A DNA stretch of 50,086 nt. Source: Desulfobulbaceae bacterium. GTDB taxonomy: Bacteria > Desulfobacterota > Desulfobulbia > Desulfobulbales > Desulfobulbaceae. The stretch is from the NCBI GenBank assembly GCA_011389815.1, contig JAABTP010000011.1, forward strand, positions 1 to 50,086, given 5' to 3'. A program made the position numbers and the translations under genes. The number at the start of each line of letters is the position of its first letter. The stretch's first letter is position 1. The notes below the pieces were generated by a model. The model searched no databases and had not been told where the DNA came from. It worked only from the letters and a program-made list of their open reading frames with translations. Shown one piece after another: positions 1 to 50,086 of this stretch.

Positions 1-76
1 GCTCGGCGCCAGGGGCTGGATGTGCCTCCTCTGCCTCTTGCTGCGTAAAAAAAATGAGAGGGGTCTGAACGGTTAC
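1..76 (-). mobile_element. Left terminal repeat, probable end of an IS66-like insertion sequence
   Basis: Bases 1-76 are an exact reverse complement of 50010-50085. Read outward on the minus strand the repeat starts GTAACCGTTCAGACCCCTCT and continues through an A/T run and a GC-rich segment. IS66-family elements are known to end in GTAA, so this is plausibly the outer tip of such an element, with the body lying outside the window. The alternative is a non-IS repeat, or an assembly graph overlap that merely stops at a shared k-mer; the identity stops sharply at base 76/77, as expected for an element-host junction. No transposase of that family is inside the window. Confidence 0.6.
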
Positions 77-603
77 GTCTCTTCTGTTTCCAGCGGCTTC
101 ATAAAACGAAGAAATGATTTCTCATTAACTTGAGCATAGTTGATATATTCTTTTTCCCCTTGTTCAAAAGAATGAAGAGCCTCTTTTTCCCAGAGTGCAG
201 GCTTATTTTCAGGCCGTTTGGGGTCAAGGCTTGTAATACGTCCCTGTACAGAAATGCTATCTTTTCCAAGCTCGTAAACTTGCCTGGAGATATATGCCGG
301 GTTCATTAAAGTATATTTTTTTCCAGCTATTGTTACATCACGATTTTCAATATCAAGGTAAGGATTGGGCTGGTTATACTTAGAGACCGGAACATAGACA
401 CCACCATGCGATACAGCCCATGCCCGATATAACATATCTTTTTCCAAGAACATAAGAGCATGCGTCTCAGCCAGTTGCTGTGTTGTTTTTTTCATATTCT
501 GTTGATTCCAGATCAACAGTAGAAGTAATAATAATGTCCACACAACAAGGGACAAAATCAAGAATTTGACAAGTAAAAAACTGGTAGTTATTTTTGTCTG
601 CAT
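73..603 (-). pseudogene. DUF3365 (Tll0287-like) membrane sensor, truncated at the terminal repeat
   Basis: The 176-residue product has one N-terminal membrane segment (about residues 9-32), then an extracytoplasmic domain with the motifs SHGGVYVP, NPYL and LMNPAYISRQV, typical of DUF3365, a haem-binding sensor domain usually found at the N-terminus of histidine kinases or diguanylate cyclases. Family members normally continue after the FMKP motif into a CxxCH-type haem motif and then a signalling module. Here the reading frame stops immediately after FMKPLETEET, and the TAA stop is supplied by the GTAA tip of the repeat at base 76. This is therefore the 5' part of a larger sensor gene interrupted by an insertion (inference). 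Start ATG at 603. Confidence 0.75.
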
Positions 604-1302
604 AATTATAAGAAGGCAGTAGTAGTTATTTTGAATCGTTAAGGAACGGGAATTAAATAACTGTCGCTTTTCGAGGCAGCAATGCCTGTTATCACATCAG
701 TCTCTGGGAGACAAATAAGGCAATTATTGAAGAATTATTCCTAAGAATAAAACGTTCCTTTTGCAGCTATATCTGCATCAATTATGCCTGTGTCTTTCGA
801 ATAATACTGTTCAAAAAGTTGTATATTTTGGAATAAAAATTACAATGACTTATTGTAATAGAAATAGATATCTTTATCAGTAATAATAAATATTATACTT
901 ATTTAAAGGAAATATTTTGTTAAAGACAAGAAAAATGAATACTTTTTACACTTTCTGACCGAGGCAGGTACAATATATTCTGTAAAAAGTTAACAGTTCG
1001 AGATGACAAGATATACAGGTATTGTTGATTGGTTATGCAATCTGACAAAACTGTAATGTTGGAAAAAAATACTCATATCGCTATGGCAAAACTTCTTTGG
1101 ATTGCGTAGTGATGGGGATAGGAAGACAAGACAAAAAAGGGGGGTAAAAAAAAACACTTTCTGCTGGCTGTATGCAGGCTTGCTTGCGGGCTACAGTATT
1201 TACGTCATCTGAAAGGGAGCCATGAGTATAACCTGCTGATTTTTGAGCAATCATTGTCAGGATCAGATGACGTTTATGTCATTCCTTCACAAATTCGCCA
1301 AC
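604..1302. other. AT-rich intergenic stretch without a recognisable gene
   Basis: About 700 bp with no ORF of convincing quality. The right part (about 1150-1300) holds an open plus-strand frame without a start codon that resembles nothing I recognise, and an 11-bp inverted repeat, ACGTCATCTGA at 1202-1212 and its complement at 1263-1273, separated by 50 bp. The left part is low-complexity A/T. Probably promoter DNA of the truncated sensor gene plus decayed sequence. Confidence 0.5.
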
Positions 1303-1917
1303 CTAATTTGGTCGAGCCACAATCATCCGGTATTCCCCTTTGCAACACTTTCCTGGTGTTGCTTTGTCGTGTAAAACTGAAAGATTATGATTTTCAAGTA
1401 AAGTAAAGAATTCATTCTCATATGTTGCTTTTCCAAAATCAACGGTGGTGAGATACCTTAATTTGGGTTTGGCAATGTCTAATAACCAGGATTTTTCCTT
1501 AAACATGGTTTGAGAAAATACTATTTCGCCGTTAGGATGAAGGCAGTCCTTTACTTTATCTAAAATCAAGGGCTGATCATTGAACAGCATAAAGCTCATG
1601 CTAAAAAGAACAAAATCATAAGATTTATTATTGGGTGGGGAAAACTGTTCAATAGGCTCATGGTAAATGCTTAAATGATCTTGAAGATCATACTTTTTGA
1701 TGAGGCGCTTACAATTCTTTAAATAAGCTTTATTGATATCTATTCCTGTTATGTTTAGTTGCTTAGATTTAATTACAGGATGAAATGTTTTTAGCATCTT
1801 GCCATTGCCGATTCCAATATCTAAAATACTTGAATCGTGAGGGAAATATTCTAAACAATATTCATAGCCATGATTGGTGAAATCCTTGATGATGTAGTTA
1901 TACAGTAGGTTTCTCAT
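1303..1917 (-). CDS. SAM-dependent class I methyltransferase
   Basis: A 204-residue protein with a Rossmann-type methyltransferase core: motif I is DIGIGNGK (about residues 32-39), the acidic end of strand 2 is GIDIN (about 79-83), and the later motif around FVLFSMSFMLF matches the region where small-molecule methyltransferases hold the substrate. No membrane segment or signal is visible. The substrate cannot be told from sequence; the general fold resembles methyltransf_25/11 enzymes acting on small molecules. The gene stands alone, with the truncated sensor downstream and decayed DNA upstream. ATG at 1917 gives a full-length N-terminus. Confidence 0.75.
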   Translation of the reverse strand: MRNLLYNYIIKDFTNHGYEYCLEYFPHDSSILDIGIGNGKMLKTFHPVIKSKQLNITGIDINKAYLKNCKRLIKKYDLQDHLSIYHEPIEQFSPPNNKSYDFVLFSMSFMLFNDQPLILDKVKDCLHPNGEIVFSQTMFKEKSWLLDIAKPKLRYLTTVDFGKATYENEFFTLLENHNLSVLHDKATPGKCCKGEYRMIVARPN

Positions 1918-2008
1918 TTTCTGATGTAATCCTTTGTCGTGTTATCAAGTAACACCACTAAATTATTTTTTATGCGTAAGTTGCTTTCTAAATAGCTTAT
2001 TAAGTTCT

Positions 2009-2200
2009 TCATGTAGCGTTCTTGCAGTTTCTACCAGAAACGTCAAGTTGTGCAACGAAAGGAAATTCTTGGCCTCGCCAAAGTATGACTCCTTCTTCAG
2101 CGATTAGAGAAGTAATATTGCGTTCGCAGTCCTCAAGGTATTGCTTGCTATATACCTTGATCTCAATGAAGGAGTCCTGTTCGGTTTTTTTGCCATTCTT
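2009..2200 (-). pseudogene. Decayed, frameshifted ORF of unknown family
   Basis: A 63-codon open frame without a start codon ends at TGA 2009-2011. Its translation looks protein-like (contains KVYSKQYLEDCE and VILWRGQEFPF). A second minus-strand frame runs into it from upstream through an A7 run near 2185-2191 and reads NPAWAERMAKK, so a one-base frameshift would join them. I do not recognise the family. The lack of a start and the apparent frameshift suggest the remnant of a gene, but chance cannot be excluded. Confidence 0.3.
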
Positions 2201-2482
2201 TCAGCCCAGGCGGGATTTACAAACAAGTTGTTTGTACAGGTTTTTTTAAGACGACATCCAGTATGCAATATTTGATGAGTTTTTCTTAATCAAGAACGTC
2301 ATTATGACATTATGAACTTTTTAGAGCAACCCGAATTTTTATTTCAAGCAGGACGTGACTGGCCCAAATGGGCAAGAAAAAAAATCAGCATTCATTGCAG
2401 ACCAGGCGAATACTCCGTATAATCACCTCGCAAACTGTATTGAAAGAAACGCCTGACAGCACCTGTGATCCTTAACGAAATC

Positions 2483-3001
2483 ATGACAAAAGCACCTGCA
2501 AATATTATTTTGATCGGCATGCCCGGCTCTGGCAAGAGTACTGTTGGATCCCTCCTTGCCAGCAAGATATCCCGCAACTTTCTGGATACAGACCAGGTTA
2601 TTCAGGAATCACAAGGGCGGGCATTGCAGGATATTGTAAATACAGAGGGACAGGCTGTGCTCCGGGTTCTTGAAGAACACGTCTTGCTGAACCTTACTGT
2701 ACAAAATTATGTCATTGCCACAGGAGGAAGCGCTGTTTACAGTGAGCAAGGCATGGTGCATCTCAAAGCCAGTGGTCTTGTTCTTTTTCTTGATGCAGAT
2801 AAAATCACCTTGGAGTCGAGAATCCATAATTTCAGTTCACGAGGTCTTATCAAGCAACCAGGTCAGACCTTTGCGCAATTATTTGACGAACGTCTTCCGT
2901 TATACAGGAAATATGCAGATATCATCATTAACAGCACAGGGCAGACGCAAGAAGGAGTTTGTGTCGATATTATTGCCGAACTGGAGAAAAATAATATATA
3001 A
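2483..3001 (+). CDS. aroK: Shikimate kinase
   Basis: Phosphorylates the 3-hydroxyl of shikimate with ATP in the chorismate pathway (cytoplasm). The 172-residue product starts with a P-loop GMPGSGKST (residues 12-20), has the shikimate-binding LDTD (about 34-37), the glycine pair in ATGGS, a lid-like arginine in SSRGL, and the C-terminal RLPLYRKYAD typical of the family. The size fits. A GTG at 2465 would add six residues; I prefer ATG 2483 because it sits just before the core strand, although neither start has a strong ribosome-binding site. The TAA stop overlaps the ATG of ubiX by one base (TAATG), indicating translational coupling. Confidence 0.92.
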   Translation: MTKAPANIILIGMPGSGKSTVGSLLASKISRNFLDTDQVIQESQGRALQDIVNTEGQAVLRVLEEHVLLNLTVQNYVIATGGSAVYSEQGMVHLKASGLVLFLDADKITLESRIHNFSSRGLIKQPGQTFAQLFDERLPLYRKYADIIINSTGQTQEGVCVDIIAELEKNNI

Positions 3002-3603
3002 TGAACGAGAAAAAACGACCACGCTGCATCATTCTTGCCATAACAGGGGCCACGGGTATGTTGTATGTCAGAGCCTTACTTGACCTGTTGGCAGATCAGG
3101 ATGTGGCTGTGGATGCGATTATTTCTGATTCCGGTAGAAAAGTCCTTCGGTTAGAGCAGGATATGGGACCTGAAGATCTGCCTGGTATCAAGCGTTGGTT
3201 TGCAGCAGGTAATTTTACCGCCCCTCCGGCCTCGGGATCAGCCCCTTATGATGCCATGATTATCCTGCCCTGTACGGTCGGAACTCTGGGAGCCATTGCC
3301 AGTGGTTTTTCTGGAAATCTGATCCACCGGGCAGCGGATGTCTGCCTGAAAGAGCGGCGGCCCTTGCTTCTTGCTGTCCGGGAGACGCCATTAAATCGCA
3401 CCCATCTCAACAATATGCTGACTCTGCATGATGCCGGAGCAACCATTTGTCCACCCATGCCCTCTTTTTATTTGCATCCTCAGAACCTTCAGGAAATGGC
3501 TCGTCAGTTTGCCAGTCGGGTCTGTGATCAGATCGGGATTCATCTTGAGGGGATGCCTCGTTGGCAGGGTGTTATTTCCAGCTCGTCCCTTGGGGAGAGA
3601 TAA
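3001..3603 (+). CDS. ubiX: Flavin prenyltransferase UbiX
   Basis: UbiX attaches a dimethylallyl unit to FMN to make the prenylated flavin cofactor used by UbiD-type decarboxylases. The 200-residue product shows the family signatures in order: GATGM near the N-terminus (FMN phosphate loop), CTVGTLGAIASG (about residues 90-101), the RRPLLLAVRETPLN stretch (about 119-132) and PPMPSFY near the end. Those cover most of the known active-site elements. It is co-transcribed with aroK through a one-base overlap and ends at a strong terminator. No ubiD is in the window; an aroK-ubiX pair fits quinone or aromatic metabolism, as does the UbiA-like gene at 27979. Confidence 0.93.
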   Translation: MNEKKRPRCIILAITGATGMLYVRALLDLLADQDVAVDAIISDSGRKVLRLEQDMGPEDLPGIKRWFAAGNFTAPPASGSAPYDAMIILPCTVGTLGAIASGFSGNLIHRAADVCLKERRPLLLAVRETPLNRTHLNNMLTLHDAGATICPPMPSFYLHPQNLQEMARQFASRVCDQIGIHLEGMPRWQGVISSSSLGER

Positions 3604-3668
3604 ACAACACAGCATGCAAAAAACAATGAAAACAGAGGGAAAGGGGCAGGATAAACAAAGTACAAAGA

Positions 3669-3699
3669 TAAGGCCGGAACAACAAGTGTTCCGGCCTTT
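3669..3699. terminator. Bidirectional rho-independent terminator
   Basis: AAGGCCGGAACA (3670-3681) pairs perfectly with TGTTCCGGCCTT (3687-3698) around a five-base loop, with T-rich DNA after the right arm and A-rich DNA before the left arm. It lies between convergent genes ubiX and the Bax-inhibitor gene and can serve both. Confidence 0.85.
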
Positions 3700-3743
3700 T
3701 GTTAATATAATAGTTAAACCAGCCTGTCTGAGATTCCTTAATC

Positions 3744-4457
3744 TTAGTCGCGTCCTCCACCAAAAAAGCTGAGTAACATAATAAAAAGATTTATAAAATC
3801 AAGGTAGAGCGCCAAAGCTCCGGTAATCGCACCCTTCTGAACCACATCGTCACCCTGCTGCATAATACCCTGCTCACCTATATTTTTGATCCTCTGAACA
3901 TCATAAGCGGTCAAACCAACAAATACCAGCACACCAACAGCGGATATTGCCAGGTGCAGAGTTGAACTCCCTAAAAACATATTAACCACTGAGGCAAGGA
4001 TAAGCCCGACCAGCCCCATAAACATAAAGGATCCTACCCCTGACAAATCCTTCTTGGTGACCAATCCATAAACTGCCATAGCCCCGAACATGCCAGCAGT
4101 AATCATAAAGGTAGCTGCGATTGATGTGCCCGTATAGCTAAGAAAAATCATAGAAAAAGTGAGCCCATTCAAAGCGGCATACACCACAAACAACGCCGTT
4201 GCCGTATTGGCCCGAATTTTCTCAATACGGGCAGAAAGGTAAACAACGAGACCAATCTCAGCAAGAAAAAGTAACCAATATACTCCTGAACTCGCCATGA
4301 TGTATGCTAGATTAGTATTGGCAGTAAACCAGGCCACAACACCTGTCAAAGCCAACCCTCCCGCCATCCAGTTAAAGACCTTGGCCAGGAATATTGTTGA
4401 AGCCTCCTGCTGCGCCCTGACATTCACTGCGGTATTGCTCGCATACTTTGTTTCCAT
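3744..4457 (-). CDS. Bax inhibitor-1/YccA family membrane protein
   Basis: A 237-residue, very hydrophobic protein with about seven membrane segments and the UPF0005 features: short cytoplasmic N-terminus, a charged loop ARIEKIRANTA, and the C-terminal motif FVGLTAYDVQRIKNIGE followed by ALYLDFINLFIMLLSFFGGGRD. Bacterial members are pH-gated calcium-leak channels or modulators of membrane proteases such as FtsH. I chose ATG 4457 because AGGAG lies 10 nt upstream; an upstream start at 4508 would add 17 residues without a ribosome site. Monocistronic, divergent from the CooC-like gene. Confidence 0.9.
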   Translation of the reverse strand: METKYASNTAVNVRAQQEASTIFLAKVFNWMAGGLALTGVVAWFTANTNLAYIMASSGVYWLLFLAEIGLVVYLSARIEKIRANTATALFVVYAALNGLTFSMIFLSYTGTSIAATFMITAGMFGAMAVYGLVTKKDLSGVGSFMFMGLVGLILASVVNMFLGSSTLHLAISAVGVLVFVGLTAYDVQRIKNIGEQGIMQQGDDVVQKGAITGALALYLDFINLFIMLLSFFGGGRD

Positions 4458-4593
4458 ATTGTATAGTCTCCTGATAAAATTTAAAGGATTTACCACGTTG
4501 TGCCGCACACTCGACTGTCGGCTATACTATAATTATCTCTGATTAATGTAACCACTCTGTTGAAACAAGGCAAGGAATTCAGGAGAAAAGACT

Positions 4594-5352
4594 ATGAAAA
4601 TCGCGATCAGTGGCAAGGGCGGGGTCGGTAAGACAACCATCATGGCGTTATTGGCTGGAGAACTGAAAAGACAGGGGCGTAGGGTGCTGGTTATAGACGC
4701 TGATCCCAGTCCGCATATGGCAGAGACCTTGGGGGTTAAAAATGCACAAGAGGTGAAGCCCATTGCAGAAATGAACACCCTGCTGACAGAACGGGCCGGG
4801 AAAACCCAGGGATCTCCTTTTTACAACCTCAATCCAGAAGTAAATGATCTGCTACAAGATTTTATGCTGGAACAGGATGGCATCCGCCTGATGATTCTTG
4901 GTGCCGTGCAAACAGCCGAAGGAGGCTGTGCTTGTCCGGAAAATCATGTGCTTCGTAAAATGTTAAAAAAGATGCTTCTGAGTGCTGATGAAACCGTTCT
5001 GTTAGACATGGAAGCCGGGGTAGAACATCTGGGGCGGGGGACAGTGGCTGGGGCAGATTGTCTTCTGATTGTGACCATTCCATCCAGATCTGGTATTCGT
5101 ACGGCCCTGAAGATTAAAAAAATGGCCGATGATGTGGGGATACCTCGGGTTTGTTTTGTCGGTAATCTGGTACAGGGGCAGGAGGATGAAAAATTTCTTG
5201 AACAGGAATTGGGAGAACAACCTCTTGTTTGTTTTCCAGACTCACAGGCTGTGCGCCGTGCTGAGCGGGCTGAGCAGGCAATACTTACGATCAAAGAAGG
5301 CTTACAGGAGGTTCCTGGGCAATTGGTAGAAAAGCTTTTCGTTACAGAATAA
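4594..5352 (+). CDS. CooC-type P-loop ATPase (nickel insertion/CODH accessory family)
   Basis: A 252-residue member of the MinD/ParA-like SIMIBI class. The deviant Walker A motif KGGVGKTT is at residues 8-15, VLVIDADPS follows (31-39), and CAC is at 112-114 with a following PENH, which matches the CxC motif that binds nickel at the dimer interface in CooC. Known CooC proteins use ATP to insert nickel into carbon monoxide dehydrogenase. A clear AGGAG lies 9 nt before ATG 4594. No cooS, acsB or cooJT is next to it, so the partner enzyme must lie elsewhere or it serves another metalloenzyme. The downstream gene is convergent. Confidence 0.82.
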   Translation: MKIAISGKGGVGKTTIMALLAGELKRQGRRVLVIDADPSPHMAETLGVKNAQEVKPIAEMNTLLTERAGKTQGSPFYNLNPEVNDLLQDFMLEQDGIRLMILGAVQTAEGGCACPENHVLRKMLKKMLLSADETVLLDMEAGVEHLGRGTVAGADCLLIVTIPSRSGIRTALKIKKMADDVGIPRVCFVGNLVQGQEDEKFLEQELGEQPLVCFPDSQAVRRAERAEQAILTIKEGLQEVPGQLVEKLFVTE

Positions 5353-5357
5353 CGGGT

Positions 5358-5642
5358 TCATATTGAGCAAAGAAACTGCCCTACATCAGAGTTATCTTTG
5401 TACTCGCTGCTCATTGCCTGGCCCACAAGAAAACTTTGAATATAGAGAAAGATGCAAAGAAAACGTGGGCTGGTATGAGTTCTGTTCAGAAATATATGTT
5501 CATCACCAGTTAAAAGAAACCAGCAGGCAACGAGAAGGAAAACAACTGATAACGAACCTAGGGTAACAAAGAAAAGTGTTTCAAATCCATTGATTGTTCC
5601 CTGTTTTTTTTTTCTGCTTAACTGATCTTTTTTTACAACCAT
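5358..5642 (-). CDS. Small hypothetical protein with one membrane segment
   Basis: A 94-residue product: a lysine-rich cytoplasmic start (MVVKKDQLSRKKKQG), one strong membrane helix (about residues 21-44), then an unremarkable tail. I recognise no family. The start is chosen from an excellent ribosome site, GGAGG seven bases before ATG 5642, which argues that translation really begins here. It ends only six bases from the convergent CooC-like gene. The C-terminal half has low conservation-like character and could be read-through after a frameshift. Confidence 0.45.
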   Translation of the reverse strand: MVVKKDQLSRKKKQGTINGFETLFFVTLGSLSVVFLLVACWFLLTGDEHIFLNRTHTSPRFLCIFLYIQSFLVGQAMSSEYKDNSDVGQFLCSI

Positions 5643-5678
5643 ATCAATTCCTCCTTTTTTGGTTCTTTTGTACATCAA

Positions 5679-6022
5679 TTGATCATGGGTACGTTTTGAT
5701 GTTCTGATTTGTGCGGTCAGGATAAGGGGTGTTACTGCTTGATTGTTTTTAATCAGCCAACCTTGTTATTATTACCTTCCTCCTTAAAGATTGAATACTG
5801 CAATCTTGTGTTATTTTTTATACCCATTAAGTCAAGAGTAAAAATTTTTAAATATTTAGCACTATTAATAATAATTATCTTTAAGGGTATTGTAACAGAT
5901 GATTTGCAGATGTCAAGATTGATTCTCTGACAACGAAAAAACAGCGGATTGGGTTATGAGGTGTAAAAAAAGATGGAGATCCTGGTGCTTACATCAGAAT
6001 AAGGGGTAATATTGAAGCGTGT
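5679..6022. other. AT-rich intergenic region
   Basis: About 340 bp between the small membrane protein gene and the end of coaX. It is A/T-rich, with a TCAATTGA palindrome near its left edge and short T runs. I see no RNA gene, no promoter of good quality and no coding frame worth calling. Confidence 0.4.
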
Positions 6023-6811
6023 TCAGCTTTGATGCAACTCATGAATGAGGCGTAGGCCAGTCAGGGTCAGGAGTGGATCAATGTCTGTGATGGAGGAACA
6101 GTACGGTGCAATCAGCTCTGCCATACCACCAGTGGCAATGATATTGACTTCCTCATTTTTTTGTTGCATTTCTTTGTATAAGAGATCAGTCATACGGTCA
6201 ATCATGCCGCCAAAGCCGTACAGCATTCCTGAGCTGATTGCATCAACAGTATTGGTACCTATTACTGAAACAGGATTCTTTCCCAGGTCAATACGTGGTA
6301 ATTTTGCTGTTTTGCCAGCAAGGGCATCAAGGGAAATTCCGATACCTGGATGAATCGTGCCGCCCAAGTACTCTCCTTTTTTGCTGACACAATCAAAGGT
6401 TATAGCTGTTCCAAAGTCAATAACTATCAGAGCAGTTTTAAAAGAATCCCAAGCTGCAACAGCATTGACAATTCTGTCTGCGCCAACTTCTGTCGGGCTT
6501 TCTGTACGGATGATAATGCCAGTATCTATCTGGTGGGAAACAGCCAAAGGAGGGGCGAGGCAGCCGGTAAGATATTTTTCCCCAAAATTGAGCCAGCTGG
6601 TTTCCAAGGTCGGAACAACCGAGCAGACAATAAAGGCGGTGATATCTCCTTGTTTGATACCATCCATCTGAAAGAGGGAGTGATAGCGGAGAGCCAGTTC
6701 ATCAGCAGTGTTATGCCGGTCTGATTTTAACCGCCATTGATGGATCAGGTTTTGATCAGTAAATACACCGCTGACAGTATGTGAGTTACCCACATCAACA
6801 GTAAGGAGCAT
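6023..6811 (-). CDS. coaX: Type III pantothenate kinase
   Basis: First step of coenzyme A synthesis: pantothenate plus ATP to 4'-phosphopantothenate, in an enzyme type that needs a monovalent cation and is not feedback-inhibited by CoA. The 262-residue product has the ASKHA-fold motifs of the family: DVGNS at 6-10 (phosphate 1), GADR at 110-113 (pantothenate binding), DFGTAITFD at 132-140 (phosphate 2) and the GGTIHPG segment just after. The length is typical. The gene is monocistronic in this window. A perfect 14-bp palindrome sits directly before the start codon, in the place of the ribosome site. Confidence 0.93.
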   Translation of the reverse strand: MLLTVDVGNSHTVSGVFTDQNLIHQWRLKSDRHNTADELALRYHSLFQMDGIKQGDITAFIVCSVVPTLETSWLNFGEKYLTGCLAPPLAVSHQIDTGIIIRTESPTEVGADRIVNAVAAWDSFKTALIVIDFGTAITFDCVSKKGEYLGGTIHPGIGISLDALAGKTAKLPRIDLGKNPVSVIGTNTVDAISSGMLYGFGGMIDRMTDLLYKEMQQKNEEVNIIATGGMAELIAPYCSSITDIDPLLTLTGLRLIHELHQS

Positions 6812-6812
6812 A

Positions 6813-6826
6813 GGTTAACGTTAACC
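6813..6826 (-). promoter_or_regulatory. 14-bp palindrome abutting the coaX start codon
   Basis: GGTTAACGTTAACC is a perfect palindrome ending one base before the coaX ATG (6811). It overlaps the position where the ribosome-binding site should be, so protein binding or hairpin formation there would affect translation or transcription. Functional meaning is inferred from position only. Confidence 0.35.
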
Positions 6827-7127
6827 AAGGGAAGAATTTTGTCTTTTGGTTGAGGTGTTCCTGATCTTTCCAAGAGTGAGTAAGAACAGGAGGGACACCT
6901 CTACGAATCTGAATATGATATGAGGACTTCATTATCAAAAAAAAAATCATCTGTCAAATCTCTTGTTCTCTCGCCATATTCTCCTTGTCATTATCTTGCT
7001 CAATTTGTTAGATATTCGGTCCCGAACCAAGGATTCAACTACGCTGGATTCTAACTATGAAATCGTGTACTTTGAAGAATTCCTGTAGTTTTTGTGATAT
7101 CCCTTTACTGAGAAAATATATTCAAAT
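6827..7127. other. Divergent intergenic region between coaX and trmFO
   Basis: About 300 bp, A/T-rich towards trmFO. It must hold the promoters of both divergent genes, but I see no -35/-10 pair good enough to call, and no clear Shine-Dalgarno before the trmFO ATG. Confidence 0.4.
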
Positions 7128-8444
7128 ATGAAAAAAATACAAATAATCGGCGGTGGTCTGGCTGGCTGTGAAGCTGCCTGGCAGGCTGCACAACGCAGTT
7201 GCACAGTTGAACTCTATGAAATGAAACCAACCCGGTTCAGCCCGGCCCATGAGTCAAAGTTATTGGGCGAACTGGTCTGCTCCAACTCGTTTCGTTCCAA
7301 TGCCCCGGATTCAGCAGTAGGGTTGCTCAAGGAAGAAATGCGACGGCTGGGTTCATTGATTATGCGGGCAGCAGAGGCTACAGCTGTGCCAGCAGGGTCA
7401 GCCCTGGCTGTGGATCGACAGGAATTTGCCGCCTTTATTTCACAGGCAGTGGAAGAGCATCCAGGAATCACTGTTATTCGAGAGGAGGTGACCAGCCTGC
7501 CTGAAGTATCCGCAACAGGTTTTCCGGTTATTCTGGCCACAGGTCCATTGACCTCGGAGACCATGACTGCTGCCTTGGTTGAATTAACCGGGGAGCAGCA
7601 TCTGGCTTTTTATGATGCCATTGCTCCGATTGTGGCAGCAGATTCCCTGGATATGGATATCATCTATCAAAAATCCCGCTGGGATGATGAAGGGCCTGGG
7701 GATTATCTCAATTGCCCCATGACAGAGGAGCAGTACCAGCATTTTATTGATGAGCTGGGAGCCGCAAAGACGGTGCCGCTGAAGTCTTTTGAAAAAACCA
7801 AGTATTTTGAGGGCTGTCTTCCCATTGAGGTGATGTGTGAACGGGGCAAGGAAACCCTGCGTTTTGGTCCCATGAAGCCAGTAGGGCTGGCTCATCCCAA
7901 GACCGGAGCCAAGGCCCATGCTGTTGTTCAGCTACGGGCAGAAAACCGGGGCAAGACCATGTATAACCTGGTGGGATTTCAAACCAAGCTTACCTATCCT
8001 GAGCAGAAGCGGGTCTTTCGGACTATCCCAGGCCTGGAAAAGGCTGAATTTGTGCGCTTGGGTTCCATTCATCGTAATACCTTTATCTGCGCCCCAGAGC
8101 TGCTGGATACCTCCTTGCAGATGAAAAAACGCCCCGGTCTGTTTCTGGCTGGTCAGCTCTCAGGGGTAGAAGGGTATGTGGAATCCACCGCAATGGGTTT
8201 GCTGGCAGGTATTAATGCGGCCTGTCTTTTATCAGAGAGGTCAATAATTCCACCGCCCCCGGCCACTGCTCTGGGAGCCTTAATCCATCATCTCACGGAA
8301 ACAGAACCCAAGCATTTTCAGCCCTCCAACGTGAACTTTGGCCTTTTTCCTCCTTTGCAGAAAAAAATGCGTAAGCGGGATCGGGGGCAATTCCGGGCAA
8401 ATCAGGCATTGGAGCTTTTGCAGGAATGGCAGCAGAGGATGTAG
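7128..8444 (+). CDS. trmFO: Methylenetetrahydrofolate-tRNA-(uracil-5-)-methyltransferase TrmFO
   Basis: Makes 5-methyluridine at position 54 of tRNA using methylenetetrahydrofolate and FAD. The 438-residue product begins with the FAD-binding IIGGGLAGCEAAWQA (residues 6-20), then the family block LGELVCSNSFRS with its cysteine (about 46-57), EEMRRLGSLI, CPMTEEQY, and the conserved LRFGPMKPVGL and QLRAENRGKTMYNLVGFQT blocks. The late GQLSGVEGYVESTAMGLLAG closes the FAD domain. Length and motif order are those of active enzymes. It is followed by a hairpin terminator shared with the convergent stress-protein gene. Confidence 0.95.
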   Translation: MKKIQIIGGGLAGCEAAWQAAQRSCTVELYEMKPTRFSPAHESKLLGELVCSNSFRSNAPDSAVGLLKEEMRRLGSLIMRAAEATAVPAGSALAVDRQEFAAFISQAVEEHPGITVIREEVTSLPEVSATGFPVILATGPLTSETMTAALVELTGEQHLAFYDAIAPIVAADSLDMDIIYQKSRWDDEGPGDYLNCPMTEEQYQHFIDELGAAKTVPLKSFEKTKYFEGCLPIEVMCERGKETLRFGPMKPVGLAHPKTGAKAHAVVQLRAENRGKTMYNLVGFQTKLTYPEQKRVFRTIPGLEKAEFVRLGSIHRNTFICAPELLDTSLQMKKRPGLFLAGQLSGVEGYVESTAMGLLAGINAACLLSERSIIPPPPATALGALIHHLTETEPKHFQPSNVNFGLFPPLQKKMRKRDRGQFRANQALELLQEWQQRM

Positions 8445-8457
8445 AGTTCAGCGGAAT

Positions 8458-8488
8458 AAGGGCAGTTTGCAAACCGCCCTTGCTTTTT
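8458..8488. terminator. Terminator between trmFO and the universal stress protein gene
   Basis: AAGGGCAGTTT (8458-8468) pairs with AAACCGCCCTT (8471-8481), with a single A/C mismatch and a tight GC turn, followed by a T-run at 8484-8488. It suits plus-strand termination after trmFO; on the minus strand the stem precedes fewer T residues. Confidence 0.7.
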
Positions 8489-8505
8489 CCACGGAAAATT
8501 CGGTG

Positions 8506-8994
8506 TTACGGCTTTTTCGCTTCTTCACAGATTTTACGATAAGGATTGATGGTCATGACCGGGCAGCAGGCGTTTTTCACCACCTTATCAGCAACGCTCC
8601 CAAACATGATCCGCTCAAGGCCCTTATAGCCGTGGGTGCCCATCACGATCAGATTACAGTCAATCTCTCTGGCATAGTTCAGGATTTCTTCACTCACGTC
8701 ACCGGTCAGCACCTTGCTGTGGACAGTAGCAACGCCAGCTTCATAGAAGTCCTTTTTCTTTTCCGCGATAAATTCATCCATCCGTTGTTGAGCAGATTTC
8801 AGGAGTTCCTCTTCCAGATTAGGCAGGTTGACTGGTGGGACAAAGAACCCGGAGTAATCTTCGAAATTTTGGACAACAAAGACCAAGTGCAGTTCTGCAT
8901 TAAATTTTCCAGCGGTGTAACCAGCTGACTTTGCTATCATGTCGGCGTTGTCGGAAAAGTCAACCGGTGTGATAATAGTTTGGATTTCCTGCAT
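8506..8994 (-). CDS. Universal stress protein (UspA family)
   Basis: A 162-residue cytoplasmic protein. It begins TIITPVDFSDNAD, the family strand 1 with its conserved aspartate, and ends with the ATP-binding signature GTHGYKGLERIMFGSVADKVVKNACCPV (G-2x-G-9x-G(S/T) pattern is visible). So it is probably an ATP-binding UspFG/UspA member. ATG 8994 is preceded by AAGGAG at good spacing; the longer frame up to 9096 has no ribosome site. Monocistronic. The role in stress is inferred from the family. Confidence 0.88.
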   Translation of the reverse strand: MQEIQTIITPVDFSDNADMIAKSAGYTAGKFNAELHLVFVVQNFEDYSGFFVPPVNLPNLEEELLKSAQQRMDEFIAEKKKDFYEAGVATVHSKVLTGDVSEEILNYAREIDCNLIVMGTHGYKGLERIMFGSVADKVVKNACCPVMTINPYRKICEEAKKP

Positions 8995-9183
8995 GGTGTT
9001 CTCCTTTGTGCTGAATAACCCTGGGGTACAGCCCAAGGTTTTTAATATGAAGAGATGTATTATGATGTATTCAAACAGGCTGCAACTAAGCTGCACCTCT
9101 TGCGGTCTTCAGCGCAGCTTACTGCATATAAATCGGTTTTAGGGAGTCAGCAAAATATATTTTGCCCCTTTATGCTGGGCTTC

Positions 9184-9244
9184 GTAGGGGCGAACCTCTG
9201 TGTTCGCCCTGGTATACCGGCAGACACGCAGGTCTTGCCCCTAC
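9184..9244. repeat. REP-like dispersed hairpin repeat, full copy 1
   Basis: The 61-bp unit starts GTAGGGGC and ends GCCCCTAC, so its ends pair. Inside, GGGCGAAC pairs with GTTCGCCC and a second arm CAGAC..GTCT is present. Near-identical copies occur at 16885-16945 and, partly, at 16968-16998, with simpler relatives at 20306-20333 and 27938-27961. All are intergenic. Confidence 0.8.
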
Positions 9245-9286
9245 AGCTCTCGACGGAAAACGAGATATTTATTTCTGCTGCATCCC

Positions 9287-10369
9287 TTAGAAATCAACAA
9301 GTTCCACGTCAAAGACCAGCCAGGCATCAGGAGGAATAACCCCGCCTGCTCCTCGCGAACCATAGGCCAGTTCCGGTGGGATAATCAGGGTGCGCTTTTC
9401 ACCTTTGCGCATATTAGAAAGAGCCTGGTCCCAGCCCTTGATTACTCGTCCCTCTCCCACAGGAAATTGAAGAGGTTCGCCACGATCATGAGAGCTGTCA
9501 AATTTTTTGTTGTTGGAAAGGAGACGGCCTGTGTAATGGACACTGATGGTCGTTCCCTGAACTGGTTTGTCGCCAGTACCTTCCTGATTCACAACCCAGT
9601 AAAGACCAGAATTACTGAAATGGACATCTGGCCATTTCTGTTTGATCATTTTTATGGTTGCTTCTTTCTCGTTTTCAGCAACGTTTTTCTGGCCCTGTTT
9701 TAACTTTTCCTGCATCAACTCAAAGGCTTCCTGATCGGTTTTAAAATTTTCTGCTGCCTCGCCAACCCGGATGATCTCCACGCTTTTTATTTCATCGTTT
9801 TGGGCAATGCTGTCAACAACATCCTGGCCTTCAATCACATGACCAAAAATGGTGTGTTTGCCGTTCAGGTGCGGGGTCGGAACATGGGTGATAAAGAATT
9901 GTGAACCATTGGTTCCCAGGCCAGCATTAGCCATAGCCAGAATACCAGGGCTGGTAAAACGTAGTTCAGGATCAAACTCATCAGCAAAGGTGTAACCAGG
10001 GCCACCGGTACCGGTTCCCAGGGGACAACCGCCCTGAATCATGAAGTCCTTAATGACTCTGTGGAATTTTAAGCCGTCATAGAAGCGAATTCCTGTGGGT
10101 TTTTCTGCACCACCATAGGTCAGGGTACCTTCAGCCAGTCCAACAAAGTTGATAACGGTCAGCGGAGCTTTATCATAATACAGGGAGAGCAGGATGTCTC
10201 CCTTGGGTGTGTGTATCTTTGCGTATAATCCGTCGTGCATTTTTTCTTCCTTATGTTCTTGAGGAGTTACCTCTTGTTCGGTGGTTGCTGAAACAGGCTG
10301 TTGTATAAAAATACACAATGCCGACAAGATAATGGGAATAATGAAACGTTTTGCAAGCAGGTTGCGCAT
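9287..10369 (-). CDS. Secreted dual peptidyl-prolyl isomerase: cyclophilin fused to FKBP
   Basis: A 360-residue protein with three parts. Residues 1-29 form a signal peptide (RNLLAKRF then a hydrophobic core ending PVSA). About 45-205 is a cyclophilin domain with [24 protein letters not shown] and NGSQFFIT, the active-site blocks. About 265-360 is an FKBP domain with [19 protein letters not shown] and the closing [17 protein letters not shown] charged helical linker joins them. Both families catalyse cis-trans isomerisation of prolyl bonds, so this is a periplasmic or exported folding factor. The start at 10369 is fixed by GGAGG six bases upstream. Dual-family fusions are known but uncommon. 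Monocistronic. Confidence 0.9.
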
Positions 10370-10531
10370 AAATGCCTCCAACAGCAGATAATGTCTTTTT
10401 GCCTTGTTTAAGTTTTCAGAGCAGGATTCTGTACCTTAACAGAAAAACTGTATAGGTTGCTAACAAAACATGAGCCCAGTTGTCAAGAAAAACCAGAGTA
10501 TTTCTTTTTTATTGTTGCACTTTCTTCACTA

Positions 10532-10561
10532 TTGACGAAGAGAGATAATCCTGTTTATAAT
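10532..10561 (+). promoter_or_regulatory. Sigma-70-type promoter of waaA
   Basis: TTGACG (10532-10537), an 18-base spacer and a perfect TATAAT (10556-10561) lie about 85 bp before the waaA start. The predicted transcript starts near 10568. Confidence 0.7.
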
Positions 10562-10646
10562 GATAAATCTTTCGGAAAGGTGGCAATGAATTGATTGCCC
10601 TTTGAAAAAGTGAGCTTTTTTCGGACCGAAAAGATAAGGACACTGT

Positions 10647-11993
10647 GTGCTGTACAACTTCTATCGCATAACCGGAGCAATATTTTATCCCCTGCTCGTT
10701 GCGGTGTCTCCGCTTTTTGATCAATGTAAACCAAATTGGTATGTGAGCCAGCGGCTTGGGCGGTATCAGTACCGATATCGAACAGCACCAGGAGGACTCC
10801 ACGCGCAGTTGATCTGGATACATGCTGCTTCTGTTGGCGAGGTTCAAGCGGCTCAGGCACTTATTGCTTTTTTGCTTGATGCCTTGCCTGAGACTGGAAT
10901 TTTTTTAACGACCATGACACGGCAGGGAAGGGCAGTGGCCTGCTCTCTGTTGCCCTCCCAAATTCGTTGCGAGTTGGTTCCCTTGGATATGCCCCAGGCA
11001 GTGGCCAGGGTTCTTCAAGATGTGCAACCGGATCTCTATATTTGCCTGGAAACAGAACTCTGGCCTGTGATGTTGACAACCTTGCACAAAGCCGGTGTGC
11101 CCATGCTCCTCCTCAATGGTCGGATCTCCGAGCGTTCCTTTCGTCAATACCAGCGTATTAAAGAGACGATTTCCTCTCTTTTGAACGGTTTTTCTCGTCT
11201 TGCTGTGATTACGGAGCAGGACCGTGAACGTTTTCAGCATCTTGGTGTTCCTGCTGATCGGATTCGGGTCTGTGGTAACCTGAAATACGGCCTGATGCAG
11301 TCTGCCACAGGACATGATGCTTCAGGAAGCAAATCCGCAGAACAAACAAAACAAGAGTACAGCCAATTGCTCGGGATTCAGTCTGATGACGTTGTATTTC
11401 TCTGCGGTTCCACCCGTACAGGAGAAGAGAAACTCCTTCTGCCTGTTTACCTTCAACTGCAAAAAAAATACGCTGACAAAATTCTGTGGATTCTTGCTCC
11501 CCGCCATTTGGAACGGTTGCCGGGAATTATGGCCTTCCTGGAACAGGCCGGATTGGGTTATGAACTGTTTTCGCAATGCTCTCAGTCCGTTGCAATGGCT
11601 GGCAAAACACGCCAGGAAAATATTATCCTGCTGGATAGTATAGGGGAGCTTGCCCGTTTGTATGCTGTTGGGGATTATATCTTTTGCGGGGGGAGTCTGG
11701 TTGACAAAGGGGGACATAATATAATGGAGCCTATTGCCCAACGAAAGCCGGTCTTTTTCGGTCCCTTTATGCAGGATTTTCAGGATGCCGTGGATTTGGT
11801 TCTTGCTGCTGGAGCTGGGGTGCAGGTTGCCTCGCCTGATGAGTTGTCAGAACGTCTGCTGGAGTATCCTGTGGATGCGCCTGCCTATGAGCATGCCTGC
11901 CTGGCGGCGGATCAGTTGGCGCAGACCCAACAGGGTGCGGTGATTCGGCAGGCGGAGATGGTGTTGCAGGTGTTGGATGCAAAACGAGTGTGA
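10647..11993 (+). CDS. waaA: 3-deoxy-D-manno-octulosonic acid (Kdo) transferase
   Basis: Adds Kdo to lipid A precursor at the cytoplasmic face of the inner membrane, so the organism makes LPS. The 448-residue product has an N-terminal membrane anchor (residues 2-20), the GT30 signature WIHAASVGEVQAA (about 57-69) with the catalytic glutamate, and the C-terminal nucleotide-sugar site IFCGGSLVDKGGHNIMEP (about 348-365). Length is typical. The start is GTG 10647, with AAGGA at good spacing and the promoter described upstream. The next gene is convergent, 11 bp away. Confidence 0.94.
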   Translation: MLYNFYRITGAIFYPLLVAVSPLFDQCKPNWYVSQRLGRYQYRYRTAPGGLHAQLIWIHAASVGEVQAAQALIAFLLDALPETGIFLTTMTRQGRAVACSLLPSQIRCELVPLDMPQAVARVLQDVQPDLYICLETELWPVMLTTLHKAGVPMLLLNGRISERSFRQYQRIKETISSLLNGFSRLAVITEQDRERFQHLGVPADRIRVCGNLKYGLMQSATGHDASGSKSAEQTKQEYSQLLGIQSDDVVFLCGSTRTGEEKLLLPVYLQLQKKYADKILWILAPRHLERLPGIMAFLEQAGLGYELFSQCSQSVAMAGKTRQENIILLDSIGELARLYAVGDYIFCGGSLVDKGGHNIMEPIAQRKPVFFGPFMQDFQDAVDLVLAAGAGVQVASPDELSERLLEYPVDAPAYEHACLAADQLAQTQQGAVIRQAEMVLQVLDAKRV

Positions 11994-12004
11994 GGAATAT
12001 TTTG

Positions 12005-12262
12005 TCAATGCAAAGTAATTCGTTCCAGTTCTTCACGCACAACCTTTCGCAGGGTTCCTTCGCTGATAGGATCTTGGTTTTTCTTCAGATATTCACGGAG
12101 TGCTTTGTTGATCATTGTTTGATAACCAGACCCGGAAGCGTCTGCCTGTTCACGAAAATCCTCAAGAACATCATTATCAAGGTAAATAGTGATGCGTGTT
12201 TTTCCAGGCTGTTGAATGACCGGGCCACGTTTAGCCGCAGAAAAGTCATATTCCTTTTTCAT
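12005..12262 (-). CDS. BrnA-like ribbon-helix-helix antitoxin, without a toxin partner
   Basis: An 85-residue protein: MKKEYDFSAAKRGPV at the N-terminus and KTRITIYLDNDVLEDFREQA..GYQTMINKALREYL in the middle are characteristic of BrnA-type antitoxins (beta-strand that reads DNA, followed by two helices). In BrnTA modules the RelE-fold toxin BrnT precedes brnA. Here the DNA upstream (12263-12628) has no BrnT-like frame and instead contains a MITE. It is therefore an orphan antitoxin or a stand-alone regulator. The start 12262 matches the family; a longer frame to 12322 has no homology. Its ribosome site is weak. Confidence 0.8.
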   Translation of the reverse strand: MKKEYDFSAAKRGPVIQQPGKTRITIYLDNDVLEDFREQADASGSGYQTMINKALREYLKKNQDPISEGTLRKVVREELERITLH

Positions 12263-12317
12263 AGCGTTTTTTCTCTGCTGGGGTTGCCGGACGAGCTGAA
12301 AATTCACAGTAAAAGTG

Positions 12318-12340
12318 TACATATAATGTATGCATAGGTC
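12318..12340 (-). promoter_or_regulatory. Possible promoter and operator of the BrnA-like gene
   Basis: On the minus strand TTGACC (12340-12335) is followed after 17 bases by TACACT (12317-12312), a weak -35/-10 pair. A short palindrome TACAT-ATA-ATGTA (12318-12330) lies in the spacer, a usual place for the operator of a self-regulating ribbon-helix-helix antitoxin. Confidence 0.3.
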
Positions 12341-12358
12341 AAGCGGAGTAATGAAGAC

Positions 12359-12592
12359 CTGGATATTCGATATAAGGTCTGTGTGAAATTATCAATAGCC
12401 AATAATAGGCAACTAAGCGATTTTTAAACAGGTACAAAGGTGCTGGCCTACGTCAAAAAACGCTTAAAAACCAATATATTGCAGAGCGAATATAATTGAT
12501 ATAAGCTACGTTCTACATTTTGTGTACACCTGTCAAGCTAACCGCAAAATATAGTATGCTCGAAAGGTTGAATCCTTATATCGAATATCCAG
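12359..12592. mobile_element. 234-bp MITE with 19-bp terminal inverted repeats and 8-bp target duplication
   Basis: The left end CTGGATATTCGATATAAGG (12359-12377) is repeated as an exact reverse complement at 12574-12592. Directly outside both ends lies ATGAAGAC (12351-12358 and 12593-12600), an 8-bp direct repeat as left by transposition. The interior is A/T-rich and has no coding frame. All of this is directly visible. It is a non-autonomous element moved by a transposase elsewhere; an 8-bp duplication is known for several families (for example IS66, ISAs1), and the ends do not start GTAA like the contig termini. Confidence 0.9.
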
Positions 12593-12628
12593 ATGAAGAC
12601 AGATTGTTTTGAAAAAATAGGATAATTT

Positions 12629-13267
12629 ATGAAATTAAAAAGAAACGATAAATGTCCGTGTGGTAGTGGAAAGAAATATAAAAAGTGTTGCTATCTTGAT
12701 GAGGAAAAGAATGCCGAAATCCTCCGGTTAACCTCACAAACCAACAACTTCGATAAACTGGCTGAACTGCTTTCCCGACCGATGCAGATATACAGGCTGA
12801 AAGTTATCCTCAAAAGAATGGGATTTGAGGAGATAGGGGAAGAGGTCTCAAGAACCTTTGAGATAGGAGGTCGTTACAATTTATATGATCTGCATCTGGA
12901 AATCCAGCGTGCTTTTGCCTGGGATAATGACCATATGTTTTCATTCTACTTTGGTGGCGAGTTGTTTGACCGACCTAATGAATATTCCGGCAGTCCGCTT
13001 GGCGAGCATTTTGCGTCCAGAATAGGCCCATCTTCCAAGTCGGCTGCTAAAACCCAACTTCGTGATTTAGGACTAAAGAAAGAGCAAGGTTTCCTCTATT
13101 TGTTTGATTACGGGGATGAGTTGGTTCATGAAATTTTGGTGGAAGGAATCCGTGATAAAGAAGAGGATGAGAAAGGAGTTCCGGTTGTTGTCAAGAAAGT
13201 CGGGGAACCTCCTGCGCAATATGATGACAGTGAATATGAGGATTGGGAGGAAGATGATGAGTATTGA
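12629..13267 (+). CDS. SEC-C motif protein with plasmid pRiA4b ORF-3-like domain
   Basis: A 212-residue protein. Residues 3-23 hold the SEC-C zinc motif, NDKCPCGSGKKYKKCC (CxC...CC). About 50-195 matches the pRiA4b ORF-3/IS1096 TnpR-like domain: IYRLKVILKR, YNLYDLHLEIQRAFAWDNDHMFSFYF and FLYLFDYGDELVHEILVEGI. The tail is very acidic (EYEDWEEDDEY). The domain is common in mobile and accessory regions, often described as TnpR-like, but its function is not established. It directly follows the MITE, whose insertion may have altered its promoter region. The ribosome site is weak (ATAGGATAATTT). Confidence 0.8.
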   Translation: MKLKRNDKCPCGSGKKYKKCCYLDEEKNAEILRLTSQTNNFDKLAELLSRPMQIYRLKVILKRMGFEEIGEEVSRTFEIGGRYNLYDLHLEIQRAFAWDNDHMFSFYFGGELFDRPNEYSGSPLGEHFASRIGPSSKSAAKTQLRDLGLKKEQGFLYLFDYGDELVHEILVEGIRDKEEDEKGVPVVVKKVGEPPAQYDDSEYEDWEEDDEY

Positions 13268-13380
13268 GCTGTTGACGACTCATAAAAGAAAAGCAAAGGC
13301 TCTTGAGAAAGAAAAAGCAACTTTGGAAAAAAAGCTGGAGTTGCTGATTAATACCAATATTCAAAATAATTAATTTTTTC

Positions 13381-14277
13381 ATGAACCTTTTCATTACAAA
13401 ACAAAGAACACGCTGTTTCCTGGTGGGATTTATCATAGGTTTTCTTTTCCATGTCCCAATATCCCAAGCCACAGAGTTTTATCTGTCCGTTGCTGGCAAT
13501 AACGGGAAAGAGCATTGTGAGTCGCTGGAGATAAGAGGAAAGACGGCTGCATGCATCAATGAAAAAAAGGTTACTGGTTACGAGCTTGGCTTGATACGAG
13601 AGGTTGAGATTATTGACCAAGGAAAGATTACGCTTATTGGTCAACTCACCCCGGATTCAATTAAAATGATTAATTCGTCGAGCCAAAATGCTCGGGAATA
13701 TGCAGAAACTGTCGAGAAGATAGAACACAGCAAAATCGGCTATCTTGTTCATAAGCTCAAACATATTAAATCGTTTGCTGATCTTCAAAGGCTCGGTGAA
13801 AAACAGTATCAAAAATACGGCCTGAATGGCGCATTGCATCTCTTTCTTCCCCTTTTGGGAGTGCTTTTTATTCTTGTTGGTTCACTTTGGTTTATTATCG
13901 TGGCCTTCCGCGTGCATATTCTCTGGGGGCTTGGCTGTCTCCTGATTCCCTTTGTGTCCTTATTTTTTCTTTTTTTCCACTGGCGAGCCGCAGCAAAGCC
14001 TTTTCTTTTGTCCGTTTTCGGGATTATTCTCGCCCTGTCAGGAATCTATCTTTTTGATACTCAACCGGTTCATGCGGTAAAGGAGAGAGCTACTGTTACT
14101 TCACCAATAAAGAAGAGCCAGAGAAAAGTAACGAGTAGGTTTCGTTGTCAGGGGAAAATATATTGTTCAGAGATGACCTCCTGTGCTGAAGCGAAATTTT
14201 ACCTGAAGAACTGTCCCGGCGTTAAAATAGACGGTGATAATGACGGCGTTCCCTGCGAGCGTCAGTGGTGTAAATAG
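13381..14277 (+). CDS. Exported or membrane protein with C-terminal Excalibur calcium-binding domain
   Basis: A 298-residue protein. Residues 10-30 form a signal peptide or anchor, and two to three further membrane helices lie at about 150-230 (LFLPLLGVLFILVGSLWF; GCLLIPFVSLFFLFF; LLSVFGIILALSGI). The C-terminal 45 residues form an Excalibur domain with paired cysteines (FRCQGKIYCSEMTSC, NCPGV) and the EF-hand-like DGDNDGVPCE. This domain binds calcium and is often found on cell-surface proteins and nucleases. No enzymatic domain is visible. The N-terminal extracytoplasmic part (about 31-145) is unrecognised. A frame starting near 13254 overlaps the preceding gene and is not counted. Confidence 0.75.
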   Translation: MNLFITKQRTRCFLVGFIIGFLFHVPISQATEFYLSVAGNNGKEHCESLEIRGKTAACINEKKVTGYELGLIREVEIIDQGKITLIGQLTPDSIKMINSSSQNAREYAETVEKIEHSKIGYLVHKLKHIKSFADLQRLGEKQYQKYGLNGALHLFLPLLGVLFILVGSLWFIIVAFRVHILWGLGCLLIPFVSLFFLFFHWRAAAKPFLLSVFGIILALSGIYLFDTQPVHAVKERATVTSPIKKSQRKVTSRFRCQGKIYCSEMTSCAEAKFYLKNCPGVKIDGDNDGVPCERQWCK

Positions 14278-14480
14278 AATTCCTCTATATCCCTGAAAAA
14301 TTGAAACCTCTTAAATTGCATTTCGGTGACAAGATTGAAATCTTTGTTACAAATAAAAGAGAAGCGATCATCAGTTCGGTTTCACGCAAGGTGAACGAAG
14401 TCTTTTGCAAACTGCGCAGGCCGGGTCAAAAACCAGTAACGCTTGAGGAGATGGATGAAGCTGTTAGGGCAAGTATGTAA
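14274..14480 (+). pseudogene. AbrB/MazE-like antitoxin remnant lacking its start
   Basis: An open frame begins right after a stop and reads YIPEKLKPLKLHFGDKIEIF in the position of an AbrB swapped-hairpin (typical pattern: IPk..r..L.l..GDkieifv), then KPVTLEEMDEAVRASM, the C-terminal EEMDEA motif common in such antitoxins. There is no start codon before the conserved core and the first strand is missing, so the gene is 5'-truncated. It lies immediately behind the Excalibur gene and before another antitoxin gene. Confidence 0.55.
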
Positions 14481-14514
14481 GTATAGATTTTCTAAATTCA
14501 ATGCGGAGGAAAAG

Positions 14515-14733
14515 ATGGTGAAAGCGAATGAATTATTGTCTATTGCGGAATCATTGCCGATAGAATTGAAAATTCAAATGATTGAGAAACTTATCGGCAG
14601 TCTTAATCCTTCACAGGATAAGTTTGATAGATTATGGGCAGATGAAGCTGAAAAAAGAGTCTCTGATTTGAAAAACGGGATGGTGAAATCAATACCCGGA
14701 GAAGAAGTATTCAGAGAAATCAAAATGACATAA
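14515..14733 (+). CDS. Addiction-module antitoxin component (RelB/ParD-like, TIGR02574 type), orphan
   Basis: A 72-residue protein: helical N-terminus ELLSIAESLPIELKIQMIEKLIGSL followed by WADEAEKRVSDLKNG and PGEEVFREI. This is the pattern of the short putative addiction-module component family, which normally overlaps a RelE/ParE toxin gene directly downstream. The 115 bp that follow contain no such gene. GGAGG eight bases before ATG 14515 decides the start; the longer frame from 14443 overlaps the AbrB-like remnant and has no ribosome site. Confidence 0.75.
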   Translation: MVKANELLSIAESLPIELKIQMIEKLIGSLNPSQDKFDRLWADEAEKRVSDLKNGMVKSIPGEEVFREIKMT

Positions 14734-14890
14734 GGGCATAAGATTCCCTCTGCCAATGTATATTTAAATGTACGGCTACTAGCTTAAGTCGGGAAAAGAG
14801 TCCGGGTTCTGAGGTTTCTGAATTCGGCAAAAGCCCCATGATAGCCAGATGGTGGTCCAATGTACTAATCACGAATATGAGAAAGAAGCA

Positions 14891-15490
14891 ATGAAAATTA
14901 TAGGTGTAGCAGCAAGTCCGAGACAGAATAAATCCACCCGCTTCCTTTTGGAACAATGCCTTGACGCTGTTAAAAACTCAACAGAGGCCGCTGAAAAGGG
15001 TATTGAGGTTGAATTAATTGATCTTGCTCCGCTTGAAGTTAATGGCTGCATTGCCTGTGATGCCTGTAAAAAGGGTGTCCTGTGCAGTCAAAAAGATGGC
15101 TTCCAGTCTATCATTCCCAAACTTGCAGACCCGGAATTGGTTGGAATTATAATGGCGACCCCGGTTTATATGGGCTGCATGACCAGCCGGGCCAAGGCAT
15201 TTATTGATCGAACCGTCATCTTTCGCCGTAATGGGTTTATGCTGAAGAATAAACTGGGCGGTGTTATTGCGGTGGGTGGTTCCCGAAACGGTGGGCAGGA
15301 GCTGACCGTGCAGGCCGTGCATGCGGCCATGATGATTCATGATATGATCATTGTTGGTGACGGCGATCATTTTGGAGGAGCAGCCTGGGCTAATCATCCA
15401 GACGGCTATGAGGCAGATGCAACAGGTATTGCCACAGCCAGGAATCTGGGGATACGTATGGGGGAGGTCGCTGCAACGTTGCGTGGATAG
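14891..15490 (+). CDS. Iron-sulfur flavoprotein/NADPH-dependent FMN reductase family
   Basis: A 199-residue flavodoxin-like protein. The N-terminus KIIGVAASPRQNKSTRFLLE is the FMN phosphate loop. CIACDACKKGVLC (about residues 54-66) is the compact cysteine motif (CX2CX2CX5C) that carries a 4Fe-4S cluster in archaeal and bacterial iron-sulfur flavoproteins. ATPVYMGCMTSRAKAFIDR and VGGSRNGGQE are also family features. Such proteins shuttle electrons and reduce oxygen, peroxide or other small acceptors in anaerobes. I use ATG 14891, at the conserved start; the longer frame from 14849 adds an unconserved stretch. No partner gene is next to it. Confidence 0.85.
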   Translation: MKIIGVAASPRQNKSTRFLLEQCLDAVKNSTEAAEKGIEVELIDLAPLEVNGCIACDACKKGVLCSQKDGFQSIIPKLADPELVGIIMATPVYMGCMTSRAKAFIDRTVIFRRNGFMLKNKLGGVIAVGGSRNGGQELTVQAVHAAMMIHDMIIVGDGDHFGGAAWANHPDGYEADATGIATARNLGIRMGEVAATLRG

Positions 15491-15648
15491 CTTTCTGTTA
15501 TCTTCATTGCAAAGCGATACAGGGAGTGGTAAAAAGCATCGCAACGCAAACGCCGCAGGCGAAATCCATAGTCTATCTCTACAGAATTTTTTTCTATAAA
15601 AGTGCTGGATAATTTACTTGAGTCGCCCATCCTTTTCATTGTTTGATG

Positions 15649-15668
15649 CCCCGCCCCAGAGGGGCGGG
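15649..15668. terminator. GC-rich hairpin downstream of the iron-sulfur flavoprotein gene
   Basis: CCCGCCCC (15650-15657), loop AGA, GGGGCGGG (15661-15668), followed by ATGAGATTTTAT. A very stable stem with a weak T-run; it could terminate the upstream transcript or act as an mRNA end-stabiliser. Confidence 0.5.
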
Positions 15669-15680
15669 ATGAGATTTTAT

Positions 15681-15770
15681 ATGAAAGTACAGGTGGACTT
15701 TTTTTGGTTGTCTGACGCATTTTTATGTTTTGTTTTCTCGGCCTGTGGGCCGAGATGGGAGTTTATATGA
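15681..15770 (+). CDS. Putative 29-codon leader ORF coupled to carA
   Basis: ATG 15681 opens a 29-codon frame that ends in TGA at 15768-15770, overlapping the carA ATG (15767) as ATGA. The predicted peptide is hydrophobic and aromatic (contains [19 protein letters not shown]). A stem-loop (15737-15754) lies within its last third. Position, overlap and size fit a translated leader controlling carA, but the ribosome site is poor and chance cannot be excluded. Confidence 0.3.
15737..15754 (+). promoter_or_regulatory. Stem-loop 12 nt before the carA start
   Basis: CTCGGCC (15737-15743) pairs exactly with GGCCGAG (15748-15754) around TGTG. It immediately precedes the GGGAG ribosome site of carA, so it may influence ribosome access. 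Confidence 0.45.
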
Positions 15771-16876
15771 AAGCATTCATCGCGCTTGAAGATGGCACCG
15801 TGCTTACAGGCCGCTCTTTTACCGGAGCCGGGGAAGCAGTGGGTGAAATAGTCTTTAATACCAGCATGAGCGGTTACCAGGAGGTCTTGACCGATCCCTC
15901 TTATACAGGCCAGCTGGTCACCATGACCTATCCCCTGATCGGTAATTACGGGGTCAATGAGGAGGATATGGAATCCTCGTCAGTCCATCCCCGCGCCTTT
16001 CTGGTGCGTGAGTATCAGGATGTTCCCAGTAATTTCAGAGCAACAGGAACGCTGGCTGAATTTTTGCAAAAATATGGCGTATTGGGTGTTGATGGCTTTG
16101 ATACCCGAATGCTGACCCGGATTATCCGTAAGCATGGTGCTATGAAGGCGATTATCTCCACCGAGAATCTGAATGAGGCATCCTTAGTGCAACGGGCAAA
16201 AGAATGGTCTGGCCTGGTGGGTCGGGACATGGTCGCCCAGGTCACAACCGGAACAGCCTATAACTGGATCAATAATGCTCCGGCCGAAGGCGCCGATTTT
16301 TCCCCAGAGGCAGATGATAAATTTAAGGTGGTTGCCTATGATTTTGGTGTGAAATACAACCAGCTTCGTATTCTTAAAGAAAAGGGCTGCGCTGTCCATG
16401 TGGTTCCTGCCACCACCTCTGCTGAGGATGTGCTGGCCCTGAACCCGGACGGTGTTTTTCTTTCCAACGGCCCTGGCGACCCTGCCGGGGTAGATGGGGT
16501 TGTGGAAAACGTGCGCAAGCTTTTGGGCAAGAAGCCTGTCTTTGGCATCTGTCTTGGCCATCAGATTCTGGGACTGGCCTACGGGGCTTCCACCTATAAG
16601 CTTAAATTCGGTCACCGGGGCGGCAACCAGCCGGTCAAGGATTTGCAGACCGGCAAGGTGGAGATCACCTCGCAGAATCACGGATTCTGCGTTGATCAAG
16701 AAAATTTACCAGATCAGGTCGAGATAACCCATATTAATCTTAATGATGGCAGCCTGGAGGGAATGCGCCACACCGGGTTTCCGGCCTTTTCTGTGCAATA
16801 TCATCCAGAGCACGCACCTGGTCCCCATGATGCTGTTTATCTTTTTGACCGTTTTATTGAGCTGATGGCCCAGTGA
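15767..16876 (+). CDS. carA: Carbamoyl-phosphate synthase small subunit
   Basis: Glutaminase subunit that feeds ammonia to CarB for carbamoyl phosphate, the precursor of pyrimidines and arginine. The 369-residue product has the CarA-specific N-terminal domain ([30 protein letters not shown]) and a C-terminal class I amidotransferase domain: oxyanion loop SNGPGDP, nucleophile elbow [13 protein letters not shown] with the catalytic cysteine, and YHPEHAPGP with the catalytic histidine and glutamate. The start at 15767 matches the family and follows GGGAG; the longer frame from 15725 runs through the stem-loop. carB follows after 159 bp holding repeats. Confidence 0.96.
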
Positions 16877-16884
16877 CAGATGTT

Positions 16885-16945
16885 GTAGGGGCGAACCTGT
16901 GTGTTCGCCCTCTCATACCGGGCAGACACGTAGGTCTGCCCCTAC
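16885..16945. repeat. REP-like dispersed hairpin repeat, full copy 2
   Basis: Same 61-bp architecture as at 9184: GTAGGGGCGAAC...GTTCGCCC followed by GGGCAGAC..GTCTGCCCCTAC, with GTAGGGGC/GCCCCTAC outer ends. It starts eight bases after the carA stop. Confidence 0.8.
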
Positions 16946-16967
16946 GCTATCTGAAAAAACGATAATC

Positions 16968-16998
16968 ATACCGGGTAGACACGCAGGTCTGCCCCTAT
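16968..16998. repeat. REP-like repeat, right-half copy
   Basis: ATACCGGGTAGACACGCAGG and the following TCTGCCCCTAT match only the right half of the units at 9184 and 16885. Two consecutive right halves in the carA-carB gap suggest local duplication or excision. Confidence 0.7.
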
Positions 16999-17035
16999 AT
17001 GAAATTTACATTAAATATTTCACATATCCTCTGTC

Positions 17036-20000
17036 ATGCCAAAACGCACAGATATACATAAGATTCTCATTATCGGGTCCGGCCCGATCATTATCAGCCA
17101 GGCCTGTGAATTCGACTACTCCGGTGCCCAGGCCGTCAAGGCCCTCAAGGAAGAGGGCTATGAGGTGGTGCTGATCAACTCCAACCCGGCCACTATTATG
17201 ACCGATCCAGGTTTGGCTGATCGTACCTATATTGAACCCATTACTCCGGAATACCTGATCAAGGTTATTGAGCGGGAGCGTCCTGATGCCATTCTGCCCA
17301 CTCTGGGCGGACAGACCGCCCTGAACACCGCCATTAAGGTGGCTGAGACCGGGATTCTGGAAAAGTATAATGTCGAGATGCTGGCTGCAAATATCGATGT
17401 TATCCGCAAGGCCGAAGGTCGGGAAGAATTCCGTGATGCCATGGAAAAAATCGGCCTCAATGTGCCGAAATCTTTTATTGTCCATACCATTGAAGATGCT
17501 ATGGATGCCGGTGACAAGATCGGTTTTCCCGTGATTGTTCGTCCCAGCTTCACCTTGGGCGGAACCGGCGGCGGGGTGGCCTATAACCGTCAGGAACTGC
17601 GGGAGATGTGTACAGCTGGCCTGGATCTTTCCATGACCACTGAGATCATGCTGGAGCGCAGCCTGCTGGGTTGGAAAGAATACGAGTTGGAGGTGGTACG
17701 GGACCGCAAGGATAACGTGGTTATTATCTGCTCCATCGAAAATATCGACGCCATGGGCGTACACACCGGTGATTCCATCACCGTGGCCCCGCAGCAGACC
17801 CTGTCTGATGTGGAGTACCAGGAGTTGCGGGACGCCTCCATTGCCATTATCCGGGAAATCGGGGTGGAGACTGGCGGTTCCAATGTTCAGTTTGCGGTCA
17901 ACCCGGCAGACGGCGAAATCATGGTTATTGAGATGAATCCTCGGGTTTCCCGTTCTTCTGCCCTGGCTTCCAAGGCCACCGGCTTCCCCATTGCCAAGAT
18001 TGCAGCCAAGCTGGCTGTGGGCTATACCCTGGATGAGTTAAAGAACGATATCACTCAGGAAACTTATGCCGCTTTTGAGCCCAGCATTGATTACTGTGTG
18101 GTCAAGATTCCCCGGTGGACCTTTGAGAAATTCCCTGAAGCCGATGATACCCTGACCACGGCCATGAAGTCGGTGGGCGAGACTATGTCCATGGGGCGCA
18201 CCTTTAAAGAGGCCTTTCAGAAGGCCATGCGTTCTCTGGAAATCGGACGGATGGGCTTTGGCTTTGATGGCAAGGATGGGATGGAGGATCTGCATCAGGA
18301 TGATCTGGAAAAGGCCCTTAAAGAACCCAGCTCCAAGCGTTTCTTTTTTCTCTTTGAGGCCATGCGACGGGGCATGTCCATTGAACGGATGCATGAGTTG
18401 AGCATGATTGACCCCTGGTATCTGCGCAACATGCAGCAGATCGTTGACATGGGCAAGAATATTGAGCAGCGGGGCTTTACCGGGCTTGATGCTGATTTCC
18501 TTTGCACGGTTAAACAACATGGTTTTTCTGATGTCCAATTGGGGTATCTCACTGGTACCTCAGAGGATGATATCCGTCAACTCCGTAAGGAAAAGGATGT
18601 CCTGCCGGTGTATAAGCTGGTGGACACCTGTGCTGCTGAGTTTGAATCCTACACGCCTTATTATTATTCCTGCTATGATCAGGAGAATGAATCCCTGCCT
18701 TCGGAGAATAAAAAAATCATCATCCTGGGTGGTGGGCCCAACCGAATCGGCCAAGGCATTGAGTTTGATTATTGCTGTGTCCATGCCTCCTTTGCCTTGG
18801 CAGAGATCGGGGTGGAATCCATCATGGTGAATTCCAACCCGGAAACCGTGTCCACGGATTATGATACATCAGATCGCCTCTATTTTGAACCGCTGACCCG
18901 TGAGGATGTACTCAATATCATTGAGCTGGAAAAGCCAGATGGTGTGATTGTTCAGTTTGGTGGTCAGACCCCACTCAATCTTGCTGTGGCCCTGGATAAG
19001 GCTGGGGTGAACATTATCGGGACCCCGCCCGATGCCATTGACCGGGCAGAGGACAGGAAGCGTTTTCAGCAGCTCTTGCAAAAGCTGGGGCTGAAGCAGC
19101 CGGAAAACGGCACAGTGAATAATCTGGAAGAAGCCCTGAAAGAGGTAGAGCGAATCGGCTATCCGGTTGTTATGCGTCCTTCCTATGTGCTGGGTGGTCG
19201 GGATATGCAGATCGTCTATAATGAGCAGGGCCTGCGGGAGTTCATGGCCCGGCCCACCATTATGGGCAGCGAGCATCCGGTTCTGCTGGATCGCTTTCTG
19301 AAAGATGCGGTTGAGGTGGATGTGGATGCGGTCTCTGACGGGACAATGACTGTGATTGGCGGGATCATGGAGCATATTGAAGAGGCTGGTATTCACTCTG
19401 GTGACTCGGCCTGTGTGCTGCCGCCCCATACTTTGTCTGAGAACATGATCAATGAGATCATGCGGGCCACCAAGGCCATGGCTGGTGAACTGGGCGTGAT
19501 CGGCTTGATGAATGTGCAGTATGCAGTCAAGGGTGAGGAACTCTGTATTCTGGAGGTCAACCCACGGGCCTCACGGACCGTGCCCTTTGTGTCCAAGGCC
19601 ACTGGTGTGCCTTTGGCTAAAATGGCAACCAAGGTGATGATGGGTATGACCCTGGAGGAACTGGGCTTTACTAAAGAGGTTGCCATTGATCATTGGGCGG
19701 TCAAAGAAGCGGTCTTTCCTTTTGATCGTTTTGAGAATGTGGATACCTTGCTTGGGCCGGAGATGAAATCCACTGGTGAGGTCATGGGGATAGATGGGGA
19801 TCTGGGGCTGGCCCTGGCCAAGTCGCAGCAGGCAGCCAATCAGCAGGTGCCTCAAACCGGAACCGTGTTTATCTCTGTTCGTCGTGGTGATAAGAAGCCC
19901 TTGGTACCAGTGATCACGTCTCTGCTGGAACGCGGCTTTACAATTCTGGCTACTGATGGCACTGCTGAGAAGTTTACAGAATATGGTCTGGAATGTGAGC

Positions 20001-20257
20001 AGATCAATAAGATTTCTCAGGGACGGCCTCATATCCTGGACAAGATCAAGGACGGGCAGGTGCAGTGGATCATCAATACCTCATCCGGCAGCAGAACCAC
20101 AGAGGATTCCTACCGGATCCGCCGGGCTGCTCTGGATTATCATGTTCCCTATACCACCACTGTGAGCGGGGCAGTGTCTATGGCCCAGGCTATTATTGCC
20201 TCTGCTGAGCAGGAGGTGGGGGTGAAGACGGTACAGGAGTTTTCCAGTCTAATCTAA
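17036..20257 (+). CDS. carB: Carbamoyl-phosphate synthase large subunit
   Basis: Synthesises carbamoyl phosphate from bicarbonate, ATP and CarA-derived ammonia. The 1073-residue product has the duplicated ATP-grasp structure: first half from [22 protein letters not shown] (about residue 9) with [12 protein letters not shown] and NVQFAVNP; second half from [20 protein letters not shown] (about 561) with [14 protein letters not shown] and [23 protein letters not shown]. The C-terminal allosteric MGS-like domain follows ([14 protein letters not shown]). Length is normal and no frame interruption is seen. Codon use is GC-richer than the surrounding accessory genes. Confidence 0.97.
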
Positions 20258-20305
20258 TGCCCACCAGCAAATATTCCGTTGTTATGTCGAAGTGTTGTGA
20301 TTTTT

Positions 20306-20333
20306 GTAGGGGCACGACGTGCCGTGTCCCTAC
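20306..20333. repeat. Short hairpin repeat related to the REP-like family
   Basis: GTAGGGGCACG..CGTGTCCCTAC: the GTAGGG and CCCTAC ends pair and GGCAC pairs with GTGCC inside. It lies between carB and the convergent radical SAM gene. Confidence 0.6.
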
Positions 20334-20338
20334 GGTAT

Positions 20339-21715
20339 TCAGCCAGACCGCCACATCGCAGCCAGATAACGCAGGGTCAGGTGAATCCCTCCAATGCTGA
20401 GGCGAAGCAGAGTTTTTATTCCAAAGCGTTGGATCAGGTAGAAGGCATTATTCATGAAAAAGTTGACCTGAAGATTGGTCAGCAGTACCTCAGCATAATA
20501 GGCCCGCAAACTCATCTTGCTGGGCCGGATAGCAATATTACCAAAACTCCATTGCTCATAATCTGTTGGCTCAAAGAGGAGTCGATCCTGGAATTGCTGA
20601 AAAGCAGGCAGGCCAGGAAAGGGGGTCAGTGGTGAGAGCGAGGATATTTCCGGGCGCAGCTGGCGGATCGAACGGCGAAAGGCCTTGAAATCCTCATGAT
20701 CCCAATTGGGGTGCAAAATAAAAGAGGCCCAGGCATCTATTCCCCATTGCCGGAGTAAGTGGCTGACCTTGAGATTATCTTCCACAGAAGCCTTTTTCTG
20801 ATAACTTGCCAGCTCATCAGGATCAAAGGACTCATAGCCCACCAGCACTGCCTTGAGCCCGTGTCGGGCAAAACGGCGTACCCTTTCCTCATTATTCAGG
20901 ATGCTCTGCACAGACCCGTAGCAGAGAAAGTTTTTGCGGATTCCTTCCTGGTCAAGGAAGTCACAGAGCTGTTCCAGCCGTTCTCCACTACAGAGGAAGT
21001 CATTATCAATGATCATGATGCTGGGTTCGTCGATGGTGCGAATCTGCGTAAAGATGACCTCCATGTCCTGGTGGGCCTCTTTGCCGCCCTCAAGTCGCCA
21101 CCGCAGACAAAAAGAACAGCATTGGCTACATCCCTGGGAGGTTTGGAGTAAGGCACAGGGTTTATAGCCAAAATAGCTGTATTGGTCCCTGTATTGTTGG
21201 CAGGAACTGCGATCCGGCACCAGGTACTCGTTTTTTTGCCGGCGGATTTTCTTCGGGATTCCCTGTTGTACTGAGATTACGCCAGGAATATCAGGATCAG
21301 GTATGGCCTTGATGGGGGTTGCTAAGGCATGAAAGAGGCTATGCAGTCCCTCTGCTGTGGTTTGGTGCATCACATAATCGATAACCGGATCAGCAAAGGC
21401 CTGGGGCACGAGCTGGGCCTGGGTGCCGCCCACCACCACAGGAATGTTTTGATCAATGGTCTTGACAAGCCGGGCCAAGGCCAGCACATTCTCCACATCT
21501 ATACAGAGCGCGGTGATCCCCACCGCTTCCGGTTGCATTTCCAGTAGATACTGCCCGATATTCACCTGTTCCGCCATCATATCCAGGATAGTGACCTGAT
21601 GTTTTTCCTGGAGCACAGCAGAGACCGCCTCAAGCCCCAAAGGCTCGCAGAACATGAATTCGCCAATGGTGATGGCCTTGGGTGGACGGGGAGGGCGGAT
21701 AAGGAGGATACGCAT
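20339..21715 (-). CDS. B12-binding-domain radical SAM protein
   Basis: A 458-residue protein with an N-terminal cobalamin-binding-like Rossmann domain (RILLIRPPRPP; VVVGGTQAQLVPQAF, residues about 1-135) and a radical SAM barrel with the cluster motif CSQCCSFC (CX3CX2C), then DNDFLCSGERL and YESFDPDELA. The C-terminal part is of unknown function. It is clearly paralogous to the protein encoded at 32689 (same N-terminal LLIRP, EPLxLE, HQVxILDM and RSG/RSI-type end). Substrate unknown; members of this superfamily act as methylases or cyclases. ATG 21715 is used because upstream DNA is a tandem repeat. Tandem repeats lie 53 bp upstream of the start. Confidence 0.82.
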   Translation of the reverse strand: MRILLIRPPRPPKAITIGEFMFCEPLGLEAVSAVLQEKHQVTILDMMAEQVNIGQYLLEMQPEAVGITALCIDVENVLALARLVKTIDQNIPVVVGGTQAQLVPQAFADPVIDYVMHQTTAEGLHSLFHALATPIKAIPDPDIPGVISVQQGIPKKIRRQKNEYLVPDRSSCQQYRDQYSYFGYKPCALLQTSQGCSQCCSFCLRWRLEGGKEAHQDMEVIFTQIRTIDEPSIMIIDNDFLCSGERLEQLCDFLDQEGIRKNFLCYGSVQSILNNEERVRRFARHGLKAVLVGYESFDPDELASYQKKASVEDNLKVSHLLRQWGIDAWASFILHPNWDHEDFKAFRRSIRQLRPEISSLSPLTPFPGLPAFQQFQDRLLFEPTDYEQWSFGNIAIRPSKMSLRAYYAEVLLTNLQVNFFMNNAFYLIQRFGIKTLLRLSIGGIHLTLRYLAAMWRSG

Positions 21716-21767
21716 GGTGTTGGAGTAACCGGTGTGTCTCAATTTGAGTAAGGAGGCTGTCTCAAAC

Positions 21768-21871
21768 CGAGCATAACGCTTTGCTCGGTGCGAGTATAGT
21801 GCTTTGCTCAATACGAGTATAACGCTATGCTCAATGTAAGTATAGTGCTTTGCTCAATTCGAGTAAAATAC
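21768..21871. repeat. Four and a half 23-bp tandem direct repeats upstream of a radical SAM gene
   Basis: Units at 21768-21790, 21791-21813, 21814-21836, 21837-21859 and a partial unit at 21860-21871 follow the pattern CGAGTATArYGCTTTGCTCA plus three bases. The inner GAG..CTC allows each unit to form a small hairpin. Unit length (about two helical turns) would place repeated protein sites on one face of the DNA. The array lies between a radical SAM gene (minus) and a PilZ-like gene (plus). Confidence 0.9.
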
Positions 21872-22029
21872 TTGTCTGTTGCGGAGGCGAGTAATCATCT
21901 GTCCTGTCGTTGCGCGGTTCGGGGTAAAGCTGCGGTGCCCTGCCTGATCGCTTCAAATAATCATTGATATGCTTGCTCGCTTTTTATAAGCTGAGTTTAA
22001 GCTCAGACAAAATCAGCATACGAGACAGA

Positions 22030-22377
22030 ATGAAAGTTTATAGTGACTCAACACAAGAGAAGCGTGCATCCGAGAGAGTTCGGCTGGCCGGATATACTGT
22101 CAGTTTTATTGATGTTCATTGCAGTTCTTCGGTAACCGTCACGGATGTCTCCAATGAAGGGTTGCACATGATAAGAGTTCCGAGGAAACTGGCTTACAAA
22201 GAGACGCCGACAAGGATTACAGTTTCAGGAAATCTTCTTTCGGGAAACTGTTGCCTGACAATTATGCCGTGCTGGAGAAAGAAGGGGGTTGTTTATTGGG
22301 ATGTCGGGTTTTATATCAACAGCCCGCCTGAATTCTGGAGAAAATTTGTCAGACTTATAAAGATACGGAACAGGTAG
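22030..22377 (+). CDS. PilZ-like domain protein (possible c-di-GMP effector)
   Basis: A 115-residue cytoplasmic protein. It shows an arginine-rich start EKRASERVRL, compatible with the RxxxR part of PilZ, and VTDVSNEGLHM with the second PilZ motif DxSxxG (about residues 41-47). A hydrophobic C-terminal strand region (GVVYWDVGFYI) and a basic end follow. Known PilZ domains bind cyclic di-GMP and control motility, polysaccharide and secretion. The match is to motifs only, so I am moderately sure. The start at 22030 gives the usual short domain protein. A clear terminator follows at 22466. Confidence 0.6.
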   Translation: MKVYSDSTQEKRASERVRLAGYTVSFIDVHCSSSVTVTDVSNEGLHMIRVPRKLAYKETPTRITVSGNLLSGNCCLTIMPCWRKKGVVYWDVGFYINSPPEFWRKFVRLIKIRNR

Positions 22378-22465
22378 GAGTTACTTCATAACGAAACAGC
22401 TTCTCCGTCGCTGAATACAGTAATACCCCTCCATTCCGGCCGGGCGCGCCGGGATAACACAACAC

Positions 22466-22507
22466 GATAGACGGGATAATGCATCTTCCCGTCTATCTCT
22501 TTTTTTC
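22466..22507 (+). terminator. Rho-independent terminator after the PilZ-like gene
   Basis: GATAGACGGGA (22466-22476) pairs perfectly with TCCCGTCTATC (22487-22497), followed by CTCTTTTTTT. It lies 88 bp after the stop codon. Confidence 0.85.
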
Positions 22508-22647
22508 TGGAACCTGCCGTGATGATTATCCCTGTTTACAAACTGCCATACACGGTGGTAACCTGTCTGGCAGTTGTTATGATAAGGAGCGCGACAAGGA
22601 GCGAACCGCAGCATCCATCAAGCGAATAAAAAAGGGAAGAAAAAGCC

Positions 22648-23327
22648 ATGCCATTGCCTCAGCAAGAACCGCAACAGCAGATCAGCGAACAGGAATACCT
22701 GGACGGTGAACTCCTCAGCGAAGTGAAGCACGAGTTCATTGACGGTGCTGTTTACGCAATGGCAGGGGCCAGTGCTGATCATGGCAGAATAGCAGGCAAC
22801 CTTTTTGCCGCCTTCCTCCGCCATCTTCAGGAGCGGAAGTCACCATGTGAGCCTTTCCTGGCTGATATGAAAGTGAAGACCGGCAACAAGTTCTTTTACC
22901 CGGATGTGCTTATCTCCTGTGAACGAGAAGAGAATGACTCTTACCGCAATGCTCCTGTGAACGAGAAGAGAATGACTCTTACCGCAATGCCCCTGTGCTC
23001 ATTATCGAGGTGGTCTCGCAATCAACCCGTAAAAAAGACAACACCATAAAACGACAGTCCTACCAGACTCTTCCCAGCCTGGAAGAATTCGTTCTGATTG
23101 AGCAGGATTTTGTCGATATTGAGGTCTGTCGGAGGAGCAAGCACTGGTGGCCTGAGCATTATTATCTCGGCGATGCAGTGCATTTTGATATCACGGTCAA
23201 CAGACAGATGCTCTACTGCTTCTCCGGCGTGATTTCATCTCCCGGTAGTGGTGTCCGCTCAGGAACCTTGTCCAGTATGCTCCTGAATGCTGCTCTGTCC
23301 GCCTTCTTCGCCCGTTGTTTCAGATAA
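22648..23327 (+). pseudogene. Uma2-family (DUF820) nuclease-like gene, frameshifted by a 38-bp tandem duplication
   Basis: The first part (from ATG 22648) reads the Uma2 N-terminus, including VKHEFIDGAVYAMAGAS, and FYPDVLISC, the PD-(D/E)xK-type metal-site strand. At 22921-22996 a 38-bp unit is duplicated, which shifts the frame by two bases. The rest of the domain, LIIEVVSQSTRKKDN, YQTLPSLEEFVLIEQD and VDIEVCRRS, continues in another frame up to the 3' end. Removing one unit would restore a normal gene of about 190 codons or more. The last part overlaps the antitoxin gene on the opposite strand. Function of the family is unproven; it is common in mobile-rich genomes. Confidence 0.88.
22921..22996 (+). 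repeat. Two tandem copies of a 38-bp unit inside the Uma2 gene
   Basis: Unit 1 is 22921-22958 and unit 2 is 22959-22996. They begin GAACGAGAAGAGAATGACTC and differ at one base (GCTCC versus GCCCC). As 38 is not a multiple of three, the duplication causes the frameshift. Confidence 0.95.
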
Positions 23328-23464
23328 TCTTCTGTTGTGATGGCGGAAATTTTTTCAGACACGGCAGAAGAGATGAACTGATTGATCGACACACCTTCAC
23401 TGGAAGCTATTTGTTTGATGTGGCGATGAATAGAGTTGGGAAGTCGTAAACTGAGTGTGCTCAT
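23213..23464 (-). CDS. Ribbon-helix-helix antitoxin of a PIN toxin pair
   Basis: An 83-residue protein starting STLSLRLPNSIHRHIKQIASSEGVSINQFISSAVSEKI, the strand-helix-helix pattern of CopG/HicB-type DNA-binding antitoxins. The C-terminal tail (RAAFRSILDKVPERTPLPGDE) would wrap the toxin. Its ATG overlaps the stop of the PIN toxin gene by four bases (ATGA), so toxin comes first, which is the order seen in many PIN_3-type pairs. By family, it neutralises the toxin and represses the operon. Confidence 0.82.
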   Translation of the reverse strand: MSTLSLRLPNSIHRHIKQIASSEGVSINQFISSAVSEKISAITTEDYLKQRAKKADRAAFRSILDKVPERTPLPGDEITPEKQ

Positions 23465-23874
23465 TGTATTGCCTCCAATATTTTTCCAGGGCGCAGGGCC
23501 GTTATGCCGAATTTATCAACCCCTTTAAAATCTTTCATATTATGGGTGACGATTATTTGTGTTTTTGACGCGACAGCCACCTCAAGGACATGATCATCCT
23601 TCGGATCTTTCAGGTATGGCCGCCACAAAAAATAGATTTTTTGAAATTCGCTGAGGGCACATATGTTGTCGAGGATTACGTTAACCTCATTGTCAGATAT
23701 GCCCAATTCCTTTTGTTTTCGTTTCAGAACGTCTTCGTACTCAAAAAGCAATGTTGTTGATATAACCGGCGTTATTTCCCCGGCATCAATGCGTCGCAAA
23801 AGTTGATGCGATGCTCCTGATGAGGAATATAATCCTGAAAAAAGTACATTGGTGTCCATAATAATTCTTTTCAT
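23461..23874 (-). CDS. PIN-domain toxin (putative ribonuclease)
   Basis: A 137-residue PIN domain of the TIGR00305/PIN_3 type. Acidic active-site residues are recognisable: MDTNVLFSGL (first Asp), EYEDVL (Glu in helix), DPKDDHVLEVAV (central Asp pair) and THNMKDF (last Asp). Such toxins cleave RNA in a metal-dependent manner. It overlaps the antitoxin gene by four bases. All catalytic residues are present, so the module appears intact. Confidence 0.88.
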   Translation of the reverse strand: MKRIIMDTNVLFSGLYSSSGASHQLLRRIDAGEITPVISTTLLFEYEDVLKRKQKELGISDNEVNVILDNICALSEFQKIYFLWRPYLKDPKDDHVLEVAVASKTQIIVTHNMKDFKGVDKFGITALRPGKILEAIQ

Positions 23875-23975
23875 GTTTGCACGATACCATATGCGGTGTT
23901 AATCTGTCCAGCGATGGCGGTTAAGATAATGAGTGAAACCCGAAAAAATGTTAACAAACATTCAGAGGAGGTACA

Positions 23976-25398
23976 ATGCACTATGCCCGGATAATCCTCA
24001 CCCTAACCCTTGCCTTCCTTGTCCTGGCAGGCCCTTGGCCCGCCGCAGCCGAGGAAGAATTCGTCACCGCCCTGACCGGCAAGTTTCCCCCCCTTCAGCT
24101 ATTACGACAACCAAGGGAACCTTGCCGGTTTTGACGTGGACGTCAGTCGGGAGATCGCCCAACGCATCAACCGTGAATCCCGGATTGTCGCCACGGAATG
24201 GGACGGCATTCTGGCAGGGCTGCTGGCAGAGAAATACGACGCCATCATCGGTTCAATGGCCATCACCCCGACCCGGCAAGAAAGCGTGGATTTCTCCACC
24301 CCCTATTACCATTCCGGTGCCCAGCTCTTTGTCCACCGCGATAACCCGGACAAGGTCTATTCGATCAGCGAGTGCAACGGCCTGCGCATTGCGGTCGTGC
24401 TCGGCGAGACCTACCAGCATTTCCTTGAAGAAAAATTCCCGGATGTTGAGGTGGTCACCCTCAAATCAGCAGCCGAGATCTTTGCCATGCTGGAGCAGAA
24501 GCGGATCACCGGTTTTGTCACGGATCGGCTGGTCGGGGCTTGGCAGACCAAGGAGGCAGGCCGTCCCTTTGTGCCGGTGGGCGAGATGCTCTATAAGGAG
24601 CGCATCGGTATCCCGGTGCGCAAGGATAATCCGGATCTGCTCGGCCAGATCAACACTGCCCTGGCCGCAATGGAGGATGACGGCACCATGCAGCGCATCC
24701 ACCAACGTTATTTCGGCTTGGGCAAAACCTCCTCCTCCAAGCTCGGCACGATGGAGCCTTCGGTGATTGCGACCAAGCTGCTCAAGGGCTTTGCTGTCAG
24801 TCTCGGCATAGCCCTTGCTGCTCTCCTGCTCGGCTTTGTTCTGGCCATACCCAGCGGCCTGCTGCTGACCTTTCAGCGCGGCAGTCTCAAGCCGCTTCAT
24901 TTTTTGGTGCGGGGCTTTGTTGATTTTATCCGGGGCACCCCTGTCCTGATCCAGCTCCTCTTTGTCTGGCTGGGTCTTGGCTTGTCACCCTTTCCGGCAG
25001 CCATCCTCACCTTAGGTATCTGCGCAATGGCTTATATGGCCGAGGTTATCCGGGCAGGCCTGATGAGTGTTGATCCGGGCCAGGACTTAGGAGCACGGGC
25101 CTTGGGACTTTCTCCCCTGGATCGTTTCCGCTTTGTGGTCTGGCCCCAGGCCTTCCGCATTGCTATCCCGCCCTTGATGAACTGCGTGGTGGCCCTGCTC
25201 AAGGACACAGCCTTGGTCTCGATCATCTCCATCCCCGAGCTGATTCGCGAGGCCCAGTCCATTATCAGCGTCACCTTTGAGCCGGGTCTCTACTACCTGA
25301 TTGCCGGACTTATGTTCTTTGCTGTCACCTTCCCGCTGATGAAGCTCTCTGATCGCGTTGAACGATCCATCAAAGCCAAAGGATTTGCCCATGATTGA
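23976..25398 (+). pseudogene. Amino-acid ABC transporter binding protein fused to permease, frameshifted in a C7 run
   Basis: The frame from ATG 23976 (AGGAGG just upstream) encodes a signal peptide ending PAAAEEEF and then LTGKFPP, where a run of seven C (24087-24093 or thereabouts) shifts the frame and leads to an early TGA. One base fewer gives FSYYDNQGNLAGFDVDVSREIA, the expected start of an SBP_bac_3 domain. The following frame runs uninterrupted to 25398: binding domain (AEKYDAIIGSMAITPTR, FSTPYY) and, after about residue 210, a permease domain with the EAA loop ALGLSPLDRFRFVVWPQAFRIAIPP. A binding protein/permease fusion is rare but known. The shift may be a sequencing error, a real mutation or phase variation. 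Confidence 0.85.
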
Positions 25399-26077
25399 AG
25401 TACAAAACGTAGCCTACACCTATGCGGACGGAACAAAGGCAGTCAATGATGTCAGCATGACCTTCCCGGAACAGGGGATCTTTGCTGTTATGGGCCTGTC
25501 CGGTTCCGGTAAGACCACCCTGCTTAATTGCATTGCCCGTTTTCTTTCCCCGCAGCAGGGAGCAATTCTCCTGGATGGGCAGGATATCCAGGATATGAAA
25601 GAAGTCGATTTCCGGCAACAGGTCGGGGTGGTGTTTCAGCACCTGAACCTCTTTCCCCATCTGAACGTGCTGGAAAATATGATGCTGGCCTTGGAACGAG
25701 TCCAGGGGCGAAGCAAGAGCGAGGCAAAGGCGGAGGCGATGGATATCCTGAAGCGGCTCAATATTGGCGAGCTGGCAGCAAATTATCCTGCTCAGGTCAG
25801 CGGCGGTCAGGCCCAGCGGGTGGCTATTGCCCGAGGGCTGGCTCTGAAACCCAAATTCATGCTCCTGGATGAACCGACCAGTGCCTTAGATGCAGCCACG
25901 ACCTCGGATTTCGCTCAATGGCTGCGGGAGTTACAGGAGTTCACCAGCTTTATTATTGTCACCCATGACCTGCCCTTTGCCGAACAGACCGCAGATCAAG
26001 GGGTGTTTATGGCACAGGGTCAGGTGCAGGAACAGGGCCGCCTTACCGAGGTATTGCAAAATCTTGACCGCTGCTGA
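25391..26077 (+). CDS. Amino-acid ABC transporter ATP-binding protein
   Basis: A 228-residue ATPase of the polar amino acid class (GlnQ/HisP-like). Walker A GLSGSGKTT (about 38-46), Q-loop QHLNLFPHLNVLENM, signature VSGGQAQRVAIARG, Walker B FMLLDEPTSALD and H-loop VTHDLPFAEQ are all intact. The ATG at 25391 overlaps the end of the permease fusion by eight bases, so both are translated from one message. The product would energise import of an amino acid such as glutamine or arginine; the substrate cannot be told. The partner gene is frameshifted as read. Confidence 0.93.
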   Translation: MIEVQNVAYTYADGTKAVNDVSMTFPEQGIFAVMGLSGSGKTTLLNCIARFLSPQQGAILLDGQDIQDMKEVDFRQQVGVVFQHLNLFPHLNVLENMMLALERVQGRSKSEAKAEAMDILKRLNIGELAANYPAQVSGGQAQRVAIARGLALKPKFMLLDEPTSALDAATTSDFAQWLRELQEFTSFIIVTHDLPFAEQTADQGVFMAQGQVQEQGRLTEVLQNLDRC

Positions 26078-26099
26078 GAAAAAATAAACCGAGAACAGG

Positions 26100-26128
26100 T
26101 TGACAGGGGCGGCTTCCTGAAATATTCT
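26100..26128 (+). promoter_or_regulatory. Sigma-70-type promoter of the CoA-disulfide reductase gene
   Basis: A perfect TTGACA (26100-26105), 17-base spacer and TATTCT (26123-26128), about 62 bp before the ATG at 26190. Start of transcription is expected near 26135. Confidence 0.65.
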
Positions 26129-26189
26129 GCGTACTCATCTTATGAGAATTATACCCCCTTAAAAATATAATATATAGACGGAGAATATT

Positions 26190-27920
26190 ATGAGCAAAAA
26201 AGTCGTCATTGTCGGTGGAGTTGCTGCTGGCCCCAAGGCTGCCTGTCATCTGAAAAGGGTTCAACCGGGCTGGGATGTCACTGTAGTGGATCAGGACAGC
26301 ATGATATCCTACGGAGGTTGCGGTATTCCCTATTATGTGGGGGGAGATGTCTCGGACGAGGCAGAGCTGCGCTCCACCAGCTTTCACATGGTTCGTGACG
26401 AGCCCTTTTTCGCTGATGCCAAGGGAGTTGAGGTGCTTACCCGGACCAAGGCCCTGGCAATCGACCGGCAGAACAAGAAGCTTCAGGTGAAGAATCTGGA
26501 CAGCGGTGAAGAGCAGGAACTCCCTTATGATAAGCTCATGCTGGCTACCGGTGCTTTCCCCTTTGTCCTGCCCATCCCTGGGGCGGAACTGGATGGCGTG
26601 TTTACTATTGCGAATCTGCATAAGGCCATTGAGATCAAGAAACGAATTGCTGCTGGTAAGGTGGGTAAGGTCGTGGTGATCGGCGGTGGAGCTATTGGCA
26701 TTGAGATGGCTGAATCCTTTGCTGACCTCTGGGGCCTGGAAACAAGCCTGGTGGAGTTCATGCCCCAGCTTTTGCCCAAGCTGGTGGATGCCGACTTTGC
26801 CACCATGCTGCAAGGGCATCTTGAGGAGATGAAGGTGGCGGTCTACACCGACGAAGGCGCAACCGAGATCGTCGGGGATAGCGACGGCAAGGTCGTGGCC
26901 GTGAAAACACCTCAACGCACCTTGGAAGCAGATCTGGTGGTGATGGCGGCAGGTGTCCGTCCGCGCAGTGACTTGGCCAAAGAGGCAGGCTTGCTTGTGG
27001 AACCTTGGGGCGGTATCACGGTGAACAACAGGTTGCAGACCTCTGACCCGGATATCTACGCTGCTGGCGACTGTATTGCTGCCAAAAATCTGGTCACAGG
27101 AAAGCAGACCTTTGCGCCTATGGGTTCACTAGCCAATCGGGAGGGCAGGGTGGCTGCTGATAATATGGCAGGTCTTGCTGCCTCCTTTGAAGGTGTGGTG
27201 GGTTCCTTTATCATGAAAGCCTTTGATCGCTGTATTGCCGCCACCGGTATCACCTATGAGGCGGCTGTGGCAGAGGGTTTTGACGCGGATTACTCGCTGA
27301 CAGCTCCGGCTGATCGTGCTCATTTTTTCCCAAATACAGCTGCGGTTATCTTTCAAATGGTCTTTGATAAGCGCACTCGCCGGGTGCTGGGCCTGCAGGG
27401 CTTTGGTATGATGAATGACTCTATCTCTGCCCGGATCAATGCTGCTGCGGTGATGATCAGCAAGGGCGCAACCATTGAGGACTTCATGATGGCGGAAATG
27501 GCCTATGCACCGCCCTTCTCTGCTGCTATTGATTCCCTGAACGCTGCTGCCTTTGTGGCAGATAACATCTGCGCGGGCCGGATGCGCCCTGTCAGTATGC
27601 AACGCTTTTATGCCTGGATGGATGATTTTTCCACAGAACCGGATTGGGTGGCCCTGGATATCCGTCATCCCAAGGAGGCAGCGGTCTTTGTTGAGAAGTT
27701 TGGTGCTGACAAATGGGTGGCAGTGCCCTATGCAGAGATGCGTCAATGCTTTGCAGAGGTCCCGGATGACAAGACCCTGATTATTCTTTGCGATGCCGGA
27801 ACCCGTTCCTTTGAGGTTCAGGTCTTTTTGGATCATATAGGCAAGACAAACAGCCTTGTTTTGGGCGGCGGTTTTAATGTTATCCGCAGGCTCGGGGCTG
27901 ACTGGTTGCCGCAATCGTAA
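26190..27920 (+). CDS. CoA-disulfide/persulfide reductase with C-terminal rhodanese domain
   Basis: A 576-residue flavoenzyme. FAD-binding VVIVGGVAAGPKAA is at 5-18; the single active cysteine of the family sits in SYGGCGIPYY (C44); an NADH-binding VVVIGGGAIGIEMAES lies about 161-176; FAD motif YAAGDC follows near 290. After the dimer domain, residues about 470-576 form a rhodanese domain with active loop LCDAGTRSFE. Family members (CoADR-RHD, NADH-dependent persulfide or polysulfide reductases) reduce CoA disulfides, CoA persulfides or polysulfide, which fits sulfur metabolism. GGAG precedes the ATG and a good promoter lies upstream. Monocistronic or with the prenyltransferase 58 bp after. 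Confidence 0.9.
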   Translation: MSKKVVIVGGVAAGPKAACHLKRVQPGWDVTVVDQDSMISYGGCGIPYYVGGDVSDEAELRSTSFHMVRDEPFFADAKGVEVLTRTKALAIDRQNKKLQVKNLDSGEEQELPYDKLMLATGAFPFVLPIPGAELDGVFTIANLHKAIEIKKRIAAGKVGKVVVIGGGAIGIEMAESFADLWGLETSLVEFMPQLLPKLVDADFATMLQGHLEEMKVAVYTDEGATEIVGDSDGKVVAVKTPQRTLEADLVVMAAGVRPRSDLAKEAGLLVEPWGGITVNNRLQTSDPDIYAAGDCIAAKNLVTGKQTFAPMGSLANREGRVAADNMAGLAASFEGVVGSFIMKAFDRCIAATGITYEAAVAEGFDADYSLTAPADRAHFFPNTAAVIFQMVFDKRTRRVLGLQGFGMMNDSISARINAAAVMISKGATIEDFMMAEMAYAPPFSAAIDSLNAAAFVADNICAGRMRPVSMQRFYAWMDDFSTEPDWVALDIRHPKEAAVFVEKFGADKWVAVPYAEMRQCFAEVPDDKTLIILCDAGTRSFEVQVFLDHIGKTNSLVLGGGFNVIRRLGADWLPQS

Positions 27921-27937
27921 CTTCAATTCTGCAGGAT

Positions 27938-27961
27938 AGGGGCACAGCCTGCTGTGTCCCT
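27938..27961. repeat. Short hairpin related to the REP-like family
   Basis: AGGGGCACAG pairs with CTGTGTCCCT around CCTG (one G/T wobble-free mismatch in the G-run). Found between the rhodanese enzyme and the prenyltransferase gene; similar to the unit at 20306. Confidence 0.55.
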
Positions 27962-27978
27962 GCTGCGTTTCATCAATA

Positions 27979-28836
27979 ATGCTGAAAAAAATACATATCC
28001 TGCTTGAGATGATCAAATTCAAGCACACGGTGTTTGCCTTACCCTTTGCCCTGATGGGGGCTTTTCTTGCTGCTCAAGGGTTCCCATCGTTGCAGGTGTT
28101 TTTTTGGGTACTTATAGCGATGGTTGGTGCTCGCACTGCTGCCATGACCTTTAACCGTATTGCCGATTATCGCTTTGATGCTGCCAATCCACGTACGGAA
28201 AAACGGGCCATCCCTGCTGGTGAAGTTTCGCTCAAGGAATCATGGCTCATGGTCGCATTGTCCTCGGGCCTGTTTTTTCTGGCCTGCTGGATGCTTAACC
28301 CCCTGGCCTTGTTCCTCTCGCCCTTGGCCCTGGGGTTGACCTTTTTTTACTCCCTGACCAAGCGTTTTACCTGGCTTTGTCATGTTATTTTGGGAATAGC
28401 CCTGGCCATTGCCCCGCTGGGCGGTTGGGTGGCTGTGCAGGGGAGCCTGGTTGGTTATCCCTGGATGCTTTCCCTTGGGGTGCTGTTTTGGGTCACTGGT
28501 TTTGATATTGTCTATGCCTCCCAGGATGCAGAGTTTGATCGCAAGGCCGGGTTGTATTCCATGCCTGCCTCGCTGGGGCGTAAAAATGCCTTTCGGCTGG
28601 CTGTAACCTTTCATGCCCTGGCCTTTGTGCTTTTCATCCTGACCGGTTACGTACAGGGGCTGAACATCGTCTATTATATCGGCATAGCTCTCACAGGAAG
28701 TGCCTTGTTTTATCAGCATCTCATAGTTAACCCGAGAGATCTCTCCCGGATTCAGGTTTCTTTTTTTTCCATGAACGGCTTTATCTCCTTGACCCTTTTT
28801 GTCGCTACCTGTATTTCTTTGTTGATGACAAGATGA
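27979..28836 (+). CDS. UbiA-type prenyltransferase, probably MqnP (menaquinone synthesis)
   Basis: A 285-residue protein with about eight to nine membrane helices. The first aspartate-rich site is NRIADYRFDAANPRTEKRAIPAG (about residues 59-81), the second YASQDAEFDRKAGLYSMP (about 178-195); both bind magnesium-diphosphate of the prenyl donor. The NPRT..R..PAG stretch is typical of the UbiA-like group used in the futalosine menaquinone pathway (MqnP), in which a 1,4-dihydroxy-6-naphthoate is prenylated. I cannot rule out 4-hydroxybenzoate transferase. ubiX at 3001 is a plausible partner by pathway. The start at 27979 lacks a clear ribosome site. Confidence 0.82.
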   Translation: MLKKIHILLEMIKFKHTVFALPFALMGAFLAAQGFPSLQVFFWVLIAMVGARTAAMTFNRIADYRFDAANPRTEKRAIPAGEVSLKESWLMVALSSGLFFLACWMLNPLALFLSPLALGLTFFYSLTKRFTWLCHVILGIALAIAPLGGWVAVQGSLVGYPWMLSLGVLFWVTGFDIVYASQDAEFDRKAGLYSMPASLGRKNAFRLAVTFHALAFVLFILTGYVQGLNIVYYIGIALTGSALFYQHLIVNPRDLSRIQVSFFSMNGFISLTLFVATCISLLMTR

Positions 28837-28981
28837 GGCAAAGAGAAAGGGGGATACAAAGACAAAAAAAACAGCCCACTCCCGTGAAGGAGCAGACTGT
28901 CAGGTTGAGGTTATATTCAGGTTATGCAGTCTGTGTTACAAGGGAAAGAGTTTGAATCCTTTCCTTTCCTTTACGGTTGAA

Positions 28982-29356
28982 TTACTGTTGAAGCACCTGA
29001 GCAGTTCTGTATTCTGGTTTCACCGGACAGGAACCAGTGTCCGGGTAGAAGTATACCTCCACCACAAACATCCCGTTTTCCTTTTCCGGCAGGATACGGA
29101 TACGGACATTGCCGTGCAGCTTATCCGTTCCCAGTGATGCATCGGCCTTTTGCAGGATTTCGTTTCCCAAAGCAAAAGCTTCCTCCGGGGTTTTTCCGTA
29201 ATCGCGAATACAGAGTTTGGCACTGCCTGGGCCACCGACAGTGGTTTTGTTGACTTTGAGGTTTTTCTCAGCTGCTGACAAGAGCGACGGGGTGCTGAGA
29301 AAAAGTGCTGTAAGAACGACCAGACTTCCGTTGAATAACCTTTTTGTGATTTTCAT
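28982..29356 (-). CDS. Secreted small protein, paralog A (unknown family)
   Basis: A 124-residue protein with a signal peptide (residues 1-27, ending SAAEKN). The mature part has VNKTTVGGPGSAKLCIRDYGKTPEEAF, AD-rich helix, LHGNVRIRILPEK, FVVEVYFYP and SCPVKPEY; the two cysteines could form a disulfide. It is clearly related to the product at 29910, with the same cysteines and the same order of blocks. I know no named family. The start 29356 is fixed by GGAGGAG upstream. A long leader (about 180 nt) with riboswitch-like structure and a sigma-54-type promoter precede it, so expression is probably tightly regulated. Confidence 0.75.
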   Translation of the reverse strand: MKITKRLFNGSLVVLTALFLSTPSLLSAAEKNLKVNKTTVGGPGSAKLCIRDYGKTPEEAFALGNEILQKADASLGTDKLHGNVRIRILPEKENGMFVVEVYFYPDTGSCPVKPEYRTAQVLQQ

Positions 29357-29392
29357 AATCTCCTCCTGGTATTTTAAAGGAAATAAAAAGCA

Positions 29393-29470
29393 GACAACCC
29401 GGCTGTCTCTCCAGATGAGACCCGTGGCTTTCCGACACCGCCTCACGGCGGCTGTGGCTTTTACAACTTT
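29393..29470 (-). promoter_or_regulatory. GEMM-I-like (cyclic dinucleotide) riboswitch candidate, leader of paralog A
   Basis: In transcript sense: a hairpin CCGCC-GTGA-GGCGG with a GNRA loop (29451-29438), then GGAAAGCCACGGGTCTC (29433-29417), a seven-base loop, and GAGACAGCCGGGTTGTC (29409-29393). The AAAGCCACGGG...GACAGCCGGGTTG pair is the well-known 3' half of the GEMM-I aptamer (c-di-GMP or cGAMP), and a GNRA hairpin before it also fits. The 5' half is atypical: the GGCAAACC segment is not found. It could be a variant or degraded aptamer. It ends about 37 nt before the start codon. Confidence 0.5.
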
Positions 29471-29545
29471 CCAGGGACTTGTGCTACTGCCCCTGACCAG
29501 AAAGTTTGCAGCCCGCTTTGCAAAACTATCGAGCACAACTACCAC

Positions 29546-29564
29546 ATTGCAGGGGCTGTGCCAA
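29546..29564 (-). promoter_or_regulatory. Sigma-54-type promoter of paralog A
   Basis: Minus-strand TTGGCACAGCCCCTGCAAT carries GG (29562-29561) and GC (29550-29549) separated by exactly ten bases, as in the -24/-12 consensus TGGCAC-N5-TTGC. Predicted start about 29537, giving a leader of about 180 nt that holds the riboswitch-like structure. Confidence 0.7.
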
Positions 29565-29696
29565 AACTCAAAAGGCAATGATGGTCCAATGGAAAAGTAG
29601 AGGAAAGTAGAGAAGAAAGGGTAAAAAATATACACCTGCTTACGTAAATGTATTTTTTGCTTTATGGCGTTTTGTACAGAAAATAGTACTTGTCAC

Positions 29697-29711
29697 TGAC
29701 AGAAAATGTCA
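29697..29711. promoter_or_regulatory. Palindromic box TGACA-N5-TGTCA, probable enhancer-binding site
   Basis: TGACAGAAAATGTCA is a perfect 5-5-5 palindrome; an extra TGTCA stands just before it (29691-29695). Its centre is about 143 bp upstream of the GG of the sigma-54 promoter, in the range usual for sigma-54 activator sites. Similar boxes occur at 30558, 30590 and 30732. Confidence 0.55.
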
Positions 29712-29826
29712 AAACTCCTGCTTGTTAAAGTCGAAAAACAGATATTTAAAGTGCTTCCCGCCAAAGTTCAAAACCTGACAGCCAGCCATTTTTATGAATT
29801 GACAGGTGGGTACGTAGCAGATACAT

Positions 29827-29854
29827 ACCCGCTCCTCTGGTAAGAGGGGCGGGT
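29827..29854. terminator. Hairpin between the two secreted-protein genes
   Basis: ACCCGCTCCTCT (29827-29838), loop GGTA, AGAGGGGCGGGT (29843-29854); twelve pairs with one G/T. It lies 56 bp after the stop of paralog B on the minus strand but lacks a T-run there, so termination is uncertain. Confidence 0.4.
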
Positions 29855-29909
29855 GTCTTGTTTATGAGATCACTTGCAATGACGTGAGCAACTTCAAATG
29901 CGGTCCTGG

Positions 29910-30281
29910 TTACTCTTGCAGCAGCTGATATGCCAAATATTCTGGGTTGACCGGACAGGATTTCTTCTTGTCTGGAATTGAGTAGACTTCTACGACAAAC
30001 ATATCCTTTTCCTTTTCCGGCAAAACGCGGATACGCACATTGCCATGCAGCCTGTCTGCTCCTAACAGAGCATCTGCCTTTTCAAGGATTTTTGCTCCAG
30101 CAGCAAAGGCTTCAGCAGGTGTTTTGCCATACTCCCGGATACAGAGTTTAGATGTTCCTGGACCTCCCACCGTGGTTTGGCCAACTTTTAAAGGCTCTTG
30201 GGCAGCAAGTGGAGCTGCGGTAAGGAAATAAGCTGCGAATACGGTCAGGCCAGTTTTGAATAAGGTGCTTGTTGCTTCCAT
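29910..30281 (-). CDS. Secreted small protein, paralog B (unknown family)
   Basis: A 123-residue protein with a signal peptide (residues 1-28, ending PLAAQEP). The mature part repeats the blocks of paralog A: VGQTTVGGPGTSKLCIREYGKTPAEAF, LHGNVRIRVLPEKEKDMFVVEVY and SCPVNPEY. Overall more than half of the mature residues agree by eye. So the pair arose by tandem duplication that included the upstream leader and promoter. Function unknown: small, exported, probably one disulfide. GGAGGAG before the ATG (30281) decides the start. Gene A lies 550 bp further on the same strand with its own promoter. Confidence 0.75.
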   Translation of the reverse strand: MEATSTLFKTGLTVFAAYFLTAAPLAAQEPLKVGQTTVGGPGTSKLCIREYGKTPAEAFAAGAKILEKADALLGADRLHGNVRIRVLPEKEKDMFVVEVYSIPDKKKSCPVNPEYLAYQLLQE

Positions 30282-30300
30282 AATTCTCCTCCTGATGCTA

Positions 30301-30362
30301 GGGGAAAAAGCATTTCCCCCGGTTGTCTCTTTATATTGAGACTCTTGGGTTTTCAGAATATT
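30301..30362 (-). promoter_or_regulatory. Leader of paralog B, diverged GEMM-like structure
   Basis: In transcript sense GAAAACCCAAGAGTCTC, an A/T loop, and GAGACAACCGGGG echo the leader of paralog A (AAAGCCACGGGTCTC / GAGACAGCCGGG). The end GGGGGAAA pairs with TTTTTCCCC just before the GGAGG ribosome site, which would make a competing hairpin. The 5' GNRA hairpin is not visible. A degenerate relative of the first leader. Confidence 0.35.
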
Positions 30363-30406
30363 TTACAACCTGTTTTATCTCGTTGAGCATTTGCTCTTGT
30401 TCCCTC

Positions 30407-30426
30407 TTATACAGAAAGCATGCCAG
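30407..30426 (-). promoter_or_regulatory. Weak sigma-54-like promoter of paralog B
   Basis: CTGGCATGCTTTCTGTATAA has GG (30424-30423) and, ten bases on, GT instead of GC. Position relative to gene and to the upstream box (about 141 bp) matches the arrangement of paralog A, which is the main support. Confidence 0.35.
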
Positions 30427-30557
30427 TACAATATGATGCATGCTGATGAGCAGGGTTGATTGGTAAAAAAAATATGAGAGAGAAAGAAAAAAAATGATAG
30501 CTCTTATTGGATTATGATATATAAAAATATTTATGCAATATTCACATCTTTATAATA

Positions 30558-30604
30558 TGACAAAAAGTGACCTAATATATGAATTTTAATGACAAAAAGA
30601 GACA
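30558..30604. promoter_or_regulatory. Two TGACA-type boxes upstream of paralog B
   Basis: TGACAAAAAGTGACC (30558-30572) and TGACAAAAAGAGACA (30590-30604), 32 bp apart centre to centre (three helical turns). Both share the left half and A-rich spacer of the perfect box at 29697. The surrounding 600 bp (30300-30919) are very A/T-rich and hold no coding frame. Confidence 0.45.
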
Positions 30605-30731
30605 GTATATCATTAATGTGCGAACAATCAGTCATAAAAGGATAGATAATGAATGTTAACAAGTATAAGTTTTTATTTATGTAAATCAATAGAATGATCA
30701 CTTTTATTGTTTATTTTCTTACCTCTTTTTT

Positions 30732-30746
30732 TGACAAAAAATGTCA
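30732..30746. promoter_or_regulatory. Palindromic box TGACA-N5-TGTCA between paralog B and the VanZ-like gene
   Basis: TGACAAAAAATGTCA is a perfect 5-5-5 palindrome, the same as at 29697 except for one spacer base. It could serve paralog B from a distance or the divergent VanZ-like gene. Confidence 0.5.
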
Positions 30747-30919
30747 CCATAAATATTTTTTATGCTGTAATGATAATATGTATATTTGTTTGCAATAAGA
30801 TATATTTATAAAATTATATTGCAATAAATAATAAAGATGCTTGTTTGTATGTTTTGTTGGATGGATAAATAATGATTATATTTTATTAATTTGTAAGATT
30901 TATGTAGAAAATATCTATT

Positions 30920-31285
30920 ATGAAATATTTTGTATATATTATGCAAAGGTATTGGTTAATCAATACAGCTATTGTTTTTATTGCTATTAGCGTGTTGTCA
31001 CTTTGGCCTCTTGAAAGTGTACCTTCGGCACCGGGAAGCGATAAATTTCATCATCTTGTAGCCTATGCGGCCTTAGTTTTTCCTATTGCCTTGCGTAAGC
31101 CCCGTTTATGGCAGTTTATGGTTTTATTTTGCATTGCCTATAGTGGTTTTATCGAACTGGTACAACCTGTTGTGAATCGTTATGGGGAGTGGTTGAATAT
31201 GGCGGCAAATGGTACAGGTGTGGTCTGCGGCATTCTCCTTGCGGAGGTCATGCAGCTGTGGGTGGAAAGGAAGAGAAAAGAATAA
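30920..31285 (+). CDS. VanZ-like family membrane protein
   Basis: A 121-residue protein with four membrane segments. It carries VanZ-family traits: a first helix followed by SLWPLESVPSAPGSDKFHHLVAYAALVFP (the conserved D-K-x-x-H-x-x-A-Y motif at about residues 40-48), IELVQPVVNRYGEW and NMAANGTGVVCGILLA. In glycopeptide-resistant bacteria VanZ confers teicoplanin tolerance; most bacterial members, as here, have no known substrate. It stands alone on the plus strand. ATG 30920 has no visible ribosome site. Confidence 0.82.
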   Translation: MKYFVYIMQRYWLINTAIVFIAISVLSLWPLESVPSAPGSDKFHHLVAYAALVFPIALRKPRLWQFMVLFCIAYSGFIELVQPVVNRYGEWLNMAANGTGVVCGILLAEVMQLWVERKRKE

Positions 31286-31378
31286 ATTCCTTTCGCATGA
31301 GAGCTTTTAAAAGTGGATGCCGGGAGAGGAGAAAGGGATATTTTTTGGGAACTGACTGGTGGAAAACTGGTGGAGCTT

Positions 31379-32692
31379 TTAAAAAATATTTGGCGTAATC
31401 TTTTTTTTGATATGGTGGCGATAATAGAGGTTAACCACCAGGTAGAGAAAAAAATCCCAAGGGCGCTTCCAGAAGTCCTTGCGCAGAATTGTGCGTTGCA
31501 GAATAGATCCCAGGCTGAATACTTCTTCGTACAGTTGCCAATATGCCTGGGTGAGTTCTTCCGGGCTCATATGCCGTGGGATATGGACTGCTTCAGTGCC
31601 ATTATAGGAGTAGAGATCGTGATTACATATTCGCCCCTGTGTCAGCATCTGTGTATAGAAATCTGTGCCCGGAATAGGTGTCAGGATGTAAAATCTTGGC
31701 ACAACGATTTTGTTTTTTTTGATAAAATCAGCTGTCCGGGCAATACTTTCCTTGGTATCCCCGTCCGCACCTACCACCATTTCCGTGGACACGTCAATTC
31801 CCGCATCCTGAATAGTACGGATCAGAGCAGGATACTGGCTTGAGTCAGCCCAGTCTTTATCTATGGCTGCAAGGCTTTCCTGGGAAATGGATTCCAGGCC
31901 AAAGCTCAGGGCCCGGCAACCACTTTCTGCTGCTGCCTTGAGCAGGTCCGGACGATGGACAATTTCAATGGAGCATTGCGAGTACCAGGTCATGTTCAGC
32001 GGTTTGATTTGCTCGCATAACTGGAGGAGGTAGGAGGGGTGCGCCAGGATATTATCATCCAAAAGGAGGAATTTACGAAATCCCAGGTTTTGCACATAAT
32101 GGATATCCCGCATCACTGCCGCTACCGGGCGTTGGTAATAGCGATTACGGTACAGGCAATGGACTGAGCAGAAAGAACAGGATTTGGGACAGCCTCTACC
32201 TGCTTGCACGGGTAAGAAGTCACCGATCTTTTTACCCAGCAGTAATTCATAGCGAGGCAGGGGAGGGTCAAGTTCTTTCAGTTGTTCTTCATAGTACGGT
32301 TGGAGACTGTCGTGCTGATAATCTTCCAGCAGCCTGGGCCAAGCCAGTTCTGCATCACCGATGACCACGGCGTCACAATATTTTTTTGCCTCTTTGGGCA
32401 TCAGGCTGGCCATGTAGCCTCCCATGATCACGGTTTTGCCGAGGCCGCGAAATTCCTTGGCCAGATTAATGGAGCGCACAATACTATGTCCCATTCCAGA
32501 CAGAGCAATGATATGTGCATCTGTATCATAGGGGATATCTTCAATGGTTTCCAGGCAGATTTCCACCTGCCAATCCTTAGGGGTAAGGGCTGCCAGCAGC
32601 GGCAGGGCCAGGCCAACAAAGTAGAGCCGCTTTTTTTTTATTGGTAAGCTATCAGAACCATAGGGTGAGGGTTGGATAAAGAGGATTTTCAT
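31379..32692 (-). CDS. B12-binding-domain radical SAM protein, last gene of the secretion operon
   Basis: A 437-residue protein. N-terminal B12-binding-like domain (KILFIQPSPYG; VIMGGYMASLMPKEA; about 1-140), radical SAM motif CPKSCSFC (about 173-180), LLLDDNILAHP and GLESISQESLAAIDK, then a C-terminal alpha-helical region. It belongs to the same superfamily as the next gene but to another subgroup. Its ATG overlaps the stop of the preceding gene by four bases, so it is translationally coupled. Substrate unknown; enzymes of this class methylate or rearrange unactivated carbons on lipids, tetrapyrroles or peptides. The link with type II secretion is only positional. Confidence 0.82.
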   Translation of the reverse strand: MKILFIQPSPYGSDSLPIKKKRLYFVGLALPLLAALTPKDWQVEICLETIEDIPYDTDAHIIALSGMGHSIVRSINLAKEFRGLGKTVIMGGYMASLMPKEAKKYCDAVVIGDAELAWPRLLEDYQHDSLQPYYEEQLKELDPPLPRYELLLGKKIGDFLPVQAGRGCPKSCSFCSVHCLYRNRYYQRPVAAVMRDIHYVQNLGFRKFLLLDDNILAHPSYLLQLCEQIKPLNMTWYSQCSIEIVHRPDLLKAAAESGCRALSFGLESISQESLAAIDKDWADSSQYPALIRTIQDAGIDVSTEMVVGADGDTKESIARTADFIKKNKIVVPRFYILTPIPGTDFYTQMLTQGRICNHDLYSYNGTEAVHIPRHMSPEELTQAYWQLYEEVFSLGSILQRTILRKDFWKRPWDFFLYLVVNLYYRHHIKKKITPNIF

Positions 32693-34071
32693 GGCATGTT
32701 GTTTTTGTTTATAGATCGAATAACCTTGCCAAGGTATTGTAGGGTCACCCGGCTGGAGCCGAAAAAAAGTCGTACATTATCCCGTAACCCAAAACGTCGG
32801 AGCAGGTTAAGGAGAGATTTTGGACGAAAGGTAACAGTATGATAGAGCCTGATAATATTCCAGTAATACCCTGCCACAGAGAGTTTACCAGGACGAAGAA
32901 CCAGATGGGCCAAGTCCCATTTTTCATACTCACTGCGTGGAATACGCAGGGCTGTTTCATAGCCCTCACCAGCAGCAGTGCCCTTGAGTGGGGTAAAGGG
33001 CTGAAGGTTGACAAAAGAAAGATTCATCTTTTTCAACCACTGGCCTAAATGACGAAAGTCTTTGCTGTTCCAGTCCATGTCCAGAATCATAGTGGCATAG
33101 CAATCCACCTGATGCTCAGCCAACACAGCCACAGCCTGTTCATTAATACTGAGGCTGGATTTTTTATTAAAGCGATCCAGATCCCTATCCAGGCAGGATT
33201 CAATCCCCACAATCACAGCCCGCAGGCCATTGGCAGCAAAACGACGGATGACCTCTGGGTGAGCAGCGATGAAGTCAGCCCTGCCATAGATCAGGAAACG
33301 TTTATCCATGTTGCGTTGTTCCAGTTCATCGCAAAAGGCCAGGACCCGGTCCGCATTGACCAGAAAATTATCATCCACAATATAGATTTCCTGCTCCGGG
33401 ATCTGACAGAGTTCCTCCATGATATCAGGAAGAGGGCGTTCAAAATACTGGTGATCAGTGATTTCACGACAAAAGCAGAAATTGCAGTGGAAAGGACAGC
33501 CAAAGGAGGTTTTGAGCAGGGCGCAGGGATTATGAAAAAGATAGTAATAGCGATGGCGATAGCGGGCCACCTTGGAGCGGTCTGGAAAAGGATGAGAAAA
33601 AGAGGTCTCTTTGACAGGTCGGGGCTTATCAGGGTGCCATACACCAGCTATCTCCTGAAAAGACTGTTGTGTTGCGGCACAGTGTACCAGTTCCTGAAAA
33701 GTGGTCAGGCCGTTGGCGCAGATAATGGCATTCAAGGCAGGATGCTGAAAATCTTCTGGAACCACCTCTGCATGGACTCCACCCACCACAGTCAGGCATT
33801 CTGCTGACCAGGCCTTGATGGTCTCAGCCATTAGCTTGATAATGCGAACATGGGTGATATAGCCAGTCATGGCCACCAGATCAGGTTGGAACGCAGCGAG
33901 GAGATCAGGCAGGGGCCGTTTTTCCAGGATCATATCAAGAATATCTACCTGATGCCCTTGATCAGCAATGCTGGCAGCAAGGTATTCCAGCTCCAAAGGT
34001 TCGCAGAGCATCACATGCTGGAGGCCAATGGTTTCGCGACTGGGGCGGGGACGGATAAGGAGGATATTCAT
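32689..34071 (-). CDS. B12-binding-domain radical SAM protein, paralog of the gene at 20339
   Basis: A 460-residue protein with NILLIRPRPSRETIG and VVGGVHAEVVPEDF in the B12-binding-like N-terminus (1-140), CPFHCNFC (CX3CX2C) in the radical SAM barrel, VDDNFLVNADRV and GIESCLDRDL. It aligns from end to end with the product of 20339. It starts 15 bp after the stop of gspE and ends in a four-base overlap with the next radical SAM gene, so it is part of the secretion transcription unit. Role unknown; a maturase or lipid-modifying enzyme are possibilities. Confidence 0.82.
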   Translation of the reverse strand: MNILLIRPRPSRETIGLQHVMLCEPLELEYLAASIADQGHQVDILDMILEKRPLPDLLAAFQPDLVAMTGYITHVRIIKLMAETIKAWSAECLTVVGGVHAEVVPEDFQHPALNAIICANGLTTFQELVHCAATQQSFQEIAGVWHPDKPRPVKETSFSHPFPDRSKVARYRHRYYYLFHNPCALLKTSFGCPFHCNFCFCREITDHQYFERPLPDIMEELCQIPEQEIYIVDDNFLVNADRVLAFCDELEQRNMDKRFLIYGRADFIAAHPEVIRRFAANGLRAVIVGIESCLDRDLDRFNKKSSLSINEQAVAVLAEHQVDCYATMILDMDWNSKDFRHLGQWLKKMNLSFVNLQPFTPLKGTAAGEGYETALRIPRSEYEKWDLAHLVLRPGKLSVAGYYWNIIRLYHTVTFRPKSLLNLLRRFGLRDNVRLFFGSSRVTLQYLGKVIRSINKNNMP

Positions 34072-34086
34072 AAAAGGACTTTCGGG

Positions 34087-35775
34087 TTAGGTCACTCGGA
34101 AGACCTCTTCCAGAGTCGTAACCCCATCCAGTACCTTTTGCAGGCCATCCATGCGAAGGGTCAACATGGGGTTTTCTGGATCAGCCATTGCCTCTCGTTT
34201 AATTTGACCAGCATCGGAAGTTGTGAGGATGGTACTTCTGATCTGCTCGGACAGAACCATGAGTTCGTAGATCCCCAGCCGCCCATGGTACCCTGTATAC
34301 AAACATTCTTCACAACCCCTGCCAAGATAAAGGTTAGCATCATGAAATTCCTGGGGCAGGGCTAACTGTTCCAGATACTCTGGAGCCGGTGTGTAGGCTT
34401 CCCGGCAATGGGGGCAGATTTTACGGACAAGTCGCTGGGCCATAATGGCGTTCACAGAGGATGAGACCAGGAAAGGCTCAACGCCCATATCGATCAGGCG
34501 GGTGACGGCACTGGCTGCATCATTGGTATGGAGGGTGGAGAAGACAAGATGGCCGGTCAGGGCCGCCTGAATGGCCATATTTGCTGTTTCGATATCCCTG
34601 ATCTCACCAACAAGGATGATATCCGGATCCTGACGGACAATAGTGCGCAGGCCATTAGCAAAAGTCAGGTCAATTTTTGCATTCACCTGGACCTGACTGA
34701 TCCCATTGATTTGATATTCTATAGGATCTTCTACCGTAATAATATTAACATCAGGCTGGTTCAGCACAGATAAGGCAGAATAAAGACTGGTTGTTTTACC
34801 GCTTCCTGTGGGGCCGGTGACCAGAATGATACCATGGGGTACCTTGATCAGCTTCATGAGCAGGTCCAGATCTCGGGAAGACATACCAAGTTGTTCCAGG
34901 GAAAGCAGCACATTGGATTTATCCAACAGGCGCATAACAATGCGCTCTCCAAAGGCTGTGGGCAGAGAAGAGACACGAAGGTCAATATTTTTATCTGCAA
35001 TGCGGATTTCAATCCGTCCATCCTGGGGCAGGCGCTTTTCGGCAATATCCATTTTACCCATGATCTTAATCCTGGAGATCAACTTGGCCTGAACATGCTT
35101 TTGCGGGGTCAGCATATCATAAAGAATACCGTCAACACGCTTTCGGATTTTGACCCGGTCCTTATACGGCTCCACATGGATATCGCTGGCACCATCACGA
35201 ACTGCCTGGGAAAGGATCAGGTTGACCAGTTTAATAACCGGTGCATCACTGGTATCGTCCAGCAGATCCGCTGTTTCTTCGATTTCTGAAAGAAGGGCTT
35301 CTGGATCATCCTCATCAATATCCTGGAGTACTTGATCTGCGGCCCCCTGGCTGGAGCGGTCGTAGGCAGTATTGACTGCAATAAGAATTTCTTCTTCCGG
35401 TGTAAGAACCGTTTTGATACCCTCCCAATGAAGAGACCTCTGAAGATCGTCCAGTTGTTGAAAATAGGCTGGGTCAGCCAGTGCAATAAAGGACTCGCTC
35501 GGTGTTGCAATAGGCATCATTTTGAATTTTTTCAAGAAACCTATAGAAACTTTATTCGTAAAAAAAGGATTGGTATCCGTAGGGAGCGATTTTCGCAGTT
35601 CAAGACCTGAGTGAAGACTGAGTGCGTGCAGCAGTTCGAGTTCAGTTATTTTTTTTTCCTGAACCAGAATATTGCCCAGCAATCCACCTTGTTCTGTTTG
35701 AATCTGCAGAGCATGGCTGATATCCTCTTCCTCAATATTAAAGGACTCTAAAAGAATTTGACCAAGAGGCTTCAT
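34087..35775 (-). CDS. gspE: Type II secretion ATPase GspE
   Basis: Hexameric ATPase on the cytoplasmic face that drives pseudopilus assembly. The 562-residue product has an N-terminal MshEN/GspE-N domain (about 1-150), Walker A GPTGSGKTT (321-329), Asp box (TVEDPIEYQ), Walker B IILVGEIRD and His box STLHTND. The CPHC..CEEC tetracysteine zinc motif (about 455 and 490) is typical of GspE/PilB. All catalytic elements are present. It lies 13 bp downstream of gspD. PilB cannot be excluded by motif alone, but the neighbours are gsp genes. Confidence 0.93.
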   Translation of the reverse strand: MKPLGQILLESFNIEEEDISHALQIQTEQGGLLGNILVQEKKITELELLHALSLHSGLELRKSLPTDTNPFFTNKVSIGFLKKFKMMPIATPSESFIALADPAYFQQLDDLQRSLHWEGIKTVLTPEEEILIAVNTAYDRSSQGAADQVLQDIDEDDPEALLSEIEETADLLDDTSDAPVIKLVNLILSQAVRDGASDIHVEPYKDRVKIRKRVDGILYDMLTPQKHVQAKLISRIKIMGKMDIAEKRLPQDGRIEIRIADKNIDLRVSSLPTAFGERIVMRLLDKSNVLLSLEQLGMSSRDLDLLMKLIKVPHGIILVTGPTGSGKTTSLYSALSVLNQPDVNIITVEDPIEYQINGISQVQVNAKIDLTFANGLRTIVRQDPDIILVGEIRDIETANMAIQAALTGHLVFSTLHTNDAASAVTRLIDMGVEPFLVSSSVNAIMAQRLVRKICPHCREAYTPAPEYLEQLALPQEFHDANLYLGRGCEECLYTGYHGRLGIYELMVLSEQIRSTILTTSDAGQIKREAMADPENPMLTLRMDGLQKVLDGVTTLEEVFRVT

Positions 35776-35788
35776 GAGAGGATACCTG

Positions 35789-38077
35789 TTATTTCAGCCT
35801 TTGCTGTTTAATTTTTCTCAGGTTCTCACGAGCTGTATTGAGTAATGCCTGATCTTCTGCGGTATGTCCTGACTCACTTGCATCCTGACGGCTGTCAGCA
35901 AGCTCAAGAACCTGCTTATAGGTTTCTTCAGCCTTCTTGAATTGCTGTTCATGCTCGTAGATGATTCCCATATTAATCAGGGCATAGGGGTTTTCCGGGT
36001 CAATTTTCAGGGCCTGGAGAAAGTATCCTTGAGCAGCTTTGTATTCCTTTTGTTGCAACTTGGCAAATCCCAGGTCAATAAAGGCAAGCGCATGTTCTTG
36101 TTTGGGAACACTTTGCAGAGACTCTTCAGGAACATCTCCAGCCCCCTCCTGAACGTCCTCCATAACATCTCGTTTCCGCTGGTAGATATCTGCAAGTTGG
36201 GGCGAGCTTTCCACGATCCGGGGCATGATAAAGATAAACATATTGGTTTTATTATTACGATCTTCGTGAGTTTTAAACAGCCAGCCCAGCAAAGGGATGT
36301 CGCCAAACAAAGGAACTTTATAATCCCCGGAGGTGATATCCTGGCCGATCATACCGCCGATAACAACAATTTCTTCATTATGAACCACTACCGTGGTGTC
36401 GGCTGATCGTTTATAGGTGGTTGGAGTGGTCACTCCGGCTTCACTTTTGAGTCTGGTGACTTCAACGCCAATTTCCAGGCGAAGCAGGTTTGCCTGATTA
36501 ATCTGCGGGGTAATTTTTAGAGTCGTACCGACATCCTTGTACTCGTAGTTCGTGTAATCCTGGGTGCTTCCAGTGTCGGATGTATTTTTACTCGTAATAT
36601 AGGGAACGTTTTGTCCAACTGTAATGGTTGCTTCTTTATTATCAGTGGTTAAAACCTGTGGGGTTGCAATGATGTTGATATCTGAATCTCTCTTAAAGGC
36701 ATTAAGTACTGCGCCAATATCCGGGAAATAGACCCCGCCTATTTTAACACCTTTTTTCAGAAGGCCCAAGGTTGCTCCATCAGCCATCCCGGCAACCCCT
36801 GAATCAATTCCTTTGAGCAATCCAAAGTTATTATCAGTAAACCCGCTCCCCAGGGTACCGGTTTCATCGTGAAAACTTCCTAAGCCTCCCCATTCGACAC
36901 CCAGCTGGAAGTTTTTTTCAATGGATACTTCCATAATCAGGGCTTCCAGGTAGACCATACGCCGGGGGATATCAAGCTTTTCAATGATCTCTTCCAGAAT
37001 CACGTATTCTTCTTTGGGAGCTGTGATAATCAGGGAATTTGTTTCCGGATCTGCGTTGATTTGCAGGTTTGTGGACAAAGGAGGGGCCTTTGACGCCTCT
37101 TCCTTGGTATTCTTTCTTGCTGTTGTTCCTGACTGTTTGGTTGGCAGACTGGTCAGCACCTTGACCAGCTCTTCGGCATTGGCGTGCTGAAGATAGTAGA
37201 CATGGATCTTTCCACCGCTTTTTGGTGCCTTGGTATCCAGTTGTTCCAAAAGGCTTCGGAGTTTTTCTATTTGGGCCTTGGGTGCGAAAACAATAAGGGA
37301 ATTCGTGCGTTCATAGGGGATAATTTTGATATTTGAGGACGAGCTGCTGCTCCGGGTTCTTCGCCTGGATTGGACAAAGAGTTGGCTGATGGATTTACCC
37401 ACATCAGTGACAGAGGCATACTGCAAAGGAATAATAACCAGCTCTTCATCCACAGCTGGCACATCAATTTCTTCAATAATTTCCATCAAACGTTTGATGT
37501 TGGATTGGACATCTGTCAGAATCAACATCCCGGACTGGGCATGAGCAATTACATTGCTTGTTTTGGAAAGCAGGGGAGTGAGTATCTTTCTCAGTTCATC
37601 TGGATCAGAGTGCTTCATTGGAATAATCCGGGTGACAACCTTGTCGTCTGAAGAATACTTTGCCCCGGCCTTGACCGTGGGAATACTTTTTGAACGCGCT
37701 TCAACAGCAGGGACAATTTTGATGATTGGCCCACTGGGAACGGTCGTAAATCCATGGACTTCCAGGACAGATTCAAAGACCTGATAGGCATCTTTTTCTG
37801 TCATGCGGGTTGGAGAGATGACAGTAACCTTTCCTTTAACAGTGCGGTCAACAATAAAGTTTTTTCCTGTCAACTCACTGATGTATTTAATGAAAACATT
37901 AATATCAACATCATTGAAATCAATGGTCACATATTGCTGTCCGTCTTCCTCCTGGGATTGACCAGTGCTTTCAGCAAAGCTGTTCGGCAGGCAGATACAC
38001 AGGGAAAACAACACAGTAATAGATGCTATAGATAATGTTCGGAATATACGTTGTACTAAAGAGAAAGAAATTTTCAT
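35789..38077 (-). CDS. gspD: Type II secretion secretin GspD with a C-terminal TPR extension
   Basis: Outer-membrane channel of the system. The 762-residue product has a signal peptide (ending SFAES), an N0 domain (YVTIDFNDVDINVFIKYISELTGKNFIVD), N1-N3 repeats (for example VIPLQYASVTDV, YYLQHANAEELV), then the secretin core with VEWGG, VPYITS, VGTTLKITPQIN and VVIGGMIGQD. After the core, about residues 665-762 form two or more TPR-like repeats (ALAFIDLGFAKLQQKEYKAAQGYFLQAL; PYALINMGIIYEHEQQFKKAEETYKQVL). Most GspD proteins end in an S-domain instead. The start at 38077 gives a proper signal peptide; the frame to 38125 adds an unlikely prefix. A 230-bp gap with repeats precedes it. Confidence 0.93.
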   Translation of the reverse strand: MKISFSLVQRIFRTLSIASITVLFSLCICLPNSFAESTGQSQEEDGQQYVTIDFNDVDINVFIKYISELTGKNFIVDRTVKGKVTVISPTRMTEKDAYQVFESVLEVHGFTTVPSGPIIKIVPAVEARSKSIPTVKAGAKYSSDDKVVTRIIPMKHSDPDELRKILTPLLSKTSNVIAHAQSGMLILTDVQSNIKRLMEIIEEIDVPAVDEELVIIPLQYASVTDVGKSISQLFVQSRRRTRSSSSSSNIKIIPYERTNSLIVFAPKAQIEKLRSLLEQLDTKAPKSGGKIHVYYLQHANAEELVKVLTSLPTKQSGTTARKNTKEEASKAPPLSTNLQINADPETNSLIITAPKEEYVILEEIIEKLDIPRRMVYLEALIMEVSIEKNFQLGVEWGGLGSFHDETGTLGSGFTDNNFGLLKGIDSGVAGMADGATLGLLKKGVKIGGVYFPDIGAVLNAFKRDSDINIIATPQVLTTDNKEATITVGQNVPYITSKNTSDTGSTQDYTNYEYKDVGTTLKITPQINQANLLRLEIGVEVTRLKSEAGVTTPTTYKRSADTTVVVHNEEIVVIGGMIGQDITSGDYKVPLFGDIPLLGWLFKTHEDRNNKTNMFIFIMPRIVESSPQLADIYQRKRDVMEDVQEGAGDVPEESLQSVPKQEHALAFIDLGFAKLQQKEYKAAQGYFLQALKIDPENPYALINMGIIYEHEQQFKKAEETYKQVLELADSRQDASESGHTAEDQALLNTARENLRKIKQQRLK

Positions 38078-38135
38078 AATATATTGCAATGCAAAAAGGG
38101 TTGTCCTTATCCCTATAACTCTCATCCCACCACCA

Positions 38136-38260
38136 AGGGAGGGATAACAAAATATGGAAGTTGATCAGACGACTCCAAGGAGCCGTCGGTACTTTCAAAT
38201 AAGCTTCCATCCCTCCCCTTGGGAGGGATCACAAAGCATACCCGGTACTTTCACGTAAAT
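38136..38260. repeat. Twice-repeated hairpin module upstream of gspD
   Basis: The modules (A/T)GGGAGGGAT-ACAAA (around 38137 and 38220) and CGGTACTTTCA (around 38187 and 38243) alternate A-B-A-B. In gspD sense ATCCCTCCC-AAG-GGGAGGGAT (near 38230-38210) and GACGGCTCC-TTGG-AGTCGTC can fold into hairpins. The 230-bp gap is the only long break in this operon, so the module may mark an internal promoter, processing or mobile repeat site. Confidence 0.5.
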
Positions 38261-38306
38261 AATTAACAGGTAAACAGTACGTCGACAAGTATCAAAATAT
38301 CAAAAG

Positions 38307-39383
38307 CTAATCGGTCAGGCATGCCGGATCAAAGGCATATTCCCCATTGAGCCAGTCTATAATTTCCTGAGCATAGGGACTGGTATAGCAGCTGTATTGC
38401 ATAATAAGTGCTTTTTTTTGGGCCGGGTTGATATGATCCAGCCCTTGGGTATGCAGTATATCAATATCGTTAAGGAGTTGCTGCGCAAGTCTTTTTTCGC
38501 CTACCTGTTGGACAGCCTCTTGTCTGGTTTTCTGCAGGTCATAATGTTCCTTTTCAGCATAACTGCGTGGAAGCGAATATAAGGGAATGCGGGAAAGCCA
38601 GGCCTGATTCATAGGATTTGCAGCATGGCCTGCAGTCAGTTCAACCAGCGACCCCGGACGATTCTCAAAAGGTTTCAGAAGGATGAACTGAGAGGTCACC
38701 CTTCCGTCATTCACTGGATAGTTATCCCAGAGAAACGGTTTCCGCCCCAGAAGTTCACTCACTTCTTGTACATGGGATTCTGGAAATTCCTGTGAACAAA
38801 CTTTCGGGCCTGTCCAGAAAATATCAATTTGAGGCGGTAGTCCTTTTGCTAAATCCTGAAAATATCCTTTTGGACGTGTACCAAACACCTTTTCCAGAAC
38901 CGGGTCAAAGGAATAATAGGTAGGGCACATTATGACCTTGTCAGCTGTTGTCTTGTTCAGGACATCAAGGGTAATTTCAGCCTGCTTTTGCGCCAAATCT
39001 GGTACATCTCCGTGCATATCATCAAAGAGTACACAGAGTAAGTTGATCCCTAATTCATTAAAGAGCGTTATTTTCTCGTGTAGGCTTTTTCGGGCAGAAC
39101 GATCATAGTTGTTATACATTTCAAAGGGGCTGAGTCCAATACCAAAGTCCAGCCCCAGGTTTTGATAATGATTGATTAATCGCTGAAGTTGGATAAAAAT
39201 TTCAGCAGGCCAGTCTTCCTCCCATTTTTTGCGTAACCAGGGATCATTTTTGGGCGCATAGATGTAAAAATGATAGCCATTATCTTTCAAAAATTCTGCA
39301 TAGTCAAACCGGGTTGCAAAAGACCATGCCCGGCCAAAGAAGCCTTCAATGATGCCTAAATACGGGGAGTTCATTCTTCTCAT
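38307..39383 (-). CDS. GH84-type beta-N-acetylglucosaminidase (O-GlcNAcase-like), in the secretion operon
   Basis: A 358-residue protein. It begins YLGIIEGFFGRAWSF, the GH84 entry motif (G-x-I-E-G-F-[FY]-G-x-x-W). It continues with YIYAPKNDPWLRKKW and carries LLCVLFDDMHGD, whose DD (121-122) is the catalytic aspartate pair of GH84. CPTYY, DIFWTGPKV and WDNYPVND complete the active-site barrel. There is no signal peptide, so it appears cytoplasmic. Its ATG overlaps the stop of gspC by four bases. Known GH84 enzymes remove N-acetylglucosamine from proteins or glycans by a substrate-assisted mechanism. Why a secretion operon should hold one is unknown. Confidence 0.88.
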   Translation of the reverse strand: MRRMNSPYLGIIEGFFGRAWSFATRFDYAEFLKDNGYHFYIYAPKNDPWLRKKWEEDWPAEIFIQLQRLINHYQNLGLDFGIGLSPFEMYNNYDRSARKSLHEKITLFNELGINLLCVLFDDMHGDVPDLAQKQAEITLDVLNKTTADKVIMCPTYYSFDPVLEKVFGTRPKGYFQDLAKGLPPQIDIFWTGPKVCSQEFPESHVQEVSELLGRKPFLWDNYPVNDGRVTSQFILLKPFENRPGSLVELTAGHAANPMNQAWLSRIPLYSLPRSYAEKEHYDLQKTRQEAVQQVGEKRLAQQLLNDIDILHTQGLDHINPAQKKALIMQYSCYTSPYAQEIIDWLNGEYAFDPACLTD

Positions 39384-40360
39384 TCTTCTTCAGGCAACCT
39401 GTCCAGGTCCGGCAGAACTTCTTCATCCAGCTCATCTATGGGCATATCTTCTTCCATGTCAGAGGGATTACGAATCGGATTCCGACGAAAATTTACTCGA
39501 CGATGGGGCCGTATAGCAGGAGGACGTCGCTGAGTTTTAATGCTCTTTTCTTCAACAGAATCATCTTCTTCAGGGTCTTCAAAGTCATCCATATCCTCCA
39601 GCTCTTCTTCAATCTGAGGGGGTTGTGGGGCAGGAGGTCGAGGGCTCCGGGTAATGAAAGGTAGGCCTGGTCCGCCGCCTTCTCGTTTTTTCATGAGCAA
39701 GGCTTCCTGGGCACCAAAGACATCAAGAATAACCTTACCCCGCTCAATGGATTCTATAATTGCGCCCTGGACAGCATCACCGATCTGATAGAGCTTTTGT
39801 TCGTTTTTGTTATCTTCAACAATAATAGCCCGTGCTGCTTGTTTATCACCCGTCACGGTACCCAAGAGAGTCAGATTTAATGCTGTTTGCACTTCCTTAA
39901 CCGGCTGTTTCTCAATAAGAGTTGGTTGCTCTTCTGTGATTACTGGTTCCTCTTGCTGCGTGAGCTGGAAAATATTACGGCGAATGATCACCTGGAAGTC
40001 CGGGTTTTCATAATCAATTGTCTGCCCAACAGCAGGTACATCACCCGGCAAATCTGTAGGTAAGGTTTCCTCTCGGTTTTCAGAGGTTGTGGATTGGTCT
40101 TCAAGCGGTAAGCCAGGTGCTGTATTGGCAGTATGCTGATGGCGCAGTTCAGCAGGAGGACCCTCTGCATTAGGCTGGGGTTCTTCCTTGTCGCCTCTGT
40201 GCTGAATTGCTGGCCCTGGAGTTGGTAGCCCTGCAATGTCAAAGCAGCTGCGATGCAAGAGCTCCTTTTCCAGTTGAGCATATCCCAGATGAACAGCTGT
40301 ATATGCCAGCACAAAGATGCCAGCTAATTTGAGCAGGATCTTGATCATCTTGCTGATCAT
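39380..40360 (-). CDS. gspC: Type II secretion GspC-like protein with acidic tail, no PDZ domain
   Basis: A 326-residue inner-membrane protein. One N-terminal membrane helix (residues 8-28) is followed by a Pro/Glu-rich linker and the homology region (NIFQLTQQ, then LNLTLLGTVTGD, AIIVEDNKNEQKLYQIGDAV, VILDVFGAQEALLMKK, about 135-230), which in GspC links GspD and the inner-membrane platform. The usual C-terminal PDZ is absent; instead residues 240-326 are Pro/Arg/Asp/Glu-rich with acidic repeats. Stop and start overlap the neighbours (ATGA) on both sides, indicating a tightly coupled operon. Confidence 0.8.
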   Translation of the reverse strand: MISKMIKILLKLAGIFVLAYTAVHLGYAQLEKELLHRSCFDIAGLPTPGPAIQHRGDKEEPQPNAEGPPAELRHQHTANTAPGLPLEDQSTTSENREETLPTDLPGDVPAVGQTIDYENPDFQVIIRRNIFQLTQQEEPVITEEQPTLIEKQPVKEVQTALNLTLLGTVTGDKQAARAIIVEDNKNEQKLYQIGDAVQGAIIESIERGKVILDVFGAQEALLMKKREGGGPGLPFITRSPRPPAPQPPQIEEELEDMDDFEDPEEDDSVEEKSIKTQRRPPAIRPHRRVNFRRNPIRNPSDMEEDMPIDELDEEVLPDLDRLPEEE

Positions 40361-41319
40361 TTTGCCGGGCTCCCTTTGGGCGTTTGCTGCAGCTGTTTTC
40401 TGATCAACCCCATCTGGTTATTAAATTGAGAAGGAAGACTGGGAAATTTAATACCTGGTGCTTTGAGGATCCCATTCACCGTAAAAGGAAGATCCCCTTT
40501 TTGCATTTCTTTTTTCAGGAGCGCCACAAGTGACGGGCTCTCCAGAGAAGAGGCAAATTCAGCTCTGGGCTGGAAAGAGCCTTTTACATCAACGTGGGAG
40601 AGTGAGCAGGGAACCATTGTCTGCATGCTGCCTTGAAAGTCTGCAGCAAATAAGGGCGCGTTCACCTTGCCTTGGCTTATGGATACTGTCCCTGCCTTAA
40701 ATGTGAGTTTGGTCTCTATGGTGTCAAAGTCTATTTGCTTCATGCCCAAAACTGGCTGCTGCAGGCTCAGGGTGCCTTGTGCAAAGGTAAACTCCCCTTG
40801 CAGGGTATGGTTGTTCTTGTTCAGCATTCGTGTACCGGAAAAAGTACCTGATAAGGTACCATGCACAGTCCGTTGATATTCTTGCTGAATAAAGGCCAAC
40901 TCGTTATTGTTTATCTGGATATCCTGCACTGTCCCATCATATTCAAGGGCACTATGATCTTTTGTCACGCTCAGGTGTCCGGTGAGAGACCCCTGGAGGA
41001 TATCGCAGGTGTATTTTCCTGCAACATTTCCTGTTTTTTTCCAGGTCATAAGATCAGGGCGCAGGTTAACTGATTGGACCTTGACGAGTGTATTGTGTTC
41101 TTTTTTCCCGGTAATGCTGATATTATGCAGCTGCACATTAAACGGTGGAAACAATATTATTTTTTCCACAGCCCATTGCAGGGTTGGAGTCATGATATTC
41201 AGATCCTTCTCAATCCTGCTCTTAAACGCCTCAGCAGGGAATTTATACCAGAGCAGCAGGAGCACAACTGCGACAGTATATATAAGGTATCCTGATAATT
41301 TCAGTAACTTCATAGTCAT
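40357..41319 (-). CDS. gspN: Type II secretion protein GspN
   Basis: A 320-residue protein with an N-terminal membrane anchor (LSGYLIYTVAVVLLLLWY, residues 7-25) and a long periplasmic beta-rich domain (LQGEFTFAQGTLSLQQP, TKLTFKAGTVSISQG, VDVKGSFQPRAEF) like the GspN/AsmA-type proteins found in delta- and gammaproteobacterial gsp loci. Function in secretion is accessory and not well defined. It overlaps gspC by four bases and follows gspM by 12 bp. Confidence 0.82.
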   Translation of the reverse strand: MTMKLLKLSGYLIYTVAVVLLLLWYKFPAEAFKSRIEKDLNIMTPTLQWAVEKIILFPPFNVQLHNISITGKKEHNTLVKVQSVNLRPDLMTWKKTGNVAGKYTCDILQGSLTGHLSVTKDHSALEYDGTVQDIQINNNELAFIQQEYQRTVHGTLSGTFSGTRMLNKNNHTLQGEFTFAQGTLSLQQPVLGMKQIDFDTIETKLTFKAGTVSISQGKVNAPLFAADFQGSMQTMVPCSLSHVDVKGSFQPRAEFASSLESPSLVALLKKEMQKGDLPFTVNGILKAPGIKFPSLPSQFNNQMGLIRKQLQQTPKGSPAK

Positions 41320-41331
41320 ATTGCAGAGTGC

Positions 41332-41871
41332 CTAGTCACCGATTACATCCGTTTGGATCAGACTGATAACCTGCATAATCACGTCCAGGGTTCCAACCTC
41401 CTTCTTGTTCACCTGAATGGAGATACGTTTCAGTGCCACGGTATGCTCTGCGGATTCAACCCGTTCCAAAAAGGCAACCAGGAGATTAAGACGTATGGCT
41501 TTGAGCTTCATCTCAACCATTATTTGTTGGACAGCCCCTTCACCAGTGGGGTCAGAGGGTTTCATGTAGGAAATATTATCCTTGACCTTTGTTTCTGCAC
41601 ATTTTTCTTCAAGAAAGGCGAACAGACTGAAATCTGCTGGTCGGGCAGCAACCAGCTGTTCCAGAGTGTTACTCCGCTGGCTTAATCGACTGATTTCTTC
41701 CTGCATGGACTGCATTTCAACCAGATCTTTCTCCATTTTTTGTATCTTTTGCTCGTTTTCTTTTTTCTTGTTCAGAAGAGGAAAAAGGGCGAATTGCATA
41801 ACAGCAAAGAGGATAAGTGCGCTCAGCAGAATGATCAGCGCTTTTTTATCGTTTTGCTTTAAAGAGGTCAT
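41332..41871 (-). CDS. gspM: Type II secretion protein GspM
   Basis: A 179-residue inner-membrane protein: short cytoplasmic start, one membrane helix (residues 11-32), a coiled-coil (KKENEQKIQKMEKDLVEMQSMQEEISRL) and a C-terminal ferredoxin-like domain (IMVEMKLKAIRLNLLVAFLERVESAEHTVALKRISIQ). This is the GspM/PilO layout. It partners GspL in the platform. The ATG overlaps the gspL stop by four bases. Confidence 0.85.
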   Translation of the reverse strand: MTSLKQNDKKALIILLSALILFAVMQFALFPLLNKKKENEQKIQKMEKDLVEMQSMQEEISRLSQRSNTLEQLVAARPADFSLFAFLEEKCAETKVKDNISYMKPSDPTGEGAVQQIMVEMKLKAIRLNLLVAFLERVESAEHTVALKRISIQVNKKEVGTLDVIMQVISLIQTDVIGD

Positions 41872-43409
41872 GAGGTATGTTCTTCTCCTTCTGCACTGTT
41901 AAGCTGTAGTTTAATTTCAAAGCGAATGCCTTCGCCTTGCTTACCATTGGTTGCAGACACAATATTTACTGCTGCGTAACGATCTGATGCAGTAAGCAGG
42001 CTCTTAATGGTGTTGACATTTTTAAAGGCATCTGTTGTTCCTGTCATTTTGACGGAATCCTGATCAATAATCAACCGGGTGATATGCAGGTCAAGAGTCT
42101 CTGGAATTCGGGCTGAGATATCATAGAGAACGAAGAGTACCCGCTTTTCTTCGCTGAAAATCGGCATGGAAACAGACATGGTGTCCATCCCCTGTAGTTT
42201 AGAGCGCATATGGAGGAGCGGATCTCCACTGGGGCGTATTCCTGGAAAAGATTGTTGAAACACCTGTGTCATTTGCGTTGACAGCCTATCATGTTTCTTT
42301 TCCAGTTGGTGAACATCGCCAAAGAGGTAGCCTAAAGTCAGCAGAATAAAGCCACCAACTGTGGCTGCTGCTCCGATGAGCTGTTTTTTTGAGCCCAGCA
42401 GGTAATGTGGCAGGGAAAATTCGTCTTTGCGGAAGTTGAAACTCGTTGCTTTTCTTCCAGCTTTGGCAGCCTGTAACGCCAAGGCCAAAGGTCGGTCAAA
42501 GAGTTCAGGTTTCCATTGACCAGCAATATCTGCTGTCAGAGTCACAGTATCTATACGGACCAAATCAGATTGTTTCACTGGCAGGCCGAGTTCTGAAGCG
42601 ACCTTTTTCTGAAATCCCTGATCGAGCAGCATAGAGCCGGTAAGCAGAATGTAATCTGGTTGCAGGTTGTTGGAAAATTGATACGTGAAGATGTCTATAC
42701 TTTGTTCAACCGTGTGGCAAATCTGCTTGACAGCCTGTTCAGCCTTGTCTGGATCGTCTGTATGAATTTCTTTTCCATCAAAGGAGAAAAGGGTTTCTGT
42801 AAAAACCTCGGTTGGGTAGGGCAGCTCTCGCATAAAAGCAACAGCACCATGTTGAACAATAGCGATGGTGGCAGCAGAGGTTGCACAGGAAAGCACGATA
42901 AAATTTTCTGATTCCTGATCGGTCTGGCTCAGGCATTCTGCCAGCACAAAGTCAGTTGGACAAATTTTGTTTGGCTCCACTCCCTGTTCGCGAAAGACTG
43001 AGAGGTGCCGGGCCATGCGTTCTTTTTCAAGAGCAGCAGCCACCAGCTGGGTTTCTCCCTTTTCCTCATCCACCATTGCAGGATTGGTGGTGATAATGTG
43101 TTGATCAGCTGGAAGGAGCAGCTGTTCATCAAGTTCAAAAGGAAGGATTTGCTCTATCTTTTTACTATCAGTAAAGGGTAGAGTGATATTGCGCAGGCTC
43201 AGTTGCGAAAGGCCAAGGCCGATATCACAGCGTCCTTTGCCAGAATATTGCAGTTCTTCCAGCAAAAGAGGAAGTTGCTCTGAAAGCTGGTTTTCCTCAT
43301 CAAGCTGACAAAAGGCGCAGGCAACCGCATTGCTCTCTTTACCGTTTCTGGAAACAGTTACTCCGGTTACCAGATCATCACTGATATCTATGCCCCAAAA
43401 AAGTGTCAC
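41868..43409 (-). CDS. gspL: Type II secretion protein GspL
   Basis: Cytoplasmic-to-periplasmic platform protein that recruits GspE. The 513-residue product has an actin-like (PilM-like) N-terminal domain (FWGIDISDDLVTGV; ILPFELDEQLLLPADQH; VVLSCATSAATIAIVQHG; LTGSMLL), one membrane helix at about 310-330 (QLIGAAATVGGFILLTLGYLFG), and a periplasmic ferredoxin-like domain (LDLHITRLIIDQDSVKMTGTTD). The start GTG 43409 lies eight bases after the stop of the Rpn gene. Length is larger than PilM, consistent with a fused GspL. Confidence 0.87.
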   Translation of the reverse strand: MTLFWGIDISDDLVTGVTVSRNGKESNAVACAFCQLDEENQLSEQLPLLLEELQYSGKGRCDIGLGLSQLSLRNITLPFTDSKKIEQILPFELDEQLLLPADQHIITTNPAMVDEEKGETQLVAAALEKERMARHLSVFREQGVEPNKICPTDFVLAECLSQTDQESENFIVLSCATSAATIAIVQHGAVAFMRELPYPTEVFTETLFSFDGKEIHTDDPDKAEQAVKQICHTVEQSIDIFTYQFSNNLQPDYILLTGSMLLDQGFQKKVASELGLPVKQSDLVRIDTVTLTADIAGQWKPELFDRPLALALQAAKAGRKATSFNFRKDEFSLPHYLLGSKKQLIGAAATVGGFILLTLGYLFGDVHQLEKKHDRLSTQMTQVFQQSFPGIRPSGDPLLHMRSKLQGMDTMSVSMPIFSEEKRVLFVLYDISARIPETLDLHITRLIIDQDSVKMTGTTDAFKNVNTIKSLLTASDRYAAVNIVSATNGKQGEGIRFEIKLQLNSAEGEEHTS

Positions 43410-43417
43410 CCGCTCTC

Positions 43418-44443
43418 TTACTGTCCGAATTCGGTCAAAGATTTTACCAGCACAGCCTGCTGCAAAAGCCGCTCCAGTCTGCTCAGGTCATCGCAGTTGA
43501 CGATCTTTTTCTGTGTCATATCTGGAAGCCTCCCAAAGCGGACTTCCAGAACCTTGAGCACTGCTTTCCGGGCTTCCTCAAGCTGCCCCGTGCTTCTTCC
43601 CTGCTCAAGCCCCAAAGTGATCCCTAAGTCCCTTCCTTGCTCAAGCCCCAAATCTCTTCCCTGCTCAAGCCCCTGAAGCCGTCCCTCCTCTCTGGCTATC
43701 CGTTCCGTGCTGGTTATGTACGGCATCTTTCTCTCCTCCTCAAATGCTTCCAGTTCCTTTTTAAACTCCAACGCCTTGGGCTTCGGTAGTTTCAGCACAT
43801 AGTCGATAAATCGGTACAGTCTGAAAATCTGTTCTTTGCTGTAGTTTTTCTGGTACAATTCCTTAGTCAGTTCCATTCTGAAGCTGTAGCGTTTGTCCAC
43901 ATCTCCCCCAGAGTGCAGTTTGGCCAGCTGCACTCTGGTCACAACAGCAAACGGGTTGTTGCTTTTCGCAGTTTCCTCAGTATCAAAGTCCAGCAGCTTA
44001 ATCACCGGAAAAGTGAACTCAACCGAGCAACCGAATTGCTCCCGCAGAAAACGGCATGGCCTGAAGTCCTTGCTCCTGTCAACGAGAACCGCGATACTGA
44101 CGACATCCTGCCGATACTTATCGAATATTCTGTAGTTGTACACATACATCCTTTCCTCAAAGCTGTCGTCCCTGTTGCCCTGCACTTCGATATGAATTAG
44201 AATCCACCTGACCGCTCCACTGTTGAGCAGGCGTACCTCAAGCAACTTGTCCGCCTCGCGCTTGATGTTGTCGCTATCGCAGAGGATCTCGTTTAACTCC
44301 TTGTCCAGGAACCTTATTTCCTTAGAAAAATCTATGGCTTTGTGCAAATCTGGCAGGTAGAAACGGAAAAAATCCTCGGTGAAATCTTCGATGATATCTT
44401 TCCATCCACCGTCCATGTCTGAAGGAGGTATTTGGTTGTTCAT
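43418..44443 (-). CDS. Rpn-family (PD-(D/E)XK) recombination-promoting nuclease/putative transposase inside the gsp operon
   Basis: A 341-residue protein. The N-terminal nuclease core shows FTEDFFRFYLPDLHKAIDF, DKLLEVRLLNSG and WILIHIEVQGNRDDSFEERMYVYNYRIFDKY, with the E-x-Q of the PD-(D/E)XK site. The C-terminal part has a tandem nine-residue repeat (GLEQGRDLG, about 262-285), then RFGRLPD and a helical end. Rpn proteins are DNA nucleases with a debated role in recombination. Its ATG overlaps the gspK stop (ATGA) and its stop is eight bases before gspL, so it is seated exactly between two genes rather than cutting one. Confidence 0.85.
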   Translation of the reverse strand: MNNQIPPSDMDGGWKDIIEDFTEDFFRFYLPDLHKAIDFSKEIRFLDKELNEILCDSDNIKREADKLLEVRLLNSGAVRWILIHIEVQGNRDDSFEERMYVYNYRIFDKYRQDVVSIAVLVDRSKDFRPCRFLREQFGCSVEFTFPVIKLLDFDTEETAKSNNPFAVVTRVQLAKLHSGGDVDKRYSFRMELTKELYQKNYSKEQIFRLYRFIDYVLKLPKPKALEFKKELEAFEEERKMPYITSTERIAREEGRLQGLEQGRDLGLEQGRDLGITLGLEQGRSTGQLEEARKAVLKVLEVRFGRLPDMTQKKIVNCDDLSRLERLLQQAVLVKSLTEFGQ

Positions 44444-45510
44444 TGTATCTTCCAGTACAGCAGAACCTGCTCCTGATTTTCTTTGCGCTGGATGATTCCT
44501 TCGCCAATCCGTTGCAGACCTTGTTCCGTAGCAGTTACAGTTATTTTAAACAAGTTACTTTCAGTTGTCACCAGAGCAGAGTCAAAGGTGATATCCCCGG
44601 GAAACCCCGGAACATTGCGGTACCAGGTGACCTGATTAAGCATTTCTTGATTCACTTCATCTTCTCTGAACGAGATCATGTCAGCAGCAAGTTCTTCAGT
44701 CATATCATCGTGAAGGGCCTGAAGAACCAGTACAGGTGCTGTGTTGATATTGACCATACCCGGTTGCGCACCATTGGTCAAATAAGCAATGAGATGAGAG
44801 GTGGTATTTGCCTTGTTTTTCAGCTCGCTGTAAAGAATTTTTTGCTTCCATCCCTTCACCAATGCCAGGTCATCTATCAAGGACATAGGCCCATTAGCCG
44901 GAACATAGGGAGGATCAAGACTGCTGTAGTATCCTTTTTCCGCACCGTTTTCTTCTGTTTCATCGTTCTCATCCAACCAATCCATCAGACTGTCCAGCAT
45001 AATAGCGGCTTGATTCTCGCCAAGCTCTTCAATGCCAAGGTTCTCCAGGAGGAGGAAACGCTTCCAGAGGCTTCGCTGAAGTTTTTCCGGGTCTTTCTTC
45101 TTGTCTTTCCCTTTTTGTTTTTTCTTCCAGGCCTTTTTTTCTTTCTCTGTCCAGACCAAGGCATTGGCCTGTAAGCGGCCAGACAGGTCTGTTACTGTAA
45201 TATCCATGGAACCAGAAAAAAGTTGGCTGATCAGCGGTGAATCAATGACTCCCCAGCTATCCCATGAAGAATCTGATGCATCTCCTTCCTCATTTTTCTG
45301 CTGATCAGCAAGGAGAGCTGCCCGTGCAAGGTTAAGTCCGGACAGGAGCATGGCATCCAGGCGTACTGCTCTGCTTTGATTGACAGCAGCCTGCATCTGT
45401 CCATTCACTGAGGTGCTGAGGCGTACAGTGACCGCAACCAGAAAGGCAACAGTCAGCAATGCCAGAACCAGGGCCATGCCTGAACGGTCACGGAGAAAGG
45501 ATAATGACAT
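44440..45510 (-). CDS. gspK: Type II secretion minor pseudopilin GspK
   Basis: A 356-residue protein starting with a prepilin-like leader FLRDRSGMALVLALLTVAFLVAVTVRLST (residues 5-33), lacking the glutamate at +5 as is usual for GspK, the tip pseudopilin. The globular domain contains NALVWTEKEKK, FLLLENLGIEELGENQA, MLDSLMDWLDENDETEENG, VNINTAPVLVLQAL and GFPGDITFDSALVTTESNLFKITVTA, typical GspK blocks. A lysine-rich insertion (KKAWKKKQKGKDKKKDPEK) is unusual. The ATG overlaps the gspJ stop by one base (TAATG). Confidence 0.9.
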   Translation of the reverse strand: MSLSFLRDRSGMALVLALLTVAFLVAVTVRLSTSVNGQMQAAVNQSRAVRLDAMLLSGLNLARAALLADQQKNEEGDASDSSWDSWGVIDSPLISQLFSGSMDITVTDLSGRLQANALVWTEKEKKAWKKKQKGKDKKKDPEKLQRSLWKRFLLLENLGIEELGENQAAIMLDSLMDWLDENDETEENGAEKGYYSSLDPPYVPANGPMSLIDDLALVKGWKQKILYSELKNKANTTSHLIAYLTNGAQPGMVNINTAPVLVLQALHDDMTEELAADMISFREDEVNQEMLNQVTWYRNVPGFPGDITFDSALVTTESNLFKITVTATEQGLQRIGEGIIQRKENQEQVLLYWKIQ

Positions 45511-46214
45511 TATTCCTCCTCTGGTTTGCCCTGAATGAGGCCGGTGGGCAGCAATACGCTTGTCTGAAAGACCGTTGTTCGCTCTTCTTCTTTATTTCGC
45601 CAAAATTCCAGGCGACAGGTTACAGCAGCAGGCAGACGTCGTTTTGCTGCAGCCTCTTCATCACCATCTTGAACCGTGGTGTCCCAGCTCTCCTGCTGTG
45701 TTCCTGTATGATCATGATAGGTAAAACGCACAGAGCGGAGTTGATTTGCGAGAATATAGGCATCAACCTCATTGTTTTCGTTACCCTCTTCTCGTGGTCG
45801 TTGGAGAACATCGCTGCGCAAAAGCACCAAATGACCATCATGGTTTGGGTCTGATTGCACAGCATAGCTGACTCTGGCCATGCCCGGACTGTCATTTTCC
45901 GGATCAAAAACAAGATGGGCTAAGGAGGAGAAAGAGAGCAGAATGCCCTGGTCACCAGTACTGGTTCCCTGCTCACCAATGAATTCCCAGTCTTGGGTCA
46001 ATAGTGCTGAACTCAGATCCTCGCTGATCCGTTCCATAGCGACCTGGGCCTGAAACGAGATCTCTCCTTGTTTGAGAGTAGCATCAATAGCATTAATGGA
46101 ACCAGACAGGGCAACGGTCACCATAGCCACCACCAGACCGAGGATGGAGATCGCCAGCATGATTTCCAGCAAGGTAAAGCCTGACTCAGCACCGGACTGA
46201 TGTGGACTGGACAC
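45510..46214 (-). CDS. gspJ: Type II secretion minor pseudopilin GspJ
   Basis: A 234-residue pseudopilin. The cleavage site is ESGFTLLEIMLAISILGLVVAMVTVAL (G then F+1, glutamate at +5), followed by IDATLKQGEISFQAQVAMERISEDL and a beta-rich C-terminal domain. The GTG at 46214 begins two bases after the gspI stop, in operon order I-J-K. It belongs to the tip complex I-J-K. Confidence 0.9.
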   Translation of the reverse strand: MSSPHQSGAESGFTLLEIMLAISILGLVVAMVTVALSGSINAIDATLKQGEISFQAQVAMERISEDLSSALLTQDWEFIGEQGTSTGDQGILLSFSSLAHLVFDPENDSPGMARVSYAVQSDPNHDGHLVLLRSDVLQRPREEGNENNEVDAYILANQLRSVRFTYHDHTGTQQESWDTTVQDGDEEAAAKRRLPAAVTCRLEFWRNKEEERTTVFQTSVLLPTGLIQGKPEEE

Positions 46215-46216
46215 GC

Positions 46217-46627
46217 TTATTCCCCTTCTATTGGCTCAATCTCAGCCATGATAACAGAACGGAGCCTGAAGACCTGGCTCTCATCTTCGTAGCGGCTGAC
46301 CTCAAGAGTAACAAGCTTGAGCATACCCTCAATGCCTGTTATGCCGGTTTCATCCTCATACAATTCCCTGACCTCGGTCTGCCAGGTGTAATCCGCAAAT
46401 GCATCATCAAAGTCTCCTGATGTGCTGCTTAAGACATCAAAGCCTTCCAGTTGCAGTTCTGTCAGCTTTTGCCGGGCCAGCATGGCTGCATTGGTTTCAA
46501 AGCGGGAGATACCTGCAATGGAAATACTCTGCGACTGGGAACCCAGAAGAGAGACAAAGGTCATGGCGATGATTGCCACTGCCACCATAACCTCAAGAAG
46601 GGTGAAGCCGTTTTGCGATGCGTTCAT
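46217..46627 (-). CDS. gspI: Type II secretion minor pseudopilin GspI
   Basis: A 136-residue pseudopilin: QNGFTLLEVMVAVAIIAMTFVSLLGSQSQS at the N-terminus (cleavage after G7, glutamate at +5), then ISRFETNAAMLARQKLTELQLEGF, a block typical of GspI. Its ATG overlaps the gspH stop by four bases. Confidence 0.92.
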   Translation of the reverse strand: MNASQNGFTLLEVMVAVAIIAMTFVSLLGSQSQSISIAGISRFETNAAMLARQKLTELQLEGFDVLSSTSGDFDDAFADYTWQTEVRELYEDETGITGIEGMLKLVTLEVSRYEDESQVFRLRSVIMAEIEPIEGE

Positions 46628-47172
46628 CTGCTCACAATTATCCGGTCATTTTCAAGCGTAACATAACCATCAAGGATTCGTGCAAGCCCGAGAAAGGGAG
46701 ACAGTATAACAGTACGTTGATCTCCAGTATCGTTTTCTAAATGAATAGCTGCTTTTCGGGTATACCCTTTGCTGGTAAAAAGTATCCCTGTCTCATTATT
46801 ATGTACTGTAGTATTCGCTGTCAGCGTCTCGTTCTCTGGCGTTTCTATGCCTGCCAGTCTCACAGAATCATCCAGCGTGACCCGCAAAAAGGCTTTATTC
46901 TGTTCTTCCTCTTCCATTTCCGGTATCCTTGTAACCGGTACAGTAACAAATTCTTTTGTATCAGGATCAAAGCGCAGGGTATAGCTGGTATGCCTGGCTC
47001 TGGCCTCTTGCGCTGTTGCCGTGACCAGGCTGACAATGCGCTGGGCTGTTGCACTGAGTTCATTGCTGTACAGGCTGGCTTGGATTTTAGGCATCGTAAA
47101 AACGGCTGTCAGGGAGATCAACACCATGACAACGATCAGTTCAAGAAGGGTAAAGCCCTGTTGCTTGGTCAT
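46624..47172 (-). CDS. gspH: Type II secretion minor pseudopilin GspH
   Basis: A 182-residue protein with leader QQGFTLLELIVVMVLISLTAVFTMPKIQASL (glutamate at +5) and the long beta-rich C-terminal domain of GspH (TAQEARARHTSYTLRFDPDTKEF). It starts nine bases after the gspG stop. Order G-H-I-J-K is the canonical one. Confidence 0.9.
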   Translation of the reverse strand: MTKQQGFTLLELIVVMVLISLTAVFTMPKIQASLYSNELSATAQRIVSLVTATAQEARARHTSYTLRFDPDTKEFVTVPVTRIPEMEEEEQNKAFLRVTLDDSVRLAGIETPENETLTANTTVHNNETGILFTSKGYTRKAAIHLENDTGDQRTVILSPFLGLARILDGYVTLENDRIIVSR

Positions 47173-47181
47173 GATTCCCAG

Positions 47182-47652
47182 CTATTGATCCCAGCTATTG
47201 ATATCAGCATTCATGCCTTCACCGCCAGGTTCGTTATCAGCTCCATAGGACATGAGATCAAAATCGTCGTGCAAACCAGGACTGATGTAAATAAAATCAT
47301 TGTCCCAGGGGTCTGTCGGGACAGCATTTTTGTCCAGATAGCCACCATCACGCCAGTTCTTGGCCAGCTTGCCTGTTGAAGGGGGTTCTATCAGGGCCTG
47401 TAATCCCTGATCAGTGGTAGGATATTTGCCATTATCCAGTTTATACAGCTTTAATGCCTGGCTGATTGCTCCGATATCGACCTCTGCCTTGGTGCGCCGG
47501 GCCTCATCAGGGCGATCCATGATACGGGGGACAATCATACCTGCAAGAATACCAAGGATCACAATGACCACCATGAGTTCAATCAGGGTGAAGCCTTGCT
47601 CGTTGTGCAGTATGGATCTGTTCTTCTTTTGGTTGTTGCTATTGTTTTTCAA
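47182..47652 (-). CDS. gspG: Type II secretion major pseudopilin GspG
   Basis: A 156-residue major pseudopilin: cleavage site [29 protein letters not shown] (residues 18 on; F+1, E+5), then the GspG calcium-site region with [37 protein letters not shown] and [15 protein letters not shown], the signature of GspG. The start codon is TTG 47652, preceded by a GGTGG ribosome site; no ATG lies nearby in frame. It is the first gene of the operon. Confidence 0.95.
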
Positions 47653-47870
47653 AGTGCCACCTTTTATTATCTAGGTATCATCTTGTTATGAAATTGTTTT
47701 TCTTTAAAAAGTTTTTGAACTGCATAGGTAAAGCGAACTTTTCTTTTCAGAAGATATATTGAAAAAAAATATACTGGAAAAAGGGAGGGAATGCCATGCA
47801 AATATTTTTTAAGAGCAGAAAACTGTTGCTGAGGAAATGAATGTTTTGTTGCGGTTAGTGTCCCTTGAAT
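47653..47870. other. Region upstream of the gsp operon
   Basis: About 220 bp of A/T-rich DNA that should hold the operon promoter. I do not see a convincing sigma-70 or sigma-54 match; TTGCAT and TATATT occur on the minus strand but 22 bases apart. No coding frame. Confidence 0.35.
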
Positions 47871-48227
47871 CTACACCGTTCTGATTTCACCGAGCAGGTC
47901 AGGATGACGGTCAAGCAGTTTGAGCAATTTCACCAAAGACAGGGGCGGACGTGTCCTGCCGTTTTCATAGCGCGAAAATGCGTTGATGCCGCCGCCGAAG
48001 ATCTCCGCTGCAGTGCGCTGATCAAGTCCGAGTTTTTTTCGCATCTTGGCGATAAAACTCGGATCGACAATCGCCGCATTGACCTGTTTAGAGAACTCAC
48101 CGCCCACAGGGGTGCTCGGTCGGTACACGTCCTGCCAGATTTTATGATCGGCGTAGGTGGTCATGCTTTTATAAAAATCAGCGGGCGTGAGGGGATCTTT
48201 TCCCTGTTCCGCAAGGGGTACTGACAA
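47871..48227 (-). CDS. MqsA-type antitoxin lacking its zinc domain
   Basis: A 118-residue protein. Residues about 50-118 match the MqsA C-terminal XRE-type DNA-binding domain: FIAKMRKKLGLDQRTAAEIFGGGINAFSRYENGRTRPP..LVKLLKLLDRHPDLLGEIR. The N-terminal zinc-binding domain with CxxC pairs, which holds the MqsR toxin in the known system, is not there; the first 45 residues have no cysteine. No mqsR is present upstream. So it is a truncated or re-purposed antitoxin. The start is TTG 48227; there is no better start. Confidence 0.72.
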   Translation of the reverse strand: MSVPLAEQGKDPLTPADFYKSMTTYADHKIWQDVYRPSTPVGGEFSKQVNAAIVDPSFIAKMRKKLGLDQRTAAEIFGGGINAFSRYENGRTRPPLSLVKLLKLLDRHPDLLGEIRTV

Positions 48228-48287
48228 CAGCCAAAGGGCGATGCGGGGTTTGTTTTTCCATGCTGATATATTAACCTATTTGGTTAG

Positions 48288-48506
48288 TTTCGGCAAGAGC
48301 AGGGAACGGGTTTTATCAGCCTGCAGGAAGGATTGGACACCACCAGCGGGGGCAGGCTGGTCTTTCAGATCTTCGGGGCTTTGGCCGAGTTTGAACGAAA
48401 CCTGATCCGGGAACGGACAAAGGCCGGGCTGGAGGCGGCACGGGCCAGGGGGGAAGGAACATGCCACCCCCCTATTTCCTCTATTGATTTTAAAATCGCT
48501 TGCTAG
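48288..48506 (+). pseudogene. Serine resolvase/invertase fragment
   Basis: The open frame after TAG (48285-48287) reads GFISLQEGLDTTSGGRLVFQIFGALAEFERNLIRERTKAGLEAARARG, from about 48306 to 48460. This is the well-conserved end of the catalytic domain and E-helix of Tn3-type resolvases. The N-terminal catalytic serine region and the C-terminal helix-turn-helix are missing and no start codon precedes it. A scar of a lost transposon or invertase. Confidence 0.85.
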
Positions 48507-48528
48507 CGCACGAACGATTATGTAAAAT
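48500..48528 (+). promoter_or_regulatory. Sigma-70-type promoter of the Phd/PIN module
   Basis: TTGCTA (48500-48505), 17-base spacer and TAAAAT (48523-48528), 37 bp before the antitoxin start. An AAGGAGG ribosome site follows. Confidence 0.5.
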
Positions 48529-48565
48529 AGAGTCGTACGTAAACTTAAGCTAAGGAGGATAATCA

Positions 48566-48796
48566 ATGGCTATCACGGCATCAACCCTGCGGGGCAATAT
48601 CTATAAACTGTTAGATAAAATTCTGGCATCAGGAAAACCTCTGGAGGTGGAAAGAAAAGGAGCGCGGTTGCAAATTATCCCTAAAAAACCAGTATCCAAG
48701 CTATCTCGACTAACAAAACATGCCTGCATACAGGGCAACCCTGAATCAATCATACATTTGGACTGGTCGGATGAGTGGAACAGCGATTTACCTTGA
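48566..48796 (+). CDS. Phd/YefM-family antitoxin
   Basis: A 76-residue protein. The N-terminus MAITASTLRGNIYKLLDKILASGKPLEVERKGARLQIIPK is the Phd/YefM DNA-binding fold (strand, helix, helix, strand); the acidic C-terminus PESIIHLDWSDEWNSDLP would bind the toxin. The ribosome site is AAGGAGG. It overlaps the toxin gene by 26 bp. Confidence 0.88.
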   Translation: MAITASTLRGNIYKLLDKILASGKPLEVERKGARLQIIPKKPVSKLSRLTKHACIQGNPESIIHLDWSDEWNSDLP

Positions 48797-49160
48797 TACC
48801 CATGTCGTAGTCTGGCTGTACAGCGGTGACCTGTCTCTGCTCTCAGAAAAAGCCTGTCAACTCATAGAAGAAAACGAGCTGCTGATTTCCCCACTGGTCC
48901 TGCTTGAACTTCAGTATTTATTTGAAATAAAAAGAATCACGGTTGAACCGACCGTTATTTTTGATTCGCTTGCGGAGAGCATAGGGCTGGAAAAATGCCG
49001 TGCATCTTTTGCACGGGTGATTACGGAAGCCATGCGGATCTCGTGGACGAGAGACCCTTTTGACAGGATCATCACCGCTACGGCAATGATTCATCAGGCT
49101 GGTTTGCTGACCAAGGATGAGATGATCAGGCAGGAGTGTGGGTTGGCGGTTTGGGACTGA
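48771..49160 (+). CDS. PIN-domain toxin (VapC-like)
   Basis: A 129-residue protein, IYLDTHVVVWLYSGD at the N-terminus (first Asp), SPLVLLELQYL (Glu), DPFDRIITATAMIHQAGLLTKDEMI (central and last Asp). These are the four acidic residues of an active PIN ribonuclease of the Phd-partner type. The start 48771 lies within the antitoxin gene, a usual overlap. A terminator follows at 49187. Confidence 0.9.
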   Translation: MSGTAIYLDTHVVVWLYSGDLSLLSEKACQLIEENELLISPLVLLELQYLFEIKRITVEPTVIFDSLAESIGLEKCRASFARVITEAMRISWTRDPFDRIITATAMIHQAGLLTKDEMIRQECGLAVWD

Positions 49161-49186
49161 CCGGCCCCAAAAATGGTGCGGCTCAC

Positions 49187-49225
49187 AAATCCCATCCTGC
49201 GTTTGGTTTGCGGGATGGGATTTTT
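49187..49225 (+). terminator. Rho-independent terminator after the PIN toxin
   Basis: AAATCCCATCCTGC (49187-49200) pairs with GCGGGATGGGATTT (49210-49223) with one T/G wobble, followed by TT. Confidence 0.85.
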
Positions 49226-49449
49226 CGTTTCAATGCCGCAGTGTTTGTAGTGCATGGGATGCATCACATGGCTGGAGCAGCAAGGACAGCCTGGATTGCC
49301 TCCAGGTTGTTGTCCGGCATGTGTCGGCAGGAAAACAGCAGAATATCATACTGATAATTTCACCTGACCTTCAACGGGCTGTTTTTCATAGCTAACCGTG
49401 TTATACTCCATGAAAATGCTTTTTAATCATAACATTGGAGGATGCACTT

Positions 49450-49887
49450 ATGTTAACAAACGAACTCAATTGGTTTTTCTGGGTATTCAGTAAAGATTTT
49501 CGTCTAAACAGTATAGAGGCCTTCCAAACGCTTATTTTCCTGGCACTCGCCCAGTTTTTTGGTTTTTATAACCCCAAAGAACTTGCTGATTATTTAGGAA
49601 TTAACACCCATGCGCTCTATAGGCACTTGAGATCATTTAGTGTTTACAGTATAAAGAGTATGCTTCTGAAATTTATGGTTAAACAAGCTGCTGAAGAACT
49701 AAAAAAGGTATTAAAAAAAAGTCCATCAACAATTTCCAGGAGTGGCATTACATTATCGGTAGATAACAGTGTAATTGATCGTTTTGGAAAAATGTTCCGT
49801 TGCACATATTCATGGTATAGCGGGAGATGGAAAAAAGTTGTAAATGGAAATGATCTACTTCCTGAATCCGTGAAGCTAATGCAATAA
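49450..49887 (+). pseudogene. N-terminal part of a DDE transposase
   Basis: ATG 49450 (GGAGG upstream) opens a 145-codon frame: a helical N-terminal part (IEAFQTLIFLALAQFFGF, NPKELADYLGINTHALYRHLRSF, which looks like a helix-turn-helix) and SVDNSVIDRFGKMFRCTYSWYSGRWKKVV, the first aspartate strand of a DDE transposase. The protein stops at VKLMQ well before the other catalytic residues, so at least half is missing. I cannot assign the IS family. The following 120 bp before the terminal repeat are A/T-rich with no coding frame. Confidence 0.7.
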
Positions 49888-50009
49888 AAAAGCATTTGAT
49901 ATAAAATTAATATATTAATTTTTAAGGATAAAATGTATAGTAAGTACCTGTCTGAAAATTTAACCCAGCAGGTGAAAAATGAAACGTTTTATTCTTGAAC
50001 AGTCCTCTG

Positions 50010-50086
50010 GTAACCGTTCAGACCCCTCTCATTTTTTTTACGCAGCAAGAGGCAGAGGAGGCACATCCAGCCCCTGGCGCCGAGCC
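50010..50086 (+). mobile_element. Right terminal repeat, probable end of an IS66-like insertion sequence
   Basis: Starts GTAACCGTTCAGACCCCTCT, identical in reverse complement to bases 1-76, and runs off the window end. The flanking bases (CCTCTG before it) differ from those at the left end, so the two junctions are different insertions, or two ends of the contig that meet the same multi-copy element. Confidence 0.6.

Follow-up and report, generated by a model that had tools for sequence, protein, structure and literature searches.

The closest described systems are the c-di-GMP-I (GEMM-I) riboswitch (Rfam RF01051) and c-di-GMP-I-UAU (RF03168), the cGAMP-sensing GEMM-Ib RNAs of Geobacter, the PilS/PilR-sigma-54 control of pilA and the Hypr GGDEF enzymes such as GacA. 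Either of two pocket changes, C92U or G20A, reportedly allows a laboratory riboswitch to bind cGAMP. GTCT elements are described as a hallmark of PilR sites in PMC6058289, and PMC6456294 gives a selectivity position and a cross-dimer residue as diagnostic of Hypr enzymes.

In this study we compare with these systems a locus from a genome of Candidatus Electrothrix (cable bacteria), which encodes two secreted paralogs, A and B, within a window of 50,086 nucleotides, i.e., the whole stretch of DNA that was analysed (Table 1). With a probability of roughly 0.57, A is under a two-step control, in which PilR-like/sigma-54 transcription is followed by a GEMM-I leader with a 5′ arm–Shine-Dalgarno switch, and B has a weaker transcription half and has lost the aptamer. 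In the first step, an enhancer-binding protein, perhaps PilR-like, would bind TGACA-N5-TGTCA and turn on sigma-54 RNA polymerase at a site some 148 bp downstream; pilA and a single lipoprotein gene with a GEMM-I leader would be activated likewise. In the second step, the leader of the A mRNA would work as a GEMM-I riboswitch: the 5′ arm (CTTTCYGG) of an Electrothrix hairpin has two possible partners, its own 3′ arm and the Shine-Dalgarno sequence, and ligand binding would favour the hairpin and thus free the Shine-Dalgarno sequence (ON). In the preliminary description, both paralogs were proposed to be controlled doubly in this way, through a sigma-54 activator and through a cyclic-dinucleotide-responsive RNA; the sequence supports this well for A, and in the case of B makes just the sigma-54 half plausible.

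Table 1. Features of the paralog A and B region, in window coordinates
Feature	Position	Strand	Basis or remark
Paralog A	28982..29356	(-)	124-aa secreted protein; signal peptide by eye; two conserved Cys
Shine-Dalgarno context CCAGGAGG	29362..29369	(-)	complementary to 5′ arm CTTTCTGG
c-di-GMP-I (GEMM-I) aptamer	29390..29468	(-)	RF01051 56.3 bits; RF03168 64.5 bits
Pocket position 92, U instead of C	29394..29394	(-)	Vc2 numbering, mapped in this analysis
Extra hairpin, 3′ arm CCCTGGAAAGTT	29465..29476	(-)	5′ of aptamer
Extra hairpin, 5′ arm CTTTCTGG	29497..29504	(-)	candidate anti-Shine-Dalgarno
Proposed P1, 5′ strand AAAGCGGGC, pairing with GTCTGCTTT at aptamer 3′ end	29508..29521	(-)	complementarity only
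Sigma-54 promoter of A TGGCACAGCCCCTGCA	29548..29563	(-)	consensus match and conservation
Box TGACATTTTCTGTCA, candidate PilR-type activator site for A	29697..29711	(-)	exact TGACA-N5-TGTCA
Paralog B	29910..30281	(-)	123-aa secreted protein; sister to E. gigas copy
GEMM-I P3-region remnant in B leader	30317..30351	(-)	P2 missing
Weak sigma-54-like site of B TGGCATGCTTTCTGTA	30410..30425	(-)	GT where GC expected
TGTCA half-sites upstream of B	30556-30572 and 30589-30604	(-)	
Perfect box TGACATTTTTTGTCA	30732..30746	(-)	321 bp upstream of B sigma-54-like site

As recognized in the sequence, the aptamer, promoter and box of A are conserved: in an alignment of six Electrothrix A leaders the box, the -24/-12 element, the 5′ UTR and the aptamer all line up (in G005 the contig end falls inside the box). 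The leader of A had been credited with the 3′ half of a GEMM-I aptamer plus a GNRA hairpin; the aptamer is in fact complete, and the hairpin is its P2 arm. Its RF01051 score exceeds the cut-off of 35 bits (E 2e-8 over the whole window), and its RF03168 score lies under the cut-off of 65.9 bits, which two A orthologs exceed (67.7 and 66.8 bits). Among the five other A orthologs, four aptamers were found by cmscan and one (G007b) by alignment. A terminator built from GACAGCCGGGTTGTC and a U-run, with a 6-bp hairpin completed by U92, was dropped for the A leader, because it would need to break the stronger P3; the computed folds also lack it.

The pocket of the A aptamer (Vc2 numbering, mapped here) carries G20 and A47 as in the canonical G20/A47/C92 set, and U92 in place of C. 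An ordinary c-di-GMP riboswitch, in which U92 is tolerated drift that makes a G.U contact with c-di-GMP and has no meaning for specificity, has about an even chance, given that G20 and A47 are canonical, that U92 could still form a G.U pair with the proposed P1 5′ strand, and that nine of the ten GGDEF matches in the genome have the usual Asp. U92 is moreover found beyond the family, in the Electrothrix aptamer L212 (in G006), which rules out that it is exclusive to A, and in L052 from another genus. What argues for a role in specificity is that U92 has been held in 6/6 A leaders though the promoters and UTRs of the species diverged, and that the sister branch, paralog C, has another pocket change, A20, in four of seven leaders, including that of the source genome. 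We infer that the ligand of the A aptamer is a cyclic dinucleotide, possibly cGAMP.

These counts derive from eight Electrothrix genomes with 146 RF01051 matches, of which 74 were parsed, mostly the best-scoring among the matches listed and the family leaders; loci such as L131, L151, L156 and L172, aptamers missed by the search expression, lie outside the 74, and L178, unparsed at position 92, reads C by eye. Searched over the whole genomes, a U92 pattern gave ten matches, i.e., seven aptamers (the six A leaders, assigned by their coordinates, and L212) and three chance matches, and an A20 pattern gave seven (four aptamers, all C leaders, and three chance matches), each pattern detecting only its own sequence context.

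Upstream of A, the near-perfect -24/-12 promoter and the perfect TGACA-N5-TGTCA box of the preliminary description are borne out, the distance measuring 148 bp start-to-start instead of about 143 bp. The promoter attains 0.91 of the full score of our own sigma-54 consensus, has GG-N10-GC in a TGGCAC/TGC context and is kept in six leaders. In G002 the A box is altered symmetrically to TGACG-N5-CGTCA. The exact box occurs at 8 sites in the source genome of 4.0 Mb versus 1 for the backwards control, and at 38 versus 29 in the eight Electrothrix genomes; hence, the box by itself is not enriched across the genus, and its position ahead of sigma-54 sites is what matters. Among the 20 strand views not directed at any of these genes, 6 have loose sigma-54-like sites downstream of the box as well.

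The exact box is also found at pilA in five of the eight Electrothrix genomes, where a sigma-54-like site with GT, not GC, at -12 follows it 140-143 bp downstream. Furthermore, in two genomes it precedes a lipoprotein gene with a GEMM-I leader by 164-170 bp (the aptamer in G005 was recognized by eye from the translated frame). Box and spacing at pilA suggest a PilR-type regulon that would include A. Under even odds, yet a serious contender, is the view that the box serves a different NtrC-type activator, one without a connection to pili, the pilA box reflecting coincidence or cross-regulation. The genome has nine sigma-54 activator domain matches (seven strong), none of which lies on the pilA contig, C188; for four candidates compared with NCBIfam, the best 25 rows all stay below the cut-off; and the box contains TGTCA and TGACA, not the GTCT hallmark. 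All of this is in keeping with another activator, against which stands the repetition of box and spacing at pilA in five genomes. The GTCT mismatch, together with the shuffle result for P1 given below, renders the two-step control of A somewhat less likely and another activator somewhat more so.

The Electrothrix leaders carry an extra hairpin 5′ of the aptamer. For every one of its nine pairs, 54-70 of the 71 distinct leaders show a standard base pair, and 92.8% of cells are paired, a value reached by 0/500 per-pair and 1/500 whole-strand shuffles, with slid versions pairing at 32-64%. In 23 aptamers from other genera, viewed by eye over 60 nt, a hairpin like that of Electrothrix was not seen; judged in the same way, ten of the 23 have a repeat resembling a terminator at their end. 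The putative P1, which would enclose the hairpin, has strands complementary in 77% of cells, but 181/500 shuffles reach that value, so that P1 relies on conserved sequence alone.

Across the Electrothrix GEMM-I leaders, the 5′ arm and the Shine-Dalgarno sequence covary at the sequence level. The 64 of 74 leaders parsed combine T-A (36), C-G (18), T.G (7) or C.A (3), an association with a Fisher p of 1e-7, or 9e-6 for distinct combinations, both values being too small since the leaders share descent; the pairing energy with the own partner is better than in 500/500 permutations. The ten leaders dropped comprise seven without a parsed arm and three without a parsed Shine-Dalgarno sequence, and include both C105 leaders, which belong to the same proposed regulon as A. 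The arm–Shine-Dalgarno fold lies 0-1.7 kcal/mol from the minimum in five of seven other leaders folded, and above it by 6.1 and 8.7 kcal/mol in the remaining two and by 5.8 kcal/mol in A (energies without random control). It is less likely than not that the 5′ arm never contacts the Shine-Dalgarno sequence, with the hairpin serving for stability or protein binding and the association being inherited with two leader subtypes, since the association runs as base pairing predicts and, of the 10 leaders that depart from T-A/C-G, 7 have wobble pairs, even though the leaders are related and the hairpin fold is clearly more stable in A.

At B, the preliminary description had seen the same order of elements with weaker motifs, including a GEMM-like leader on each paralog. 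The sigma-54-like site is weak and lacks GG-N10-GC, as GT replaces GC, and half-sites are present upstream; the perfect box is 321 bp from the site (Table 1), and the leader claim holds for A only, as a search of the B leader against Rfam up to E 10, RF01051 included, gave no riboswitch match. The B leader is a remnant that resembles the A leader but has no P2 arm: its alignment with the A leader beats 500/500 letter shuffles, with or without the Shine-Dalgarno region. The aptamer has thus been lost from the B leader as judged by sequence, and the E. gigas copy, the closest relative of B, is likewise without one. The A and B proteins are 64% identical, and a recent duplication inside the genome is ruled out, because B and the E. 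gigas copy group together, at a support of 100/97, in a tree with long branches and 9 of 23 forks open.

Searches with the A family returned only cable bacteria and their nearest kin. Neither Pfam, searched with both proteins up to E 10, nor NCBIfam, searched with A, gave a family. An AlphaFold2 model from 10 input sequences (mean pLDDT 63.9) has a beta-alpha-beta-beta core at about 49-103 with pLDDT above the mean; structure searches with it gave no useful match (best VIA-align Z 4.8, best Foldseek E 0.17), and dodecin and other small alpha/beta folds (Z about 3) tied with unrelated folds and are not claimed. A role of the A/B proteins in extracellular electron transfer is a guess, sharpened by the genome being that of a cable bacterium and by A and C aptamers bearing pocket bases tied to cGAMP binding in the literature. 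The box common to A and pilA would fit a role in pili and surface behaviour just as well.

More tentatively still, a cGAMP circuit of cable bacteria may be envisaged, in which a Thr-type, Hypr-like GGDEF protein makes cGAMP and the secreted family reads it through GEMM-I aptamers turned cGAMP sensors twice (C92U in A, G20A in C), on a new platform with a 5′ anti-Shine-Dalgarno arm, A sharing the pilA activator. The candidate synthase, at G000:C222:56504-57739, is the one GGDEF protein whose Hypr-diagnostic position holds Thr, as it does in 18/18 orthologs, the copy of the source genome included; LTGLWNMK...GGDEF is likewise present in 18/18, i.e., a GGDEF signature with a non-Arg cross-dimer residue, as assigned by our own mapping.

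We know of no genetic system for cable bacteria. The A aptamer is a short RNA of 79 nt that can be tested in vitro and would help to tell which second messenger these bacteria use, and the locus offers a lead to their second-messenger synthase and a gene set linked to pilA through a common promoter architecture. The findings may bear on the regulation of long-distance electron transport, filament gliding and surface behaviour.

Compared with RF01051, the A leader has the complete aptamer with P2 and its GNRA-type loop, P3, A47 and G20, and differs by U at 92, the extra hairpin and the candidate 5′ anti-Shine-Dalgarno arm; one genus's riboswitches appear to use an upstream arm where many relatives have a terminator. 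With RF03168 it shares the 3′ end GUUGUC with U92, yet the copy in the window is below the cut-off and has G, not U, at position 20, “UAU” being read here as positions 20/47/92 of the consensus. The Geobacter GEMM-Ib RNAs have the same fold, and A20 recurs in paralog C leaders; A, in contrast, has G20/U92, a different single-base change, and would be a natural instance of the laboratory C92U change. The GGDEF protein resembles Hypr enzymes in its motif, a non-Asp selectivity position and the absence of Arg after LTGLxN, and has Thr instead of Ser (Ser347/348 in GacA). Finally, the PilS/PilR-sigma-54 control of pilA has its counterpart here in the sigma-54-like site of pilA and the box of TGTCA type upstream of it; through a candidate activator, this control would extend to a riboswitch-led secreted protein of cable bacteria.

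The preliminary description of two adjacent secreted-protein genes, both preceded by a GEMM-like leader, a sigma-54 promoter and TGACA boxes, is a real observation and in part correct as described: all three elements stand for paralog A, whereas the aptamer does not for paralog B. The RNA of paralog A is stronger than claimed, comprising a complete c-di-GMP-I (GEMM-I, RF01051) aptamer, the sole Rfam match over threshold within the 50-kb window. As judged from sequence, paralog A is a predicted sigma-54- and GEMM-I-controlled gene of a cable-bacteria protein family. Paralog B has a plausible though weak sigma-54 half, and the Rfam search found no riboswitch in the leader. The B leader is alignable to the A leader, beating all 500 letter shuffles with or without the Shine-Dalgarno (SD) region, though it is missing the P2 arm, and it is therefore a remnant. 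In the tree, B is the sister of a Candidatus Electrothrix gigas copy (support 100/97), and hence A and B appear to be old lineages rather than products of recent local copying. The E. gigas copy likewise has no aptamer, but its upstream region carries a perfect box together with a sigma-54-like site.

The secreted proteins have no Pfam or NCBIfam match, and structural comparison of their predicted beta-alpha-beta-beta core gave no informative match. The genome harbours four members (A and B in the window, C on contig C171 and D on contig C139). Each has a signal peptide (by eye), and conserved cysteines and the motif YGxT...AF...IRxLPxK recur in all four. Among the 73 genomes of the window's family the protein is found in 13, namely in every genome of the window's genus (8) and of genus g10 (5), and in none of the other 12 genera. 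A scan of named genomes, which depends on a conserved peptide and could miss the records of the window itself, yielded relatives at 8 loci: Candidatus Electrothrix marina, gigas and aarhusensis (6), Candidatus Electronema aureum (1) and a Desulfobulbus sp. F5 record (1). The F5 protein matches the G088 protein exactly, and G088 belongs to genus g10 together with G026, the genome with the E. aureum protein. The neighbours are constant where seen: in the window the locus is flanked by UbiA and VanZ-like genes, one to each side, and UbiA was also seen in G002 and VanZ in G001 and G006. Periplasmic metalloproteins of cable bacteria are listed in PMC11976967 (excerpt), and the excerpted metalloprotein section does not name this family. 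In four loci (L065, L066, L067 and L070; three Electronema-genus members and the Electrothrix paralog D), the region 5' of the start codon has no aptamer and has a common TTGACA-type promoter; directly 3' of this promoter lies AATGATTAT, which resembles a Fur-type site (all by eye).

The A leaders of six genomes (own, G002, G004, G005, G006 and G007) can be aligned from the box, TGACA-N5-TGTCA, to the start codon; the contig end of G005 falls inside the box, and in G002 the box reads TGACG-N5-CGTCA, in which both half-sites are altered symmetrically and the dyad is preserved. The exact box occurs at 8 sites in the own genome versus 1 for a backwards control, but the totals for box and control in eight genomes differ little (38 versus 29). 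The position of the box, not its abundance, is what counts. At 12 of the 22 box loci examined (8 own, 14 from other genomes) the box is followed by a sigma-54-like site and then by a gene of one of four kinds (Table), and a thirteenth case, paralog A of G004, is visible in the A-leader alignment. This pattern is weakened by sigma-54-like sites that, at a loose threshold, also follow the box in 6 of the 20 strand views leading into none of these genes.

Table. Positions and spacings of the features discussed
Feature	Position	Strand	Distance to sigma-54-like site	Genomes or source
Paralog A, 124-aa secreted protein	28982-29356	minus		own
Paralog B, 123-aa secreted protein	29910-30281	minus		own
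c-di-GMP-I aptamer, complete	29390-29468	minus		Rfam
Box before pilA			140-143 bp	own, G001, G003, G004, G007
Box before paralog A			146-148 bp	own, G006, G007
Box before B-type gene			321 bp; 244 bp	own; G001
Box before GEMM-I-led lipoprotein gene			164 bp; 170 bp	own; G005
Two adjacent GEMM-I-led lipoprotein genes	L128 3596-5611
Weak second UAU-type (RF03168) match	G000:C28:5684-5765			own
Thr-type GGDEF orthologs	L179 to L196			18 genomes

The pilA genes, identified as pilin genes by their N_methyl and prepilin domains, have sigma-54-like sites with TGTA where TGCA is expected. PilR may be the activator at the box. According to PMC6058289 (excerpt), PilR sites have been predicted at 54 Geobacter sigma-54 promoters, and GTCT elements are their hallmarks; the box agrees with this only partially, since it holds TGTCA. 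Searching the own genome for the sigma-54 activator domain gave 9 matches, of which 7 are strong and none lies on the pilA contig. In the lipoprotein pair of L128 (lipoprotein signals by eye), one gene has a CAP domain, and the other carries the TGACA box and sigma-54-like site.

The own 4.0-Mb genome contains 21 c-di-GMP-I aptamers (9-27 across eight Electrothrix genomes), some of which precede genes for secreted or repeat-rich proteins. In two single-contig Electrothrix genomes, G004 (L156) and G007 (L172), three aptamers lie in tandem, about 130 nt apart. In the own genome, the weak UAU-type match (30.1 bits) lies 400 nt past a good aptamer.

On the 5' side of the aptamer, the consensus fold of 72 leaders shows an extra hairpin (CTTTCYGG...CCRGAAAG), around which AAGCGGG-type and CCTGCTT-type strands pair as P1. 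Over 71 distinct leaders, standard pairs number 54-70 for each of the hairpin's nine positions and 42-65 for each of P1's seven. Because the structure came from the same alignment, these counts and the shuffle controls are biased in its favour. The hairpin is paired in 92.8% of cells, which is reached by 0/500 per-pair and 1/500 whole-strand shuffles, and has 9 double-change cells (equalled by 15/500). P1 is paired in 77.1% of cells (slid versions, 25-67%), and since 181/500 shuffles pair as well, it represents complementarity without covariation.

The 5' arm of the hairpin is also complementary to the SD context, either CCAGGAGG-type with CTTTCTGG, or CCGGAGG- or TCGGGAAG-type with CTTTCCGG. 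The 64 of 74 leaders parsed for both elements (7 lack a CTTTC[T/C] arm, 3 a parsed SD) comprise 36 T-A, 18 C-G, 7 T.G and 3 C.A combinations (Fisher 1e-7; distinct combinations 26, 15, 7 and 2, 9e-6; 0/500 permutations as good), figures that overstate independence, because the leaders are related. The arm-SD fold lies 0-1.7 kcal/mol from the minimum in 5 of 7 other leaders folded, 6.1 and 8.7 above it in two, and 5.8 above it in the paralog A leader. By eye, the extra hairpin is not seen in the 60 nt upstream of 23 aptamers from other genera, 10 of which run into a terminator-like repeat. Given the hairpin and arm/SD complementarity in Electrothrix and the terminator-like repeats elsewhere, we propose that termination may have been exchanged for translational control. 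Ligand binding would favour the extra hairpin and free the SD, a direction that we infer. Among the open papers searched, cable bacteria and riboswitches occurred together solely in a review of metal recovery from mobile phones, none linked cable bacteria to cGAMP, and those matching both cable bacteria and c-di-GMP had neither term in title or abstract; these negatives hold for the open papers covered.

Among the 10 GGDEF matches of the own genome, the guanine-selecting position is Asp in 9 and Thr in 1 (by eye). Orthologs of the Thr-type protein occur in 18 of the 73 family genomes, including the own (8 Electrothrix, 5 g10 and 5 of genus g14; E up to 1e-60), all 18 with GHxAGT, GGDEF and Met after LTGLWN; at the position after this motif, 7 of the 10 own GGDEF proteins have Arg. 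According to PMC6456294 (excerpt), Ser at the guanine-selecting position marks Hypr cGAMP synthases, and c-di-GMP output was higher in enzymes whose cross-dimer residue is Arg. Thr here is not Ser, and the protein is therefore a lead for a candidate cGAMP synthase rather than a Hypr member.

Pocket positions are numbered as in the Vibrio riboswitch Vc2 and were placed on RF01051 columns via the junction description in PMC6274999 (excerpt) and cmscan alignments. Of 72 parsed Electrothrix aptamers from eight genomes, 6 carry U at position 92 and 65 carry C (the remaining one, unparsed there, is C by eye), and the six U92 aptamers are exactly the A leaders. U92 is not exclusive to these, since a whole-genome pattern search revealed another (L212), followed by no 60-codon frame, and a GEMM-I aptamer in another genus of the family (L052) has U92 and a terminator-like repeat. 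A20 is present in 4 of 7 aptamer-bearing paralog C leaders (own, G002a, G004a and G007a; G20 in G002b, G003a and G006a), and in no non-C aptamer parsed or found by pattern search; the C-type genes of G001 and G005 have no aptamer upstream.

In the excerpted literature, C92U enabled a type I c-di-GMP riboswitch to bind 3',3'-cGAMP (PMC12032345), G20A binds cGAMP and G20A/C92U binds c-di-AMP (PMC7288161); crystal structures of these Vc2 mutants are tabulated in PMC10671752, and Geobacter cGAMP riboswitches are described in PMC8835794 (excerpt). The mutants bind c-di-GMP less well (PMC9049102, excerpt), and as weaker binding by the changed pockets may still suffice, c-di-GMP is still a live ligand. 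Between them, the leaders of this one protein family thus hold the two single-nucleotide changes for which cGAMP binding is reported, U92 in A and A20 in C. The most interesting of these predictions is that cable bacteria may have a cGAMP circuit in which the riboswitch pocket has changed naturally in two ways.
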